A stretch of 64,000 nucleotides of DNA from Woeseiaceae bacterium (GTDB taxonomy: Bacteria; Pseudomonadota; Gammaproteobacteria; Steroidobacterales; Woeseiaceae): positions 1-64,000 of the forward strand of contig JASJBE010000007.1 in NCBI GenBank assembly GCA_030066655.1, given 5' to 3'. Shown in pieces: positions 1-64,000 of this stretch (its first letter is position 1; every line of letters starts with the position of its first letter). The position numbers were made by a program, and so were the translations under genes. The notes under the pieces were generated by a model. That model ran no database searches. It was not told where the DNA came from and saw nothing but the letters and a program-made list of their open reading frames with translations.

Positions 1-918
1 GGAGCGGTGACGTGGGACCGGCATCTCTCCGGCTTGGCGCCAGCGTCCTGAATCCGCCTCGTACTCCCATACCTCAGAGTAGACTCCGCCGCCGTCCGGA
101 GAAAAATACTCGCCGCCGAAAACGAAGCCATGGTTGCCGACGCTCGCCGCTGCAAGTCCGCCTTGCGCTCCAGGCAGAGGTTCCGCGTCTCGCCACGTGT
201 CCTCTTCGAAATCGTAGACGTCATGGCGCGCCGAGTTTCCGCCGTCGACTGTTCGGCCGCCGACGACATGCCACCGGCCGTCGATGACAAACGACGCTGC
301 GCTGTTGCGCGCCATCGGTAGCGGCGCCGCGGCTGTTGTGTGGCCTGTCGACGGGTCGAACACCTGGTGCGTGGCAATGTCACGCTGATCGCGCCAGTTG
401 GCATTCGTGCGACCCGGTGCGCGGCCGCCCGCCAGGTGAATAACATGGCCATTCACGGCGGCGACGGTTTCCGACTGAGCGGATGGCAGGGTTCCGACCA
501 GCGACCAACCATTCTCAGTCAGAGCCAATACATCGCGACTGGCGCTCCAGCGCCCACCGTTTGCTGCTACGAAGCCGCCGAAGAGCAATAAATCGCTGCC
601 GAACGAAACGAGAAAGCCATGGTGTCTTGGCTCGGGCAGCGGCGGTTCGTCTGACCACAAGCCACTTTCGACATCGAACCTGTAAACGCTACCACTGATG
701 TTCTGCTGCGCCGCCGGCACATCGGGGCTCAAGCCGCCGGCCAGCCAAAGAGCCCCCTGGTGCAGGCAGGGATAGATTTCCTGCACACGAATAGGCAGAT
801 CGACCGACGTCTGCCACACTGCTTCCGCACGCACCGGCAGGCAGGCACAGGTTCCCAGTGCGATCGTCGATGTAAGGACCTGACGACGTGACCACTCAAC
901 CTCGAATCGACTTGTCAC
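1..918 (-). CDS. Kelch-repeat protein with Tat-like signal (C-terminus beyond window edge)
   Basis: An open frame runs from a GTG at 918 to the window edge (306 codons), so the C-terminus is missing. A GGGGGA ribosome site lies 6 nt before the GTG. Residues 10-15 read SRRQVL followed by a hydrophobic stretch to about residue 33, which resembles a twin-arginine export signal. Downstream, kelch-like blades recur with the glycine pairs LAGG, LFGG, LAGGR, VVGGR and VFGGE, each followed by a tryptophan/LP turn. Kelch propellers of this type (galactose-oxidase/NanM-like folds) act in the periplasm or extracellularly. No catalytic residues identify a substrate, so the function is unknown. The non-ATG start and edge truncation make the gene easy to miss. 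Confidence 0.8.
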   Translation of the reverse strand, partial: MTSRFEVEWSRRQVLTSTIALGTCACLPVRAEAVWQTSVDLPIRVQEIYPCLHQGALWLAGGLSPDVPAAQQNISGSVYRFDVESGLWSDEPPLPEPRHHGFLVSFGSDLLLFGGFVAANGGRWSASRDVLALTENGWSLVGTLPSAQSETVAAVNGHVIHLAGGRAPGRTNANWRDQRDIATHQVFDPSTGHTTAAAPLPMARNSAASFVIDGRWHVVGGRTVDGGNSARHDVYDFEEDTWRDAEPLPGAQGGLAAASVGNHGFVFGGEYFSPDGGGVYSEVWEYEADSGRWRQAGEMPVPRHRS

Positions 919-1003
919 TACTGTTCCCCCGACACTCCCATGCGCCGTTCGACAGGTTATGAATCCTTGAGTTCCGCGACAGCCGAGGTGCACACATCGC
1001 CCC

Positions 1004-1121
1004 AAAAAAGGGGTCGGACCGATTTTCCAAGGTCGTGGCGATGAGATGTGGTGAGGCATGAAACGGTTTTCGGCAGTGCGAGTAGCCTATGCTCCTCGAA
1101 ATGCGGTTCGACCCCTTTTCC
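1004..1121. repeat. Terminally inverted repeat element, copy 1
   Basis: About 118 bp that begins AAAAAAGGGGTCGGACCG and ends in the inverse CGGTTCGACCCCTTTT. Its arms are about 22 bp and pair imperfectly. The interior aligns with the copy at 1512-1631 in the same orientation (shared TTTCCAAGGTCGT, GAGATGTGG, GAGGCA). This resembles the palindromic non-autonomous repeats that REP-associated (RAYT) transposases mobilise in gammaproteobacteria. No transposase is present here. Confidence 0.75.
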
Positions 1122-1481
1122 GACAAACACATCATCTGGATTCCGGTGTTATTCTCGGTTTTTTCGCGCACACCGACGCTCGGCAGGGGCGTGTGGAGAG
1201 ATTCGATTTCTTTCGGTAACTACATTAGACAGCTCTGTAAGTTCGTTTTCTCATCGTCGGTCGTGCTGGGATTGATCGTCGGCGTATCGCTGCTTCTCGT
1301 CGGAGAGACGACGATGGAGCTCGATTGGACTTTCAAGCTCGGCCCGTTCGTTGGAATTTGGTGGATACTCGGGTTGCCCGTGCTGTCGCTCTTATTATTA
1401 TTGATCTTATCGCCGCTCTCCTTTCTGGTTCATCGACCGCTAGCAAAAACAAAGAATGAGGACGCGAAAAGCGACGCCTGA
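1089..1481 (+). CDS. Small hypothetical membrane protein between two repeats
   Basis: The longest frame encodes 130 aa, but its first codons lie inside the repeat element ending at 1121. The real start is probably a GTG at 1146 or at 1191 (AGGGG just upstream). Two hydrophobic segments (about residues 55-72 and 88-115) suggest two transmembrane helices, followed by a charged, lysine-rich tail. I do not recognise a family. The stretch is visibly poorer in GC than the flanking genes and sits exactly between the two repeat copies, so it may be mobile cargo or a lineage-specific orphan. Confidence 0.4.
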   Translation: MLLEMRFDPFSDKHIIWIPVLFSVFSRTPTLGRGVWRDSISFGNYIRQLCKFVFSSSVVLGLIVGVSLLLVGETTMELDWTFKLGPFVGIWWILGLPVLSLLLLLILSPLSFLVHRPLAKTKNEDAKSDA

Positions 1482-1511
1482 TAGGCCGCCTCACGGATAT
1501 GCTCCTGGCAG

Positions 1512-1631
1512 AAAAAAGGGGTCGAACCGAATTTCCAAGGTCGTAGCGCTGAGATGTGGCGAGGCACGACACGGGTCTCGGCAGTTAAGAGTACGTTTTG
1601 TTCCTTTGGAAACTCGGTTCGACCCCTATTC
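1512..1631. repeat. Terminally inverted repeat element, copy 2
   Basis: About 120 bp that begins AAAAAAGGGGTCGAACCGAA and ends CGGTTCGACCCCTATTCC. It is a direct repeat of the copy at 1004-1121, with about 70% identity by eye. The inverted ends are better preserved than the centre, as expected if a transposase or nucleoid protein recognises the ends. It ends about 55 bp before the decarboxylase start, so it could also affect that gene's transcription. Confidence 0.75.
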
Positions 1632-1685
1632 CGTTTCGCTTCGTCTTGAATAAGAATCAGGTCTCACATATTGGGGAGATAGCCA

Positions 1686-3062
1686 GTGAACCCGGAACTC
1701 GCACGCGCAGCGGAGATCGCCGCGCAGTATCTCGACTCGCTCGATGAACAAAAAGTCAGGGCGGAGCCTGACCCGCAGCTCATTCGGGCGAAGCTTCACA
1801 AGGAGCTGACCGACGACGGCCTGCCGCCGTTGCAGGTCATCGAAGAGTTGAATGAGGATGCGCGTGACGGGTTGTTGAACTCGACCAACGGTCGGTTCTT
1901 CGGCTGGGTCATCGGCGGCGGTGTCCCGGTGTCCGTCGCGGCCGATTGGCTGACCTCGGCCTGGGACCAGAACGCGGCCGCCTATGCCTGTTCACCGACC
2001 GCCGCTGTCATCGAAGACGTAATCGCTGAGTGGCTGAAAGACATCCTCGGCTTGCCGCAGCAGGCCTCCTACGCCTTCGTCACCGGTTGCCAGATGGCGC
2101 ACTTCACGGCGCTGGCCGCTGCGCGGCACAAGGTGTTGGCCGACAAGGGCTGGTCGGCTGAAACGCAGGGCCTGGCCGGAAGCCCGCCCATCCGCGTGTT
2201 GGTGGGCGAGCATCACGAGACCCTGCTGCGCGCCTTGCGTCACCTCGGTATCGGGACCGACGCCGTTGTCGATGTCGCGATGCTTGACGATGGCACGATG
2301 GACGTCGCAGCTCTTGAGGCGGAGCTGAAGAAGCACCCGGATATGCCAACGATCGTCTCGCTCGCAGCCGGCGACCTGAACCGCGGCGCGTTCGATCCCA
2401 TCGATGCCATCTGCGATGTATCCCACGCGCACAACGCGTGGGTCCACATCGACGGCGCCTTCGGCCTGTGGGCCGCCGCCAGCCCACGTTACCGTCACCT
2501 GGTGAAAGGCATCGAGAAGGCCGATTCCTGGGCAACCGATGCACACAAGTGGCTGAACGTTCCCTACGACAGCGGCATGGCCTTCGTTGCCGATCCCGAG
2601 GCCCACAAAACCGCTATGACGATTCCCGCCGCTTACAAGATCGAGGTCGAGAACACGCGTGACCAGATCGAGTGGGGGCCCGAGTGGTCGCGACGCGCGC
2701 GAGGTATCCCACTGTACGCGGCATTGCGGACGCTCGGCCGGAACGGTGTCGCCGAAATCATCGAACGTTGCTGCGACCTGACCCGCGACCTCGTCATGCG
2801 ACTCGGCAGCCTGCCCAACGTCGAAGTACTGTCAGAGCCGATCATCAACCAGGGTCTCGTACGCTTCCTGGACCCCGACGGCGATCACGACGCGCGAACG
2901 GATGCGGTCATCAACCGAATCAACGAAGACGGCGAGGCGTGGTTCGGGCCAACGACGTGGCACGGCATGCGCGTCATGCGGATTTCACTGAGCAACTTCC
3001 GCACCGCGGCTGAGGATATTGATCGCACGGTTAAAGCCGTAGAGAAAGCCCTGCAGGCCTGA
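1686..3062 (+). CDS. PLP-dependent group II decarboxylase/aminotransferase-fold enzyme
   Basis: A 458-aa fold-type I pyridoxal-phosphate enzyme of the group II decarboxylase family (glutamate/aromatic amino acid/DOPA decarboxylases). It starts at a GTG at 1686 with GGGGAGA 8 nt upstream. The PLP site is visible as HIDGAFG (aspartate to the pyridine nitrogen, about residue 256) and DAHKWLN (Schiff-base lysine, about residue 288), and the substrate-phosphate region NSTNGRFFGWV is near residue 60. Its length matches bacterial members often annotated only as aspartate aminotransferase family. The substrate cannot be read from the sequence: aromatic amino acid, tyrosine or glutamate are all possible. 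It appears monocistronic, with an 86-bp gap to the malic enzyme. Confidence 0.85.
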   Translation: MNPELARAAEIAAQYLDSLDEQKVRAEPDPQLIRAKLHKELTDDGLPPLQVIEELNEDARDGLLNSTNGRFFGWVIGGGVPVSVAADWLTSAWDQNAAAYACSPTAAVIEDVIAEWLKDILGLPQQASYAFVTGCQMAHFTALAAARHKVLADKGWSAETQGLAGSPPIRVLVGEHHETLLRALRHLGIGTDAVVDVAMLDDGTMDVAALEAELKKHPDMPTIVSLAAGDLNRGAFDPIDAICDVSHAHNAWVHIDGAFGLWAAASPRYRHLVKGIEKADSWATDAHKWLNVPYDSGMAFVADPEAHKTAMTIPAAYKIEVENTRDQIEWGPEWSRRARGIPLYAALRTLGRNGVAEIIERCCDLTRDLVMRLGSLPNVEVLSEPIINQGLVRFLDPDGDHDARTDAVINRINEDGEAWFGPTTWHGMRVMRISLSNFRTAAEDIDRTVKAVEKALQA

Positions 3063-3148
3063 GCCGCGTCCGGCGTGCGAAAACTGCTAGGTAGAATCCA
3101 GAATTCATCGGTGAGTCGCCCCGGTATTAAGGTCATACGTGGTAACTG

Positions 3149-4807
3149 ATGGGGGTGAACTCAGTGGCCGACAACAACACCAGTGCGCTCCATCGCGGCG
3201 TCAAAATTCTGCATGATCCCGTTCGAAACAAAGGCACGGCCTTCACGGAGGCTGAGCGCGACCTGCTGGGCCTGAAAGGCCTGCTACCGCCGAGGATTCA
3301 CACACTCGCCGAGCAGGAGCTCAAGGCCTTGAGCAACATCCGCGAGAAGCCGACCGACCTCGAGCGCTACCTGTACTTGGTCTCGCTGCAGGACCGCAAC
3401 GAAACGCTGTTCTACCGCGTTGTCCTGAACAACATCGAAGAGATCATGCCGCTGATCTATACGCCAACGGTCGGCAAGGCCTGCCAGGAGTTCCAGCACA
3501 TCTTCAGGCGCTCACGCGGCTTGTACCTGTCTATCCAGGACCGCGGCCGAATTCGCGAGCTGATGCAGAACTGGCCACACAAGGACGCCCGGATGATCGT
3601 TGTGACCGATGGTGAGCGTATCCTGGGGCTCGGCGACCTTGGCGCCGATGGCATGGGCATCGCTATTGGCAAGCTCGCGTTGTACACCGCCTGCGCCGGC
3701 ATTCACCCGACCCACTGCATCCCGATCATGTTCGACGTCGGCACCAACAACAACGCGTTGCTCGATGATCCGCTGTACAACGGCCTGGAGCGCAAGCGCG
3801 TCCGGGGCAAGGAGTACGACGAGTTCTTCGCTGAGTTCATCGAGGCGGCCAACGACGTGTTCCCGGGCGTTGTCATCCAGCTGGAAGACTTCGGCAACAC
3901 GAACGCGTTCCGACTGCTCGCCGAGTATCGCGACCAGACCTGCCTGTTCGACGACGACATCCAGGGCACCGGCGCCGTGACCGTTGCCGGCATCATCAGC
4001 GCGATGCGGTTGACCGGCGGCGATCTTTCTCAACAGAAGCTGCTGTTCCTGGGCGCCGGGGAAGCGGCCGTCGGCACGGCGGACATCTTCTCCGAAGCGC
4101 TCGTCCAGGCCGGGATGTCGCCTGAGGCGGCAAGGCAGCGTTCATTCCTGTTTGACACGCAGGGCCTGGTCGTAGCGAGCAGATCGGGCCTGGCAGCGCA
4201 CAAGTTGCCTTACGCACACGAACTTCCCGCCACCGATGACTTCCAGCACGCGATCGAGACCCTGGAGCCCACGGCGATCATTGGCTTGAGCGGCCAGCCC
4301 GGACTCTTCAACCAGCGTGTGGTCGAGACGATGGCGAGCATCAATGAACGACCGATTGTCTTCGCCCTGTCGAACCCGACGGCCAAAGCGGAATGCACGG
4401 CCGAGCAGGCTTACACCTGGAGCGAGGGCCGCGCGATCTTTGCCAGCGGCAGCCCGTTCGACCCCGTGAAGCTCGGCAATCGCACGTTCGTGCCGGGCCA
4501 GTGCAATAACGCCTATATCTTCCCGGGTGTCGGGCTCGGCGTCGTTGCAAGTTGTGCACGAAGCGTCACGGACGAAATGTTCCTCGCCTCAGCGCGAATC
4601 CTCGCGGCGCAGGTGTCCGACGCCGACCTCGAACGCGGCCGGCTGTTTCCGTCGCTGTCGCGTATCCGAGAAGTGTCCGCACGAATCGCGGCAGAGGTCG
4701 CCGGCATTGCCTACGATCGGGGCCTGACCGACAGGGAGCGGCCGGCAGACATCCTCGAGGATATCCGCGAACATATGTTCCGGCCCGTCTATCCGCACTA
4801 CGCCTAG
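3149..4807 (+). CDS. maeA: NAD-dependent malic enzyme
   Basis: A 552-aa enzyme that oxidatively decarboxylates malate to pyruvate and CO2 in the cytosol. The malic N-terminal domain carries YTPTVGKACQEF (about residue 106) and the metal/substrate segment QLEDFGNTNAF. The signature FDDDIQGTGAV is followed by the nucleotide-binding FLGAGEAAVG, and the length fits the SfcA/MaeA type (about 560 aa) rather than the longer MaeB fusion. The longest start is ATG 3149; a GTG at 3164, with GGGGG about 9 nt upstream, is at least as good a start and would remove five residues. The adjacent nucleotidyltransferase begins 17 bp after the stop. Confidence 0.93.
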   Translation: MGVNSVADNNTSALHRGVKILHDPVRNKGTAFTEAERDLLGLKGLLPPRIHTLAEQELKALSNIREKPTDLERYLYLVSLQDRNETLFYRVVLNNIEEIMPLIYTPTVGKACQEFQHIFRRSRGLYLSIQDRGRIRELMQNWPHKDARMIVVTDGERILGLGDLGADGMGIAIGKLALYTACAGIHPTHCIPIMFDVGTNNNALLDDPLYNGLERKRVRGKEYDEFFAEFIEAANDVFPGVVIQLEDFGNTNAFRLLAEYRDQTCLFDDDIQGTGAVTVAGIISAMRLTGGDLSQQKLLFLGAGEAAVGTADIFSEALVQAGMSPEAARQRSFLFDTQGLVVASRSGLAAHKLPYAHELPATDDFQHAIETLEPTAIIGLSGQPGLFNQRVVETMASINERPIVFALSNPTAKAECTAEQAYTWSEGRAIFASGSPFDPVKLGNRTFVPGQCNNAYIFPGVGLGVVASCARSVTDEMFLASARILAAQVSDADLERGRLFPSLSRIREVSARIAAEVAGIAYDRGLTDRERPADILEDIREHMFRPVYPHYA

Positions 4808-4824
4808 CGACTCTGGCAACATGG

Positions 4825-5262
4825 GTGGCCGTGCCGCCACACACAACCGACGCCAACGCCCTGCGCTGGTCCAGGAGCGATGGCCGTGTCGTCGCCCTCG
4901 CGCTGTGCGGCTCCTATGCACGCGGCGATCAGCGTCCTGACTCCGACATCGATTTCTGCATCCTGACGCCGGAGCCCCGGTCGCTGCTCCAGGACCGATC
5001 GTGGATCCACGACCTCGGGGGCGGTGCCTGCGTTGCAGAGTCCGCCGAGGACTACAACCTGGTGCAGTCGATCCGAGTGTTCTACGGTAAGACGGAAGTT
5101 GAGTTCGGTGTCACCGACCAGGCGTGGGCCGAGGCGCCGATGGATGCAGGAACGGCCGGCGTCATAAACGATGGCCTGAAGATTCTCTACGATCCGGAGG
5201 GCCTGCTCGAGACGGCCATCAGCCTGGCCGCGGCGTTCAAGCCCGGCCCTGTCGGGGGCTAG
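4825..5262 (+). CDS. Small nucleotidyltransferase-domain protein
   Basis: A frame of about 145 aa starting at GTG 4825 (or GTG 4831), directly after the malic enzyme stop. The motif GSYARGDQRPDSDIDF is the pol-beta-type nucleotidyltransferase signature, with the glycine-serine pair and two metal-binding aspartates. Such minimal domains occur in aminoglycoside adenylyltransferases and in MNT/HEPN toxin-antitoxin pairs. No HEPN partner lies nearby, and the C-terminal half (FGVTDQAWAE...) suggests a stand-alone housekeeping or resistance-like transferase. Upstream in-frame extension would overlap the malic enzyme and is rejected. The substrate is unknown. Confidence 0.75.
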   Translation: MAVPPHTTDANALRWSRSDGRVVALALCGSYARGDQRPDSDIDFCILTPEPRSLLQDRSWIHDLGGGACVAESAEDYNLVQSIRVFYGKTEVEFGVTDQAWAEAPMDAGTAGVINDGLKILYDPEGLLETAISLAAAFKPGPVGG

Positions 5263-5300
5263 CCGAAAGGCGAGCAGTCAACGCAACGTCCGACGATTCG

Positions 5301-5822
5301 CTACTTCAGCAGTGCAAGCACCCGCGCTTCCAGCGAGAAGACGTGCCCGTCGGCTTCGCCCATCGCGCGCAAGGCGGAGGCAAGCTCGATCAGGTAATCG
5401 CTGTTCAGGCCGCTGGGCCCTTCGCTGCGCACGATGTGCTCGGCGATCTTGTCGAGCGGCGCATCGCCGAGAAACGCGTGATTGTCGGGTGTTGCTCGAT
5501 AGACGACGCCGGGACAAAGACCGGTCTCGAAGTGGATGTCGACGACGACGCGCTCGTAGCCGTTCTTTTCCCTGTGGTCGAGATGATCGAAAACGTCAGG
5601 CTCAACCAGGAACGCGCGGCCGGGGCAGCGCTGACCCGGCGTCTCGATGAGCGTCAGTACGCGGCCAGGATCTGTCTCGGTGCCACGATGATCGTGTGAG
5701 CCCTGCCAGAAGCGTCGGGACCAACCCTCGATGAAGGCCGCGCGCGATTCGAGGAACGGGAAATCCTGTTTCCAGATCAGCGATCCGTAGCCGAAAACCC
5801 AGGTCGGAGCGTCAACCTTCAT
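5301..5822 (-). CDS. chaC: Glutathione-specific gamma-glutamylcyclotransferase, ChaC-like
   Basis: A 173-aa protein with the N-terminal FGYGSLIWK substrate loop and the catalytic-glutamate segment HREKNGY typical of ChaC. ChaC enzymes cleave cytosolic glutathione to 5-oxoproline and Cys-Gly. The protein is at the short end of the family but appears complete. It converges on the nucleotidyltransferase (38 bp between ends). No clear Shine-Dalgarno precedes the ATG at 5822, so weak translation or another start is possible. A gor gene lies in the same window (56.7 kb), consistent with an active glutathione economy, though the two are not linked. Confidence 0.9.
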   Translation of the reverse strand: MKVDAPTWVFGYGSLIWKQDFPFLESRAAFIEGWSRRFWQGSHDHRGTETDPGRVLTLIETPGQRCPGRAFLVEPDVFDHLDHREKNGYERVVVDIHFETGLCPGVVYRATPDNHAFLGDAPLDKIAEHIVRSEGPSGLNSDYLIELASALRAMGEADGHVFSLEARVLALLK

Positions 5823-5942
5823 TTATTCAGTGTCCTGCTGTCGGGCGTCTCGCAGAGAACCCCGCGTAGTGCGATGTCATGCAATACTAACCAATCAGTC
5901 ATTTTTCGCGACCATTTTCAGTCTCAAGAGGGAGGCTCGAGC

Positions 5943-6530
5943 GTGCGGCGATTCGTTGGAACAATCATAGTCGCGCTGCTTCTGTCGGGCTGTGAGCGGG
6001 TACCGGTTTACGCAGTCGTACTTACGGGCAGCAGCCTCGAGCCTATCGTCGAGTACCGGCGAGACGATCACTCCGGGTTTCCCGATTGGGATCAGCACTG
6101 GGGATTTCGCGACGATTGGCATCGACTGTTCGTCAAGCTCAGGGCCTACCCCGACGGGATCGGCGTCTACGTCCGGGCGCTCGATGACACTGAATCGCCC
6201 TCCTTCGGCTACTGGTTCGGCCCGGTCGGTCGGCCACTCTACGTGACGCCTGTGACGAGCTGTCCATCGACGATTCAATATTTCAATAAGACTGGCAACG
6301 CCCAGTTCTACAATTTCGATAAGCCCGGTTTCCCGGATATCTATCCGTACGCGCCCGAGACATCGGCCCCCGACGCGGCAGCTATCCTGACGATCCCACA
6401 GTGCGAAGACGCTCGCGTCGGTATCCGGATACGGGTGCTGGACAGCGCCGGTGTCGTTGCTCGCGAGTACGAGTTCGCGCTCGAAAGGGAACAGATCGAC
6501 TGGTACTACGACATTCCGCTGTTCAAGTAG
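5943..6530 (+). CDS. Hypothetical lipoprotein
   Basis: The preferred start is GTG 5943, preceded by GAGGGAGGC, giving 195 aa; the longer frame from 5874 adds an unlikely hydrophilic leader before the signal. Residues 1-17 form a lipoprotein signal ending in LLLSGC, so the mature protein is probably anchored to a membrane facing the periplasm. The mature part is rich in aromatic residues and reads as a beta-rich domain. No family is recognised. It stands alone, convergent with the MFS gene at 6544. Confidence 0.65.
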   Translation: MRRFVGTIIVALLLSGCERVPVYAVVLTGSSLEPIVEYRRDDHSGFPDWDQHWGFRDDWHRLFVKLRAYPDGIGVYVRALDDTESPSFGYWFGPVGRPLYVTPVTSCPSTIQYFNKTGNAQFYNFDKPGFPDIYPYAPETSAPDAAAILTIPQCEDARVGIRIRVLDSAGVVAREYEFALEREQIDWYYDIPLFK

Positions 6531-6543
6531 GCGGGCCCCGGCG

Positions 6544-7824
6544 CTAGGTTGCCGGTACGACGGCCGGCTTCGGCGCCGCTTCCCGATTCCTTAAGAAAGG
6601 AATGATGGCCAGGGAAATCAGCATCAGCGCGCCCTCTGCAAACAGGACCGTCGCGTAGCCGTAGCTCTCTGCAACCAGTCCCTGCCAGTAGTTCGTGTAG
6701 CTGATCGTGATGTTACTGATCGCCATGAACCCGGTGAACATCGTCGCGCCGACGGCCGGGTTTGTCATTCCCATGAATACGGCCGCTCGCACCCCGAACG
6801 CACCTCCGAACAGCAGGCCGTGCCCCACAATACAGGCGTACAGCACCGCATACGGCACCTGCTGCAGCCCCATGGCAGAAATGTAGGACGCCAGGACGAG
6901 TGTGGGGATAGCCGTCGCCGCGTAGCCCAGGAAGACCACTCGCTTCAGCCCGAACCGGTCCGCAATCAGTCCGCCAACGATGCAGCCGATCGCCGCTGCG
7001 ATGGTGTTGGAGGCACTAAACGTGGCGATCTGGTTCTCTGTCAGTCCATAGTCGACCTGGATCGTTGACAGTGTTGCATACGCCAGCGCCATCGTTCCGA
7101 TGGGGGCGATCGCAAACAGCAGCCCGAGCTTCGGCCCCGACCCCGAGTCCATGAAGCCGATTTTCAGCTCGCGGCCAAACGTCTTCAGCGTCTCGGTAAG
7201 CGACGTCGAGCCATAGACCTTGTCGACATCGGGATCCCGCACGAAGAACACGATGAACAGCAGGTTCAGGATCATAAGCCCACAGATGTAGAGCAATGCG
7301 GCGTCGAAGCCGAACAGCCCTGAGACGAAGATCGCCCCGGCACCGCCCATCGCGATGCCGGCGTACTGACCGCCGAACATGAAGCCGTTGCCGCGCCCGC
7401 GTTCGTCTTCGCGCAGTACGCTGACCGCGAGTGAGTCGATGGCGACGTCCTGGGTTGCGCAGAAGAAGTTGTTCAGCACGATCAGCGCGACCAGAAACTC
7501 GAAGTCGTCGACGAGGTCGAGTATCGCGGTTGTCGACAAGGTGATAACGATCATGCTCGTGCAGAACACGATCCAGGCTTTGCGGCCGCCGAAGCGGTTG
7601 AAGCGGAAGATGTCGACCAGCGGTGCCCACGCCCACTTGAAGCCCCACGGCAGGAACAGAGCGGCAACGAAGACCCCGATCAGGTCCAGCGACACGCCCT
7701 CGACGCGCATGAACGCCACCATCGCGGCAGACGTGAACCCGTAGGGGATGCCTTCCGAGATGTACATGAGGCCGAACGTAAGGAAGCGGCCCCGCTTCGA
7801 GTCCAGCAGGTTCTTCGCGGTCAT
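6544..7824 (-). CDS. MFS transporter, AmpG-like
   Basis: A 426-aa protein with about 12 hydrophobic segments. The N-terminal half carries YISEGIPYGF, FKWAWAPLVD and ATQDVAIDSLAV, motifs shared by AmpG muropeptide permeases and the related acetyl-CoA/siderophore (RhtX-like) carriers. An AmpG role (importing anhydro-muropeptides for wall recycling) is therefore possible but not proven. It is divergently transcribed from the metallo-hydrolase at 7889 across about 64 bp, so the two may share a regulatory region. No beta-lactamase or recycling gene is adjacent. Confidence 0.75.
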   Translation of the reverse strand: MTAKNLLDSKRGRFLTFGLMYISEGIPYGFTSAAMVAFMRVEGVSLDLIGVFVAALFLPWGFKWAWAPLVDIFRFNRFGGRKAWIVFCTSMIVITLSTTAILDLVDDFEFLVALIVLNNFFCATQDVAIDSLAVSVLREDERGRGNGFMFGGQYAGIAMGGAGAIFVSGLFGFDAALLYICGLMILNLLFIVFFVRDPDVDKVYGSTSLTETLKTFGRELKIGFMDSGSGPKLGLLFAIAPIGTMALAYATLSTIQVDYGLTENQIATFSASNTIAAAIGCIVGGLIADRFGLKRVVFLGYAATAIPTLVLASYISAMGLQQVPYAVLYACIVGHGLLFGGAFGVRAAVFMGMTNPAVGATMFTGFMAISNITISYTNYWQGLVAESYGYATVLFAEGALMLISLAIIPFLRNREAAPKPAVVPAT

Positions 7825-7888
7825 GGTTTACTATTCTTTGCCAGGCGCAGCAGACGCGCCGCAGTCTAACACGCAGGAAACCTACTTC

Positions 7889-8845
7889 ATGCTGCACGCC
7901 ACTCGCCCTCGCTTCATGGTTAAATGGCTGTTCTTGCTGGTGATCGGTAGTGGGGTCTGCGCCACAGCGTTCTCTGAACCTCGCGAACCGTATCTGTATG
8001 TGCTGGGCATAACGCAGGACGCCGGTTATCCGCAGGCAGGTTGCTTCCGCCCGCATTGCATGCCCGGCTGGAAAGACAAAGCACGCAGACTGACCGCAAG
8101 TTCAATCGCGCTGATCAACCCGGACGCGGGTACGCGGCACATTTTCGATGCCACCCCGCACCTGCCGGACCAGCTGTATCGCCTCGAGCAGGAGGCGCCG
8201 TCCGATCGCTACGACCTCGCCAGTTTCTTCCTGACGCACGCACACATCGGCCATTACACCGGTCTCATGCATCTGGGCAGGGAGGTCATGGGCGCCAAAT
8301 CGATTGCCGTATTCGCGATGCCGAGAATGAAGACGTTTCTCGAAGACAACGGACCGTGGAGCCAGCTCGTTGCGCTGGGCAATATTGCGCTCAAGCCACT
8401 GGCCCATGACGGAGCCGTCAGGCTTTCCGGCGGCGTCACGGTCACACCGTTTCTCGTGCCGCACCGCGACGAGTTTTCCGAGACGGTCGGCTACCGCATC
8501 GACGGCCCTCAACACAGCGCGATCTTCATCCCGGACATCGACAAGTGGCACGTCTGGGATGAGGATATCGTCGCGCTCGTTCGCGACGTCGACTACGCAC
8601 TGCTCGACGCGACCTTCTATGCGGACGGTGAGATACCGGGTCGCGCGATGAGCGAGATCCCGCATCCGTTCGTCGTTGAGTCGATGGAGCTGTTCGAGCC
8701 GCTGACAGACGAGGAGCGTTCGCGGATTATCTTCATCCACATCAACCACACGAACCCGATACTGGATCGGGACAGCGATGAATACCGCGAAGTCATTGAG
8801 CGCGGATACCGGGTAGCACACGAGGGTATGCGGCTGCCGTTGTAG
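7889..8845 (+). CDS. Exported MBL-fold metallo-hydrolase, PqqB-like
   Basis: The start ATG 7889 has AGGAAA 9 nt upstream and gives 318 aa; the longer in-frame ATG at 7748 would overlap the divergent MFS gene. A hydrophobic signal at about residues 10-26 (ending TAFSEP) implies export. The metal-binding motif is THAHIGHYTG, where the canonical HxHxDH aspartate is replaced by isoleucine-glycine, as in PqqB-type proteins. Later motifs are PHRDEFSETVGY and DATFY. A PQQ role is unlikely, since no other pqq gene is present. Family assignment is good; substrate unknown. Confidence 0.75.
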   Translation: MLHATRPRFMVKWLFLLVIGSGVCATAFSEPREPYLYVLGITQDAGYPQAGCFRPHCMPGWKDKARRLTASSIALINPDAGTRHIFDATPHLPDQLYRLEQEAPSDRYDLASFFLTHAHIGHYTGLMHLGREVMGAKSIAVFAMPRMKTFLEDNGPWSQLVALGNIALKPLAHDGAVRLSGGVTVTPFLVPHRDEFSETVGYRIDGPQHSAIFIPDIDKWHVWDEDIVALVRDVDYALLDATFYADGEIPGRAMSEIPHPFVVESMELFEPLTDEERSRIIFIHINHTNPILDRDSDEYREVIERGYRVAHEGMRLPL

Positions 8846-8866
8846 AGGTGGCCGCTGTGAAAGAGA

Positions 8867-10063
8867 TCAGGCCGCCTCCTTCGGATGAATGCGGAGTAGC
8901 AGCGTCGCAATGAGGCTGCCCGCCGCGGCTGCCACGAGCGTCTGCTGAAGGCCGAACAGGTCGGCGGCGATGCCGATCAGGAGACTACCGAGCGCCGTGC
9001 CTCCGAACGCGATCATGCCCCAGATGCTGCTGACCCGGCCGCGCACCTCGTCGTCGACGTTGGTCTGGATCAGGATCTGTGAGCCGATGCCGCACAGCGA
9101 CAACATGGCCCCCATCGCGCAGACAACCGCCGTCGTCACATAGAGATCGGTGCTGAACGCATAGAAGAACGCGAGCACGCTCGTGACGATCAATGACTGT
9201 TTCAACGTGTGCAGGCCCAGCCAGCTTGTCCCGCGGGCAAGCACGATGCCGATCAGTACGGCGCCGGCACCGACGGCGGCCGTCATGATGGCAAAGCCGG
9301 TGCTGTCGCTGCCCAGCATCTCGTCGGCGACGGCGGGCATCATCTCCAGCACGCCACGACCGAAAACCGTGTTGATTGTGATGGCGACCATCAGAGTCTG
9401 GATGATGAAGTGTCCGCGGACGTAGTGAACGCTCTCGAGGATCTCAGCGACGATGCGCGTCGGTCCGCTACCGCGCTCCGGTCGTGGATTGATGGTGATG
9501 ACGCCGACCGCAGCGACGATGGCGACATACGTGATCATATTGATCGCAAACGCCGTCGCGACCCCGTAGGCCGTGATGATGAAGCCGCTGATCGCGGGCC
9601 CGATCACGCGAGACAGGTTGAAGGCAATCGAGTTGGACGCGATGGCGCTCGATAGTTGTGATCGCTTTACGATGCTGGGTACCAGCGCCATGCGTACCGG
9701 CGTGTGGGCGCCGTCGAGCGTGCCTTGCGCCAGCGAAGACAGCGTGACGGCGACGATGCCGAGGTTGTCGGTGACGGTCAGCAGCGTCAGCACGAGCATG
9801 TTCACGCAGCTGCCCGAATTGACGAGCATTGAGACTTTGCGGCGTTCGAATCGGTCGGCGAGGACGCCAAACAGCGGGCCAAAGATCATGGCAGGCGCGA
9901 AGAACGTGAAGGCGATGACGCCGACCCAGGCCTCCGAGCCGGTCAGCTGCCAGACATACCAGGCGAGCGCGACCCGGTAGATCCACAGGCCGTGCAGCGA
10001 CACGGTGCTGCCCGCCAGGTAGATCAGGAAGTTCCTGTTATTGAGCGCCGAGCTTTGCTCCAT
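8867..10063 (-). CDS. MFS transporter of the MFS_3/EntS-like group
   Basis: A 398-aa membrane protein with 10-12 hydrophobic segments. The loop motif GVLADRFERRKV after TM2 is the MFS motif A, and the overall pattern (NRNFLIYLAGSTVS start, FGPLFGVLADR) matches the MFS_3 group that includes enterobactin exporter EntS and macrolide exporters. Its likely role is proton-driven export of an unknown small molecule. It converges on the metallo-hydrolase (21 bp between stops). The 264 bp on its 5' side separates it from the divergent RND efflux operon. Confidence 0.8.
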   Translation of the reverse strand: MEQSSALNNRNFLIYLAGSTVSLHGLWIYRVALAWYVWQLTGSEAWVGVIAFTFFAPAMIFGPLFGVLADRFERRKVSMLVNSGSCVNMLVLTLLTVTDNLGIVAVTLSSLAQGTLDGAHTPVRMALVPSIVKRSQLSSAIASNSIAFNLSRVIGPAISGFIITAYGVATAFAINMITYVAIVAAVGVITINPRPERGSGPTRIVAEILESVHYVRGHFIIQTLMVAITINTVFGRGVLEMMPAVADEMLGSDSTGFAIMTAAVGAGAVLIGIVLARGTSWLGLHTLKQSLIVTSVLAFFYAFSTDLYVTTAVVCAMGAMLSLCGIGSQILIQTNVDDEVRGRVSSIWGMIAFGGTALGSLLIGIAADLFGLQQTLVAAAAGSLIATLLLRIHPKEAA

Positions 10064-10327
10064 GCAATGCCCCAGGGTGAGATTCGGCCTATACGATAGC
10101 GGTTGTCGTCAGCCCGGGATACTGATCGAAACGATATGCACGGTCTCCCCGTCGCAAACGCGCTCTGACGAGGCCGGACTTCGACAGCGCAATCTTTAGC
10201 GTCCGCACAAGTACGACTGCAGCCCGGAAAGTTTCCACAGAAGGAACAAAATCTCCTTCACATGGTTACAATGACGTGACGTCCCGTCAGACCATTCTCA
10301 CAGCGCGAATACGAGGAGCACCAACGC
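10064..10327. promoter_or_regulatory. Divergent intergenic region upstream of the RND operon
   Basis: This 264-bp gap separates the MFS gene (minus) from the TTG-started channel gene (plus). It holds the 5-bp-arm palindrome GGAAAGTTTCC (10226-10236), a possible -10 TACAAT (10267-10272) without a good -35, and the dyad GACGTGACGTC (10273-10283) inside a wider TGACG...CGTCA. The last could be an operator for an unlinked repressor. No regulator gene is adjacent. Confidence 0.25.
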
Positions 10328-12664
10328 TTGTTCTTGCTACGTCGTTTGCAGTCCGTCCTGGCCCTTTCGTTTCTGCTGCTTGTCGCCGTCACTGGCGAAG
10401 CACAGCAGCGTTTCGTCATTGCCGTCATCGATGATGGTCCCCAGGACCGGCTGACCTGGCAGAGTGACACGATTCAGCAGGAACTGCTGACGCTGACCGA
10501 GCGAGAGTTCGATGTGGAACTCAGGAGGTTCACCGGCGACTGGACGCGACCGTCGATCGAGGCCGCGGCGAACCGCGCCTACCTCGACGACGAGATCGAC
10601 ATGCTCCTGGTAACCGGCTTTGTCGGCAACCAGATACTGGCAACGCGCGCGGCCTTTCCTAAGCCGACCTTCCTGCCGATCATTATCGACACGGGGTTGT
10701 TCATCCGGCCTCCGGAAGATGGCAAGTCCGGGATTCCCAACCTGAACTACCTGAGCACCTACGCGGACTTCACGACCGATCTCGAAACGCTGGCCAGGAT
10801 TACGCCCTACGAAGATGTCGTGCTGTTCGTCGACGAGGTGCTGTCATCCTCCATACCGGGCCTGAGGCAGCGCGCGCTTGCTGCCAGTGAGGCCATGGGG
10901 GTTAACCTCTCCGAGGTGGCGCATGACGGGGTCAACCACAACCTTATGGACCGCATTCCGCCAGAGACGGACGCGATATTTGTCGCGGGTCTCGCGAGGA
11001 TGTCAGAGGAGCAGTTTGCAGAGCTGGCGGAGGCCATCAACGAAGCGGGTTTGCCGAGCTACAGCTTTGCCGGCGTCAGCGACGTCGAGCAAGGCCTGCT
11101 CGTAACGAACTCCGAACCGCGCGACGTCGCGCGACAGGCGAGGCTCAATGCGCTCAACATGCAGGCGGTCATGATCGGCGGGCGGCCAGAAGACCAGCCG
11201 GTCGACTTTCCAATCAAGGATCGGCTGACCATCAATATGGCCACGGCGCGCAAGATCGGTTTGTCGCCGAGCTTCGAGGTCCTCCGCGACGCCGTGCTGT
11301 TAAACCAGGAGGCCGAGCTCGCCGGAGACCAGGTCGGGCTCGTCGAGATAGCCCGCATGGCGATGGCGCAGAACCAGGACTTGCGTGCCGAGTCCTTCGG
11401 CGTCCAGGCGGGGCTCGAAGAGATCGCCCGCGCGAGAGCGAACCTGTTGCCGCAGCTGAATGCCTCGGTCGCCAACACGACGCGCAAGGTATCGCCGACG
11501 GTTTCTGCGGGCCTGTTTCCGGAGCGCAGCAATGACGCGGTGCTCAGCATCGATCAGCTGATTTATTCCGATGCCGCCGTCGCAAACCTCAAGATTCAGA
11601 AGGAGCTGCAGAAGACTCGCCTCGCCAGTCTCGACGAGTTCCGGCTGGACGTCGTGCAGGCGGCCACGACCGCCTATTACACCGTGTTGAACGCGCGCTC
11701 CCAGCTTCGTGTCCGGGACAACAACCTGACCATCACGCGAGCCAACCTCGAGCTCGCCCAGGATCGCGTGCGGCTCGGTATGTCGACGGCGGCCGACCTG
11801 TATCGATGGCAGGCCGAGGTCGCACAGGCGCAGATTCGCGTCTTCGACGCGCGAGCGGCATTGAACCAGTCCTGGGATACGCTGAACCGAATTCTGCATC
11901 GGCCACCGGGTTCGCGCCTGGCGCTCAGGGAGGCGAGCTTCAACGAGCCCTTCGTGCTGACGAAGGAAGAGTTCGACGGCCTGATCCGAAGCCAGGCGGA
12001 CTACTCGGCGTTCTCGGATTTCTACATTAAGCAGGCGCTGAGCCAGGCGCCGGAGCTCGAGCAGCTGGACGCGCAGATTGAGGCCAAGCGCCGAGAGCTC
12101 AAGAGTGAGCAGCGCTCCTTCTGGCTGCCGACATTCTCGGCTGGCGCGCAGGTGACCGAGAACCTGAACCAGTCGGGCGCGGGTGTCACCACGGGCGAAG
12201 GGCTGTCTGACTGGAACGTCGGGATTCGGGCCACGTTGCCGCTATTTTCAGGTGGCGAACGCCGGGCGCGGGTCTCGCGCGCGGGCTTCGAGCTCCAGCA
12301 GCTGCAGGCCCTGCGCACGTCGACGGCAGAGCGCGTCGAAGAGGAAGTCCGAATCCAGCTGCATGTGGCACAGGCGAAATACGTCAACATCGAGCTGGCG
12401 GCCGAAGCGGCCGATGCGTCAAAGAAGAACTTCGATCTCGTCAGCGATGCCTACGCCAGCGGTGGTGTGAATGTCATCGAGCTGCTGGATGCACAGGAGG
12501 CCAGCTTCAACGCGACAGCGGCCGCAACCAACTCGCTGTATGACTTCCTGATTACGATCATGGCCTTACAGCGCGCTATCGGCGACTACGATTTCCTGCT
12601 GCCGGCCGAACAGCGCGAGGCAGAGGCTCAGCGATTCAAACAGACACTTGGAACCAACCGATGA
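10328..12664 (+). CDS. ABC_sub_bind domain fused to a TolC-family outer membrane channel
   Basis: A 778-aa protein starting at TTG 10328 with GAGGAG 9 nt upstream and a signal peptide (about residues 1-25). Residues about 27-325 read as a periplasmic substrate-binding domain of the ABC_sub_bind (PF04392) kind, ending with its usual INMATARKIGL. Residues about 335-765 are an outer-membrane efflux protein: two tandem OEP repeats with long heptad helices, PLFSGGERRARV and ASGGVNVIELLDAQE. TolC family members normally have about 450-500 residues and no binding domain. It heads an operon with ATGA overlap to the adaptor. The fused domain could present or sense a ligand at the channel mouth, which is inference. 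Confidence 0.85.
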   Translation: MFLLRRLQSVLALSFLLLVAVTGEAQQRFVIAVIDDGPQDRLTWQSDTIQQELLTLTEREFDVELRRFTGDWTRPSIEAAANRAYLDDEIDMLLVTGFVGNQILATRAAFPKPTFLPIIIDTGLFIRPPEDGKSGIPNLNYLSTYADFTTDLETLARITPYEDVVLFVDEVLSSSIPGLRQRALAASEAMGVNLSEVAHDGVNHNLMDRIPPETDAIFVAGLARMSEEQFAELAEAINEAGLPSYSFAGVSDVEQGLLVTNSEPRDVARQARLNALNMQAVMIGGRPEDQPVDFPIKDRLTINMATARKIGLSPSFEVLRDAVLLNQEAELAGDQVGLVEIARMAMAQNQDLRAESFGVQAGLEEIARARANLLPQLNASVANTTRKVSPTVSAGLFPERSNDAVLSIDQLIYSDAAVANLKIQKELQKTRLASLDEFRLDVVQAATTAYYTVLNARSQLRVRDNNLTITRANLELAQDRVRLGMSTAADLYRWQAEVAQAQIRVFDARAALNQSWDTLNRILHRPPGSRLALREASFNEPFVLTKEEFDGLIRSQADYSAFSDFYIKQALSQAPELEQLDAQIEAKRRELKSEQRSFWLPTFSAGAQVTENLNQSGAGVTTGEGLSDWNVGIRATLPLFSGGERRARVSRAGFELQQLQALRTSTAERVEEEVRIQLHVAQAKYVNIELAAEAADASKKNFDLVSDAYASGGVNVIELLDAQEASFNATAAATNSLYDFLITIMALQRAIGDYDFLLPAEQREAEAQRFKQTLGTNR

Positions 12665-13764
12665 GAAGAGAAGCCTTAACCGTTGCCGGCATTGCTTGCG
12701 CACTCGTTCTTGCAGGCTGCAGCGAACAGACGATGGAGGCCGAGGAAAAACTACGCCCGGTTCGTTACGTCGAGGTCGACGACCGAAGCGTCTTCAGGGA
12801 TCGCAGCTTCTCCGGTGCATCGAAGTCCAGTCTCGAATCACGGCTCAGTTTCAAGGTGTCGGGTACCGTCATCGAGCTGCCGGCCCAGATCGGTCAGCGC
12901 CTCGATGCGGGCCAGTTGATCGCGGCGCTCGATCCGGCCAGCTACGTGCTGCAGCAACAGCAGGCGCAGGCGTCACTGATCGAGGCCCAGGCGAACGACC
13001 GCCGCGCGAGCGCCAACTACGATCGAACAAAAGGTCTCTACACGAATGACAATGCCTCGTTGAATGACCTGGAAGCCGCCAGGGCGCAGGCGGAGTCTGC
13101 GAGCGCTGTGGTTGCATCTGCGAACAAGGCCCTGGAGATTGCCCAGCTGAACGTGTCGTACACGAGACTCGAGTCCGAGGCGGACTGCTCCATCGCGTCG
13201 CTCGATGTCGAGATTAACGAGAACGTACAGGCCGGCCAGCAGGTCGCCGTCGTCAGCTGCGGCGATACTTACGAGGTTACGCTGAATCTCCCGGAAAGCC
13301 TGATCGGCAACGTTGACCAGTGGACTCCCGTCAGCATCGAGTTCTCGGCGATTCCGGGCGAGGTGTTCGTCGGCGAGGTGACCGAGGTGGCGGTTGCATC
13401 GGCGGCCGGCTCAGCCGCGTTTCCGGTCGTGATCCGGATCATCGGAGACCATCCCGAACTTCGATCGGGGCTGGCGGCGGACGTGACCTTCCAGTTCGAC
13501 TCAAGTGACGGCCCCGACGGGCGAGTCGTGCTTCCGGTCGCGGCGGTCATCCGGGACCCGGACGGTACTTTTGTCTTCGTCGCCGAGCCGGAAGGCGACG
13601 GCAAAGAGGCCATCGTTCGACGACGGCTCGTGACCCTGGGCGAGCTGACCCAGTCCGGCATCGAGATCATCGACGGCCTGAGCGCCGGAGATCGCGTCAT
13701 TACCGCGGGCATCTCGGTGGTCCGTGACGGCCAGCGCGTGCTGACGCCACCCGTCGATCTATGA
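12661..13764 (+). CDS. RND efflux periplasmic adaptor lipoprotein
   Basis: A 367-aa membrane fusion protein of the HlyD/AcrA family. The lipobox VLAGC ends near residue 20, so the adaptor is lipid-anchored. It shows the split lipoyl/barrel-sandwich region (SFKVSGTVIELPAQIGQRLDAGQ; second half LDVEINENVQAGQQV), an alpha-hairpin rich in alanine between residues about 100 and 160, and a C-terminal beta-barrel/membrane-proximal domain. It overlaps the channel gene and the following pump gene by ATGA junctions, so the three are translationally coupled. Confidence 0.93.
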   Translation: MRREALTVAGIACALVLAGCSEQTMEAEEKLRPVRYVEVDDRSVFRDRSFSGASKSSLESRLSFKVSGTVIELPAQIGQRLDAGQLIAALDPASYVLQQQQAQASLIEAQANDRRASANYDRTKGLYTNDNASLNDLEAARAQAESASAVVASANKALEIAQLNVSYTRLESEADCSIASLDVEINENVQAGQQVAVVSCGDTYEVTLNLPESLIGNVDQWTPVSIEFSAIPGEVFVGEVTEVAVASAAGSAAFPVVIRIIGDHPELRSGLAADVTFQFDSSDGPDGRVVLPVAAVIRDPDGTFVFVAEPEGDGKEAIVRRRLVTLGELTQSGIEIIDGLSAGDRVITAGISVVRDGQRVLTPPVDL

Positions 13765-16700
13765 ACCTGACGGAACTCTCGATTCGCCTGAATCGCGTGA
13801 CGATCACGGTCGTCGGGCTCGCGATTCTTGCGGGAGCGTTCGCGTTCCAGAGCCTGCCCAAGGCGCAGGATCCGGGCTTCGTCGTGCGTACCGCCGTCAT
13901 CACAACGCGCTTCCCTGGTGCGAGCCCGGAGCGCGTCGAGCTGCTGGTGACGGACAAGATCGAGAAGAAGATCCAGGAAATGCCCGAGATCGACTCGATC
14001 ACGTCCGAGTCCAGGACCGGCATCTCCGTTGTCTACGCCAATTTCAAAGAGTCCTACAAGATCATGCGGCCGATTTTTGACGATCTGCGTCGCAAGGTGG
14101 ACACGGTCGTGGAGGACCTGCCGCAGGGTGCCAGGATTCCCCAGGTAAACGACGAATTTGGCGATGTGTTCGGCAGCGTCTATACGCTGTATGGCGACGG
14201 CTTCTCCTACGCCGAACTGAAGACTGTCGCCGACGAGCTTCGCGATGAGTTGCTCAAGGAGCCGGATATCGCCAAGGTGACAATTCACGGCGAGCAACAG
14301 GAAGTCGTGTTTCTTGAGTACAGCAACGCGCGCCTCGCCGAGCTCGGGCTGTCCCCGCAGCAGCTGTCGGCGTCACTGGCGAGCGTCAACATCGTCTCTT
14401 CCGGAGGCGACATCCTCAGCGGGCGCGAGCGCATCACGCTGGAGCCCACCGGCAACTTCGAGTCGGTCGAGGATCTGCGGCGGACCGTGTTACAGCTACC
14501 CGGCGGCGCGCTCGTCTATCTCGAGGACATCGTCAACGTCTATCGAGGTTACAAGGACCCGCCGCAGAACATCAGCCGTTCCAACGGTGAGCCCACGCTG
14601 GCGATCGCGATATCGATGCGCGAGGGTGGCGACATCCTGAAGCTTGGCGAACGCCTGACCGTGCTGATGCCGGAGCTCATTGCGAAGTACCCGTGGGGTA
14701 TCTCGATGGAGCAGGTGTGGTTCCAGGCGGACCTCGTCGAAGACGTCGTGGACTCGTTCACGTCGAGCCTGCTGCAGGCCATCCTGATCGTCATCGTCGT
14801 TATGGTCGGATTCCTCGGTATTCGCACGGGCCTGGTCGTCGGCTCGTTGATTCCGGCGACGATGCTGGTGTCGTTCTTCGCGATGGACCTCTTTGACATC
14901 ACGATCAACCAGATCTCGCTGACCGCTTTGATCATTGCGCTCGGTCTGCTCGTCGACAATGCAATCGTCATGGTCGAGTCCATCATCGTGAAACGCGAGC
15001 GCGGCGAGAACCCGATCCAGGCCGCCATCGGCGCAGGCGCGGAGCTCAAGACGCCGCTGCTGATCTCTTCGCTGACCACGGCGGCAGCCTTCATGCCTAT
15101 CGCGATGGCGAAGTCGGCCGTCGGTGAATACACGGCGGATATCTTCTATGTCGTTTCAATCGCACTGTTGTCGTCGTGGGTGCTCGCGATGACCTTTGTG
15201 CCGATGGTGACGACCAATACGTTGAAGATTAAGAAAGCGGCGAAAGAGCAGCTGTACGACGGACAGTGGTACGCGCTCTATACGAATACGCTGACGGCGG
15301 CGTTAAGGCACCGCGGCGTCTTCATGGTGGGCGTCGGCATCGTGTTCTTCCTCGCGATCAACGGACTCGGCCTCGTCCGGCAGGAATTCATCGCGCCGTC
15401 CGAAGACCCGGTGTTTACCGCGAAACTCGAGATGCCACTGGGCACGTCGATCGAAAACAGCCAGGAGGTTATCGCCGACGTCGATGCGTTCATTCGCGAT
15501 AATTTCTACGGCGAAACGCCGGAAGATGGACCGGTCGAAAGCTGGCTGACGTTTATCGGGGAAGGCGGACCTCGATTCAGCCTGACGTTGAACCCGCCGA
15601 GCCCCAACCCGGCGAACAGTTTCGTCATCGTCAACACGCATTTCGGCGAACAGGTGGATGACGTCATAGCCGGCCTGGAGGACTATATTCGCAAGGCGCA
15701 CCCGGACCTCTCCGGGCAGATCAAGCGCATGGAAAACGGCCCGCCGGTCGATTACCCGATCATCGTCCGCATCTCGGGTCCCGACATCGACTCGCTCTAC
15801 TCCATTGCCGATCAGGTCACCGGCTTCCTGTACGAACAGCCGGATATTTTTGACGTCACGAACTCCTGGGGCTTGCAGACCAAGAAGCTGCTTGTAGACG
15901 TCGACCAGGACCTGGCCCGTCGCTCGGGCGTGACCAGTGAAGACGTCGCCTACTCGCTGCAGGCCGGCCTGACCGGTATCGACCTGACGCAGTATCGCGA
16001 GGGCGATCAACTGATACCCGTCACGCTGCGTACGATCGCCGCCGACCGCCAGGACTTCAGCAAGCTCGATGGGCTCACCGTTTACTCGCCAAGCACTAAC
16101 GGCACCGTTCCGCTCAAGCAGGTAGCCAATGTCGAACTGACCTTCGAGCCGGGCATCATCGAGCGGCGCGACAGGGACCGGACGCTGTCACTGAAGGTGC
16201 AGCTGCAGCCGGACAGCACGGCAGCCGAGGCTGCGACTCAGCTTGTGCCGTGGCTCGAGGAACAGGCGCCGTCATGGCCGCCGGGACATACGTTCGAAAT
16301 CGGTGGTGAGCTCGAGGAGTCCGGCGATGCGAACGCGTCGATCGCGGCCGAGCTGCCGACGGCGGGCATGCTGATCCTGTTGCTGTTGGTCGGTCAATTC
16401 AATTCGCTGAGAAAGCCCGCGATCATCCTGTCGACGATTCCGCTCGGGCTGATTGGCGTTACCTTTGGCCTCCTGATCGCGAATTCATCTTTCGGTTTCT
16501 TCACGATCCTCGGCCTGATTTCGCTGTCGGGCATCATCATCAACAACGCCATTGTGCTGCTGGACCGCATCGCCATCGAGCTCGAGAAGTATGGTCGCAG
16601 CCAACAGGATGCCGTGATTCACGCATGCCAGCAGCGCCTGCGACCGATTCTGCTGACGACGGCGACAACGGTGCTCGGTATGACTCCGTTGCTGTGGGGA

Positions 16701-16823
16701 GGAACGACCATGTTCGTTCCGATGGCGATCACGATTATCTTCGGCCTTGCGTTTGCGACGATGCTGACGCTATTGGTCGTGCCGGTACTCTATTCGCTGT
16801 TCTTCAGGGTTTCGTTCCGCTAG
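13761..16823 (+). CDS. RND efflux permease (first system)
   Basis: A 1020-aa inner-membrane proton-driven pump of the AcrB/MexB superfamily. TM1 lies at about residues 12-30, followed by the porter motif TRFPGASPERVE, and there are two groups of TM helices at about 335-510 and 865-1010. In TM4 the proton-relay segment reads LGLLVDNAIVMVE, so the second aspartate of the AcrB DD pair is an asparagine. Adaptor and channel are encoded upstream in the same operon, so this is a complete tripartite pump. The substrate is unknown; the fused binding domain on the channel is the only local clue. Confidence 0.93.
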   Translation: MNLTELSIRLNRVTITVVGLAILAGAFAFQSLPKAQDPGFVVRTAVITTRFPGASPERVELLVTDKIEKKIQEMPEIDSITSESRTGISVVYANFKESYKIMRPIFDDLRRKVDTVVEDLPQGARIPQVNDEFGDVFGSVYTLYGDGFSYAELKTVADELRDELLKEPDIAKVTIHGEQQEVVFLEYSNARLAELGLSPQQLSASLASVNIVSSGGDILSGRERITLEPTGNFESVEDLRRTVLQLPGGALVYLEDIVNVYRGYKDPPQNISRSNGEPTLAIAISMREGGDILKLGERLTVLMPELIAKYPWGISMEQVWFQADLVEDVVDSFTSSLLQAILIVIVVMVGFLGIRTGLVVGSLIPATMLVSFFAMDLFDITINQISLTALIIALGLLVDNAIVMVESIIVKRERGENPIQAAIGAGAELKTPLLISSLTTAAAFMPIAMAKSAVGEYTADIFYVVSIALLSSWVLAMTFVPMVTTNTLKIKKAAKEQLYDGQWYALYTNTLTAALRHRGVFMVGVGIVFFLAINGLGLVRQEFIAPSEDPVFTAKLEMPLGTSIENSQEVIADVDAFIRDNFYGETPEDGPVESWLTFIGEGGPRFSLTLNPPSPNPANSFVIVNTHFGEQVDDVIAGLEDYIRKAHPDLSGQIKRMENGPPVDYPIIVRISGPDIDSLYSIADQVTGFLYEQPDIFDVTNSWGLQTKKLLVDVDQDLARRSGVTSEDVAYSLQAGLTGIDLTQYREGDQLIPVTLRTIAADRQDFSKLDGLTVYSPSTNGTVPLKQVANVELTFEPGIIERRDRDRTLSLKVQLQPDSTAAEAATQLVPWLEEQAPSWPPGHTFEIGGELEESGDANASIAAELPTAGMLILLLLVGQFNSLRKPAIILSTIPLGLIGVTFGLLIANSSFGFFTILGLISLSGIIINNAIVLLDRIAIELEKYGRSQQDAVIHACQQRLRPILLTTATTVLGMTPLLWGGTTMFVPMAITIIFGLAFATMLTLLVVPVLYSLFFRVSFR

Positions 16824-16824
16824 C

Positions 16825-18624
16825 GTGGTCAGCCCTGGTTCAATAAGGCGCCTCACGCTGCTCGCCCTGCTGGCGCTCGCCGCCTGCTCCGAGAAGGCGC
16901 CGGACCCGGCAGCGGTTGACGAAGCGATCGATACGCTGCCGAGTATCGAGGACATCGCCGACAACTACATCAATGCCTACCTGGAACGGTTTCCGGAAAT
17001 GGCGACCTACTACGGCCTGTCCGGCTATCGCCACAATCGCCTGACCGACATGTCGGAAGGCGCGATCAACGAATGGCGACGAACGCAGGACGCGATACTC
17101 GAGTTGCTGGAAGCGAACGGTCGCCCCGCGGAGATCGGCAGCCGGGACTGGGTGACTTACGGCGTACTGCACGAAGCGCTCGTGAATGCGGCCAATACCC
17201 GTCTCTGTCAGTCACATCTCTGGGCGGCAAGCACGACGACCGCGTGGTACACGAGTGTGCCGTTCCTGTTTGATTACCAGCCGCTGACCACCGCGGAAAA
17301 CCGTCAGGACGCGCTGGATCGCCTGACGGCGCTCGGGCCTTTTATCGATCAGGACATTGCCAACCTGCGAGAGGGCTTACGCCTGGGATACAGCGCACCG
17401 CGGGTGACCGTTGAAAAGGTCCCGGCCCAGGTTCGCGTGCTGCTGGAAGAAAAGAACCCGTTCCTGGGCATGGCGGCCCGGGTCAGTGACAGAGAGTTTT
17501 CGGCCCTGGCCGTTTACGTGTACGAGACCATTGTTGCGCCAGCAATCGAACGCTACGCGACGTTCATCGAAGACGAGTACCTGCCGGCGGCGCGTACGGA
17601 AGTCTCGCTGGCGGCCAATCCGAATGGGGACCGGTGTTACACGGCGCTCGTCCGGTCGTTCACGTCAGTCAGCATGGACGCCGACAGGATTCACGAGCTC
17701 GGCTTACAGCAGATGGCGTTGATTCAGCAGCAGTTCAGAGAGGTCATCGATGAGCATTTCGACGGCCTGCCGACGCCGGCTTTGCTGCGCATTATCAATT
17801 CCGACCCGTCTTACACGTTCGACAGCGAGCAGGCAGTGATCGACTACTCGGTCAGGGCGCTGGACGAGGCGAAGGCGGCGATACCAAAGGCGTTCGGTCG
17901 CCTGCCCGAGGCCGAAGTCGTCATCAAGCCGTATCCCGATTTCGCGGACAGCGGGGTCGGCGGTTACCAGGCACCGGCCGAGGACGGTTCGCGGCCGGGC
18001 ATCTTCTGGATCGCCGTCGTTGAACCGCAGACCCGCACGAGGGCGACACAGAAGTCCAAGTTGTATCACGAGACCTATCCGGGCCATCACCTGCAGGGCA
18101 GCATCGCGCTGGAGCTGGGCGACAGTGTGCACCCCGTGACGCGATACTTCGGCAACGCCGGCTTCTCCGAGGGTTGGGCGCTGTACTCGGAACGCGTCGC
18201 TGAGGAGCTGGGGCTGTACGACGATCCGGTCGATCTGCTGGGCCTGCTGTCGGACCAGGGCGCGCGTGCGGCGCGGCTCGTCGTCGATACCGGCCTGCAT
18301 ACGCGGAACTGGTCCCGCCGACAGGCGGTGGACTACATGCTGGCGAACACGGGCTGGGCTGAGACCGACATTCAGAACGACGTTAACCGGTACATCTCCT
18401 GGCCGGGCCAGGCCAACAGCTACATGCTGGGCAAGCTCGAGATCGATCGTCTCCGAAGAAAAGCGGAGGATGAGCTTGGGGATGGCTTCGACATCCGCGA
18501 CTTCCACGACCGGGTGCTCGAAAACGGAGCCATCACGCTGCCGATGCTCGAGCAGCGCATCTCAGACTGGATACGGGCCAGAAAGATGATGGCCGAGGAC
18601 CCGGTGCCACAGACCGAGCAATAA
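16825..18624 (+). CDS. DUF885 lipoprotein, putative zinc-dependent hydrolase
   Basis: A 599-aa protein with GTG start one base after the pump stop, so it belongs to the efflux operon. A lipoprotein signal ends at LLALAAC near residue 20. The DUF885 (PF05960) signatures are clear: YHETYPGHH (about residue 412, metal-binding histidines with catalytic-type glutamate) and GFSEGWALYSERVAEELG (about residue 447). DUF885 proteins resemble M32/M3-type peptidases in their HExxH-like helix but mostly lack a known substrate. Its place behind the pump suggests it processes a peptide-like compound that the pump also handles, which is inference. Confidence 0.85.
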   Translation: MVSPGSIRRLTLLALLALAACSEKAPDPAAVDEAIDTLPSIEDIADNYINAYLERFPEMATYYGLSGYRHNRLTDMSEGAINEWRRTQDAILELLEANGRPAEIGSRDWVTYGVLHEALVNAANTRLCQSHLWAASTTTAWYTSVPFLFDYQPLTTAENRQDALDRLTALGPFIDQDIANLREGLRLGYSAPRVTVEKVPAQVRVLLEEKNPFLGMAARVSDREFSALAVYVYETIVAPAIERYATFIEDEYLPAARTEVSLAANPNGDRCYTALVRSFTSVSMDADRIHELGLQQMALIQQQFREVIDEHFDGLPTPALLRIINSDPSYTFDSEQAVIDYSVRALDEAKAAIPKAFGRLPEAEVVIKPYPDFADSGVGGYQAPAEDGSRPGIFWIAVVEPQTRTRATQKSKLYHETYPGHHLQGSIALELGDSVHPVTRYFGNAGFSEGWALYSERVAEELGLYDDPVDLLGLLSDQGARAARLVVDTGLHTRNWSRRQAVDYMLANTGWAETDIQNDVNRYISWPGQANSYMLGKLEIDRLRRKAEDELGDGFDIRDFHDRVLENGAITLPMLEQRISDWIRARKMMAEDPVPQTEQ

Positions 18625-18786
18625 GCGCTAATCACTCCGAGGTCTCGGGCATCCGGGCAGCCCATTATGTTAATACCGACCGCCGCTGGCGTTTACTCGT
18701 TAAACTTAATCTGCTTGACATAAACGGCGCTTAATCTCTAGCACCTATTCCAAGAAGAAGCACAATAAACACACCGGAGAATTCCT

Positions 18787-21700
18787 TTGTCGACGTCTGA
18801 TCGAAAGAACGGAGCCGCGTGGCTCCGTGCGCTATCGCTATCCCTGTTGCTCGCCTGTTCCTCTTCTGCCCTCGCGCAGACCGTGGCCGGCGATCTGCGT
18901 GAAGAGGGGGCCCTTAATCTCACGAGCTTCAGCCAGGAGCCAGCGCCCGGCGCGTTTGGGTCTGCCGGGGACGGGTTCGAGGTCTTCCAGCGCGGCGTTA
19001 GCGCTTCGATACCGTTTTCGCTGGTCGACGATACGCTGTCAGTTTTTCCGGCCGACACACTAGGCATCGTCGGCGAGGCAGATCTCGACCCGTTCTTCGG
19101 CGCAACCGATACGCGCAACGGCGATAACCCGACCGGCGCGTCAACCGCGACGTGGGTCTTTAACGTTGCCGGAAGTGGCCCGCTGAATCTATCGATCGAC
19201 ATGGCCGCGATGGGCGACTTCGAGACATCCGACACGTTTACATGGAGCTACAGTATTGACGGAGGCGTAGCGGTCGTGGCCTTCGAAAGCAGCGTCGATG
19301 AGGCAGCCTCACAGGATTACACGCTCGACAGCGGCACCCTTGTGACGCTGAACGATCCCGTGCTGGTCGACGGCACACTGCTGAATAATGATTTCCAGAC
19401 GTTCACCGTCCCCGTTTCCGGCCAGGGCGCCGAACTCGCCCTGACGCTTTCGTTGTCCACCGATGGCGGCAGCGAAGCCTTCGCCTTCCGCGACATCGAG
19501 CTGACGGTGGCGGAACCGCTCGCGTTTACGCTCAGAGACAGCAGCTCCAAGAATCTCGTCAGCTACACGAATCCGTTCGCCGATGGATTCACGTCGGCCG
19601 GCGACGGATTCCGGATCTACCAGCGCGGCGTGTCGGCCACGATTCCGTTCGCTGTCCTCGATGACAGCCTTAGTGTTTTCCCGGCCGATTCACTCGGCAT
19701 CATCGGTGAGGCCAACACCGATGAATTCTTCGGTGTCGTCGACACCGTCAACAGCGACACCACCGACCCGGTCACGGCCAGTTGGGAGTTCGACATCACC
19801 GGCGGTGAGCAGCTCGGCGTCTCGATCGACATGGGTGCAATGGGAGATTTTGAAGCAAGTGATTCGTTTACGTGGCGCTACAGCATCGACGGCAGCGATC
19901 CGGCGGTCCTGTTCGAGGGCGTTGCTAATGAAGCTGGCACGTTCACCTACACGCTGGATGGTGGCGCAAGTTTCACGCTGAACGACCCGATGGAAGTCGA
20001 CGGTGAGACGCTGACAAATACGCTCGCGACGTTTACGAAGGCGCTACCGGCCGATGCGGCTGGCTCGATACTCGTCCTGAGCCTCGAAGCGATCTTCAAC
20101 GGTGGCGACGAAGCCGTGGCATTCCAGAATATCCTTATCAACACTGGCGTAGCGGGTGAAGAACCCCCGCCCCCGCCGCCAGTGCTCGAGATCTGGGAAG
20201 TACAGGGCAGCGGGGAATTCTCGCCTTTCGAGGGCGACGTCGTCGACGTACCGTCCAACATCGTGACGGCCATCGCCGACAACGGCTTCTTCATGCAAAC
20301 GCCAATGGGCGTGCGTGATGATATGAATGTCGATACGTCGAACGGCATCTTCGTTTTCACAGACACAGCGCCGGCCGTCGCGGTCGGCGATGAGGTCAGC
20401 GTCGTCGCCGAGGTTGATGAATTCTTCGGGCTGACGCAGCTACGAGAGCCGTCGGTGCTCACCGTGCTCACCAGCGGCAACATGCTGCCCGAAGCGGTGG
20501 TCTTCGATGAGTCGGTTCCATCCAGAGACCCATCGACGCCGAGCTGCGCTATCGAGTACGAGTGCTACGAGAACATGCTGATCACGATGCCGGTCGGTAA
20601 TGTCGGCGGACCGAACCAGTCTTTCGGTAGTGACCCGGTAGCTGAAGTCTTCATCAGCGCAGGCGTTGAGCGGGCATTCAGGGAGCCGGGAATCGAGTTT
20701 CCGGGCGTCGCAGACATTCCGGTCTGGGATGGCAACCCCGAAGTCTTCGAGCTCGATGCTGACCGCCTCGGACTGCCGTTTGGCATCATCGACGTCGGCA
20801 CGACATTCTCGGCTACCGGCATTCTCGGTTTCGAATTCGGAGACTACGAGCTTTGGCCGACAGCCCTGACGCTGAATGAGCCGGTTCCGCCCGAGCCCGT
20901 TCGTCCGCGTGAGCGCGCCGAGTTTACCGTTGCCAGTCTGAACCTGCTGAACCTGTTCGACGATATTGACGACCCGGCTGAGATGACCAGCCAGGGACGG
21001 ACGCGAGACGATGTGGGCAACATTTCGACCGACGAGTACATGGTTCGGCGGGCGAAGTTCGTGGACTATATCGTTAACACGCTGGACGCGCCCGACGTGC
21101 TTGGGGTGCAGGAGGTAGAGAGTCTCAAAGTCCTCGAAGACCTTGCCGGGGATATATCCCTGGCTCACGGCATCAGCTACTCCGCATTTCTTGAGGAGGG
21201 CAACGACGTTCGCACGATCGATGTCGGTTTCCTCGTCAGGGATACCGTTGCCGTCGATGCGGTTACGCAGCTCGGCAAGGATACGATCCTGAGCTTCGAC
21301 GGCTCGTTGTTGAACGATCGGCCGCCGCTGCTGCTCGAGGGCCGCTCCGTCGGCGACGGCGCCGACTATCCATTCGCGGTCATCGTCGTGCACAGCCGCT
21401 CGCTCAGCAGCATCCAGTCGGAGCGCACGCAGATCAAGCGTCTCGAGCAGGCGCAGTTCCTCGCCGCCGAGATTCAGGCACTGCAGACGGCGAACCCGGA
21501 CATTCGCCTGATCGTCACCGGCGACTTCAACGGCTTCGAGTTCAGCGACGGCTACGCCGACGTGCTGGGCCAGATCGTCGGTGAGGTTGATCCGACGGCA
21601 CAGATCAACACGGGTGACGACCTCGTCGATCCGAACCTGATCAACCAGGTGCTGTCCGTGCCGCCGGAGGAGCGTTACAGCTTCATCTTTAACGGCAACG

Positions 21701-22167
21701 CACAGGTGCTGGACCATGCGCTGACGAGCATGGCGCTGGACCAGTCGACCCGCGGCCTCGCTTTCGGTCGCGGCAACGCCGACGGTGCCGAGATCCTGCT
21801 CGACGATCCGAACACGCCGCTGGCGTCATCGGATCATGACGGCCTGGTGCTCTTCATCAGCAAGGACATCGACAACGACGGCGTCAACGACGACGCGGAC
21901 CTGTGCCCGGCGACGGTCATTCCCGAGACGCTCACGCGACGGCTGCTGCCGTTCCGCTACGCACTGCTCGACGATGATTTCGTCTTCGATACGCAAGCGC
22001 TTCGCTTTGGCCGGCCACCGGTATTCACGACGGAGGACACCGGTGGCTGCTCATGCGGCCAGATCGCTGATCGCTTCGGCCTGGGCAAGTGGTCGAGGAA
22101 GTTTGGCTGCAGCCGCGGCTTGATGCGTTTCTGGACTTTCCTCGTCGAGCGGGGCGCGGCGCACTGA
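18787..22167 (+). CDS. Large secreted nuclease, ExeM/NucH-like, with duplicated N-terminal module
   Basis: A 1126-aa exported protein starting at TTG 18787 with GGAG upstream and a signal ending near residue 30 (SSALAQ). Residues about 40-250 and 255-460 are two homologous beta-rich modules (both contain SAGDGF, QRGVSA and SVFPAD). A proline hinge (EEPPPPPPV) precedes an OB-fold-like region (about 470-710) and then an endonuclease/exonuclease/phosphatase domain (about 718-1030) with ASLNLLNLFDD, QEVE, GDFNGFE and SDHDGLV. The end has a DNDGVNDDAD calcium-binding-like loop and a short tail, which may be a sorting segment. ExeM-type proteins degrade extracellular DNA, including biofilm DNA. Confidence 0.88.
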   Translation: MSTSDRKNGAAWLRALSLSLLLACSSSALAQTVAGDLREEGALNLTSFSQEPAPGAFGSAGDGFEVFQRGVSASIPFSLVDDTLSVFPADTLGIVGEADLDPFFGATDTRNGDNPTGASTATWVFNVAGSGPLNLSIDMAAMGDFETSDTFTWSYSIDGGVAVVAFESSVDEAASQDYTLDSGTLVTLNDPVLVDGTLLNNDFQTFTVPVSGQGAELALTLSLSTDGGSEAFAFRDIELTVAEPLAFTLRDSSSKNLVSYTNPFADGFTSAGDGFRIYQRGVSATIPFAVLDDSLSVFPADSLGIIGEANTDEFFGVVDTVNSDTTDPVTASWEFDITGGEQLGVSIDMGAMGDFEASDSFTWRYSIDGSDPAVLFEGVANEAGTFTYTLDGGASFTLNDPMEVDGETLTNTLATFTKALPADAAGSILVLSLEAIFNGGDEAVAFQNILINTGVAGEEPPPPPPVLEIWEVQGSGEFSPFEGDVVDVPSNIVTAIADNGFFMQTPMGVRDDMNVDTSNGIFVFTDTAPAVAVGDEVSVVAEVDEFFGLTQLREPSVLTVLTSGNMLPEAVVFDESVPSRDPSTPSCAIEYECYENMLITMPVGNVGGPNQSFGSDPVAEVFISAGVERAFREPGIEFPGVADIPVWDGNPEVFELDADRLGLPFGIIDVGTTFSATGILGFEFGDYELWPTALTLNEPVPPEPVRPRERAEFTVASLNLLNLFDDIDDPAEMTSQGRTRDDVGNISTDEYMVRRAKFVDYIVNTLDAPDVLGVQEVESLKVLEDLAGDISLAHGISYSAFLEEGNDVRTIDVGFLVRDTVAVDAVTQLGKDTILSFDGSLLNDRPPLLLEGRSVGDGADYPFAVIVVHSRSLSSIQSERTQIKRLEQAQFLAAEIQALQTANPDIRLIVTGDFNGFEFSDGYADVLGQIVGEVDPTAQINTGDDLVDPNLINQVLSVPPEERYSFIFNGNAQVLDHALTSMALDQSTRGLAFGRGNADGAEILLDDPNTPLASSDHDGLVLFISKDIDNDGVNDDADLCPATVIPETLTRRLLPFRYALLDDDFVFDTQALRFGRPPVFTTEDTGGCSCGQIADRFGLGKWSRKFGCSRGLMRFWTFLVERGAAH

Positions 22168-22212
22168 TCGCGCTGCGGGCGAATCAACCAGCTGGCTACG
22201 AGCCGGCACCAA

Positions 22213-22242
22213 AAAAAGGGCCTCCGAACGGAGGCCCTTTTT
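22213..22242. terminator. Rho-independent terminator, bidirectional
   Basis: A perfect stem AAAAAGGGCCTCCG / CGGAGGCCCTTTTT with a 2-nt loop and flanking A- and T-tracts. It lies between the nuclease gene and the convergent DUF427 gene and can serve both. Confidence 0.93.
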
Positions 22243-22285
22243 GCTTTAACAGAGCTCTTTAGCCAGTGCCCAAGCACCATCGCCG

Positions 22286-22795
22286 CTACCAGTGGCCGGT
22301 GCCGGGCTCGCCTTTGAACGGGCCGACGACGTCCGACGTCACCCACCCACCGTAAAAGCGGCCTGGCTGCGGCTGCACCCGTTCACCATCAACCTTGCAG
22401 GTTACCAGTGCCGGGTAGAAGGCGATGTAGTCCTTCAGTCGGTCGTAGCGCGCGCGAGGCCTCGGGTATGACCACGCGACGGACGTGTCCGGGTCGGTCT
22501 TTACCGCGAAGTAACTGGCCGCGCCTTTCCACTCGCAGATGGACGCCCCGCTCGCCGGCATCAGCAGGTCCGTCTGCACGTCATCGGGTGGCAAGTAGAA
22601 CGTAGGGGGGCTGGCCGTCTCACACAGCCTCAAGCTCTTCTGAGTATCCGCGATGACGATATCGCCGTGGCTGACGACGACGTGCCGTGAGTCGGCGACG
22701 AGCGATGGCGGGCGCGGGTAGTCCCAGACCGATTCCTGCCCGGGGCCGGGTTCGATCGCGAAGTCCGGGCGGCGTTGGCCGGTGTGTTGCCACAT
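22286..22795 (-). CDS. DUF427 domain protein
   Basis: A 169-aa protein that matches DUF427 (PF04248) by ESVWDYPRPP, the central CEWKGAASYF, IAFYP and the closing GGWVTSDVVGPFKGEPGTGHW-like segment. These are small soluble beta-tent proteins whose biochemical role is unknown. There is no signal peptide or membrane helix. The gene faces the nuclease across the shared terminator and is divergent from the cytochrome b561 gene with about 125 bp between starts. Confidence 0.88.
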   Translation of the reverse strand: MWQHTGQRRPDFAIEPGPGQESVWDYPRPPSLVADSRHVVVSHGDIVIADTQKSLRLCETASPPTFYLPPDDVQTDLLMPASGASICEWKGAASYFAVKTDPDTSVAWSYPRPRARYDRLKDYIAFYPALVTCKVDGERVQPQPGRFYGGWVTSDVVGPFKGEPGTGHW

Positions 22796-22921
22796 AGTCT
22801 CGATTTCGCTGCAGATTAACTCCCTTATGTTAGCCCGATGCTGTTGCCGGGCGAGGCTATCGTTACAAAGCGGTACGAATCTCCGCTACGATGGTCGGGC
22901 GATCTTCATTAGGATGGCTGT

Positions 22922-23455
22922 ATGGCAGTGAGCACCTGGAATCCGGTGGCTAAGCTCTTTCACTGGGGCATGGCGGTGCTTATTGCCTACCAGCTGTGGC
23001 TTGGCTGGCAGGCGGAGGAACTGCCGTTCTCGCCGAAAAAGATCGACCTGTTCATTACGCACAAGTCGATAGGGCTGATGCTGCTGTTGCTCGTGTTCCT
23101 GCGGCTTGGCTGGCGCGGCATCAAAGCGCGGCCGCCGCACGACGCAAACGCCAGTCGCCTGGAGCGGGGCCTTGCAGATTGGGGCCATCGGCTGCTGTAT
23201 GCGTTGCTCATCGCCGTGCCGGTGACCGGCTGGTGGATCAGCGACACGTCGCGAATCCCGTTTAAACTGTTTGGTGAGGTGCCCGTCCCTGACCTGATGG
23301 ACGCCGACAAGGCGAGCAGTGAGCTCGCGGCAAGCGTCCACGAGTTCCTGACAATTTCGTTGGTCGTGCTGGTCGGCGTGCATGTCTTGGCTGCGCTGAG
23401 ACACCATTTCCTGTTAAAAAACGACACGCTAAAGAGGATGTTGCCGTGGCGATAA
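22922..23455 (+). CDS. Cytochrome b561 family protein
   Basis: A 177-aa inner-membrane diheme cytochrome with four hydrophobic helices. Candidate heme ligands are the histidines in LFHWGMA (about 14), THKSIG (about 46), VHEFLTI (about 139) and VGVHVLAALRHH (about 153). Family members pass electrons between quinol and periplasmic acceptors. It overlaps the downstream YceI gene by 10 bp, forming a three-gene operon. The cytochrome b561/YceI pairing is common in proteobacteria and fits isoprenoid-quinone handling, since YceI proteins bind long polyprenoid chains. Confidence 0.9.
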   Translation: MAVSTWNPVAKLFHWGMAVLIAYQLWLGWQAEELPFSPKKIDLFITHKSIGLMLLLLVFLRLGWRGIKARPPHDANASRLERGLADWGHRLLYALLIAVPVTGWWISDTSRIPFKLFGEVPVPDLMDADKASSELAASVHEFLTISLVVLVGVHVLAALRHHFLLKNDTLKRMLPWR

Positions 23456-23970
23456 GATTCCTGGCTCTTGTTTTACTGTTTCCGACGGCGTTGCTCGCAG
23501 ACGTTTGGATCAGCGACAGCAACGGTAGTTTTGGCTTCGAAGCGACCTTCGAAGGTGACCCGCTGCCCGGTGACTTCACGGACTTCAACGTATCCTGGTC
23601 GGACGAGGCATTGACGGTGACGGTCAACCTGGCGGGCTCTGATATGGGCGATGGTGAGATGAACGCCATTCTTCACGACCCGACCTGGTTGGCCGTCGAG
23701 CAGTTCGCCACGGCCGTTTTCAGTGCTGCGAAGGTAAGCTGCGACGACAGTGCATGCCTGGCCAGCGGTGAGCTTGAGCTCAAAGGTGCAAAACAAGCTA
23801 TCGACGTGCCGTTTACGTGGGCCGAAGACGGCGACTCGGCGACGATGCGCGGCGAGCTCTCGCTGGACCGGACCGGTTTCGACGTCGGCAGTGGCGAGTG
23901 GGCCAGCGGGGACTCCATCGGCGTGGATGTTGAGCTTCGATTCGACATCAACCTCAAGCGAACGCCGTGA
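23446..23970 (+). CDS. YceI-family periplasmic protein
   Basis: A 174-aa protein from GTG 23446 inside the end of the cytochrome b561 gene. Residues 1-18 are a Sec signal ending LLADV. The rest is a single YceI lipocalin-like beta-barrel (GFEATFEGDPLPGDFTDFN near the start, FDINLKR at the end), a fold that binds isoprenoid quinones or related lipids. It is translationally coupled to both neighbours. The YceI barrel here has two cysteines (CDDSAC, about residue 100) that could form a disulfide. Confidence 0.88.
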   Translation: MAIRFLALVLLFPTALLADVWISDSNGSFGFEATFEGDPLPGDFTDFNVSWSDEALTVTVNLAGSDMGDGEMNAILHDPTWLAVEQFATAVFSAAKVSCDDSACLASGELELKGAKQAIDVPFTWAEDGDSATMRGELSLDRTGFDVGSGEWASGDSIGVDVELRFDINLKRTP

Positions 23971-24644
23971 GGCTCGCCTGGCTTTGCGTCTGCATCCTGC
24001 TGGCGGGATGCACCGAGAGCGCGGTAAGAACGGACGAAGCGACAAACGCGCCCCTCCCGGCAGACAGCTACCTGGCTGTCGCCGACGACAGTCGCGTCTA
24101 TCGCATCGACCCGCAGCGCTCCGTTATCCTGGTTCGTACCGGCCGGTCCGGTCCAGCCGCGCGCCTGGGTCATGACCACGCGATCGCCAGCGAGAGCATC
24201 GCAGGCTTCGTCGAGATACACGACGATCCCAACCGGTCGCGTGCGGACGTCGCGTTCGCCATCCGCGAACTGATCGTCGACAAACCGGAATACCGCGACC
24301 AGCTGCAACTCGACACGACACCCAGTGAGTCGGACATCGCGGGCACTTACACGAATATGCTCAAGGTCGTTCCGCCGGATCCGCACCCGTGGATCACGAT
24401 CAATGCCACGATCGCCGAGCCGGGCACGCTGGCCGTCGCGGTCACGCTCACCGGCCGCACGGTCAACTACGTCGTACCGGCAACGATTGACGGTGACCGC
24501 GAACGGGCGACCGTGCGCGGCTCAACGACGATCCGCCATACGGACTTCGGTCTGTCGCCGTTCAGCGCGGTCGGAGGTTTGCTGCGAGTATCAGACGAAC
24601 TCGACGTTCGCTTCGACATCACCGCCGAGCGAGTCAGTCCTTAA
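23967..24644 (+). CDS. YceI-family lipoprotein
   Basis: A 225-aa protein starting with GTG 23967 in a GTGA overlap with the preceding YceI gene. The lipobox CILLAGC ends near residue 14, so this second YceI barrel is lipid-anchored. The mature domain (about 45-223) begins YRIDPQRSVILV and includes GHDHAI, the usual YceI histidine segment, and TNMLKV. Having a soluble and an anchored YceI protein in tandem behind cytochrome b561 suggests a carrier relay for a lipophilic redox compound, which is inference. Its 3' end overlaps the convergent gene at 24634 by 11 bp. Confidence 0.85.
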   Translation: MRLAWLCVCILLAGCTESAVRTDEATNAPLPADSYLAVADDSRVYRIDPQRSVILVRTGRSGPAARLGHDHAIASESIAGFVEIHDDPNRSRADVAFAIRELIVDKPEYRDQLQLDTTPSESDIAGTYTNMLKVVPPDPHPWITINATIAEPGTLAVAVTLTGRTVNYVVPATIDGDRERATVRGSTTIRHTDFGLSPFSAVGGLLRVSDELDVRFDITAERVSP

Positions 24645-25173
24645 AGGGCGTCGCCCTGATTCGGTAGACGTCGAACCATGTCTCACCGTCGTCCTGTGAC
24701 CACTGCATGGCCCAGTCCCAGCCGTCGGCGTCGGGTTTGAAGAAGATAATCCGACGCGGCTGCGGCGGTTTCGGGCTGACGACGTCCATAACGATGTTGC
24801 CCTCGTCGTTCTGTCTCGCCGTGATGTGCATCAGGCCCTGCTGTGTCTTCGCCGCCCAGACGATCTCCCACCGATCCGTGTTCGCGTTGTACGTTCGAAG
24901 ATTCGTGCCATAGCCGCCGTTGTTCGGTCGCCAGTGGTCCTGCACGGCCACGCCGTTGCCGATACATTCGAAAGTCCAGCGAGCGCCGGAACCGGCGCTC
25001 CAGCCGCTGCCGTCCTGGGCCAGCTGTTCGTCCTCGATCTTCCAGTCGCCGACATAACGGCCGAACTGTGCGACCGGTCCGCTCTTGCAGGCGTTATCTT
25101 GATGGTGCCCAGGTCCGGCCAGGGCCCCGGCCGAGAGCGCAACGACGGCCAGCGCTAGTCCCCAGTATTTCAT
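24634..25173 (-). CDS. Exported hypothetical protein, DUF1579-like
   Basis: The best start is ATG 25173 with GGGGAGAGAAAG upstream (179 aa); the 9-residue longer frame lacks a ribosome site. A signal peptide covers residues 1-19 (ALAGPGHH). The mature part repeats the layout of DUF1579-type barrels: GRYVGDWKIEDEQ, RWTFECIGNGVAVQDHW, YNANTDRWEIVWAA and DGWDWAMQWS. This lipocalin-like pattern suggests a periplasmic ligand-binding barrel of unknown ligand. It ends inside the 3' end of the convergent YceI lipoprotein gene. Confidence 0.65.
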   Translation of the reverse strand: MKYWGLALAVVALSAGALAGPGHHQDNACKSGPVAQFGRYVGDWKIEDEQLAQDGSGWSAGSGARWTFECIGNGVAVQDHWRPNNGGYGTNLRTYNANTDRWEIVWAAKTQQGLMHITARQNDEGNIVMDVVSPKPPQPRRIIFFKPDADGWDWAMQWSQDDGETWFDVYRIRATPFKD

Positions 25174-25425
25174 TCTTTCTCTCCCCATCGCCGATGACAC
25201 GGCGTCTCAATCTCTGATTGCAACGGTGAAAAAAGGTTTCATGGCCACGAAACACATTAGAAGCGTCTAATACGTACCGGCACGTATACGTATCAGCAAT
25301 CGTCACGGCTGGCCCGGCTGGAAACCTTTGGCATCCTCATCATCGGACCTGTTCGTCATGCGTTTAGTCGATACGCACTGAGTCAGCCAGGCAAAACAAC
25401 ACGGCGCAAAGGGAGGCTAGAGACA

Positions 25426-27066
25426 ATGAAAAAAATGGCTTTTGCATCAGATCTGTTTCCGAGAATCCTGCTTCTGTTGTTGAGTGGCCTGTTGCTATCC
25501 GCGTGCTCCGGCGATGACGGGGCCGACGGTGCGGACGGACGAGACGGCGTTGACGGTCTCGCCGGCATCGCCTGCTGGGATCTTAACCAGAACGGCATCG
25601 GTGACCCGGAAGAAGACATCAACGGCGACGGCAATGTCGATGTCCAGGACTGCAACGCCACCGCCAGCGGTGCGTATGAAATCGAAAAACTGCACTCCGG
25701 CTACTTCACTGAAAAGGCCTATGAGGGTACGCAGTCCTGCCTCGATTGCCACGGTCTGCAAGGCGCCGACATGCTGATGAAGGCCCACTACACGTGGGAA
25801 GGCATCGCGTCGAATATCACTGGTTACGAGGGTGAGATCCACGGCAAGAACGACCTGATCAACAACTTCTGCATCGCCGTGCCGACCAACGAAGGCCGTT
25901 GCGCCCAGTGCCACGCCGGTTACGGGTATGACAACAGCAGCTACGCTTTCAACGACCCGAAAACCGTTGATTGCCTGATCTGCCACGACCAGACCAATAC
26001 CTACGTCAAAGGCAAGACGACGGGTGGTCTCCCGAACCCTGACGTCGACCTCGACGCCGTCGCAAGAAGTGTCGCGATGAACGACGGCGTGCCGCAGGTC
26101 AAGAACTGCATCGTCTGCCACGCAAACGCGGGCGGCGGCGACAACGTCAAGCACGGTGACCTCGCCATGGCGCTGCTGGACACGACGCGCGAATTCGATG
26201 TCCACATGGGCAGCGACGGGGCCAGCTTCAACTGCGTCGCTTGCCACCAGGCGAAGAAAGACGCGGATGGCGGTTTGATTGATCACGGCATGGGCGGCAT
26301 GGCGTACCACTCGACCGACGAAGGCGTCATGAAGTCCTGCGTCGACTGCCACGGCGACGTTGCCAGTATCCACGTCGGTAACCCGGTCGAACCCATCACC
26401 AGCACGCACCCGACGCTGGCCTGCCAGGTCTGCCACATCCCGACCTTCGCTCGCGATACGTCGACGAAGACCGAGTGGTACTGGTCAGATGCCGGCCAGA
26501 ACATCGACCCGATTCCGGTCGATCCTGACACGGGTCGTGCAACCTACGACAAGAAGAAAGGCACGTTCGTTTGGGAGAACAACGTTCGTCCGACGCTGCT
26601 GTACTTCGACGGCAAGTGGGATCGGCTGATGATCGGTACCAACGACCAGTACGTTGGCACGCCTCCGGTCAACCTCGCGAAACCATCCGCTGACTACACG
26701 ACGCCGGGTGCCATGATCTATCCGTTCAAGAAGATGGTCGGTAACCAGGTTGCGGACGCGAACAACAAGACGATGCTAGTGCCCCACCTGTTCGGTATGA
26801 AAGGTGGACCGAATCCCTATTGGGGCAAGTTCGATTGGGATCTCGCTATTCGTGACGGCGCCGCCACGACCGGCCAGACCTATTCCGGTGATTACGAGTT
26901 CGTAGACACCGAGATGTTCCTGACCGTCAACCACGAGGTTGCGCCGGCAGAGCAGGCCTACGGTAAAGACGGCGCCTGCGCCGACTGCCACCTCGACGGC
27001 CAGATCGACTGGGCCGCTCTCGGCTGGACCGGGGATCCCCTGCTTCTCGGAGGTGAGCGCCCCTAG
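25426..27066 (+). CDS. Octaheme c-type cytochrome lipoprotein, tetrathionate-reductase (OTR) family-like
   Basis: A 546-aa protein with GGGAGG upstream of the ATG. A lipoprotein signal ends LLLSAC (Cys27). Eight CxxCH heme motifs are present: CLDCH, CAQCH, CLICH, CIVCH, CVACH, CVDCH, CQVCH and, far downstream, CADCH. Seven cluster at about residues 105-340 and the eighth lies near 517, after a long heme-poor region, as in Shewanella OTR. That family reduces tetrathionate, nitrite and hydroxylamine in vitro. The start of the mature protein carries a short collagen-like GxD run and an EF-hand-like DLNQNGIGDPEED. No adjacent electron donor is encoded. A dissimilatory or detoxifying periplasmic reductase is the best reading. 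Confidence 0.85.
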   Translation: MKKMAFASDLFPRILLLLLSGLLLSACSGDDGADGADGRDGVDGLAGIACWDLNQNGIGDPEEDINGDGNVDVQDCNATASGAYEIEKLHSGYFTEKAYEGTQSCLDCHGLQGADMLMKAHYTWEGIASNITGYEGEIHGKNDLINNFCIAVPTNEGRCAQCHAGYGYDNSSYAFNDPKTVDCLICHDQTNTYVKGKTTGGLPNPDVDLDAVARSVAMNDGVPQVKNCIVCHANAGGGDNVKHGDLAMALLDTTREFDVHMGSDGASFNCVACHQAKKDADGGLIDHGMGGMAYHSTDEGVMKSCVDCHGDVASIHVGNPVEPITSTHPTLACQVCHIPTFARDTSTKTEWYWSDAGQNIDPIPVDPDTGRATYDKKKGTFVWENNVRPTLLYFDGKWDRLMIGTNDQYVGTPPVNLAKPSADYTTPGAMIYPFKKMVGNQVADANNKTMLVPHLFGMKGGPNPYWGKFDWDLAIRDGAATTGQTYSGDYEFVDTEMFLTVNHEVAPAEQAYGKDGACADCHLDGQIDWAALGWTGDPLLLGGERP

Positions 27067-27095
27067 CCCCTGCTCACGCTGATCCGAGAGTAAAG

Positions 27096-27123
27096 AACCC
27101 GCGGCACTGCCGCGGGTTTTTTA
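27096..27123. terminator. Rho-independent terminator
   Basis: Stem AACCCGCGGCA / TGCCGCGGGTT with a 1-3 nt loop and a run of T, 30 bp after the octaheme cytochrome stop. It separates that gene from the convergent TPR gene. Confidence 0.92.
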
Positions 27124-27140
27124 TACCGCTCGATGCGAAA

Positions 27141-28655
27141 TCAGGTCGCCAGCTTTTCGAGCATGGTCAGCGCCTCATCCTGCATCATTGGAAACTGCGG
27201 ATGCAGTACGTTGCGCGTCGCGGTTCGCGTAATCAGATCAACGGCTTTGTCCGTGTTGCCGAGTTCTGCCTCTGCAACGCCGCGCCAGTAGACGACGGCC
27301 GGATTGAACTGGTTGGCTTTGGACAGGTGCTTCGCGCCCAGTGCCATGTCGTCTTGTATCATCGCAAGAAAACCCTTTAACGCATGAATACGTCTTTTCT
27401 CGAAGGCGTTGCCCCGGGCTTCCGCGGCCGCGGTGTACTCGGCGGTCAGGTTGGCCGCTGTCTCGGTATCGTCGGCGACCATCGCGACGAGGGCCATCTT
27501 GTAGACGTGAGCTCTCTCCGCAGCGGCCTTCGCCGCGTCGTTGCTGTCCGATTGGTATCGATGGTCCAGTGCAAGGTCGAAATGCTCGGCAGCTCGCCCA
27601 GCGTCGCTTGCATGCACGTAGATGTCGCCCATGTACTCATGAATATTGCCGAGCGCCGCGTGGTTTCCTTCCTCGGTCGCGTTTGCGGCCATCGTCTCGC
27701 AGTTCCTGACGGCGGCCTCGTTGTCGCCGGCCATGATGTTAACGGTGGCTATGCGGAACAACGCCCCCTGTCGTTCGCTGAAGTTCCTGGCAATCGACAA
27801 CATCTGCTGAGCGGTAGCCATTGCCGCATCGCTCTTGCCCTGCAGAGACTGGGCAATAAGGATGCCCGTGTACGCTGACGGGAAGTTCGGTTCGATCGCG
27901 ATCGCCTTGCGATAGTTCTTTATGGCCCCGGTCAAGTCGCCCTGCTCGAGCAGCAGCTCCGCATAGGAGTCCAGCGGGTTCGCCTCGTTCGGCAGTGCCT
28001 CGACATAACTTTCGAACGCACCAGCGGCCGCCTCCAGATTATCTATCGAGCGAAACGCGTATCCCATCGCGTTATACGCGGGCGCGAACTTTGGATCCGC
28101 GGCAACGGCACGATTGTATTGTTCGATGGCCAGTTCAAAGTCCTGCTGACCGTTGAAGAAATTGCCGTAACGGAACAGGGAGCGCGGGTCATTGGGAAAC
28201 TTCCCGACCAGCTCCTCGAGTATCTCTTCCTGGAGCCCTGGATCGTTCGCCGCCTGGGCAAGCGCAGACTGGATCCAGAGTTGTTCCCCTTCGGTAACCT
28301 TGTCGGCGGTGTGTTCGGCTCGTTCAAGGGCGGCGAAGTACTCGCTGTTCGTGAGCGCCGTGAAGGCTACCATCAGGTGGCCCATCGCAAACTCGGGATC
28401 CGCTTCGACGGCGGCCTTGAACGCTGCGTTGGCGTCGGTGAAGTGAAGACCATCGAGCAGTTTCTGCCCCGATCTGTAGCGGGAGAGCGCCTCTTCGGAG
28501 CCCGTCGTTATCGCGATGGTCGTGTGTTGGCTGTCCTTTGCCGCCGGGTCGCCGGCGTGCTCAGCTTGTCTGGCCTGTTCGGTGCCCTGGCCACAGGCAG
28601 TGAGCATCAAGATGCTGGCGATCAGGAGTCCTCGTAGTGAAAGAACGTATCTCAT
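27141..28655 (-). CDS. TPR-repeat lipoprotein
   Basis: A 504-aa protein with GGGGGA upstream of its ATG and a lipobox MLTAC at about residue 21. Most of the mature chain is tetratricopeptide repeats, for example the segments with FRYGNFFNGQQDFELAIEQ (about 165), AYNAMGYAFRS (about 200) and YAELLLEQGDLTGAIKNYR (about 237), giving roughly nine helical hairpins. TPR lipoproteins act as scaffolds for protein complexes in the periplasm; some companions are secreted peptidases or protein kinases. No partner is linked here, so its role is open. Confidence 0.85.
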   Translation of the reverse strand: MRYVLSLRGLLIASILMLTACGQGTEQARQAEHAGDPAAKDSQHTTIAITTGSEEALSRYRSGQKLLDGLHFTDANAAFKAAVEADPEFAMGHLMVAFTALTNSEYFAALERAEHTADKVTEGEQLWIQSALAQAANDPGLQEEILEELVGKFPNDPRSLFRYGNFFNGQQDFELAIEQYNRAVAADPKFAPAYNAMGYAFRSIDNLEAAAGAFESYVEALPNEANPLDSYAELLLEQGDLTGAIKNYRKAIAIEPNFPSAYTGILIAQSLQGKSDAAMATAQQMLSIARNFSERQGALFRIATVNIMAGDNEAAVRNCETMAANATEEGNHAALGNIHEYMGDIYVHASDAGRAAEHFDLALDHRYQSDSNDAAKAAAERAHVYKMALVAMVADDTETAANLTAEYTAAAEARGNAFEKRRIHALKGFLAMIQDDMALGAKHLSKANQFNPAVVYWRGVAEAELGNTDKAVDLITRTATRNVLHPQFPMMQDEALTMLEKLAT

Positions 28656-28851
28656 GTTCTTATCCCCCGATCTTTTTGTTTGAGGTAACCCAGCAGTGTA
28701 CGCCTGTTGGGTCCGGAATTGAATCTGACTTGGCGCTTCATTCCTCTGTAAAACAGGTACTTACGCGGCGCTGAACCCGTTCAACGCTGGATTGGAGCGG
28801 CCAGATAGCCGGTTTGATCCGCCGACCCTGAGTCTGTCGTATTAATTACCG

Positions 28852-28886
28852 TTGACTTCGTACGAAAGACTTCGTAGATTAAGGCC
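28852..28886 (+). promoter_or_regulatory. Leaderless promoter with palindromic operator candidate for blaI-like gene
   Basis: TTGACT (28852-28857), 17 bp, TAGATT (28875-28880). The expected transcription start falls on the A of the ATG at 28887, and no Shine-Dalgarno is present, so the mRNA is probably leaderless. The palindrome TTCGTACGAA (28857-28866) lies between the hexamers, and GACTTCGTA is directly repeated at 28854 and 28868. Both are candidate repressor contacts, and binding there would block the promoter. Confidence 0.6.
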
Positions 28887-29270
28887 ATGGTGCAGAAAGA
28901 CATACCGACCGCGACGGAGCTCGCGATTCTCCAGATTCTCTGGGCGTATGGTCCCCTGACGGTTAGGGAGGTTCATGAGCAGCTTTCCGCGACTGAGAGC
29001 CTGGGATACACAAGCGTCCTGAAGATGCTCCAGGTCATGCACAAGAAGGGGCTGGTAAAGCGCAACGAGGAGCATCGCAGTCACGTCTACCGTTCCGCGC
29101 GGCCCGCAGAGCAGACGCAACGAGGGCTTGTAAGAAACCTCGTGGACAGCGCGTTTGCCGGTTCGGCGTCCGATCTCGTCGTTCGCGCCCTGTCCTCGAA
29201 GAAGCTCTCGAAGGAAGAGGTCGAGAAGATCCGACGGCTGATTGAGGAAAAGGCGCAGGAGAGTGATTGA
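28887..29270 (+). CDS. BlaI/MecI/CopY-family transcriptional repressor
   Basis: A 127-aa winged-helix repressor (Penicillinase_R, PF03965). The helix-turn-helix spans about residues 8-60 (ATELAILQILWAYGPLTVREV; YTSVLKMLQVMHKKGLV) and the dimerisation helices follow to the end. In the BlaI family the repressor is cut by the BlaR1/MecR1 protease after wall damage. Here the downstream M56 gene overlaps by 8 bp, the classic operon order. The region between helices three and four could hold a cleavage site but none can be assigned. An autoregulatory operator overlaps the promoter. Confidence 0.93.
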   Translation: MVQKDIPTATELAILQILWAYGPLTVREVHEQLSATESLGYTSVLKMLQVMHKKGLVKRNEEHRSHVYRSARPAEQTQRGLVRNLVDSAFAGSASDLVVRALSSKKLSKEEVEKIRRLIEEKAQESD

Positions 29271-31119
29271 CGGTATTCCGACGCTCAGTGCGGCGCTCTT
29301 CCACGCGATTCTGCACAGCATCTGGCAGGGCTGCATTTTGGCGATCGCCTTCGCCGTCGTGTCGCCCCGATTGCGATCCTCGCATTCGCGCTACTTGCTG
29401 GCAATGTCACTGTTCCTGACAGCGCCAATCGCGTTCGTCGCGACTTTTATCCACGCACTGTCCCAGCTAGCGACTGTCGCCCAGCCGGTAAGCATGTCTG
29501 CCGGCCCACCGCTAGCGACGGTTTTCGCATCTGCATGGTGTATCGGCGCGATCTTCGTCGGGGGTCGTTTCTTCTTCGGCTGGATCTGGCTGCGTCTCGT
29601 CATCATTCGGCGATCGACCGCCGTACCGGCGTCGATTGAGCGACTTTTCGCTGCGACAAAAGAGGCTGTCGGCGTCTCGTGTCGAATCGGCCTGCGGGCG
29701 TCAAATTCAATCGTGTCACCAATGGCTACCGGGGTCATCAAGCCGATTGTGGTCTTACCCGCGTCAATGCTGAGCGGTACTCCACCAAACGTACTGACGG
29801 CTGTGTTCGTCCACGAGTTACTGCATCTAAGGCGCTTCGACCACATCGCCGTCTTCGTCCAGGCGGTGGGCGAAACACTGCTCTTCTACCACCCCGCCGT
29901 GCACTGGTTGTCTGCCGAATCAAGGCGCGCACGTGAATACCGATGTGACGATGAATCCATTCGCCACCTCGGCGACCGATATGACTATGCGAGAGCGTTG
30001 CTCTCGATAGAGGAATCTGCTGGTGACCGAATGGCACCGGCCCTGATGATGAACGGAGGCGAATTCATGAACCGAGTCGAACGAATCCTGGGTGGCGATA
30101 CGCGCAGCTCCAGTGCCCGGCCCCATTTTTCCGGCATGCTGGTCTTCGCTTGCGCCGCGCTGCTGACGTATTCGATGAGTTTTGGCAATGACGCGCGGAG
30201 GGATGGCATCGACGCCCACGCACAGCACACACTCACCATCTCCTGGCTGCCGCCGTCAGTGACGCAATGGCAGGGCATGATCGAGGGCGCAGCGGAGCGC
30301 CACAACGTGTCCGCGGACGTACTCGCGCTGATGCTGTTGGTCGAATCGCATGGCGAAGCGCTGGCGACGAGCTCCGGTGGTGCACGCGGTCTGATGCAGG
30401 TCATGCCGAAGACCGGAATGGCCATCGCCGAAGAGCGGGGGATAGCAGGCTTTGACACCGCACAGCTGTTTGATCCGGCGACCAACATCGATTTCGGTGC
30501 CTGGTACCTGGCGCAAATGATGGAGCGTTTTTCCGACCAACCGGGGCGTCTACACGAGCTCGCGATATCGGCCTATAACGCGGGCCCCGGACACGTCTCC
30601 GCGTATCTTTCCGGCACCACGTCGCTTCCCGACGAAACGGTCGGCTACAAGAACATGTTGCTGTCGATGCTCTCCGAAGCGGACAAGGACCGCTCTCTCG
30701 TACTCGAAGGCCGCAAAGCCGAATTGCGTGAACGTCTGTCCGACCTGATTGCGCCAGTCGAGGGACGCGTGTCGTCGAGGTTCGGTGACCAACACGGATC
30801 AAAGGCCGCACATAGGGGCGTCGACATCGTCGCTCCGCTCGGGGCCCCCGTCGTGGCGCCCGTCGGTGGTCATGTGCGATCGGTGGGTGTTGACGACAAG
30901 CGTGGCAAGTTCGTCACGGTTGCGCACCTGTACGGCGTTGAATCGCACTATTACCACCTCAGTGAGGTGTCGGTGAACGCCGGTGACCCGGTAAAGAGTG
31001 GTGAAACCCTGGGCGCCGTCGGCAACAGCGGTGCAAGCAGCGGACCGCACCTGCATTTCGAAATGCGTGAGTTCGGTCAGCCCGTTTCACCTGCGCTGTA
31101 CGGGCTCGTGCTTGAATAG
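29263..31119 (+). CDS. BlaR1-like M56 metalloprotease fused to lytic transglycosylase and M23 peptidase domains
   Basis: A 618-aa protein from GTG 29263 (GAGGAAAAGG upstream), overlapping the repressor stop; a TTG at 29242 is the alternative start. Residues about 1-290 are a BlaR1/MecR1-type M56 membrane protease with zinc motif HELLH (184-188) and RCDDES, and a further TM at about 292-308. The periplasmic part carries a lytic transglycosylase domain (about 340-455: catalytic Glu361 in LLVESHG, then GGARGLMQVMP, AYNAGPG) and a LytM/M23 endopeptidase (about 500-605: HRGVDI at 517, HLHFEM at 596). The penicillin-binding sensor of BlaR1 is absent. It probably senses and cuts peptidoglycan and controls the partner repressor, which is inference. 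Confidence 0.9.
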   Translation: MIDGIPTLSAALFHAILHSIWQGCILAIAFAVVSPRLRSSHSRYLLAMSLFLTAPIAFVATFIHALSQLATVAQPVSMSAGPPLATVFASAWCIGAIFVGGRFFFGWIWLRLVIIRRSTAVPASIERLFAATKEAVGVSCRIGLRASNSIVSPMATGVIKPIVVLPASMLSGTPPNVLTAVFVHELLHLRRFDHIAVFVQAVGETLLFYHPAVHWLSAESRRAREYRCDDESIRHLGDRYDYARALLSIEESAGDRMAPALMMNGGEFMNRVERILGGDTRSSSARPHFSGMLVFACAALLTYSMSFGNDARRDGIDAHAQHTLTISWLPPSVTQWQGMIEGAAERHNVSADVLALMLLVESHGEALATSSGGARGLMQVMPKTGMAIAEERGIAGFDTAQLFDPATNIDFGAWYLAQMMERFSDQPGRLHELAISAYNAGPGHVSAYLSGTTSLPDETVGYKNMLLSMLSEADKDRSLVLEGRKAELRERLSDLIAPVEGRVSSRFGDQHGSKAAHRGVDIVAPLGAPVVAPVGGHVRSVGVDDKRGKFVTVAHLYGVESHYYHLSEVSVNAGDPVKSGETLGAVGNSGASSGPHLHFEMREFGQPVSPALYGLVLE

Positions 31120-31336
31120 CCGCCCCAGCCTCGCGGCGCGACGTCAGATGCTCTGCTCGGGCCGGAAAAGCGCGGGCACAAAGGATATAGCGCCGTCTCT
31201 GATGCGGTTTCCGCAGCGCTGGCAGCTCGCCAATCAAAAATATTGCTTCGAGTGCATCCAATCAGCCTTCAGTGGCGAATACAGGTACAAGCCCGCAAAT
31301 TGCGGCCTGACAAATCCCCACTGAAGGACCCCGAAA

Positions 31337-32128
31337 ATGAAAACACTGAAGAATATCTGGCTGGCGCTGGCCGCAATCAGCCTGTCAGCACCGGCACTGG
31401 CCGGACATGGTAGCGATAAGGACATCGTGGATACGGCAGCCGATGCCGGCACGTTCAACACGCTGATCGCCGCAGCGAAGGCAGCCGGCCTCGCTGGCGC
31501 ACTGAAGGGCGACGGTCCGCTGACCGTATTCGCTCCGACCGACGATGCGTTTAGCGCGCTGCCCGCCGGCACCATCGAGACGCTCCTAAAGCCCGAAAAC
31601 AAGGACCAGCTGGCAACGATCCTGAAGTATCACGTCGTCGCCGGTAACCTCGGCTCCGAAGTGCTGGCCGATGGCGCTCGCCTCGACACGCTGGCCGGTA
31701 TCGATGCCGTGATCAGCCAGACCGAAGGCGGCTTCAACATCGAGAACGCACGTATCGTCGCGACCGACATCGACGCAAGCAACGGTGTCGTGCACGTCAT
31801 CGACCGTGTGATCCTGCCGCCGCAGCAGATGTCCCGGGCCGATTCCGCAAAGGCGATCGAGCGTGCCATCGACCGCGGTGTGCCGATGTTCAACCACGGC
31901 AACCCGGCGGGCACCGCGGCGATCTACAAGTCCGTATCGGAGCAGCTGATTCGCTCCGGTGGCTTGAATGCTGAAGAGCGTGCACGCCTCGAGATGGGCC
32001 TCGTCGAAGCGGCAGAGGCCCGCAATGCCAATGCAAGCGCCTGGCAGCTGCGTTATGCACTCGACGACGTGAATGCATCACTGCACAACAACGGACGCAT
32101 GATGGTCCGCACGAGCATGAGTCGCTAG
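31337..32128 (+). CDS. Exported fasciclin-domain protein
   Basis: A 263-aa protein with a Sec signal ending ALAGHG (about residue 23). Residues about 28-163 are a complete fasciclin (FAS1) domain with TVFAPTDDAF (about 67) and the conserved tail NGVVHVIDRVILP (about 155). The rest is an alanine-rich helical extension without a recognised family. FAS1 domains mediate adhesion or bind cell-surface ligands. The ECF sigma and anti-sigma genes follow after an inverted repeat, the common arrangement in which fasciclin genes are sigma-factor targets. Confidence 0.9.
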   Translation: MKTLKNIWLALAAISLSAPALAGHGSDKDIVDTAADAGTFNTLIAAAKAAGLAGALKGDGPLTVFAPTDDAFSALPAGTIETLLKPENKDQLATILKYHVVAGNLGSEVLADGARLDTLAGIDAVISQTEGGFNIENARIVATDIDASNGVVHVIDRVILPPQQMSRADSAKAIERAIDRGVPMFNHGNPAGTAAIYKSVSEQLIRSGGLNAEERARLEMGLVEAAEARNANASAWQLRYALDDVNASLHNNGRMMVRTSMSR

Positions 32129-32136
32129 GCTGGCCC

Positions 32137-32298
32137 GAGCATCTCACCGATTTCGTGGGCTCTCGCTAGCCCGTTGTCTGCACGGGGAATTTTCCTCAAT
32201 CGGAAATACACCAGGGTATTCCGCTCAATCGGAAAACCCCTTGTGCAGACAACGTTCTGACCGATCTTACCCACGAATCGGCGAGATGTTCGAGCTAG
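32137..32298. repeat. Long nested imperfect inverted repeat
   Basis: About 160 bp forming an imperfect cruciform. The outer arms pair CATCTCACCGATTTCGTGGG (32140-32159) with the inverse of CCCACGAATCGGCGAGATG (32270-32288). The middle arms are CGTTGTCTGCAC (32172-32183) with GTGCAGACAACG (32243-32254), and the core is GGAAATAC / GTATTCC. The core also has a direct repeat CTCAATCGGAAA at 32195 and 32224. It lies between the fasciclin and sigma genes; it could be a terminator-like RNA structure, a MITE remnant or an operator. Confidence 0.8.
32231..32256 (+). promoter_or_regulatory. Putative ECF-type promoter of the sigma gene
   Basis: GGAAAA (32231-32236), 16 bp, CGTT (32253-32256) matches the general ECF pattern (GGAAC, 16-17 bp, CGTT). 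It sits in the right arm of the inverted repeat, about 85 bp before the sigma gene, so autoregulation is likely. Confidence 0.5.
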
Positions 32299-32343
32299 AA
32301 TGCACCGGGCCGGCAACGGCCCGAACCTACTCGAGCGAATAAC

Positions 32344-32901
32344 GTGTCTCAAACTCTTCTCGAACGCATCGCAGGCGGCGACCGTAAAGCGGTCGCCGAC
32401 TGCATCGACACCTACAGCGGACTCGTCTGGTCTCTGGCCCGGCGATTTCTCGCGAACGATGCCGATGCGGAGGAGGCCGTGCAGGAAATCTTCATGGAGA
32501 TCTGGTCGACGGCCGGGCGCTTCGACGCAGCCGTCGCCGGCGAGGCGACGTTCATCTCGATGATTGCGCGCCGCCGGCTGATCGATCGTCGACGCAAGCT
32601 GGATCGGGAGCCGGCAAGCGAACCCATCGACGAGGTGCAGCACGCGCTTTCCGATGACGGGGAGAAGGTTCTCGAAGCATCCGCCGAGACGCAGCGCGTC
32701 GTTGACGTGATCCGGACGCTGAAACCGGAGCAGCAGGAAGTCATCCGCTTGTCGTCCTGGCTCGGCATGAGTCACGGCGCGATCGCCCGCGAGACAGGGA
32801 TACCGCTAGGGACGGTAAAGAGCTACATGAAACGGGGATTAAACACGATTCGCAAGACACTCGGTGAGACCGAGCCGTCTGCGGACAAGGCAATACGATG
32901 A
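32344..32901 (+). CDS. ECF RNA polymerase sigma factor
   Basis: A 185-aa ECF sigma-70 factor starting at GTG 32344. Region 2 (about residues 15-85) contains YSGLVWSLARRFLANDADAEE and AVQEIFMEIW; region 4 (about 118-170) contains LKPEQQEVIRLSSWLGMSHGAIA and GTVKSYMKRGL, the recognition helix. It overlaps the anti-sigma gene by ATGA, so the pair is translationally coupled. It most likely reads the GGAAAA/CGTT promoter in its own leader and controls the fasciclin gene and distant targets. Confidence 0.93.
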   Translation: MSQTLLERIAGGDRKAVADCIDTYSGLVWSLARRFLANDADAEEAVQEIFMEIWSTAGRFDAAVAGEATFISMIARRRLIDRRRKLDREPASEPIDEVQHALSDDGEKVLEASAETQRVVDVIRTLKPEQQEVIRLSSWLGMSHGAIARETGIPLGTVKSYMKRGLNTIRKTLGETEPSADKAIR

Positions 32902-33662
32902 ACGATATACATCCAGACATCGTCGATCTGCTGGTTCTGAGGGCCACAGAGGGGATAAGCGACGAGCAACAGGCCGAACTCGACGCCCTGCTTGAGCAGC
33001 ACGGTCTCGAGGATACGCTCGAACTCGATCTCGCAGCAGCGGCCGCCGCCAACGCGTTTGCGCTGCAGGACACCCGGGATCCCGCCGAGGCGCCCGAGCA
33101 CCTGCGTGCAAAACTGAGCAGCGATGCCGATGCCTATTTCGGCCGAACGGGTAGCAACGTCGTTCAATTCTCAGGGCGGCCCGTCTCGAACTACCTGGGC
33201 TGGGCGGCAGCGGCGATGCTCGCGATTGCGCTGCTGTTCACCTACGACACGGGAACGGAGGACCCCATGAGTCCCGCGGAGGCCAGGGAGTGGATGCTGG
33301 CCAACGTGGACGGCACCGACGTTATCCCATGGGCAGTGCCGGACGACCCGGCCTACGCGCAGGTCGACGGCAACGTCGTCTGGAATGACGATCGGCAGGA
33401 AGGTTACATGCTGCTGACGAATATGCCGGCCAACGATCCGGCGACGTCGCAGTACCAGCTGTGGATCGTCGACCCGGATCGGGACGCCAACCCGGTGGAC
33501 GGTGGTGTGTTCGACATCCCGCCGGGCGCAGACCGGGTGGTCGTGCCAATCGACGTCAAACTGGCCGTGTCACGCCCGGTGGCCTTCGCCATCACCCGTG
33601 AGCAGCCGGGCGGCGTCGTCGTCTCGGAAGGCCCGCTGCTGGTAGTCGCCAGCGCAAGCTGA
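32898..33662 (+). CDS. RskA-like membrane anti-sigma factor
   Basis: A 254-aa protein with one TM (about 100-116, LGWAAAAMLAIALLF). The cytoplasmic N-terminus (about 1-95) should bind the sigma factor. The periplasmic part (about 118-250) is an RskA C-terminal (PF10099) beta domain with YMLLTNMPANDPATSQYQLWIVD and GGVFDIPPG. The zinc-binding HxxxCxxC of ZAS anti-sigmas is absent, so it is not a redox ZAS type. It probably senses an envelope signal and releases the sigma factor by regulated proteolysis, which is family knowledge. Confidence 0.87.
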   Translation: MNDIHPDIVDLLVLRATEGISDEQQAELDALLEQHGLEDTLELDLAAAAAANAFALQDTRDPAEAPEHLRAKLSSDADAYFGRTGSNVVQFSGRPVSNYLGWAAAAMLAIALLFTYDTGTEDPMSPAEAREWMLANVDGTDVIPWAVPDDPAYAQVDGNVVWNDDRQEGYMLLTNMPANDPATSQYQLWIVDPDRDANPVDGGVFDIPPGADRVVVPIDVKLAVSRPVAFAITREQPGGVVVSEGPLLVVASAS

Positions 33663-33812
33663 GCGTCGCCGGGACAAGTTCGACGTCCGATACCAAGGCC
33701 GGAAGCCCTTGGTTGCTGGCCCAGCCGTAACAAATTGTCACTGCGGGACCCTCATAACGGACTGTTATCAAAGTAGTTTCTATACTTGCTCGATAACTGT
33801 TCGGAAGTTCCC

Positions 33813-34862
33813 ATGTTTCGTATCCTGACTTTGCCCGCCATCGGCGCGGCGCTGCTTCTGTCGGCCTGCTCCAAGGAGGCGCCCGAGCGTCGTTCCTTCG
33901 AGCAGCGAGCCGTTCCGGTCGTCACAGAATCGCTGCGCTTCGAACGTGCCCGGACTCGCATTGAAGCCGTCGGCACGGCGCGCGCCAAACTGTCGGCTGA
34001 GATCTACCCGGCCACGTCCGGGGAAGTGGTCGCGGTCAACTTCGAGCCCGGCCAGTACGTCAGCAAGGGCGACGTCCTTGTCGAACTCGACGCTCGCGAG
34101 GCGAACCTCGCCGTTCGCCTGGCCAGCATCCAGCTCGAGGACGCGACCCGGTTGTATGAGCGCTACTCTCGTTCGGCCAACAGCGGTGCCGTATTGCCAA
34201 CAACGCTGGATGCGGCAAGGACCGCAATGGAAGCGGCTCGGGTCGCGCTGGAGAGCGCCGAGATCGATCTCGACTACCAGACCATCGAAGCGGTATTCGA
34301 CGGACATGTCGGTGCGACCGAGGTCGACCCGGGCGACCGGATTGGACCGAACACGCTGATCACAACGCTCGACGATCGCAGCTCGCTGCTGATGAGTTTC
34401 GACATTCCTGAGGCGTTCGTCGGTGAGCTTACGCCCGGCGACACCGTCAGCCTCGAGACCTGGAGCCGGTCCGCCGCGGCCATCGACGGTGAGATCGTCG
34501 ACATCGGCAGCCGTATCGATCCGCAGAATCGCACGTTCGAAGCGCGCGCCAGGGTGCAGAATGCCGACGATCGGCTACGGCCCGGCATGAGCTTCCGCGT
34601 GACCATCGACGTTGAGGGCGAGCGCTACGCCGTCGTCTCGGAGATCGCGCTGCAGTGGGGCGCCGAAGGTGCGTTCGTCTGGTCCATCGTCGACGGCGCC
34701 GCTGTTCGCATCCCGGTCGAGGTCATCCAGCGCCGCGAGGGCCGCGTGCTAATTGACGGCGACCTCGCCGAGAACGCGTCGGTCGTTGTCGAGGGCACAC
34801 AGAGCATGCGTGACGGCGTGCCCGTAAAGCTGCAGCCCGGGCGCCTGGCTTATGTCCGATAA
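33813..34862 (+). CDS. RND efflux periplasmic adaptor lipoprotein (second system)
   Basis: The best start is ATG 33813 with CGGAAG upstream (349 aa); the ORF can be extended to 33786. The lipobox LLLSAC ends near residue 18. The chain has the adaptor layout: barrel-sandwich halves at AEIYPATSGEVVAVNFEPGQYV (about 62) and VDPGDRIGPN (about 172), a short helical hairpin between, then the beta-barrel (FDIPEAFVGEL). It overlaps the following RND pump by 11 bp. No channel gene is linked, so it may share the fusion channel at 10.3 kb or another TolC. Confidence 0.92.
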   Translation: MFRILTLPAIGAALLLSACSKEAPERRSFEQRAVPVVTESLRFERARTRIEAVGTARAKLSAEIYPATSGEVVAVNFEPGQYVSKGDVLVELDAREANLAVRLASIQLEDATRLYERYSRSANSGAVLPTTLDAARTAMEAARVALESAEIDLDYQTIEAVFDGHVGATEVDPGDRIGPNTLITTLDDRSSLLMSFDIPEAFVGELTPGDTVSLETWSRSAAAIDGEIVDIGSRIDPQNRTFEARARVQNADDRLRPGMSFRVTIDVEGERYAVVSEIALQWGAEGAFVWSIVDGAAVRIPVEVIQRREGRVLIDGDLAENASVVVEGTQSMRDGVPVKLQPGRLAYVR

Positions 34863-37800
34863 GCAACGCGAAGACCTTCCCAGCCTCAGCATTCGGCGGC
34901 CGATCCTCGTATTGGTCCTGAACCTGCTGCTGGTCCTCGGTGGCGTGGCCGCGCTGCTCGCGGTCGAAGTTCGCGAGCTGCCGAACACCGATCGCCCGGT
35001 CGTGACGGTCCGCGTCGACTTCCCCGGCGCGTCGCCCGAGACCATGGACGCCGAAGTCGTATCGCGACTCGAGGGCGCCGTCGCTCGTGTGTCGGGCATC
35101 TACCGCATCCGCTCAGCCTCCGAGGAAAACAACGGGCGTATCTTTATCGAGTTCCGTCCCGGCACCGACCTAAACGGCGCCGCGTCCGACGTGCGCGAGG
35201 CCGTTAGCCAGGTCGCACGACGCCTGCCGGATCGCGTCGAGCAGATCGTCGTCGTCAAGGCCAACGATGACTCACAGTCTGTCGTCAGCGTCGCCGCCGT
35301 CTCGGACGTGCTCTCCAATGAGGACCTGACCCGCGTCGTCGAGAAGGAGATCGTACCGACACTGCTGGCGATCGACGGGGTCGCCGACGTGCAGCTGTCG
35401 GGCAACCGCCAGCGGGTGTTGCGCGTGTCCCTCGACCCGCTGCGCCTGACGAGCTTCGGCCTGTCCGTCACCGATGTGTCGTCGGCCCTGCGACAGGCGC
35501 CGTTCGATGTCCCGGCCGGCAGCTTCCGGTCGTCAGAACAAACCCTGATCGTGCGCGCGAACGCGACCGCGTTCACGGCCGACCAGGTCGCCGACATCGT
35601 CGTTCGCGATTCAGTTCGCATCGGCGACATCGCAAACGTCTATTTCGGCCCCGAGGATCCTGAAACGCTGTCACGACTCAACGGGCAGCCCGTTATCGCG
35701 CTGGAGGTGATCAGCCAGGCGGGCTCGAACACCGTCGAGATCTCATCAGGCGTGCTGGCCGCGGTAGACCGCATCAACGACCGACTGGACACCGTCGACC
35801 TCCAGGTGACGGACGACCAGGCGCTGTTCATCCGGCGTTCCATCGAGCAGGTCGTGATCACGCTGTTCATGTCCATCGCCATCGTCATCGCGACGATCTG
35901 GCTGTTCATGGGCAACCTGAGGGCAACGCTGGTACCGACCATCGCGATCCCGGTCTCACTGGTTGGCACGCTGGCGGCGATCTGGCTGTTCGGCTTCTCG
36001 ATCAACATCCTGACGCTGCTGGCGCTCGTGCTGGCAACCGGTCTCGTGGTCGACGATGCGATCGTCGTGCTGGAGAACATACAGAAGCAGAAGACAGAGG
36101 GCGCGCGACCACGCGCGGCGGCCGTGCTTGGGACTCGACAGGTGTTCTTCGCCGTCGTCGCAACGACGGCGGTGCTCGTTTCGGTATTCGTGCCCATTTC
36201 TTTCCTGCCGACCACGGCGGGACTGCTGTTCCGTGAGTTCGGCATGGTGCTCGCGAGCGCCGTCATCATCTCGAGTTTCGTTGCGCTATCGCTGGTGCCC
36301 GCCGCTGCGGCCAGGCTCGTCGACAACGAGGGATCGAAGCTGCCGACCTGGCTACGGAACTTTGGCGCGCGCACCCAGGGTGCCTACGAGACGTCGCTGT
36401 CAGTCGTGTTGAACCGGCCCGTCATCTCCGTCACGGTCGCGCTGATGTTTGCTGCGCTGTCTGCGCTTGCCTTCCAGGGTCTCGACCGCACGCTGGTACC
36501 GCCCGAGGACCGCGGGTCGCTCAGGATCCTCGCGTCTGGCCCCGACGGCGTCGGTATTGTCTACACGGATCGGCAGGCTCGCATCGTCGAAGACATCGTT
36601 TCGCCGCTGCTTGAAAGTGGCGAGGCCACGTCCCTGTTCACACGTGTCGGCAACTGGGATCCGAACCGCGCCCTGTTGACGCTGCCGCTCGCGGACTGGA
36701 GCGAGAGAGACCGCAGCCAGCAGGAGATCGAGCGCGAGCTGCGCGCGCAACTCGGCGACATTGCCGGGTCGCGTGTCTGGGTCTGGGGCAGCAACAGCCT
36801 GAATATCCGATCGCGGAGTTCGGGCAGCGTGAACCTGGCGCTCTTGGGCAACAGCTACGACGAAATCTTCGAGGCCGCCAAGCTGTTTACGGCCGCGGTC
36901 GAGGAGCGCCTGCCGGGCTTCACCCGTCCCCGGATTTCATACGATCCGACACAGCCGCAGCTTTCCGTCGAGATCGACCGTCGGCGTGCCGCCGACCTGG
37001 GTGTCGACCTGACCGAACTCGCAGCGACGCTGCGCGCAATGATCGACGGCGACGAGCTGATTGATCTGAACATTGATGACGAAGCCATTCCCATCCGGCT
37101 CGAATCCGGCAGCGGCGACATTAACGATCCTTCGGACCTGGTCAATCTCTACGTCAGTGCCAACGACGGACAGCTCGTACCCCTGTCGAGCATCGTCCGA
37201 CTCGAGGAGGCCGGTGTCGTGACCGAGCTGAATCGCAACGGCCAGCGGCGCTCGATCGAGGTCAGCATTAACCTCCAGGACGACTATCCGCTGCAGGATG
37301 CCGTCGACGATCTGCGCGCACTGTCGGCCGAGATCCTGCCGCCGAGCATGTCACTGATGTTCCGAGGCGAGGCGGCGACGCTCGAAGAGACCAACAACGA
37401 TGTGCTGCTGACCTATGCGATGGCGCTGATCATCATCTTCCTTGTGCTGGCGGCGCAGTTCGAAGGCTTCATGAGCGCCGTGGTGGTCACGCTGCTCGTC
37501 CCGTTCGGAATCGCCGCCGCGATCCTTGCGCTGTACCTGACCGGCACGAGCCTGAACATCTACTCGCAGATCGGGCTCGTATTGCTGATAGGGCTCATGG
37601 CGAAAAACAGCGTGCTGGTTGTCGAGTTCGCCGACCAGCTGCGCGATCGTGGCAAGAGCGTTCGTGAGGCGATCGAGAAGGGCGCTGCGCGACGCCTGCG
37701 TCCCGTCATGATGACGCTCGTGTCTACCGTGCTCGGCGCGCTGCCGCTGATCCTCGCGACCGGCGCCGGGGCCGAGGCCCGCATGTCGATCGGCTGGGTC

Positions 37801-37956
37801 GTGTTCGGCGGGCTGGCTATCGCCGCGCTGTTCACGCTGTACCTGACGCCGGCGCTGTATCTGCTGCTGGCGCCGCTATCGAAGGCCCGCGTTGCCGAAA
37901 CGCGACGTCTCGAAGAAGAACTCGAAGACGCTGCCGGGAAACCCAGCTTCGGCTAG
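34852..37956 (+). CDS. RND efflux permease (second system)
   Basis: A 1034-aa RND pump. TM1 is at about 20-38, and the porter motif VDFPGASPETMDAE follows. In TM4 the proton relay is intact, GLVVDDAIVVLENIQ (about residue 400), unlike the pump at 13.8 kb. The final TMs contain LLIGLMAKNSVLVVEFADQLR. It is encoded with its adaptor in a two-gene operon, and the C-terminal tail is charged (EELEDAAGKPS). Likely an HAE1-type exporter of hydrophobic compounds; substrate not readable. Confidence 0.93.
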   Translation: MSDKQREDLPSLSIRRPILVLVLNLLLVLGGVAALLAVEVRELPNTDRPVVTVRVDFPGASPETMDAEVVSRLEGAVARVSGIYRIRSASEENNGRIFIEFRPGTDLNGAASDVREAVSQVARRLPDRVEQIVVVKANDDSQSVVSVAAVSDVLSNEDLTRVVEKEIVPTLLAIDGVADVQLSGNRQRVLRVSLDPLRLTSFGLSVTDVSSALRQAPFDVPAGSFRSSEQTLIVRANATAFTADQVADIVVRDSVRIGDIANVYFGPEDPETLSRLNGQPVIALEVISQAGSNTVEISSGVLAAVDRINDRLDTVDLQVTDDQALFIRRSIEQVVITLFMSIAIVIATIWLFMGNLRATLVPTIAIPVSLVGTLAAIWLFGFSINILTLLALVLATGLVVDDAIVVLENIQKQKTEGARPRAAAVLGTRQVFFAVVATTAVLVSVFVPISFLPTTAGLLFREFGMVLASAVIISSFVALSLVPAAAARLVDNEGSKLPTWLRNFGARTQGAYETSLSVVLNRPVISVTVALMFAALSALAFQGLDRTLVPPEDRGSLRILASGPDGVGIVYTDRQARIVEDIVSPLLESGEATSLFTRVGNWDPNRALLTLPLADWSERDRSQQEIERELRAQLGDIAGSRVWVWGSNSLNIRSRSSGSVNLALLGNSYDEIFEAAKLFTAAVEERLPGFTRPRISYDPTQPQLSVEIDRRRAADLGVDLTELAATLRAMIDGDELIDLNIDDEAIPIRLESGSGDINDPSDLVNLYVSANDGQLVPLSSIVRLEEAGVVTELNRNGQRRSIEVSINLQDDYPLQDAVDDLRALSAEILPPSMSLMFRGEAATLEETNNDVLLTYAMALIIIFLVLAAQFEGFMSAVVVTLLVPFGIAAAILALYLTGTSLNIYSQIGLVLLIGLMAKNSVLVVEFADQLRDRGKSVREAIEKGAARRLRPVMMTLVSTVLGALPLILATGAGAEARMSIGWVVFGGLAIAALFTLYLTPALYLLLAPLSKARVAETRRLEEELEDAAGKPSFG

Positions 37957-38065
37957 GTCCGCCACTACTGCTGCTGTGACGCGCGTCGCCGAGACGCGCT
38001 ACTATTGGAGAGCAGTCAGTATTCCGATAAGAAAGGTCGCCCGTAGCGGCCGTGGGGGGGTAACA

Positions 38066-38170
38066 ATGGCAAACCTGACCAGCGAGCTGTCGAGTCTCCC
38101 GAGGGCAAGGACGCTGGCCTTCGCCGCGGGTGTCGGTTGTCAGGCGGCGTTCGTCTTAGCGCTACTGTGA
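38066..38170 (+). CDS. Possible 34-aa membrane miniprotein
   Basis: ATG 38066 with GGGGGGG 5-6 nt upstream begins a 34-codon frame. Its second half (LAFAAGVGCQAAFVLALL) could form one transmembrane helix. It lies between the second RND operon and the MscS-like gene. The strong ribosome site is the main support; similar short frames arise by chance in GC-rich DNA. Function unknown. Confidence 0.35.
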   Translation: MANLTSELSSLPRARTLAFAAGVGCQAAFVLALL

Positions 38171-38201
38171 TTCGAGACGACTTGAACGCTCAAGAGAAAC
38201 G

Positions 38202-39263
38202 GTGCGAGTGCGCCAGATGACCTTCGTAACCGAAGCAATCGCCGCGAGCCGGGAATTCATTCCGTTCCTGGCGACGGTGCTCGTCGTCATTCTGATCACG
38301 TCCATTCTCAACCGTTCACTGAGAAAGCGGTGGCGCGATAAACCCGAAGCGCAGTTCCGTTTCCAGCTGATCATGCTGATGACGACGCTGGTCGGTGTGC
38401 TCGCCATCGTCGTCGCCCTGCCCGTCAGCGACGCGTTGAGGAACCAGCTCCTAAGCCTGATCGGCGTGTTGCTGAGTGCGGCCATTGCGCTGTCTTCGAC
38501 AACCTTCATCGGCAACATACTGGCCGGCATCATGCTCAAGGTCATCCGCAGCGCCCGACCCGGTGACTTCATCACGATCGGGGACCTGACAGGCAGGATC
38601 ACCGAGATGGACCTCCTTCACACCGAGGTACAGACAGAATTCCGCAATCTCGTAACGGTGCCGAACCTGGTCATGGTCACGAAGCCGCTGGAGGTAGTGC
38701 GCGCCTCGGGCACAATTGTGACGGCTGAAGTATCCCTGGGCTATGAGCACTCGCAGTCCGATATTCGAAAGCTGCTGTGCAAAGCGGCCGAGGACGCGGG
38801 TCTGTCCGATCCGTTCGCCCATGTCCGCGTGCTGGGCGATTTTTCCGTGACCTACCGGGCCGCCGGCCTGCTCGAAGACGTTCAGAGCCTGATATCGGCA
38901 CGGGCCAAGCTGCGCGCATCGATGCTGGATACGCTGCACGCGGCCGGCATCGAGATCGTATCGCCGAATTTCATGAACACACGAGCACTCGCCGCCGGTG
39001 ATACCGTAATTCCCGTTGTCAGACGGACAGCGGGCGATGAGGATGCTGTGAAAGCCGAGTCACTGGCGTTCGACAAGGCGGACGAGGCCGCGTCCATCGA
39101 AGAACTCAGAAAGCGCATCGAGGCCCTGACAGCGGAGATCGAGGCACCTTCGGAAGCGGGAGTCGGCCGAGGCGCAGACGTGCTGGAGCGCCTCGAAACC
39201 AGGCGCGCCCGACTCGTAGCGATGCTCGCGGACGCAGAGAAGCGACATTCTGAAAGCAAGTAG
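38202..39263 (+). CDS. Mechanosensitive channel, MscS-like
   Basis: A 353-aa protein from GTG 38202 (ATG 38217 also possible). Three hydrophobic segments (about 20-37, 55-75, 82-105) precede the MscS beta domain, with [21 protein letters not shown] as the pore-lining TM3 and [23 protein letters not shown] as the MscS core. The C-terminal 80 residues form a charged coiled coil ([16 protein letters not shown]), longer than in MscS itself. MscS channels release solutes on hypoosmotic shock. The trehalose operon at 41 kb is a related osmotic function but is not linked. Confidence 0.88.
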
Positions 39264-39373
39264 CACGGACATCCGAATTGCAGGGATTGCGCCGGCGCCA
39301 TCCTCAAGGCTCACCGCCAGTACCCCATGCGGATCTCCCGATTTCTGATACAGGCAACCGACCAGGAAACGTC

Positions 39374-40336
39374 ATGCAGTACCGAAAGCTAGGCAACACC
39401 GGACTCAAAATCAGCGAACTCTCGTTCGGCTCGTGGATCACGCTTCACAACCAGGCCGACATCGATAAGACCTACGACATGATGAAAGCGGCCTTCGATG
39501 CCGGCGTGAATTTCTTCGATAACGCCGAGGCCTACGCGCTGGGCAAGTCCGAGGAGATCATGGGCGAGGCCATCAAGCGTCTGGGTTGGCGCCGAGGCTC
39601 CTACCTGGTGTCGACAAAGCTCTACTGGGGCCTGCACGACACGCCGTTGGAGAGGAACACGCTGAACCGCAAGTACCTGATCGAAGGCATTGCCGGATCG
39701 CTTGCTCGATTGAACATGGACTACGTCGACCTGCTCTACTGCCACCGGCCCGACCCCGAGACGCCGATCGAAGAAACGGTCTGGGCGATGCACAACATCA
39801 TCGAGCGCGGCCAGGCGCTGTACTGGGGCACGTCGGAGTGGGAGGCAGACCAGATTCTCGAAGCGATCGACATCGCGGACCGCCGCAACTTGCACCAACC
39901 CGTCGTCGAGCAACCCGTCTACAACCTGTTCCAGCGACACCGCTTCGCCGGGAACTACCACGCCGTCTACAAGGGTAAAGGCTACGGCTCAACGACGTGG
40001 AGCCCGCTCGCGTCGGGTCTTCTGACCGGGAAATACATCGACGGCGTGCCCGAGCAGAGTCGAGCGGCACTTCCGCAAATGGCGTGGCTGAAAGACGAAC
40101 TCGTCGATGCGGACGCCAACGAGCGCGTCAGGGCGCTTCAGCCGCTGGCGAAAGACATGGGCGCGACGCTCGCCCAGTTTGCGCTGGCCTGGTGCCTGCA
40201 GAATCCGTCTGTCTCCAGCGTGCTGACGGGCGCGAGTCGCGTCGAGCAGGTTCACGAGAACATGAAGGCGCTGGACTTCGTCGACCAGTTCACGCCCGAC
40301 CTGATGGCGGAGATCGATCGCATCGTCGGGGCCTGA
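39374..40336 (+). CDS. Aldo/keto reductase, Kv-beta/YghZ-like
   Basis: ATG 39374 has AGGAAA upstream and gives 320 aa; upstream extension to 39278 overlaps no known domain. The NADPH-dependent AKR fold is shown by [18 protein letters not shown] (catalytic Asp and Tyr), STKLYW (Lys), [12 protein letters not shown] and the C-terminal [15 protein letters not shown]. Its overall shape ([11 protein letters not shown]; YSxxxLWSPLASG equivalent) follows the Kv-beta subunit/YghZ group. Substrate unknown: methylglyoxal or other aldehydes are plausible. It follows a MscS-like channel on the same strand, although co-regulation is not shown. Confidence 0.9.
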
Positions 40337-40387
40337 ATCAGAAGCCGTTCAGCAAAGCTTCAGCTGCCATCTCCAACACTGTCATCC

Positions 40388-40411
40388 TGCATCGTCCCTG
40401 AGGGCGATGCA
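40388..40411. other. Short hairpin after the AKR gene
   Basis: TGCATCG TCCCTGAGGG CGATGCA is a 7-bp stem that may continue as CC/GG, 52 bp past the AKR stop and 24 bp before the beta-barrel ATG. Without a T-tract it is a weak terminator or a leader structure for the beta-barrel mRNA. Confidence 0.35.
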
Positions 40412-40435
40412 CTAGACAACTGTGGGAGATTTACT

Positions 40436-40972
40436 ATGAACACTCTAAGAAAAGCCGGCCTCGCCATGATCGTCGCAGGGCTCTTGCCAATGGCGGCGGT
40501 CGCTGATGAAGGATTCTTCATTGGCGGCAGTGTCGGCTCCGCAACGCTGACCGATGACTTTGACGGCTTCGATGTCGATGACGACAGCACGGCCTATCGT
40601 CTCGTGTTTGGCTTCCAGTTCAGCGACATGTTCGGCCTGGAGGCCGGTTATCACCGCTTCGGTACGTTCGAGGAGGATCGCGACTTCCGCTTCGAGCTGG
40701 ACGCGGACGGCGTGTTCGTTGGCGGCAACCTCGGGGTGCCGATGAGCAATGACTTCAGGCTGTTTGCCAGGGCCGGCGCGTTTTTCTGGGACGGTGACTC
40801 CGTGATCAACACGGTGACGCGCGCGACGCCCGACGACAGTAACTTCTACCTCGGCGGTGGCGCGGAGGTTGCCGTGACCGAACAGCTGAGCCTCGTCGGC
40901 GACTGGACGCGTTACGAGCTGCGGGATACGGACAGCGATGTCATCTCGATCGGCTTCACGCTGCGCTTCTGA
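40436..40972 (+). CDS. Outer-membrane beta-barrel protein, OmpA/OmpW-like size
   Basis: A 178-aa exported protein with signal peptide ending AVADE (about residue 23) and GGGAG upstream. The mature chain alternates hydrophobic and polar residues as in an eight-stranded barrel (FFIGGSVGSATL, YRLVFGFQFSD, FGLEAGYHRFG, VFVGGNLG, FYLGGGAEV) and ends in FTLRF, the C-terminal phenylalanine needed for BAM insertion. It belongs to the OMP_b-brl family; no ligand can be assigned. Confidence 0.85.
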   Translation: MNTLRKAGLAMIVAGLLPMAAVADEGFFIGGSVGSATLTDDFDGFDVDDDSTAYRLVFGFQFSDMFGLEAGYHRFGTFEEDRDFRFELDADGVFVGGNLGVPMSNDFRLFARAGAFFWDGDSVINTVTRATPDDSNFYLGGGAEVAVTEQLSLVGDWTRYELRDTDSDVISIGFTLRF

Positions 40973-41035
40973 TCGGTCGGACGCGTTACGCTGACGCGAG
41001 GCAAAGGGTGATGCGCCGCGGTCAGGTCCGCGTAA

Positions 41036-42424
41036 TCAGTGAGCGTTGCCCTTCAACGCATCCACAAAGCGGCTCCGCCATGCGGTGATGTCGTTTCTCT
41101 TAAGTATTGCGATCATCGCGCGATGCCGCTCCTGGCGTTCCTTGAGCGGCATGTTGATGGCGGTCGCGAGGCCGTCCGCAACATCGTCGCGGTCGTGCGG
41201 ATTGACGATGATGGCGTCGGTCAGCTCGGCGGCTGCGCCCGCGAGGCTGGACAGCACGAGGACGCCCGGGTTGTCGGGGTCCTGTGCGGCAACGAATTCC
41301 TTGGCGACAAGGTTCATGCCGTCCCTGACCGGCGTTACCAGCCCGATCTCTGCGAAGCGGAAAATCCCCATCAGCGGATCGTGCGCGATGCCCTTGTTCA
41401 GGTATCGGATAGGCACCCAGTCGCTCTCTGCGAATCGACCGTTGATGTGGCCGGAGGCTTGCTCCAGTCCCCTGCGAATCTCGTCATAGGCGCGCACGCC
41501 GGTGCGCGTCGGCGGCGCGATCTGCATTAACGTGACGAGGCGCTGTGAATTCGGATACTTCTCGAGCAGGCGTTCATACGCCAGCATGCGCTGCATCAGG
41601 CCCTTGCTGTAGTCGAGGCGGTCTACGCCGATGATCAGGTGTTTGTTCTTCAGGCTTTCCTGCGTTCGACGCACCTGCCTCGAATGTACGGCGATCGCTG
41701 CCGTCTGCCGAAGCTCGTCGACGTCGATGCCGATCGGGAATACGTCCGCAATCAGTTCGCCGCCGGGCACCTTGACGCGCTTGTCCGACAGCAGCTCGCC
41801 GCCGATGATCGGCTCGCGAATGCAGGACTCAAAGGCGGCGAGGTCCCCCGGTGTGTGAAAGCCGAGCACATCGTAAGCGCACAGGCAGCGCAGCAGGTGC
41901 TCGTGCCCCGGTGCTGCGCGGAACGCCTGGTAGGCCGGAAACGGCACGTGCAGGAAAAAGCCGATGCGATTGTTGATGCCGGCCTGGCGCAACTCGCTGG
42001 CCAGCGGGATCAGGTGGTAGTCGTGCACCCAGATCAGGTCGTCGGGCTTGAGCAGCGAGGCCAGCTTGCGCGCGAAATGTGCGTTGACGCGTTTGTAGCC
42101 TTCAAAGTCCGCGTCGTTGTATTGGATAAAGTCGAGCAGGTAATGGCAGACGGGCCATAACACGCGGTTGCTGTAGCCGTTGTAGTACTTCTCGAAGTCG
42201 TTCTCGTTCAGCGGGATCGTCGCGTAGTCGATGTTTCCCCGCGTCTTTATGTCCGGCGGGCCGCCATCGCGCTCGGTGAGATCGCCGCTCCAGCCGAACC
42301 AGACGCCGCCGTGTTCTCGCAGCGCACCCAGGACCCCGACCGCGAGACCGCCGGCCGCGGGTGAGTTCTTCCGGGGAACCGCAACCCGGTTGGAGACGAT
42401 AACGAGGCGGCCGCCTTCGCTCAC
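41036..42424 (-). CDS. otsA: Trehalose-6-phosphate synthase (UDP-forming)
   Basis: A 462-aa GT20 glycosyltransferase making trehalose-6-phosphate from UDP-glucose and glucose-6-phosphate. Signatures: GGLAVGVLGALREHGGVWFGWSG (about 25), IWVHDYHLIPLASELR (about 132) and GVDRLDYSKGL (about 265). Length is close to E. coli OtsA (474 aa). It is the last gene of otsB-GH15-otsA, overlapping the GH15 stop by ATGA. Confidence 0.95.
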   Translation of the reverse strand: MSEGGRLVIVSNRVAVPRKNSPAAGGLAVGVLGALREHGGVWFGWSGDLTERDGGPPDIKTRGNIDYATIPLNENDFEKYYNGYSNRVLWPVCHYLLDFIQYNDADFEGYKRVNAHFARKLASLLKPDDLIWVHDYHLIPLASELRQAGINNRIGFFLHVPFPAYQAFRAAPGHEHLLRCLCAYDVLGFHTPGDLAAFESCIREPIIGGELLSDKRVKVPGGELIADVFPIGIDVDELRQTAAIAVHSRQVRRTQESLKNKHLIIGVDRLDYSKGLMQRMLAYERLLEKYPNSQRLVTLMQIAPPTRTGVRAYDEIRRGLEQASGHINGRFAESDWVPIRYLNKGIAHDPLMGIFRFAEIGLVTPVRDGMNLVAKEFVAAQDPDNPGVLVLSSLAGAAAELTDAIIVNPHDRDDVADGLATAINMPLKERQERHRAMIAILKRNDITAWRSRFVDALKGNAH

Positions 42425-44229
42425 GGATCGACCTCCGGACCCACGAGGCCTTCCTCCCAGGGCACGCTGAGCCGGACGGCGGCGTTGATGATGCCGGCCA
42501 TGCTATAGGTTTGCGGGAAGTTGCCCCACAGCTCGCCGGTCTTGGGCTCGATGTCCTCAGACAAGAGACCGAGCGAGTTTCTCAGCGACAGCATATTCTC
42601 GAACATGTCCCTCGCCTCCTCCATTCTGCCGATACTGGCCAGTGCGTCGATGTACCAGAAAGTGCAGATGTTGAATGCGTTTTCCGGGGCGCCGAAGTCG
42701 TCCGGCGCGTCGTAGCGGAACAGGTGCTTGCCCCGCATCAGCGTCTTCCCGATGCAGTCTACCGTCGAATGGAAACGCTTGTCGTGTGCAGCCATGAAGC
42801 CGAGGTCGTGGATGGTCAGCAGGCTCGCATCCATCTCAGGGCGATCGAAGGACTCGGTGAAGGACTTCTGCTTGTCGTCCCAGGCGCGCTCGAGGATGAC
42901 CTCGCGAATCTCATCAGCGCTCTTGCGCCAGTAGGCCGCCCGGTCTTGTATGCCCAGCTTGGCGGCGATCTTTGACAGCCTGTCGCAGGCGGCCCAGCAC
43001 ATGATGCTCGAGAACGAGTGCACGCGCTGGCGGCCGCGATACTCCCATAGGCCCGCATCCGGCTGGTTGTAGCTGCGGCGCGCATGTTCGCCGAGGACCT
43101 CGAGGCGCTCGAATTCAGCGACCGTGCCCGGCTTGATCAAACGCTGGTCGAAAAAGAACTGTGTTGCCGATAGGACCACGGCGCCGTATACATCATGCTG
43201 CACCTGCTCGTAGGCCTGGTTGCCGCGGCGCACGGGGCCCATGCCCCGGTAGCCGGACAGCGAGTCGACGATCAGCTCGTCGGTCAGCGAACGCCCGCTG
43301 ATGCCGTACAGCGGTTTCAGGGGCTGTCCGGCCGCGTCGGCGACGATGTTCATGATGTAGCCCAGATAGCTCTCCATCGTCTGCGTCGCGCCGAGGCGGT
43401 TTAATGCCTGCACGACGAAATAACTGTCGCGCAACCAGCAGAATCGGTAGTCCCAGTTTCGCCCGCTGTCGGCAGCCTCCGGAACGGACGTCGTCAGTGC
43501 GGCGACGACGGCCCCGGTATCTTCGAAGGTGCAGAGCTTTAGTGTAATCGCCGCGCGAATGACAGCTTCCTGCCACTCGAAAGGGATGGACAGCGTGCGG
43601 GAGAACTCCTGCCAGTAGGACCGCGTTGCCCGGAAATGATGGTAGAAGCAATCGTCGCAGGCCTCGCGAATTGTCTCGTTGGGGCCGAGGATCAGGTGGA
43701 TTTCGCGACTCAGCACGAACGGCGTCTCGTCGACGATATGCGTCAGCGATGCGTTCGTCGTCAGGCGCAGCGTAACGTCCGAACCCTGGTACTCGATGTG
43801 ATTGCTGCCGCGCGTGAACTCGCAGGATGCAGCACCGTAATCCCTGGCAGGGCGGAGCAATAGCCGAACTCGCGGGCTTCCGGACAAGGGCCTGATGCGG
43901 CGCAGGATCATCATCGGGGCAAACATGCGCCCGACGTATCGATAACGGGGTATCAGGTCGGTGACCAGCAGCGCGCCGCCATGCTTGTCATACATCGTTG
44001 TCGACAGGATGGCCGTGTTGTTCGTGTATTCCTGCTCGCTGTGCGAGTAATCCTGCATCTCGATGCCGAACTCACCCGGCAGACCTTCGTCGTCGTCGGA
44101 CCGTAACAGCTTGCTGAACACCGGGTCTGAGTCGAGCTGCGGCATGCAGCTCCAGACGATGGTCGCTTTTTTATCAACCAGAGCCGAAATCTGGCAGTTT
44201 CCTATCAGTCCGAGATCGAGGTTGCTCAA
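42421..44229 (-). CDS. Glycoside hydrolase family 15 protein in the trehalose operon
   Basis: A 602-aa protein that starts at TTG 44229 with AAGGAG 7 nt upstream. The N-terminal super-sandwich domain is followed by the (alpha/alpha)6 catalytic domain, with RNWDYRFCWLRDSY (about 260), LWEYRGRQRVHSFSS (about 407) and GELWGNFPQTYS (about 570). GH15 enzymes hydrolyse alpha-glucosides; bacterial members next to ots genes are usually trehalases or glucoamylase-like. It could return trehalose to glucose when osmotic stress ends. It overlaps otsA by ATGA and follows otsB by about 21 bp. Confidence 0.88.
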   Translation of the reverse strand: MSNLDLGLIGNCQISALVDKKATIVWSCMPQLDSDPVFSKLLRSDDDEGLPGEFGIEMQDYSHSEQEYTNNTAILSTTMYDKHGGALLVTDLIPRYRYVGRMFAPMMILRRIRPLSGSPRVRLLLRPARDYGAASCEFTRGSNHIEYQGSDVTLRLTTNASLTHIVDETPFVLSREIHLILGPNETIREACDDCFYHHFRATRSYWQEFSRTLSIPFEWQEAVIRAAITLKLCTFEDTGAVVAALTTSVPEAADSGRNWDYRFCWLRDSYFVVQALNRLGATQTMESYLGYIMNIVADAAGQPLKPLYGISGRSLTDELIVDSLSGYRGMGPVRRGNQAYEQVQHDVYGAVVLSATQFFFDQRLIKPGTVAEFERLEVLGEHARRSYNQPDAGLWEYRGRQRVHSFSSIMCWAACDRLSKIAAKLGIQDRAAYWRKSADEIREVILERAWDDKQKSFTESFDRPEMDASLLTIHDLGFMAAHDKRFHSTVDCIGKTLMRGKHLFRYDAPDDFGAPENAFNICTFWYIDALASIGRMEEARDMFENMLSLRNSLGLLSEDIEPKTGELWGNFPQTYSMAGIINAAVRLSVPWEEGLVGPEVDP

Positions 44230-44250
44230 GCCAGCTCCTTGCAGTGATAT

Positions 44251-44988
44251 CTAGGCAATGAACGATGATCGCAGCCACGTGCGCACGGCTGCAACACTCG
44301 GCAGATAATACCGGGCTTCGGTTGAGCGGCTTTCGCCGACCAACACCGACACTCCGCCGTATTCGTTTACGACTCTGAACGCGTCTTCGTCCGTGACATC
44401 GTCGCCAAGATACAGCGGATGGCGCCCCTCGAAAGGCGTGACGTTCATGAAGGTTGCGACGGCCTGTCCTTTATCGTGTGAGTTCGGTGTGATTTCAAAG
44501 ACCAGTTTGCCCGCGATCAGGCGAAACTGATCACCCACCTCAGCCAGCATCTTGAGCATCTGATCCTTGCAGGGCTCTTCGAGCTGAGGCGCGCGCCGAT
44601 AATGCAGCGACGCGCCACCGTGCTTCTTCTCGAGGCCGAGACCCGGGTTCGCGCTGACAAACGCGTTCAGCTTTTTGAAAGTCGATTCGGGAAACGGAAC
44701 CTCGGGTGGATCCGCCCTGCGGCCATCGGGCAGACGTATCTCGGCGCCGTGGGCGCCAGCCGTCGGAAACCGGGCAGGCGCGAAGACTCGATCGACATCG
44801 TCTAAAGTTCGACCGCTGATCAGGCACAGCGCCCCGGACATCGCCTTGGAGCTGTGTCCCAGCATGTCGATCAATGAGTGGTCGGCGACAACGTCCCCCG
44901 GGTGCTCCCGGAAGTCGAGCAGCGTCCCGTCGACATCGAGGAATAAAGCCGTGGTTGCTGGGTCGGGTTTGGCTGGCGTCTTCAACAC
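44251..44988 (-). CDS. otsB: Trehalose-6-phosphate phosphatase
   Basis: A 245-aa HAD phosphatase from GTG 44988. Motif I is FLDVDGTLLDF (nucleophile Asp, about residue 19), with GALCLISGRTL (motif II) and YLGDDVTDEDAFR (motif IV). It converts trehalose-6-phosphate into trehalose and heads the operon otsB-GH15-otsA. A start at this GTG is the first feasible codon after a stop; ribosome-site support is weak. Osmotic or desiccation stress control is expected but no operator is visible. Confidence 0.93.
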   Translation of the reverse strand: MLKTPAKPDPATTALFLDVDGTLLDFREHPGDVVADHSLIDMLGHSSKAMSGALCLISGRTLDDVDRVFAPARFPTAGAHGAEIRLPDGRRADPPEVPFPESTFKKLNAFVSANPGLGLEKKHGGASLHYRRAPQLEEPCKDQMLKMLAEVGDQFRLIAGKLVFEITPNSHDKGQAVATFMNVTPFEGRHPLYLGDDVTDEDAFRVVNEYGGVSVLVGESRSTEARYYLPSVAAVRTWLRSSFIA

Positions 44989-45123
44989 CCACGTACCCTA
45001 GCAAACCCTCATTGACCATGGAACGCGCCGCGCGGCCTAATTGCATCGCCTCGTGAGTGTCGTGCGGAATTGAGAATCGTTTCGATCCCTGCCACCCTGT
45101 CTCGATCGACCAGGGAGATACAA

Positions 45124-46443
45124 ATGACAAGACTAATCGTCGTAGCGCTGGTGCTTTTCGCGATCACGCTAAAGCCGACTGTCGCAGCCGACAGAGAACA
45201 ACGAGCCGTTCTGATTACCGGCGCCAGCACCGGCATCGGTCGAGTGACGGCTGAATTGCTGGCGAGCGAAGGCTTCTTTGTCTACGCCGGCGCGAGAAAG
45301 CAGACAGATATCGATGCACTGAACGCGATCGACAACATCATGGCTGTTCGACTCGACGTGACGAAGCAGGATGAGATTGACGCGGCGGTGGCGCTGATCG
45401 AGGCGGAAGGTCGGGGCTTGTACGGCCTCGTCAACAATGCCGGCGTGTTCGTCGGCGGGCCGCAGACGGAACTCGCGACAGACGAGTTTGAGTGGATGAT
45501 GGACATCAACGTCATCGGCGTCTATCGCGTAACGGCGGCATTCGCCCCGATGATCATAGCCTCGAAGGGCAACATCACGAACATCAGCTCGATCTCCGGA
45601 ATCCTCTCATCGCCGATGGCGGGTCAGTACGCGGCGACCAAGCACGCGGTAGAGGCGATGTCCGATGCGCTCGCCGCCGAGGTGGCTCCTTTCGGCGTGA
45701 CGGTCAGCGTTGTCGAGCCCGGCAACTACAACTCGAGGATTGGCGATACGGCCTGGGAACGCATGAAAGACATGCCGTTTGCAATAGAGGGTGCGCTGTA
45801 CGCTGACCAGGTCAGGGGCATCATGGCCTACATTCGCGAATCCCGCGATCGTTTCAAGGAGCCGGACGAGGTCGCCGAGGCGATCCTGCATGCGATGAGC
45901 AGTCACGCGCCGCTGCGCCGGTACATGGTCGTGCCTAATGCGGGAGAAGCGGCCTGGGTGATGCAGAAGGCGGCGACCGAGTTCGCCGAATACAACCAGT
46001 GGCATCCCTACCAGTTCTCCCGCGACGAACTGGTTGCCATGATCGACGATGCGCTGAGCACGCGCACGGCCGAGTCCGCCGTCCTCGAAGGCCTCGTCAA
46101 TGACTTCCTGGCCAATACGAACGAACGAGACGTTCACGCGGCGTTCTGGGCGAACGATCTCGTCTACACGTCATCGAACGGTACGCGCTTCGGTAAACGC
46201 GAGATCCTGTCCGGATTCGACGAAGAGCCCGGCGTCGCGGCCGACTGGCCAGCGTACTCGGCCGAAGACATGCAGGTACGCGTGCACGGCGACACCGCGG
46301 TCGTGACATTCAAGCTGGTCGGGACACCGCCTGCCGAATCGGATGAGCCGACGAGTTACTACTTCAACACCGGGACCTTCCTGAAGCGCGGTGGCACCTG
46401 GCAGGCTATCGCGTGGCAGGCGACGAAGATCCCGGAACAATAG
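45124..46443 (+). CDS. Exported SDR oxidoreductase fused to an NTF2-like domain
   Basis: ATG 45124 with GGGAGA upstream gives 439 aa; the longer frame from 45070 lacks a ribosome site. Residues 1-22 are a Sec-type signal (hydrophobic core LIVVALVLFAI, ending TVAA). A classical short-chain dehydrogenase follows with TGASTGIG (about 36), NNAG (about 105), NISSISG (about 156) and catalytic YAATK (Tyr169, Lys173). Residues about 325-438 form an NTF2-like/SnoaL domain (DUF4440 type). An exported SDR is unusual because NAD(P)H is cytosolic; the signal could instead act as a membrane anchor. Confidence 0.85.
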   Translation: MTRLIVVALVLFAITLKPTVAADREQRAVLITGASTGIGRVTAELLASEGFFVYAGARKQTDIDALNAIDNIMAVRLDVTKQDEIDAAVALIEAEGRGLYGLVNNAGVFVGGPQTELATDEFEWMMDINVIGVYRVTAAFAPMIIASKGNITNISSISGILSSPMAGQYAATKHAVEAMSDALAAEVAPFGVTVSVVEPGNYNSRIGDTAWERMKDMPFAIEGALYADQVRGIMAYIRESRDRFKEPDEVAEAILHAMSSHAPLRRYMVVPNAGEAAWVMQKAATEFAEYNQWHPYQFSRDELVAMIDDALSTRTAESAVLEGLVNDFLANTNERDVHAAFWANDLVYTSSNGTRFGKREILSGFDEEPGVAADWPAYSAEDMQVRVHGDTAVVTFKLVGTPPAESDEPTSYYFNTGTFLKRGGTWQAIAWQATKIPEQ

Positions 46444-46495
46444 GCTGAATCGCCGTTCAGGCAGCATTCAGATGCCGGTCAGCTTGGGTTAATGA

Positions 46496-46532
46496 CGATT
46501 CCCTCAGACTGCAGGCGTGGTCGAGGGAATCG
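46496..46532 (+). other. Hairpin in the leader of the 67-aa gene
   Basis: A perfect 10-bp inverted repeat CGATTCCCTC (46496-46505) / GAGGGAATCG (46523-46532), 17-nt loop. It ends about 15 nt before the ribosome site AAGGAG of the gene at 46559. It has no T-tract, so a leader structure or protein site is likelier than a terminator. Confidence 0.55.
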
Positions 46533-46558
46533 GCAGCCGAAGGCACAAGGAGATCGGA

Positions 46559-46762
46559 ATGGAAATCGTATACGCCGCAGAGAGAGACAGCATCGCCAAC
46601 CTGCTCAGCAAGCACACGCAGAGCCGCGTGAATCCTGAGCAGATCGTCGTCACGGAGGACCCGAGCGAGACCGGGAGTTTCTACATCGGTTTCGATCTGG
46701 AGCGCTTCAAGCTGACACCGTCAGGCGAACTTATCGAGCAGACGCTGACCTTGCTCGACTGA
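46559..46762 (+). CDS. Conserved-looking small hypothetical protein
   Basis: A 67-aa protein from ATG 46559 with AAGGAG 8 nt upstream. It has a mixed helix-strand pattern (MEIVYAAERDSIANLLSKHT; GSFYIGFDLERFKLT) with no signal or TM. The good ribosome site and sense-strand composition support it. I do not recognise a family. Alone in a quiet region, 540 bp before the sigma-54-linked unknown genes. Confidence 0.6.
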   Translation: MEIVYAAERDSIANLLSKHTQSRVNPEQIVVTEDPSETGSFYIGFDLERFKLTPSGELIEQTLTLLD

Positions 46763-47012
46763 CATCATGAGGCGACGGAAGGGAATCGAACGTGCCTTGC
46801 TGCTCGGATATACCGGCTGCTGCGGTCGTGTGGAGCCATGCGAGCACCAGAGTCACCGCCCAGAGCCGGCCGCTCGAGTGACTCGATTTGGTGCGTTGCT
46901 GTCACCCTTTGCACCAGCCGGGCGCAGCGAGCCACGAGTTATTCGCAGGCCCGCCTCGTGTAACTCGCTGTTTTTCATTGAATTCGCGTTCAGCTGGCGT
47001 ACATCCCGATTT

Positions 47013-47028
47013 TGGCACACTACTTGCT
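47013..47028 (+). promoter_or_regulatory. Sigma-54 (RpoN) promoter
   Basis: TGGCACACTACTTGCT: GG at 47014-47015 and GC at 47026-47027, the required -24/-12 spacing, with TGGCAC and TTGC both consensus. The transcript would start near 47039, giving a leader of about 265 nt before the ATG at 47305. An enhancer-binding activator would be needed; none is encoded nearby. Confidence 0.7.
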
Positions 47029-47049
47029 AACTATAGAGCAGGCGAGTAA

Positions 47050-47100
47050 CCCCCCCGCCGGCACGGGACCGACCCCCGATTGCATCACCCCCCCGGATGC
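47050..47100. repeat. C-homopolymer tracts in the sigma-54 leader
   Basis: Three C-runs: seven (47050-47056), five (47073-47077) and seven (47088-47094), the last within GCATCA..GGATGC, a small hairpin. The complementary strand has G-runs able to form a G-quadruplex. Such tracts are prone to slippage, so the leader could vary in length. Confidence 0.5.
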
Positions 47101-47142
47101 GAACACTTTGGTCTCGTGTCGGCGAACTCGCTGTTTAGAAGC

Positions 47143-47175
47143 CGATCGTGAACCTCGTCACAGGTTCGACGATCG
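47143..47175 (+). other. Strong hairpin in the 5' leader
   Basis: CGATCGTGAACCT pairs with AGGTTCGACGATCG around a CGTCAC loop (13 bp with one bulged base). It lies in the sigma-54 transcript leader, 130 nt before the start codon, and has no T-tract. It could stabilise the message or act as a regulatory element; not a known riboswitch. Confidence 0.6.
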
Positions 47176-47304
47176 AACTGCGATAAAACATAATCTTAAG
47201 AAACTTTACCCGGGCCGATCCCAAGAACGGATTACCGCAACGCCGGGAACAGACCCCGGACAGAAAGGAAACCAGCACAGACGAAACACAGCGAGGAGTA
47301 AAGT

Positions 47305-47931
47305 ATGAAAGGACTTGGTCAGACCAGGGTCGTGCCGGTGCACAACCTCAAGGAGTTCTTTCGGACCTCGATCGATGACGTCGTCGCGAAGCAGCGCGTT
47401 TCCTTGGACCCCCAGGCGACACATTACGTCGTCAACCTGCTGACCCTGTTTGCCCGCTCTGAAGATCTTTACGAAGACGACGGCGAGGTCTACGGCCTGA
47501 GACCCCTGGCCTTGATGCTGGCTGATGCGTCCGAGACGAACTGCCCGAATGAGCGCAACTATGCTTTGCAGCGTATCGGCGATATCGCACTGTTCATCAG
47601 TGGGTTCTTCATCGACAGCCTCGCGCGCAAAGCCGTAGACGTCGACTATTACATTCACATGGGTGAAAACGCCTACGGATCGCTGTCCGAGGAGGTCCGC
47701 GGCACGGTGCGCGGCAGCGCCTTCGCCGATGTCTACAAAGAGCTCGCGCGGAAATTCCAGGTGCTCGTCGATGTGCTGAACGAGGTCCGCGACGGCGGCC
47801 AGGATTCGCCGATGGACATTCTAAGAACCTACGAAGTCTGGCTGAAGACGGGCAGCCGCCGCGCCGAGGCACAGTTGCGTGATAACGGGATTGTGCCCAT
47901 CGCGGACACGCTCGGCCCGAAGCGTCACTGA
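47305..47931 (+). CDS. Conserved hypothetical protein A of a sigma-54-linked pair
   Basis: A 208-aa soluble protein with GAGGAG before ATG 47305. Largely alpha-helical (VVNLLTLFARSEDLYED; LQRIGDIALFISGFFIDSLARK; DVYKELARKFQVLVDVLNEV). No signal, TM, or nucleotide- or metal-binding motif. I recognise no family. The downstream gene starts with a one-base overlap (TGATG), so the two form a translationally coupled unit. A perfect -24/-12 promoter lies about 265 nt upstream, tying this protein to an RpoN-controlled process such as motility, exopolysaccharide or nitrogen, but which one is unknown. Confidence 0.75.
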   Translation: MKGLGQTRVVPVHNLKEFFRTSIDDVVAKQRVSLDPQATHYVVNLLTLFARSEDLYEDDGEVYGLRPLALMLADASETNCPNERNYALQRIGDIALFISGFFIDSLARKAVDVDYYIHMGENAYGSLSEEVRGTVRGSAFADVYKELARKFQVLVDVLNEVRDGGQDSPMDILRTYEVWLKTGSRRAEAQLRDNGIVPIADTLGPKRH

Positions 47932-48578
47932 TGTTGTCGGAGTTGCAGCAGCGGCTGAGCGAGACCTACCAGCTCGATCATGCGCACGATGTGCAGGACT
48001 ACGTCATCACCGACCCAACGCTTGCGAAGCTGATCGGCCGGGATGCCCTGCTGGCCGGCAGCGACGAGACCTTGTTTATCGCCGAGGATGAAGATGGACT
48101 GGCGCTGTCGTTATTTCTCGACAGCGAGATGCTCGATCGCTTGAACGTCGCCGACCCACTCAATGAACTGAAGCCCGGCTGCCTCGACGACCTGTGGAAG
48201 GTCCTCGAGGGCATCAGTCACTTCAACTGTGTCGCGTTCAAGGCCGGGCAGGATCGCAAGCTCAGTCTCCTCGAGCTGGAGCTGCAGGGCGAGGTCGACA
48301 AGTTCGTCAGCAGCATGCGCCTCGCGCTGGAACAGTCGGAAACGGACCTGCCAAAGTACCTGCACGGCTGGCTGTTCGACGACGTGCGCTATCACGACGA
48401 GCTGGACCCCGAGGCATTGGATCGCTATCGCGCAGCCAACGACTACGCCGCGCGCTTCTGCCACCACCTGCAGTCTTCACTGCTCGAGAGCGACGAGCAG
48501 GCTATCGCAGAGCTGCGGCAGTTCTATCGTCTGCCGATCTCCGACAAGATCAGTTACATACACAGCCAGGCCTGGTAA
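47931..48578 (+). CDS. Conserved hypothetical protein B of a sigma-54-linked pair
   Basis: A 215-aa soluble protein whose ATG shares one base with the previous stop. It opens LSELQQRLSETYQLDHAHDVQDYVITD and has acid-rich helices (LFIAEDEDGLALSLFLDSEMLDRL; LLELELQGEVDKFVSSMRLALEQSE). No motif for a known enzyme is visible. The two small proteins probably act together as a complex. yjjX starts 37 bp later and may be cotranscribed. Function unassigned. Confidence 0.75.
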   Translation: MLSELQQRLSETYQLDHAHDVQDYVITDPTLAKLIGRDALLAGSDETLFIAEDEDGLALSLFLDSEMLDRLNVADPLNELKPGCLDDLWKVLEGISHFNCVAFKAGQDRKLSLLELELQGEVDKFVSSMRLALEQSETDLPKYLHGWLFDDVRYHDELDPEALDRYRAANDYAARFCHHLQSSLLESDEQAIAELRQFYRLPISDKISYIHSQAW

Positions 48579-48615
48579 ACGGTAGACTGGTGCGCCCGAA
48601 ATCAGAGGGCGTCCG

Positions 48616-49155
48616 ATGAAGGTCATCGTTGCCTCACAGAACCCGGTCAAGCTTGCCGCGACGCGACAGGCATTCACGACGCTGTTTGACGGAACAGACG
48701 TTGAGATCATCGCGCAGAGCGCCGAGTCCGGGGTCGCCGACCAGCCCGTGTCGGATGCCGAAACCCGGCGGGGTGCTCTGAACCGGGCGAGCAACGCCAG
48801 CGCGGCGCAGCCGGACGCAGATTTCTGGGTCGGACTCGAGGGCGGTATCGAAGTCATTGACGACCAGCTGATGGCCTTCGCCTGGATGCACGTTCGCGGC
48901 GCGAATGGCTTCGTGAGCCAGGCGCGCACGCCCAGCCTGCCATTGCCTCCCGGCGTCAAGGCGCTGGTCGATCAGGGCCTCGAACTCGGCGAAGCAAACG
49001 ATCGGGTGTTCAGAACCCTGAACAGCAAGCAGGGTGGTGGCGCGTTTGGCTTGCTGACGGACGGCAAGCTGACCCGCGAGAGCGTCTACGCAGAGACCGT
49101 GCTGCTGGCGCTGATGCCGTTTGCGAACGAGCTCTACCCGCACAGCGCGCTGTAA
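48616..49155 (+). CDS. yjjX: Inosine/xanthosine triphosphatase
   Basis: A 179-aa protein that opens MKVIVASQNPVKLAATRQAF, the substrate-binding start of the NTPase_1/DUF84 family. The catalytic acidic/loop region DFWVGLEGGIEV (about 70) and the QGGGAFGLLTDGKLTR segment (about 140) match YjjX. YjjX removes non-canonical purine nucleotides such as ITP and XTP. It sits 37 bp after the unknown pair, possibly in the same transcript. Confidence 0.92.
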   Translation: MKVIVASQNPVKLAATRQAFTTLFDGTDVEIIAQSAESGVADQPVSDAETRRGALNRASNASAAQPDADFWVGLEGGIEVIDDQLMAFAWMHVRGANGFVSQARTPSLPLPPGVKALVDQGLELGEANDRVFRTLNSKQGGGAFGLLTDGKLTRESVYAETVLLALMPFANELYPHSAL

Positions 49156-49164
49156 TCTGCACAG

Positions 49165-49869
49165 CTAGTCGCGTTTTTCTGCGGCTTTCGCTATGCGCTC
49201 CAGCAACTCGTTATTCTGCTTTTGCATCTCGTGCATGCTTCGCGCGATGTCGATCATCTCGTCCTGCAGGCGTTCGGCGCGCTCGATGTTCTCGCGCGCC
49301 ATCTGGTTGATGTCGGCGGAATCGTCCATCAGTGACTTCGCCTTGCGTTGCTGCCGGTTCAGGAACATGAAGACGGAGATCAGCAGCGCGATCAGCAGGA
49401 TCCAGATGCCGTAGTTCATCATGAACATCATCGGTGCCCATGCGCTCGTCACACTCGCAGGCGATGTAAAGCTCTGCTGGTAGGCTTTCGGATCGACCCA
49501 GCTATTGCGCTCAGTCGAGTAGTAGAGCGTCTGCCGATCAGCCAGCCAGTACGAGTGAAGATACGTTCCAAGCTGCTCGGGCGGCAGGTCCACGACTTCC
49601 AGTTCGATCATGCCGAAATGGGAGAACTCGGTTTCGACACCGTAGTTCTCCTGTGAGCGAATAAGGACGCCTTTGATCCTGAGCTCACCATCAAAGTCGA
49701 GCTCGGTGTCGGATAGCGCATACCTGTCGTCGCCCAGCGCCTCGAGTTTCTCTGTAGACGGCAGGCTTCGGACATACTCTTCCCACGCCGCAATCAGTGA
49801 CGCACGGTCAGGCTCATTCGCGAACGCCGCCGGGGACAGCAACAACAAAAGGACAAGTAATTTTCTCAT
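49165..49869 (-). CDS. Hypothetical membrane-anchored coiled-coil protein
   Basis: A 234-aa protein with a Sec signal (residues 1-17, AAFANEP), a periplasmic domain (about 18-145), one TM (about 150-170, MNYGIWILLIALLISVFMFL) and a cytoplasmic coiled coil (about 175-232, DINQMARENIERAERLQDE, MQKQNNELLERI). No family recognised. The layout suggests a signal-transducing or scaffolding protein. It converges on yjjX with 9 bp between stops. Confidence 0.7.
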   Translation of the reverse strand: MRKLLVLLLLLSPAAFANEPDRASLIAAWEEYVRSLPSTEKLEALGDDRYALSDTELDFDGELRIKGVLIRSQENYGVETEFSHFGMIELEVVDLPPEQLGTYLHSYWLADRQTLYYSTERNSWVDPKAYQQSFTSPASVTSAWAPMMFMMNYGIWILLIALLISVFMFLNRQQRKAKSLMDDSADINQMARENIERAERLQDEMIDIARSMHEMQKQNNELLERIAKAAEKRD

Positions 49870-50003
49870 CGACCGGAATCCATAGCTACGTTCGGCGAGG
49901 TTTGCATAGCAATGCGCCCGTGTCGACGCTATGGTTCACGCTTCCGCGCCCCAGTTCTCGCGCAAACGTTCAACAGACAGTCCTATCCCGAGGAGCCGAC
50001 TGG

Positions 50004-50975
50004 ATGCGACAGCTTTTCTTACCGGCCGCGTTATTGGCGAGCTCGATGTCGACGGCTGACGTCTTGCCCGAGGACAGTACCGGCCCCTTTGCAGGCGGTT
50101 TCGGTCTGCCCGGCATGGGCGAGGGTGGCCTGCTGACCGCCGCCGGCAGGTTTCACTCGGGTTTTAGCATCATCACGGCGAGCCACGCGATCGTAGAAAC
50201 GGAAGGCGACGAGTCCCTGGTCATCGATGGAGAGACAATCAGGGCCCTCATCGATGTTCGCTACGGCATCAGGCCGGGCCTCGAGCTCGGCGTCGAGCTG
50301 CCGTACGTCATGCACCAGGCCGGCAACCTCGATTCGCTGATTGATACCTGGCACGACATTTTCAACCTGCCGGAAGGCTCGCGGGACGATCGCCCGCAGG
50401 ACATCCTCGATTTTACGTACAGCAACGCGATTGGCGACGTCGTGGCCTTCACAGAACGCACGCAGGGCCTCGGGGATGTGCGCCTGTTCGCGGGCCTGGA
50501 TCTCGCGTCGTCCGACAATCACAAGCGCAGCTTGCGACTCAGCGTGAAGTTTCCAACCGGCGATGCGGAGGAGCTGCTCGGCAGCGGCGGCACCGATGTC
50601 AGCGTCGGCGTGTCCGGCGACATCATCGCTGCGCGCGACAGCGGTGACTTTTCCCTGTTCTACCGGGCCAACGTAACTTACCTCGGCGAGCCTGATCTGT
50701 TGGCCGATATCTACAATGACCTGGTCTGGCAGTTCTCGGCCGGCGTTGCCTATCCGCTGCATCCACGCTTTGCACTCAACGCACAGTCAACGCTGCGCAC
50801 GTCTCTCTATGATTCCGACATTGAGACGCTGGGCGAGCCGGCGCTGACGCTGACCTTTGGCGGTACGATCAGGCTCACGGAGAGACTGTCGCTGGGCCTG
50901 GGCGTCACCGAAGACATCAAGGTCAATTCGGCGCCCGACGTCACCTTCAACTTAGGCTTCCGTTATCGCCCGTAG
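50004..50975 (+). CDS. DUF3187-like outer-membrane barrel protein
   Basis: ATG 50004, GAGGAG 8 nt upstream, gives 323 aa; the longer frame from 49797 has no ribosome site. A signal ends TADVLPED (about 18). The chain resembles DUF3187: repeated amphipathic strands (GLELGVELPYVM, VRLFAGLDLASS, LRLSVKFPTGDAEELLGSGGTDV, FNLGFRYRP) with a C-terminal aromatic/basic end. It is probably a beta-barrel outer-membrane protein of unknown function. Confidence 0.78.
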   Translation: MRQLFLPAALLASSMSTADVLPEDSTGPFAGGFGLPGMGEGGLLTAAGRFHSGFSIITASHAIVETEGDESLVIDGETIRALIDVRYGIRPGLELGVELPYVMHQAGNLDSLIDTWHDIFNLPEGSRDDRPQDILDFTYSNAIGDVVAFTERTQGLGDVRLFAGLDLASSDNHKRSLRLSVKFPTGDAEELLGSGGTDVSVGVSGDIIAARDSGDFSLFYRANVTYLGEPDLLADIYNDLVWQFSAGVAYPLHPRFALNAQSTLRTSLYDSDIETLGEPALTLTFGGTIRLTERLSLGLGVTEDIKVNSAPDVTFNLGFRYRP

Positions 50976-50986
50976 AGATTTGCGGA

Positions 50987-51970
50987 CTAGATCGTCAGGA
51001 TGACGGCGCCGCGCGCATTCCCGCTTTCGACAAGCTCGTTGCCGCGCACGATGTCATTGAGCGGCATCGTTGCCGCCGTCCGGTGTTTCAGGCGGCCTTT
51101 CGATAAGGCCCTCTCGATGTCGGCGATCGCATGGTCCTTTGCGCTTTCGGGCATGCCGTAGACGATAACGGTGCGAATCGTTATGTCCTTGTACATCATC
51201 TCGTAGAAAGGAATGCGCGGATAAGGCTCCTGCATCGATGCATAGGTCGAAATCTTGCCGCCAATCCGAAGCACCTTCGCAGACGTCCTGACGTTCGCGC
51301 CGAAGTCCACGTCGATGACACGGTCAACGCTGGCGCCCTTGTTCGCCGCGATGACCTGGGCGGCGAGATCGTCATCACGATGATTGACGACGTGGGATGC
51401 CCCCGCATCGCGGCAGGCCTCGGCATCGTCATCGTTGCTGGCCGTGGCGATCACGGTCGCGCCCGCCTGGCTGGCCCACTGGATCGCGTAGTGGCCCACC
51501 CGACCGGCGCCGCCGGTGATCAATAGCGTCTCGTCTTTGACGTCTCCGTCGGCGAACACGCAGCGGTGTGCCGTCATGACCGGGATGCCCAGGCCCGCAC
51601 CGGTCTCGAAATCGATATCATCACCGAGCCTCGGTGCCCGCTGACTGTCAATCGCGACATACTCGGCGGCGGTGCCGAATCGACGTCGATGCTGCGCCTG
51701 GTAAACCCATACTTTCTGCCCGACGCGCGAGGAATCGACACCGACACCGACCGATTCGATGACGCCGGCGCCGTCGCTGTTCGGGATGATGTAGCCGTCA
51801 TCGAGCAATTCGGGAAACGCGCCGGCGCGCTTCTTGACGTCAGATGGGTTGATCGCGCTTGCATGCAACCGCACGAGCACTTCGCCTCCGCCCGGAACTG
51901 GGTCGGGCCGTTTTCCTGTTTCGAGAACGTCGGCGGCTGGGCCGAAATCGTCATACCAGGCTGCGCGCAT
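50987..51970 (-). CDS. Zinc-independent MDR-family NADPH:quinone reductase-like oxidoreductase
   Basis: A 327-aa medium-chain dehydrogenase. The GroES-like N-terminal domain (HASAINPSDVKKRAG, about 36) and the Rossmann motif GGAGRVGHYAIQWA (about 150) are clear; the catalytic-zinc ligands of true alcohol dehydrogenases are missing, so it is of the quinone oxidoreductase/zeta-crystallin group. Converges on the DUF3187 gene (11 bp between stops). Acts in the cytosol on an unknown quinone or enone. Confidence 0.88.
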   Translation of the reverse strand: MRAAWYDDFGPAADVLETGKRPDPVPGGGEVLVRLHASAINPSDVKKRAGAFPELLDDGYIIPNSDGAGVIESVGVGVDSSRVGQKVWVYQAQHRRRFGTAAEYVAIDSQRAPRLGDDIDFETGAGLGIPVMTAHRCVFADGDVKDETLLITGGAGRVGHYAIQWASQAGATVIATASNDDDAEACRDAGASHVVNHRDDDLAAQVIAANKGASVDRVIDVDFGANVRTSAKVLRIGGKISTYASMQEPYPRIPFYEMMYKDITIRTVIVYGMPESAKDHAIADIERALSKGRLKHRTAATMPLNDIVRGNELVESGNARGAVILTI

Positions 51971-52067
51971 CGATGGCTCCGGTTGCGGCTGGCGGCGAGG
52001 CTCCGGTATCGTTGCCTTCGCCCGTCGCGGCAGTCCAGTCTATCACCAGCGGCTCACGTAACAACCC

Positions 52068-52628
52068 ATGAAAACGGAACAAGTTCCCCAGGTCTTGAGG
52101 CTCAGGAAGAGTCATGAGCCTGATCCCGAGGCGCCGCCTGATATCGAGATTGGTAACCGTCTCGAGCAGGCGCAGTCGCTGCCGGCTGCCTTCGCCGCAA
52201 GCGTCGTCGCGATCGTTGTGTTCAGCGTGCTCTGGGCGATGTTCTCGCTGCTGATCAACAAGTTCTTCCCGTGGTTCACGATGCTGATGGGCGTGTTCTT
52301 AGGCTTAGCGGTTCGCCGTGCCGGTCTCGGACTCGACTGGAGATTTCCGGTGCTGGCCGCGGCCATGGCGCTGGTCGGCTCGCTCGTGGGCAACGTCATC
52401 GTGGCGGCTGCCTTCACGGCCAGTGAGCTGTCGAGCAGTACGCTGACCGTACTCGCCGACATCGCGCAACTGGACTGGGAAACGTTTCTTGACGAGGTAC
52501 TGACGCCTGCCGATGCGATCTTCGCCGTGTTTGCATCGGCGATCGCCGCGTTTTATTCGATGCGGCGCCTGACGCGAAGGCAGTATCTCGCGCTCAGGCT
52601 GTGGCGCCAGAGTCTCGAACGAAGCTGA
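52068..52628 (+). CDS. Hypothetical four-TM membrane protein
   Basis: A 186-aa protein with a hydrophilic N-terminal third and hydrophobic segments at about 40-62, 66-82, 90-115 and 145-165. No motif recognised. It is divergent from the MDR oxidoreductase (97 bp between starts) and ends 7 bp from the convergent HD gene. Confidence 0.65.
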   Translation: MKTEQVPQVLRLRKSHEPDPEAPPDIEIGNRLEQAQSLPAAFAASVVAIVVFSVLWAMFSLLINKFFPWFTMLMGVFLGLAVRRAGLGLDWRFPVLAAAMALVGSLVGNVIVAAAFTASELSSSTLTVLADIAQLDWETFLDEVLTPADAIFAVFASAIAAFYSMRRLTRRQYLALRLWRQSLERS

Positions 52629-52635
52629 GCACCGG

Positions 52636-53772
52636 TCAGACCGGCATAAAGAGCGGATGCTGTGACTCGACCAGCCGGCCCTTGTAGGAGCTCAGCTGAC
52701 TCTTGACGAGTCTCTCAACGTCTTTTGCCGACGCCATGACGCCCAGGAAGTACGGTGGCTTGCGGCGCAGCTGTGACCAGTCGCCTGACTTGATGATCCG
52801 GATCAGGTGCGTCATGTTGGAACGAATGGCGTCAATGTACGGGTTGCGGCCGTCGAAAACGACTTCCATGTACCGATAGGAACGATTGAACTTCAGGTTC
52901 AAACGATCGCGACTCACCTGCTGGTAGAAGAACGGGGTCTTCTTTAACAAGTCCTCACCAGACGTGTAACGAACCTTGTATTCACCGGGCCTGGTGTTCT
53001 CGACCGCGACACCACCGAGGACGAATTCGCGGTACAGCCGATCGCGGCACTTTTCCAGGTAGCAGCGGTCGGCCATCTGGGCGATGAGGTCGGCGGTGCC
53101 GATCAGGTGTCCGCAGATGACGTCGCGCGGATCGTCGAGTTCGATGTTGTCGATGTCGAGCTCGTAGCCGGTGAAATGCACGATCATGCTCGCCACGCCG
53201 GTGTCCTTCGCGAGGCCGAGGCTCGGCAGGTAACGGCGCAGGAAGTCGGCGCTGCGCGTGACGTGGTACATCGTGAACTCTGCACCGTTCCTGTAGTCGC
53301 TGTCCCTTTCCTCGTGACGGATGTAGCCGGCGTCGTGAAACAGCGAGACGATGAGGGCGAGCTGCGCGCGGTGCGGGCCCAGCCGGTCAGAAGGTTCTAC
53401 ACTTCGCTCATAGCCCTGGATCAGTCGCGCCGCGGCGAGCGTCATATCCAGCGTGTGCTGCTGGTCGTGATAGGTCGTGTCGCAACCGAGATAGCCTGGA
53501 AAGCGGCCGGTAAACAGCCGTTCGAAATCGTAGAAAGCCAACCACAGGCTGTCGAACGACGCTCCCGGAAACGTCGACGAGAAAATCTCCTGCACGGCCG
53601 CTCGAACAGCGGCGCTGCTGCTAACCTGGACCGTGTTGGTCACGTCGAAGTCGTTACGCCGATCGTGCGTAACGATGCTTGGCCTGGTCTCACTCACAGA
53701 ATTTGTTTCAGAACTGGCTCGTCTCACCGTCGCATCATTGCTGGGTTGCCCGACCAGTTTCGAGTCAAACAT
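52636..53772 (-). CDS. HD-domain phosphohydrolase-like protein
   Basis: A 378-aa soluble protein. The HD metal site reads YHDQQHTLDM (about 104) and SLFHDAGYIRHEERD (about 148), with a further DLIAQMADRCYLE (about 228) that resembles the last HD aspartate. The 45 N-terminal residues are low-complexity and likely disordered. HD proteins hydrolyse phosphodiester or nucleotide phosphates (cyclic dinucleotides, (p)ppGpp), but no GYP motif or output domain identifies the substrate here. Confidence 0.75.
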   Translation of the reverse strand: MFDSKLVGQPSNDATVRRASSETNSVSETRPSIVTHDRRNDFDVTNTVQVSSSAAVRAAVQEIFSSTFPGASFDSLWLAFYDFERLFTGRFPGYLGCDTTYHDQQHTLDMTLAAARLIQGYERSVEPSDRLGPHRAQLALIVSLFHDAGYIRHEERDSDYRNGAEFTMYHVTRSADFLRRYLPSLGLAKDTGVASMIVHFTGYELDIDNIELDDPRDVICGHLIGTADLIAQMADRCYLEKCRDRLYREFVLGGVAVENTRPGEYKVRYTSGEDLLKKTPFFYQQVSRDRLNLKFNRSYRYMEVVFDGRNPYIDAIRSNMTHLIRIIKSGDWSQLRRKPPYFLGVMASAKDVERLVKSQLSSYKGRLVESQHPLFMPV

Positions 53773-53851
53773 GGGTCCGAATCATACACTCGGGCAACGG
53801 CGCATAAGCCGGTAATCTCGACAATATGTCAATTCAGGGAAAAAAAACCGC

Positions 53852-54619
53852 TTACTGTCTGAATTCTGCGACGACCGGGGCGTGATCGGATGGTCGTTCC
53901 CACCCCCGGGGCTCCTTGTCGACGTAGCTGGCAATGCAGTTCTCGGCGAGTTTCGCGCTGGCGAGGATCAGGTCGATTCTGAGTCCGGCGTTGCGCCGGA
54001 AACCGGCAGCCCGGTAATCCCACCAGCTGAACGTTTTCTCTTCCTGGTCGAAGTTCCTGAAAACATCAACAAGGCCGGTCTCGAGAACCTCGGCCAGGGC
54101 CGCGCGCTCAGGCGGACTGCACAGTACGTCCTCGCCCCACTTCTCCGGGTCGTAGACGTCCTCGTCGGCCGGCGCAATGTTGAAGTCGCCGAGAACGATG
54201 AGCTTTTCATGGTTCCGGTGCTGCTCGACCAGGAAGTCCTTCAGAGCGGCCAGCCAGCGGAGCTTGTAGTCGTACTTTTCCGAACCGACCGACTGGCCGT
54301 TCGGCACGTACAGGTTAACGATGCGCGTACCGTCGATCGTCGATGCGAGGATGCGGCGCTGCGGGTCGTCGAAACCGGGAAAATCCGTGACGGCGTCTTT
54401 GGGCCGATGCTTCGCTATGACGGCGACACCGTTATAGGTCTTCTGGCCGCTCGCAAGCGACTCGTAGCCCGCCGCAGCGATCTCCTCCGCCGGGAACGCG
54501 TCGGTCAGTTGCTTGATTTCCTGCAGGACTAGGACGTCCGGCGAATGTTGTTCGAGCCAGTCCAGCACATGCGGGAGCCGGACGTTTAAGGAGTTTACGT
54601 TCCAGGTCGCGACCTTCAC
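53852..54619 (-). CDS. xthA: Exodeoxyribonuclease III
   Basis: A 255-aa EEP-family nuclease acting at abasic DNA sites. Motifs: ATWNVNSL (about 5), LQEIKQ (catalytic Glu, about 33), VNLYVPNG (about 102), LGDFNIAP (about 146), and SDHAPV (catalytic Asp-His, about 245). It overlaps the upstream M3 peptidase by ATGA on the minus strand. The pair xthA/M3 is a conserved-looking housekeeping operon. Confidence 0.94.
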   Translation of the reverse strand: MKVATWNVNSLNVRLPHVLDWLEQHSPDVLVLQEIKQLTDAFPAEEIAAAGYESLASGQKTYNGVAVIAKHRPKDAVTDFPGFDDPQRRILASTIDGTRIVNLYVPNGQSVGSEKYDYKLRWLAALKDFLVEQHRNHEKLIVLGDFNIAPADEDVYDPEKWGEDVLCSPPERAALAEVLETGLVDVFRNFDQEEKTFSWWDYRAAGFRRNAGLRIDLILASAKLAENCIASYVDKEPRGWERPSDHAPVVAEFRQ

Positions 54620-56625
54620 GCCGCCTCGATCCCGCTCTGGCGCAGCAGCGCATCGATGCTCGGTTCGCGGCCGCGGAATGCGACGTAGGCTTCCATGAAG
54701 TCCCTGCTGCCGCCGATTTCCAGGATTTCTGTCCGGAAGCGCGCCGCGGTCTGCGCGTCGAAAATGCCCGCTTCTTCAAACGCGGCGAAGGCGTCGGCGG
54801 CAAGCACCTCCGCCCACTTGTAGCTGTAATAGCCCGCCGCATAGCCGCCTGCGAAGATGTGCGCGAAGGCGTGCGGCATCCGGTTGTACTCCGGGTGCGA
54901 GACCATCGCGACCTCATCGCGGACCTCGTCGAGCAGCGCGAGGACGTCGAAGTCGTCGCCTTCGAACTCGGTATGCAGCCGAAAATCGAAAAGCGCAAAC
55001 TCGATCTGCCGCAGCATCGCGAGAGCGGCGCCGGCGTGGCGACTGTCATCCAAGCGCTTGAACAGGTCGCGCGGAAGGCGCTGTCCCGTTTCCCGGTGTT
55101 CCGAGCATCGCTCGAGTACGTCATAGCTCCACGCAAAGTTCTCCATGAACTGGCTGGGCAGTTCGACGGCGTCCCACGGCACTCCGTTGATGCCCGAGAT
55201 GCTGGGATAGTCGATAGTCGTCAGCAGGTGATGCAACATGTGGCCGAATTCATGGAACAGCGTCACGATCTCTTCGTGAGTCAGGAAGGAACGTCCGTTG
55301 GCATCGCGCGGTGTGAAGTTGCAGACGAGGTAGCCGACTGGCAGTGATTCGTCGCCGCCTAAACGTTTCCGGCAGACGCACTCATCAATCCATGCACCCG
55401 TGCGCTTGCCGCTGCGCGCGAACAGGTCGGCATAGAACCCGCCGATCGGATCGCCGCCCTCGTCGCTGACGTCGTAGAAAAGAACGTCGTCGTGCCAGGT
55501 GTCGATGTCTTCACGACGCGAAAGCTTCAGGCCATACAGGCGACTGGCGAGATCAAACAGCCCGTCAATGACCTTGTCGACCGGGAAGTAACTGCGGAGC
55601 GCTTCGTTGGAAACGGCGAACCGGTTCTGCTTCAGACGCTCGAGCTCGTAGCTGACATCCCAGGCGGCGATCGGGCCTCCGGCCTGCTCGGTTAGCTCAT
55701 CGATTTCTCGCTGTGCGGCCTCCTTGCAGCTTTCGGCCAGGTGCCTGAGGAACTCGATGACCTGTTCCGGCGTGTCCGCCATCTTCCGGGCGAGCGAGTA
55801 CTCGCTGTAGTTGTTGAACCCGACTATTTTCGCCTTCTCGGCTCGGAGCTTGAGTATGGTCTGGATGTTCTCGCTGTTATCGTACGCGGGATCACCATGG
55901 TCGGACGCGCGAGTCGACCAGGCCTTGTAGAGCGCTTCGCGTAACGGCCGGTGCTCGGCATGCGTCAGAACGGCGTGATAGGTTGGGAAGTCGAGCGTCA
56001 GTTTCCACGTGCCGGGCTCACTGGCCTGCGCCCCGGCGCGCTCGATCACCTGTTCCGACAGCCCGGCAAGCTCACCCTCGTCTGTTATCACCAACGACCA
56101 GGCGTCCGACGCATCCTGCACATTGTTCGAGAACCTCGACTGTACGGCCGCGAGCTCCTGCATGATGTCCTTGAACCGCGCCTTGGCGCCCGGCTCCAGG
56201 TCGACACCGGCGAGTCTGAAATCCCGCAGTGCCTGCTGTACCATGCTGCGCTGTGCGCAATCCGCCGTGTCGCCAAGTTTCTCGTCGACGCGAACGAAGG
56301 CCTGCTGCAGCTGCTCGTTTTGCGACAGTTCGGTACCGTATTCTGTTAGCACCGGCAGCGCTTTTTCGTACGCGGCGCGCCACTCGGGTGAGCCCTTGAC
56401 GCTCTGCATGTGACTGATCGGGGACCAGACGCGTGACAGCGTGTGGCCCATGGCTTCGAGCGGGACCACGAGTGATTCGAAACACGGGTCGTCGTAATCT
56501 TCGAGCAGGTGACTGAGTGTCTGCCGGTGCGCGGCGAGCAGCTCGTTCAATGCGGGCATTACCTGGTCGGGGTCGATGTCGCCAAACCGGGGTAAGGAAG
56601 AAGTATCGAGAAGCGGATTCGTCAT
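54616..56625 (-). CDS. prlC: M3 family oligopeptidase
   Basis: A 669-aa zinc peptidase of the thimet oligopeptidase family. The active site is LFHEFGHMLHHLL (HExxH, about 460), and the following GVPWDAVELPSQFMENFAW supplies the third metal ligand region. Length and motifs match oligopeptidase A/PrlC (about 680 aa), which degrades signal peptide fragments and other short peptides. It is cotranscribed with xthA. Confidence 0.93.
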   Translation of the reverse strand: MTNPLLDTSSLPRFGDIDPDQVMPALNELLAAHRQTLSHLLEDYDDPCFESLVVPLEAMGHTLSRVWSPISHMQSVKGSPEWRAAYEKALPVLTEYGTELSQNEQLQQAFVRVDEKLGDTADCAQRSMVQQALRDFRLAGVDLEPGAKARFKDIMQELAAVQSRFSNNVQDASDAWSLVITDEGELAGLSEQVIERAGAQASEPGTWKLTLDFPTYHAVLTHAEHRPLREALYKAWSTRASDHGDPAYDNSENIQTILKLRAEKAKIVGFNNYSEYSLARKMADTPEQVIEFLRHLAESCKEAAQREIDELTEQAGGPIAAWDVSYELERLKQNRFAVSNEALRSYFPVDKVIDGLFDLASRLYGLKLSRREDIDTWHDDVLFYDVSDEGGDPIGGFYADLFARSGKRTGAWIDECVCRKRLGGDESLPVGYLVCNFTPRDANGRSFLTHEEIVTLFHEFGHMLHHLLTTIDYPSISGINGVPWDAVELPSQFMENFAWSYDVLERCSEHRETGQRLPRDLFKRLDDSRHAGAALAMLRQIEFALFDFRLHTEFEGDDFDVLALLDEVRDEVAMVSHPEYNRMPHAFAHIFAGGYAAGYYSYKWAEVLAADAFAAFEEAGIFDAQTAARFRTEILEIGGSRDFMEAYVAFRGREPSIDALLRQSGIEAA

Positions 56626-56719
56626 GCGGTACTTGATAATGCCGGGAGGCGCCGCATGTTAGCACAGCGCGGTCGGCCCCTCGCGCGAAAAACTGGACAA
56701 CAATCGAAGGAGCAGGTCC

Positions 56720-58066
56720 TTGACTGATCACTATGAATTGCTCGTTATCGGCGGTGGCAGCGGCGGACTCGCGCATGCACAGCGTGCAGCCGAGTACGGT
56801 GTCAAAGCAGCGGCAATCGAATCCGGACGTCTCGGCGGAACCTGCGTTAACGTCGGTTGCGTTCCAAAGAAGGTGATGTGGTATGCAGCCAACCAGACCC
56901 ACCAGATGCACCACGCGGCGGACTACGGGTTCGATGTCGAGCAAAAGGGGTTCGACTGGACGACGCTCAAACGAAACAGGGATGCTTACGTTAAACGCTT
57001 AAACGGCATCTACGAAAACAACCTCGACAAGCGCGGCGTGGACTACATCAGCGGCTGGGCGAGCTTTGTCGATGCGAACACGGTCGAGGTCGGGGATCGC
57101 CGGATCACGGCGGACAATATTGTCATTGCGACGGGCGGCCGACCAATGGTGCCCGACATTCCAGGTGCCGAGTACGGCATCACATCAGATGATTTCTTCG
57201 AACTTGAAGAGCAGCCGAAGCGCGTCCTGATAGCCGGCAGCGGCTACATCGCCGTCGAACTCGGCGGCGTATTCAATGCGCTCGGCAGCGAGACGCACAT
57301 CGTTGTTCGCAAGGACGGCATCGTGCGCAGCTTCGACAACATGCTTGGCGAGGAGTTGATGCAGGCCATGCGCCAGGCGGGTGTGTCCATCGATACGGGC
57401 GTCATTCCCAGCGCCGTCGAGAAGACGGACGAAGGACTTGTCGTCACGGCCGACGACGGGCGGACCTTTGGCCCCGTCGACTGCGTGCTGTGGGCGATCG
57501 GTCGGTCGCCGAACATCGAGGGACTGAACCTCGAGGCCGCGGGCGTCGAGACGGACGACGAGGGATTCATTCCCGTCGACAAGTACCAGATGACGAACGT
57601 GCCGCATATCGCCGCACTGGGGGACGTCACGGGCGCCATTGCCCTGACGCCGGTGGCAATCGCTGCCGGCCGCCGTCTTGCGGATCGTCTCTACAACGGC
57701 ATGGAAGGACGGCACCTCGAGTACCACACGATCGCCACCGTTATCTTCAGTCACCCGCCGATGGGTACGGTCGGCCTGACCGAGGCAGAGGCGCGCGTCA
57801 AGTACAGGGATGACATCAAGGTCTACCGGTCATCGTTCATCGGTATGTACTACGCACTGGGCCAGGACAAGGAACGCACCGTGATGAAGCTGATCACGGC
57901 CGGGCCGGAGGAAAAGATCGTCGGTTGTCACATCATCGGCGATGGCGCTGACGAGATGATGCAGGGATTCGCCGTCGCGGTCCGCATGGGTGCGACCAAG
58001 AAAGACTTCGACGACACCGTGGCGATCCATCCGACCAGCGCCGAAGAGCTGGTGACTATGCGCTGA
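56720..58066 (+). CDS. gor: Glutathione-disulfide reductase
   Basis: A 448-aa FAD/NADPH disulfide reductase starting at TTG 56720 with AAGGAG 7 nt upstream. [10 protein letters not shown] binds FAD; the redox site is [13 protein letters not shown] (about 41-46); [12 protein letters not shown] (about 200) holds the arginines that favour [17 protein letters not shown] ends the chain with the catalytic His-Glu. It maintains reduced glutathione in the cytosol. Its last 11 bp overlap convergent aroE. Confidence 0.95.
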
Positions 58067-58892
58067 TGGAGATCTGTTTCAGCACCGGCGCCGTATCCGG
58101 CCGGATGCCCCGCCAGATGTTGAACGACTCCGCCGCCTGCTCGACCAGCATGCCCCAGCCCATGATCGAGTTCGCCGCGCCCTGTTCGCGCGCCCATACC
58201 GAGAACGGTGTGGGCTTGAGACCGTACGACAGGTCGTAGCAAACCGTCTTCGACGATACCGCGTTCACCGGGTAGGGAGGTCGTTCGCCCTTGTACCCGG
58301 CCGACGTCGCATTAATTACGAGATCGAAGCTCTCGTCGAGCTGACCGTCGCTGAATGAACAGGCGAACACCGGTCCGTCCTCTGCAAAGCGCTCAACGAT
58401 TTCCTCCGCCCGATCGATCGAGCGGTTCGCGATCAGCAGGCGTTTGGGCTGCATCTCTAAAAGCGGTCCGACAATGCCGCGTGTCGCGCCGCCCGCCCCG
58501 AGGACCAGGATCGAGCGCTGTTGCAATTCGAGCCCGAGGTTGACGGCCAGGTCACGCAGCAGGCCGATGCCGTCGGTGTTGTCGCCTCTGATCTCGCCGT
58601 TGTCGAAGGTCAGCGTATTGGCCGCCGATGCCGTCCTGGCCCGATCGGACAACGAGCTGCACAGGGATATGACGGCCTGCTTGTGCGGCACCGTGATGTT
58701 GAGTCCTTTGCCACCGGTCCGCTCGAACTGACGAATCGCGTCCTCGAGATGATCCGGCGAAACCTGCAGGAGTTCGTACTGCATGCGCTGTTGGGTCTGC
58801 AGCGCGAACAGGCGGTGGATGACCGGCGAACGACTGTGCGAGACCGGGTAGCCCATTACGCCATAGCGGTCCACGCCGTTAGACGTGCTCAT
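58056..58892 (-). CDS. aroE: Shikimate dehydrogenase
   Basis: A 278-aa NADPH-dependent enzyme of the aromatic amino acid pathway reducing 3-dehydroshikimate. Signatures: [13 protein letters not shown] (about 14), [10 protein letters not shown] with catalytic Lys (about 67), [13 protein letters not shown] (about 104) and the Rossmann loop [10 protein letters not shown] (about 134). The C-terminal [16 protein letters not shown] is complete. It lies near hemB (about 88 bp between, same strand). Confidence 0.95.
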
Positions 58893-58979
58893 CGTGCCGT
58901 CTCATTGTGGATCGGGCCGGTACCTTCAATGCACCTCTCCGGCCTGAGTTCCGATGTCGGGCTACCCAGGCTCACTCGT

Positions 58980-60636
<1,657 letters not shown>

Positions 60637-60638
60637 GC

Positions 60639-61322
60639 ATGGACCCCAAAGAATACGGACAAAAAACTCCCGGAGATCCGTCCACGACGGATGGCCAGGC
60701 GGACATCGACGAGAATGCTGCATTGGATGCGGTGTTGAAGCGGGCGATGACGATCGACGTGCCGGAGCTGAAGATGCCTGAGCTGCCGGACGTGGAGACG
60801 GGCAATGTCGTCAGCCTGGCAGAACGTCGTCGCGCCCGTGCGCCCGTGTGGCTGGCGACGGCAGCGGCGATCATGATGGCGGCCGTTTTCGGTGTATACA
60901 CCTACAACGAGTCGACCAGCTATGACAGCCTCACCGACGAGATCATTGCGCACATGGATCATGAGCCGTATGCGCTGGTTGTGACCGACGTTCCGGTCAA
61001 CGCCAGTCGTCTGGAGAGGGTAGTACCCGCCAGCGTGGCGAACTTATCGCCGAAGAACGGTCTGATTACCTATGCAGAGAGTTGCGAGATCAATGGCAAT
61101 AGCGTCCCGCACCTCGTCGTCCAGGGTGAGCGCGGGCCCGTAACAATTATTTTACTGCCGGATGAGAAGATTGACGCAGCGACACCGTTCCAGGGAGGAA
61201 ACGTCAACGGCGTACTGATCCCGGTCGGAGACGGCAGCATCGCCATCATTGGCGAGGAAAGTGCCGAAAGCATGGAGCGCATAAAAGAGAGTTTTGTGGA
61301 TGCAGCGAGCTGGCGGACCTGA
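60639..61322 (+). CDS. DUF3379-like membrane anti-sigma factor
   Basis: A 227-aa protein with a basic, charged cytoplasmic N-terminus, one TM (about 68-86, VWLATAAAIMMAAVFGVY) and a periplasmic domain (about 88-227) with HEPYALVVTDVPVNASRLERV, typical of DUF3379. It is two bases after the sigma gene, so it probably binds it. The periplasmic part has a cysteine (YAESCEING) but no metal motif. Confidence 0.8.
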   Translation: MDPKEYGQKTPGDPSTTDGQADIDENAALDAVLKRAMTIDVPELKMPELPDVETGNVVSLAERRRARAPVWLATAAAIMMAAVFGVYTYNESTSYDSLTDEIIAHMDHEPYALVVTDVPVNASRLERVVPASVANLSPKNGLITYAESCEINGNSVPHLVVQGERGPVTIILLPDEKIDAATPFQGGNVNGVLIPVGDGSIAIIGEESAESMERIKESFVDAASWRT

Positions 61323-61384
61323 GCTACCGGCAAGCTGGAAATAGAAAGCCCGGTCTTGGGCGAATTCCTTTAGGAGAGAGAAGC

Positions 61385-61783
61385 ATGTCAGAGAAGAAAG
61401 TTGTAAAACCTGTTGCATTGGCCGTTGGCGCTGCGCTGGCGGGATCGTTCGCGCTTGCCGGCACCGTGAATGCCGACAGCGTCGATAACCCGTTTGCGAT
61501 GTCCTCGCTGAGCGCTGGTTACATGCTCGGTGCCGAAGGCGGCTGCGGCGGCGACAAGGAGAAGGGCGGCGAAGGTTCTTGTGGCGAAGGATCCTGCGGC
61601 GGCGACAAGAAGAAAGACAAAGAAGGTGAAGGTTCCTGCGGTGAAGGTTCCTGTGGCGGTGACAAGGACAAGGGTCACGGCGACAAGGAAGGCGAAGGTT
61701 CCTGCGGTGAGGGTTCCTGCGGCGGCGATAAAGATGACGCCGAGGGTTCTTGCGGCGAAGGTTCATGCGGTGGCTCTGTCTAA
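61385..61783 (+). CDS. HvfA-like cysteine-repeat RiPP metallophore precursor
   Basis: A 132-aa protein with AGGAGAGAG before ATG 61385. Residues 1-31 are a Sec-like signal (ALAVGAALAGSFALAGTVNA), followed by NPFAMSSLSAGYMLGAEGGCGG, the start typical of HvfA-family oxazolone/thioamide RiPP precursors. The C-terminal half is four units of EGSCGEGSCGG spaced by charged DK-rich linkers: eight EGSCG motifs and nine cysteines in all. HvfA members carry EGKCG; MNIO (DUF692) enzymes convert their cysteines to copper-binding groups. No MNIO or partner gene is in this window. The role in copper defence is family knowledge plus inference. Confidence 0.8.
   Translation: MSEKKVVKPVALAVGAALAGSFALAGTVNADSVDNPFAMSSLSAGYMLGAEGGCGGDKEKGGEGSCGEGSCGGDKKKDKEGEGSCGEGSCGGDKDKGHGDKEGEGSCGEGSCGGDKDDAEGSCGEGSCGGSV
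61571..61777 (+). repeat. Coding tandem repeat (EGSCG units)
   Basis: The four EGSCGEGSCGG units give a repeated DNA word GAAGGTTCCTGCGGTGA-like, with spacers of 9-33 bp. It lies entirely inside the precursor gene, keeps frame, and shows unit divergence at third positions. It is a protein repeat, not CRISPR. Confidence 0.8.
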
Positions 61784-61804
61784 GACAGACACTCTCTGAA
61801 CGAG

Positions 61805-61833
61805 AAAACCCGCGCTCTGCGCGGGTTTTTTTT
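61805..61833. terminator. Rho-independent terminator
   Basis: Stem AAAACCCGCGC / GCGCGGGTTTT, TCT loop and eight T, 22 bp after the HvfA-like stop. It bounds the ECF/DUF3379/HvfA operon at its 3' end. Confidence 0.95.
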
Positions 61834-61917
61834 GATCGCGAGAAACAGGTCGATCCCCGACATTTCGTGACTTCCGCCTTTCGGTCCGGGCTGCTAGGGT
61901 GATCGAAAAGGTGATGT

Positions 61918-62520
61918 ATGGCTAAGATTAAGATCCGCTGCAGCTGGTGCGAGGGAGTCAGCGACGACTATCAGCGGTACCACGATGAAGAGTGGGGAGT
62001 ACCAGTCGTCGACGACAGGACGCAATTCGAGTTCCTGGTGCTCGAGGGTGCGCAGGCCGGCCTGAGCTGGTCGACGATCCTGAACAAACGGGCCGGTTAC
62101 AGAAAGAACTTCGCTGACTTCGATCCTGCGAAAGTCGCTCGTTTTACCGAGAGGCGCATAGAGAAGATCCTCGAAGACCCGGGCATCGTCCGCAACCGCC
62201 TGAAGGTCAGGTCCGCGGTTACCAACGCAGCGGCGTTTATCGAGGTGCAGAAAGAGTTCGGCAGCTTCAGCAAATACATCTGGGGATTCGTTGGCGGCAG
62301 GCCCATCCAGAACGCATTCGAGAAAGACAGCGACGTACCGGCTACCTCCCCGGAGTCGGACGCGCTTAGCAAGGACCTCAAATCGCGCGGCTTCAATTTT
62401 GTCGGCAGCACGATCATCTATGCGCACATGCAGGCGACCGGCATGGTCAACGACCACGTCGTCGATTGCTTCCGACATGCTTACTGCGCCCGACTCGGGC
62501 GAACGATGAAACCGCTCTGA
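61918..62520 (+). CDS. tag: DNA-3-methyladenine glycosylase I
   Basis: A 200-aa base-excision enzyme removing 3-methyladenine. Opens KIRCSWCEG, then RYHDEEWGVP (about 21) and FEFLVLEGAQAGLSWSTIL (about 41), with the late zinc-site HVVDCFRH (about 180). Monomer length and motifs are typical. It follows the terminator and is monocistronic. Confidence 0.95.
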   Translation: MAKIKIRCSWCEGVSDDYQRYHDEEWGVPVVDDRTQFEFLVLEGAQAGLSWSTILNKRAGYRKNFADFDPAKVARFTERRIEKILEDPGIVRNRLKVRSAVTNAAAFIEVQKEFGSFSKYIWGFVGGRPIQNAFEKDSDVPATSPESDALSKDLKSRGFNFVGSTIIYAHMQATGMVNDHVVDCFRHAYCARLGRTMKPL

Positions 62521-62631
62521 CACGTTAAACGATTCGCCGAAAGCCGCGACGGCACACGCGTCTGCGTCAGCCGACGGGCCGAGCCGGCATCCGTGCTAAC
62601 CTGATAAAAAAAAGACCTTGGGGATAGGCTT

Positions 62632-63069
62632 ATGTCAGAGTCAACAAAAGTGCCGGTGTCGTTCTGGGTCGTGTCGGGCGCCGCGCTCGTCTGGAACCTG
62701 TTTGGTCTGCTCGCGTACTACCTGCGGGTGTCGGCGACGCCCGAGATACTGGCGGAGATGTACAAGACCGAGGCCGAGCTCGCCTTCATGACCAGTATTC
62801 CGGCCTGGGCGACGGGCGCGCAGGGCCTCGCGGTCACAGCGGGTGTGCTGGGCTGTCTGCTGCTACTGCTTCGCAAGAAAGCGGCGAAAATGCTGTTCAT
62901 CGCGTCGCTCGCTGGGATCCTCGCGCAAAACGCCTATGGCTTTATCCTCGGCGATGGTATCGGCGCGCTCGGCGTGGGCGCGATTGTGTTGCCGATCGTC
63001 GTCATCGTTGTCGCGATCGCGCTGGTCATTTTCTCGGCAAGAGCAATCGAGAAGGGCTGGTTGAAGTAG
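62632..63069 (+). CDS. Small four-TM membrane protein of unknown function
   Basis: A 145-aa protein with four hydrophobic segments (about 10-30, 58-80, 85-104 and 110-135). TTGGGGATAGG precedes the ATG 10 nt upstream. This type is widespread in marine proteobacteria, sometimes annotated as a sugar transporter without evidence. Function unknown. Confidence 0.75.
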   Translation: MSESTKVPVSFWVVSGAALVWNLFGLLAYYLRVSATPEILAEMYKTEAELAFMTSIPAWATGAQGLAVTAGVLGCLLLLLRKKAAKMLFIASLAGILAQNAYGFILGDGIGALGVGAIVLPIVVIVVAIALVIFSARAIEKGWLK

Positions 63070-63402
63070 CGATCAGTTGCGCGTTGCGCGGTACTTGTCG
63101 TATCGACCATAGAGTGTCCTTGAGGATGCCTTTGTCCAACTTAGAACGTCGGCCTGCTCTACAGAGCTACCTACCCTCCGGAGTAAACGGGCTTTTTCCT
63201 AAACACTTCGCAAGTCCAATAGCTGTTCGAAATTTCCGGCCATCATTTGCTCTTCGGCACCTAGCAACATCCAAACAGGGTCAGACTGTCCAATGGCGAC
63301 TTCCGCTTCACCTCCAAAAGCAGCCGCTTGAGCGGCCGCTTTCGGAGTATGATCTAATTCTGCTTCAGACCGATTCCGGCGCTTCGAGAATCAAGTAAGG
63401 CA
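63070..63402. other. AT-richer intergenic stretch, no convincing gene
   Basis: 333 bp of lower GC than the rest of the window. It includes CCGCTTGAGCGG inside a GGGTCAGACTGTCC...GCGGCCGCTTTCGG segment that looks like a degenerate dispersed repeat. The open frame across it has no domain or ribosome site and is not called. Confidence 0.4.
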
Positions 63403-63833
63403 ATGACGGATAAGTATCCGAAACCGGCCGTTCAAACTCTGACCAACGATCACGTGTCGCAGCTTTCGGCGCAAAGAGAGTGGGTTGCGGGTCACTTTGA
63501 TGACGCGACGCTGTATCAAGACATATCGAATAAGCTGCGAGTCATGCGACGATCCTTGAGAACAAATGGGTCGATCCGTCAGAGACGGTCAAGCTTCAAT
63601 GTCTGGGGGTGGCGTTTGGCGATGCGCTCGCCGAAACTGTGGGACTCGATTGGGTTACGTTCTTGCTAGAGGGAGATGAGGGGCCGGGACTCAGGTTTGA
63701 GGAGACATCGTTGTTCATTCACCCACTAACCATGATTTCCAAGAGAGTCGAAGCTGGCGAAAGCGTAGATGTTGTCGAGTTGTTTCAGGAGCTCGCGCAT
63801 CAGATCGAACAGCTCAAGGGTCAAGTGGACTAG
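63403..63833 (+). pseudogene. DUF3806-like gene broken by a one-base frameshift
   Basis: Frame one from ATG 63403 runs to about residue 49 (SNKLRVM), then continues out of frame; the second frame resumes at ACG 63549 and reads TILENKWVDPSETVKLQCLG and GVAFGDALAETVGLDWVTFLLEGDEG, ending at 63833. Joined, it reads as a DUF3806 protein of about 143 aa. A single missing base near 63547-63549 explains it, since no slippery sequence is visible. Lower GC than the neighbours. It may be a true pseudogene or an assembly error. Confidence 0.75.
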
Positions 63834-63931
63834 AGTTGAGCGTCTGGCTCTGGCCGAAAGAGGCCTTAGTGTAAAGTAGACTCAAGCGATTGGAGCGCTG
63901 GCGGCATTCTGGGGATTTGAAGGAGCTAAAA

Positions 63932-64000
63932 ATGTTCGTGGAACTGATTTCTATAATTCTCTATGCGCTCTCAATTTGCATCAGCCTTACGTTGATCTGG
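63932..64000 (+). CDS. Start of a membrane protein (cut by window edge)
   Basis: ATG 63932 with AAGGAG 7 nt upstream begins a hydrophobic frame (MFVELISIILYALSICISL...) that runs to the window end; 23 codons seen. Probably the first TM helix of a membrane protein; family cannot be read. Confidence 0.6.
   Translation, partial: MFVELISIILYALSICISLTLIW

Follow-up and report, generated by a model that had tools for sequence, protein, structure and literature searches.

BlaR1-type membrane proteases are, to our knowledge, known almost solely as antibiotic sensors. The locus described here, in a 64,000-nucleotide stretch of DNA from a Woeseiaceae bacterium (contig JASJBE010000007.1; below, the window), raises the question of what such a protease and its BlaI partner regulate when two peptidoglycan-cutting enzymes stand in the place of the penicillin sensor. 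A preliminary description of the sequence had proposed that one polypeptide may both cut the wall and report its state to the repressor. The features of the locus are the following.

28852-28880, + strand: sigma-70-like promoter, -35 TTGACT, 17-nt spacer, -10 TAGATT (pattern scan)
28861-28876, + strand: putative BlaI operator TACGAAAGACTTCGTA (consensus TACGAANNNNTTCGTA, TACGAA-N4-TTCGTA), the sole exact match in the genome
28887-29270, + strand: blaI, 127-aa repressor of the BlaI/MecI family (PF03965, 98 bits over 114 residues)
29263-31119, + strand: fused gene M56-SLT-M23/LytM, 618 aa, one uninterrupted ORF with three Pfam domains
29263-30132, + strand: M56 (BlaR1-type) part, residues 1-290 (PF05569, 101 bits; fold match 8exs)
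30127-30195, + strand: TM4, about residues 289-311, predicted linker between a cytoplasmic protease and exported hydrolases (hydropathy; model helix 290-311)
30253-30675, + strand: SLT lytic transglycosylase, residues 331-471, with E361, GLMQVMP 376-382 and AYNAGPG 437-443 (PF01464, 82 bits)
30730-31116, + strand: M23/LytM endopeptidase, residues 490-618, with H517, D521, H565, H596 and H598 (PF01551, 97 bits)

Architecture of the operon

The operon in the window consists of two genes on the + strand, blaI and then the fused gene. The best start of the fused gene is GTG 29263 (stop at 31119), giving an 8-nt overlap with blaI; the listed ORF opens at TTG 29242, and the orthologue from a second Woeseiaceae genome (L044) has ATG at the position equivalent to 29263. 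A start-codon artefact was rejected, the orthologue and isolate genomes sharing the frame. Pfam detected Peptidase_M56 at residues 20-258 (101 bits), SLT at 339-455 (82 bits) and Peptidase_M23 at 516-610 (97 bits), all well above the cut-offs, and none of the NCBIfam models passed its cut-off on the fused protein (blaR1_generic, 70 bits versus 400). The domain reading of the preliminary description was confirmed in its main parts: BlaI lies beside an M56 protein with HELLH (residues 184-188), and a lytic transglycosylase is followed by a complete LytM domain (HRGVD 517-521, HLHF 596-599), both C-terminal to M56 and TM4 in the same chain, where a penicillin sensor would be expected. Comparison of the window with L044 gave dN/dS of 0.17 for M56, 0.065 for SLT, 0.086 for M23 and 0.12 overall, so all three domains are under purifying selection, the hydrolases most.

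Genes for a multihaem cytochrome (Cytochrome_cB) and a TPR lipoprotein (window 25426-27066 and 27141-28655) flank blaI; at the L044 locus the TPR gene is apparently found on the opposite flank of the cytochrome gene, and the region upstream of blaI is rearranged relative to the window. The operon is followed, from 217 nt 3' of its end, by genes for fasciclin, a factor of the sigma-70 family (ECF-like) and an anti-sigma factor of the RskA type, in this order (window 31337-33662); they are retained downstream in L044.

The protease residues of BlaR1 have been defined as H201ExxH, E242xxxD, D210, Y261 and R294 (PMC9834060). The zinc and catalytic residues of the fused protein, H184, E185, H188 and E225, together with D193, D229, Y242 and R271, match this set, R271 being equivalent to R294 by position only, and all eight are the same in each of the 15 aligned members. 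The AlphaFold model was matched to S. aureus BlaR1 (8exs_A) over 246 residues of its N-terminal part with Z 19.1 and rmsd 4.1; its mean pLDDT is 81 and its pTM 0.46, and the placement of the domains is therefore untrustworthy. Since the residues that define BlaR1 are invariant, the M56 protease is probably active, and the earlier reading of an intact BlaR1-type protease stands.

Four hydrophobic helices were detected. The TM1-TM2 loop is basic and the TM2-TM3 loop uncharged, and TM4 immediately precedes the SLT domain. The helices and loop charges are consistent with a predicted topology having the protease inside and the hydrolases outside, and would fit the N-out, C-out arrangement of the four TM helices of BlaR1, TM4 and the linker being modelled at low confidence. 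The TM2-TM3 loop has about 11-13 residues, versus 41 in the extracellular loop EL1 of BlaR1 (residues 56-96), which participates in signalling (PMC9834060), so that the BlaR1 signalling path is not simply transferable.

The SLT part of the model is similar in fold to MltC, MltE and Slt (Z 17-19.5), and the M23 part to StM23 (Z 20.4) and the LytM domain of EnvC (Z about 20). Both active sites are intact, as had been proposed. E361, the transglycosylase Glu, is invariant in the 15 members, the GLMQ and AYN motifs are present, and so are all residues of the LytM HxxxD, YxH and HxH motifs, with H517, D521, H565, H596 and H598 presumably in the roles known from LytM. In the Polyangium-type member L077 (L077:1501-3444, minus strand), which has intact SLT and M56, Gly replaces the M23 His of YxHL; this copy may have lost endopeptidase activity, and M23 activity may not be retained in every member.

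The core of the fused protein belongs to the BlaR1 family, but the protein is not a penicillin receptor, since the defining sensor domain is absent. The locus resembles BlaR1-BlaI and MecR1-MecI of S. aureus and B. licheniformis in having a BlaI-family repressor beside an M56 protease with the full catalytic set, a BlaR1 fold over 246 residues, a C-terminal domain that follows TM4 and is predicted here to be extra-cytoplasmic, and a probably autoregulated operon. Unlike BlaR1 and MecR1, the protein has SLT (and M23) instead of the penicillin-binding sensor, no Pfam family of the transpeptidase type was detected in it, no beta-lactamase or PBP gene is linked to the locus, and the sole putative operator in the genome is its own. 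Within the phylum the nearest M56 proteins are the gammaproteobacterial M56-TonB_C-like ones (L010-L012 and others), which share the BlaI branch and the gene order but have a TonB-like or other C-terminus and no hydrolase, according to the sequences read by eye.

In a review of M23 peptidases, M56 is among the catalytic partner domains that together total <1% of M23 hits (PMC9662197). Those M56-M23 proteins carry both domains in one chain, as here, and for them we found in that paper neither an SLT domain nor linkage to BlaI, and no operator or mechanism. In the open-access literature we found no account of the M56-SLT fusion, of its coupling to BlaI or of a dedicated operator.

The repressor, its promoter and its putative operator

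The blaI gene is the sole PF03965 member in the window genome (G000), and G485, the genome of L044, likewise has a single BlaI. The 114 residues covered by PF03965 include the winged helix and the C-terminal dimerisation part, and the PDB matches are MecI and BlaI. S. aureus BlaI is cleaved by BlaR1 at N101-F102, with Phe at P1'. Unlike it, the window BlaI has no Phe at this position, the aligned residue being Ala (Arg-Ala-Leu), and the P1' Phe is also absent in L010, L011, L039, L040, L042, L050, L064 and the fused set (RAL, QAL, HAL or HVL), which suggests that in this Phe-less Gram-negative BlaI branch a different scissile bond is used, or that no cleavage takes place.

The pattern scan that detected the promoter gave one site versus 0.9 expected by chance and is weak alone; both L044 and the Polyangium loci share the promoter position and TTGAC(A/T) 5' of blaI. 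With 6 nt between the end of the -10 hexamer (28880) and the blaI start codon, the transcript may be nearly leaderless.

The putative operator sits between -35 and -10, inside the promoter. Exact TACGAA-N4-TTCGTA occurs once per genome in 8/8 genomes, always at the promoter of the blaI-M56 operon; the set comprised two Woeseiaceae and six Polyangium-type genomes of 3.6-13.4 Mb, all drafts (G000 is 91% complete), and the reversed control pattern gave 0 matches. The preliminary description had pointed to TTCGTACGAA as the regulon site. This sequence is present in both Woeseiaceae promoters and not in those of Polyangium; it was rejected as the operator, being merely part of the regulatory sequence, and replaced by the conserved TACGAAN4TTCGTA. 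A wider BlaI regulon was also rejected: additional one-mismatch sites numbered 3 (G000) and 1 (G485) versus 2 and 2 for the control, and those placed are mostly within long ORFs, none being common to both genomes.

The same type of operator is found in some BlaI-M56 loci without SLT (L011, L064), so that TACGAA-N4-TTCGTA is the putative operator of this BlaI branch and not an invention of the fusion. We infer that BlaI binds this site. The only target with a perfect site would be the operon itself, and the regulated output would be the hydrolase; with the operator nowhere else in the genome, the switch would control its own hydrolase and not a regulon.

Distribution and origin of the fusion

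A scan of about 85,000 genomes detected the orthologue L044 (genome G485, Woeseiaceae MAG MO_167.B29; 79-80%, with the same blaI overlap) and four Polyangium genomes carrying the whole M56-SLT-M23 order at 34%. Further members were obtained from searches of Myxococcota (379 genomes) and of the order of Polyangium (184 genomes). The M56-SLT-M23 proteins number nine (the window protein, L044, L045-L048, L076, L077 and L145), and seven have M56-SLT without M23 (L049, L078-L081, L083 and L087); in Myxococcota, 7 genomes have all three domains and 7 have M56-SLT only. One of the M56-SLT members, G716:C37 (L086, L087), includes a match piece, L086, reported with an internal TAA.

As to whether BlaI always accompanies the fusion, it lies directly 5' of the fused gene in 16/16 members, mostly overlapping by a few bases. 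Two of the 107 Woeseiaceae genomes carry the fused gene, and it was detected in no other genome among 369 sampled from the class and 398 from the phylum, the latter searched by profile. A plasmid search returned no record covering 80% of the query, and among the matches listed only the SLT-M23 half was matched.

In the SLT tree the window protein groups with L145, a three-domain protein from myxobacteria (96/83), in a subclade (100/99) whose other sampled members are myxobacterial. This grouping and the patchy distribution among Woeseiaceae favour transfer and suggest that the Woeseiaceae fusion was acquired from Myxococcota. A recent mobile element was rejected, as no tRNA was detected at 15000-45000 and the GC content is ordinary; given this GC content, the transfer was probably not very recent.

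The trees leave a single M56-SLT fusion event unproven. A single fused clade is not rejected by the M56 tree (p-AU 0.53), which does not resolve an independent Woeseiaceae origin either. The SLT tree gives one fused clade (100/98) when stand-alone lipoproteins are left out; when added, the stand-alone myxobacterial lipoproteins fall among the fused SLT domains, with p-AU 0.24 for one fused clade. A single origin of the M23 addition is neither shown nor rejected (support 69/40).

A proposed murein-hydrolase switch and competing explanations

We suggest, with somewhat better than even confidence, that the operon works as an autoregulated, self-contained switch of the BlaI/BlaR1 type whose regulated output is the murein hydrolase. 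BlaI on one operator within the promoter of its own operon would keep expression low; the cytoplasmic M56 protease would inactivate BlaI, as BlaR1 does; and the exported C-terminal half would cut the wall, its lytic transglycosylase acting on glycan strands and its LytM endopeptidase on peptide cross-links. With a single genomic operator, derepression would yield only more of the same protein, the wall cutting being the output and the protein its own antirepressor. The likeliest trigger would be altered peptidoglycan that the C-terminal half encounters or produces, signalled either through binding or strain on the exported hydrolases relayed via TM4, by analogy with BlaR1, or through wall fragments released by the hydrolases and acting on BlaI. 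The inactivation of BlaI by M56, the export of the C-terminal half and the trigger are what we infer. Against the proposed switch stand the missing P1' Phe, the short TM2-TM3 loop, the myxobacterial lipobox (see below) and the low-confidence TM4 and linker.

In B. licheniformis, BlaI is released from its operator by gamma-D-Glu-mDAP, and a wall hydrolase supplying this fragment has been put forward as the missing blaR2 factor (PMC3305447). This documented binding of fragments to BlaI in Bacillus also suits the main rival, in which the hydrolase is output only: M56 would be triggered otherwise, by membrane state or by cytoplasmic fragments on BlaI, and the fusion would tether the enzyme and tie its dose to the antirepressor. 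The restriction of the operator to the operon agrees with such an arrangement, and the other M56 relatives bear quite different C-termini, so the M56/BlaI core works without hydrolases. We consider it a real possibility, short of probable, since the C-terminal domain of BlaR1 in the equivalent position is the sensor (PMC9834060) and SLT is kept in 16/16 members under the strongest constraint of the three domains. That the hydrolases act as the sensor is plausible and unproven. The extended form of our proposal, a closed-loop rheostat with enzyme, sensor and antirepressor in one protein, reading the peptidoglycan through its own hydrolase domains and setting its own amount via one repressor and one operator, and with further gating by lipoprotein processing in myxobacteria, is put forward tentatively.

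A rather unlikely explanation is that TM4 is an internal signal sequence and that the chain is split after it, giving in myxobacteria a separate lipoprotein transglycosylase (signal peptidase II) and leaving M56 as the antirepressor, so that release and not contact would matter. A lipobox-like [LVSAI]-X-A-C ends TM4 in 13/14 myxobacterial fused members (12/13 by scan, plus L145 read by eye; L079 is without it), in the variants LAAC, VPAC, SPAC, AWAC and IAAC. The M56 proteins without SLT that were scorable by the lipobox scan have none at the TM4 end, the one match being within TM4. The stand-alone SLT relatives of the same subclade are apparent lipoproteins sharing a WLPP-like lead-in, and they are unfused to M56, with the lipobox before the lead-in. 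Such free myxobacterial SLT proteins, with lipobox and WLPP-like motif, are L147:612-1265, L150:1357-2229 and, on the minus strand, L146 and L148; these four are probably related to the protein from which the fused SLT domain came. With these kin and the TM4-end lipobox, the fusion looks as if M56 had been joined to a lipoprotein transglycosylase whose signal sequence now serves as TM4. In S. aureus the sensor of BlaR1 is shed by the signal peptidase SpsB, which cuts at the equivalent linker (PMC9834060), a precedent for a cut after TM4. The myxobacterial hydrolase half may thus be cut free and lipidated, and the proposal that one polypeptide cuts and reports may not hold for the myxobacterial members. 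The split chain is opposed by the Woeseiaceae pair (the window protein and L044), which have no lipobox by scan and no conserved signal-peptidase-I-like site by inspection, and by the near-identity of the six Polyangium-type copies, which reduces the independent lineages to about 9.

It is very unlikely that the fusion is fortuitous, with constitutive hydrolases and an M56 that is unlinked or dead. The Gly for His in YxHL of L077 speaks for it, as conservation of M23 activity may be less than strict; yet the protease residues are invariant, the operator is conserved, the order is conserved in two phyla with BlaI always adjacent, and both halves are under strong purifying selection. The joining of separate genes by gene prediction, frameshift or assembly artefact, a concern in a fragmented draft of 167 contigs and one raised by the preliminary description, is refuted by the same three-domain order and frame in the independent orthologue (L044/G485) and the Polyangium isolate genomes.

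The proposed switch bears on autolysin control, that is, on how bacteria hold dangerous autolysins at a safe level: cutters of glycan and peptide take the place of the antibiotic sensor, and the output would be wired back to the cutter alone. It is also relevant to the proposed response of BlaI to wall fragments (PMC3305447). Taken together, the two genes and one operator may provide a minimal system for testing peptidoglycan sensing via a repressor-inactivating protease.
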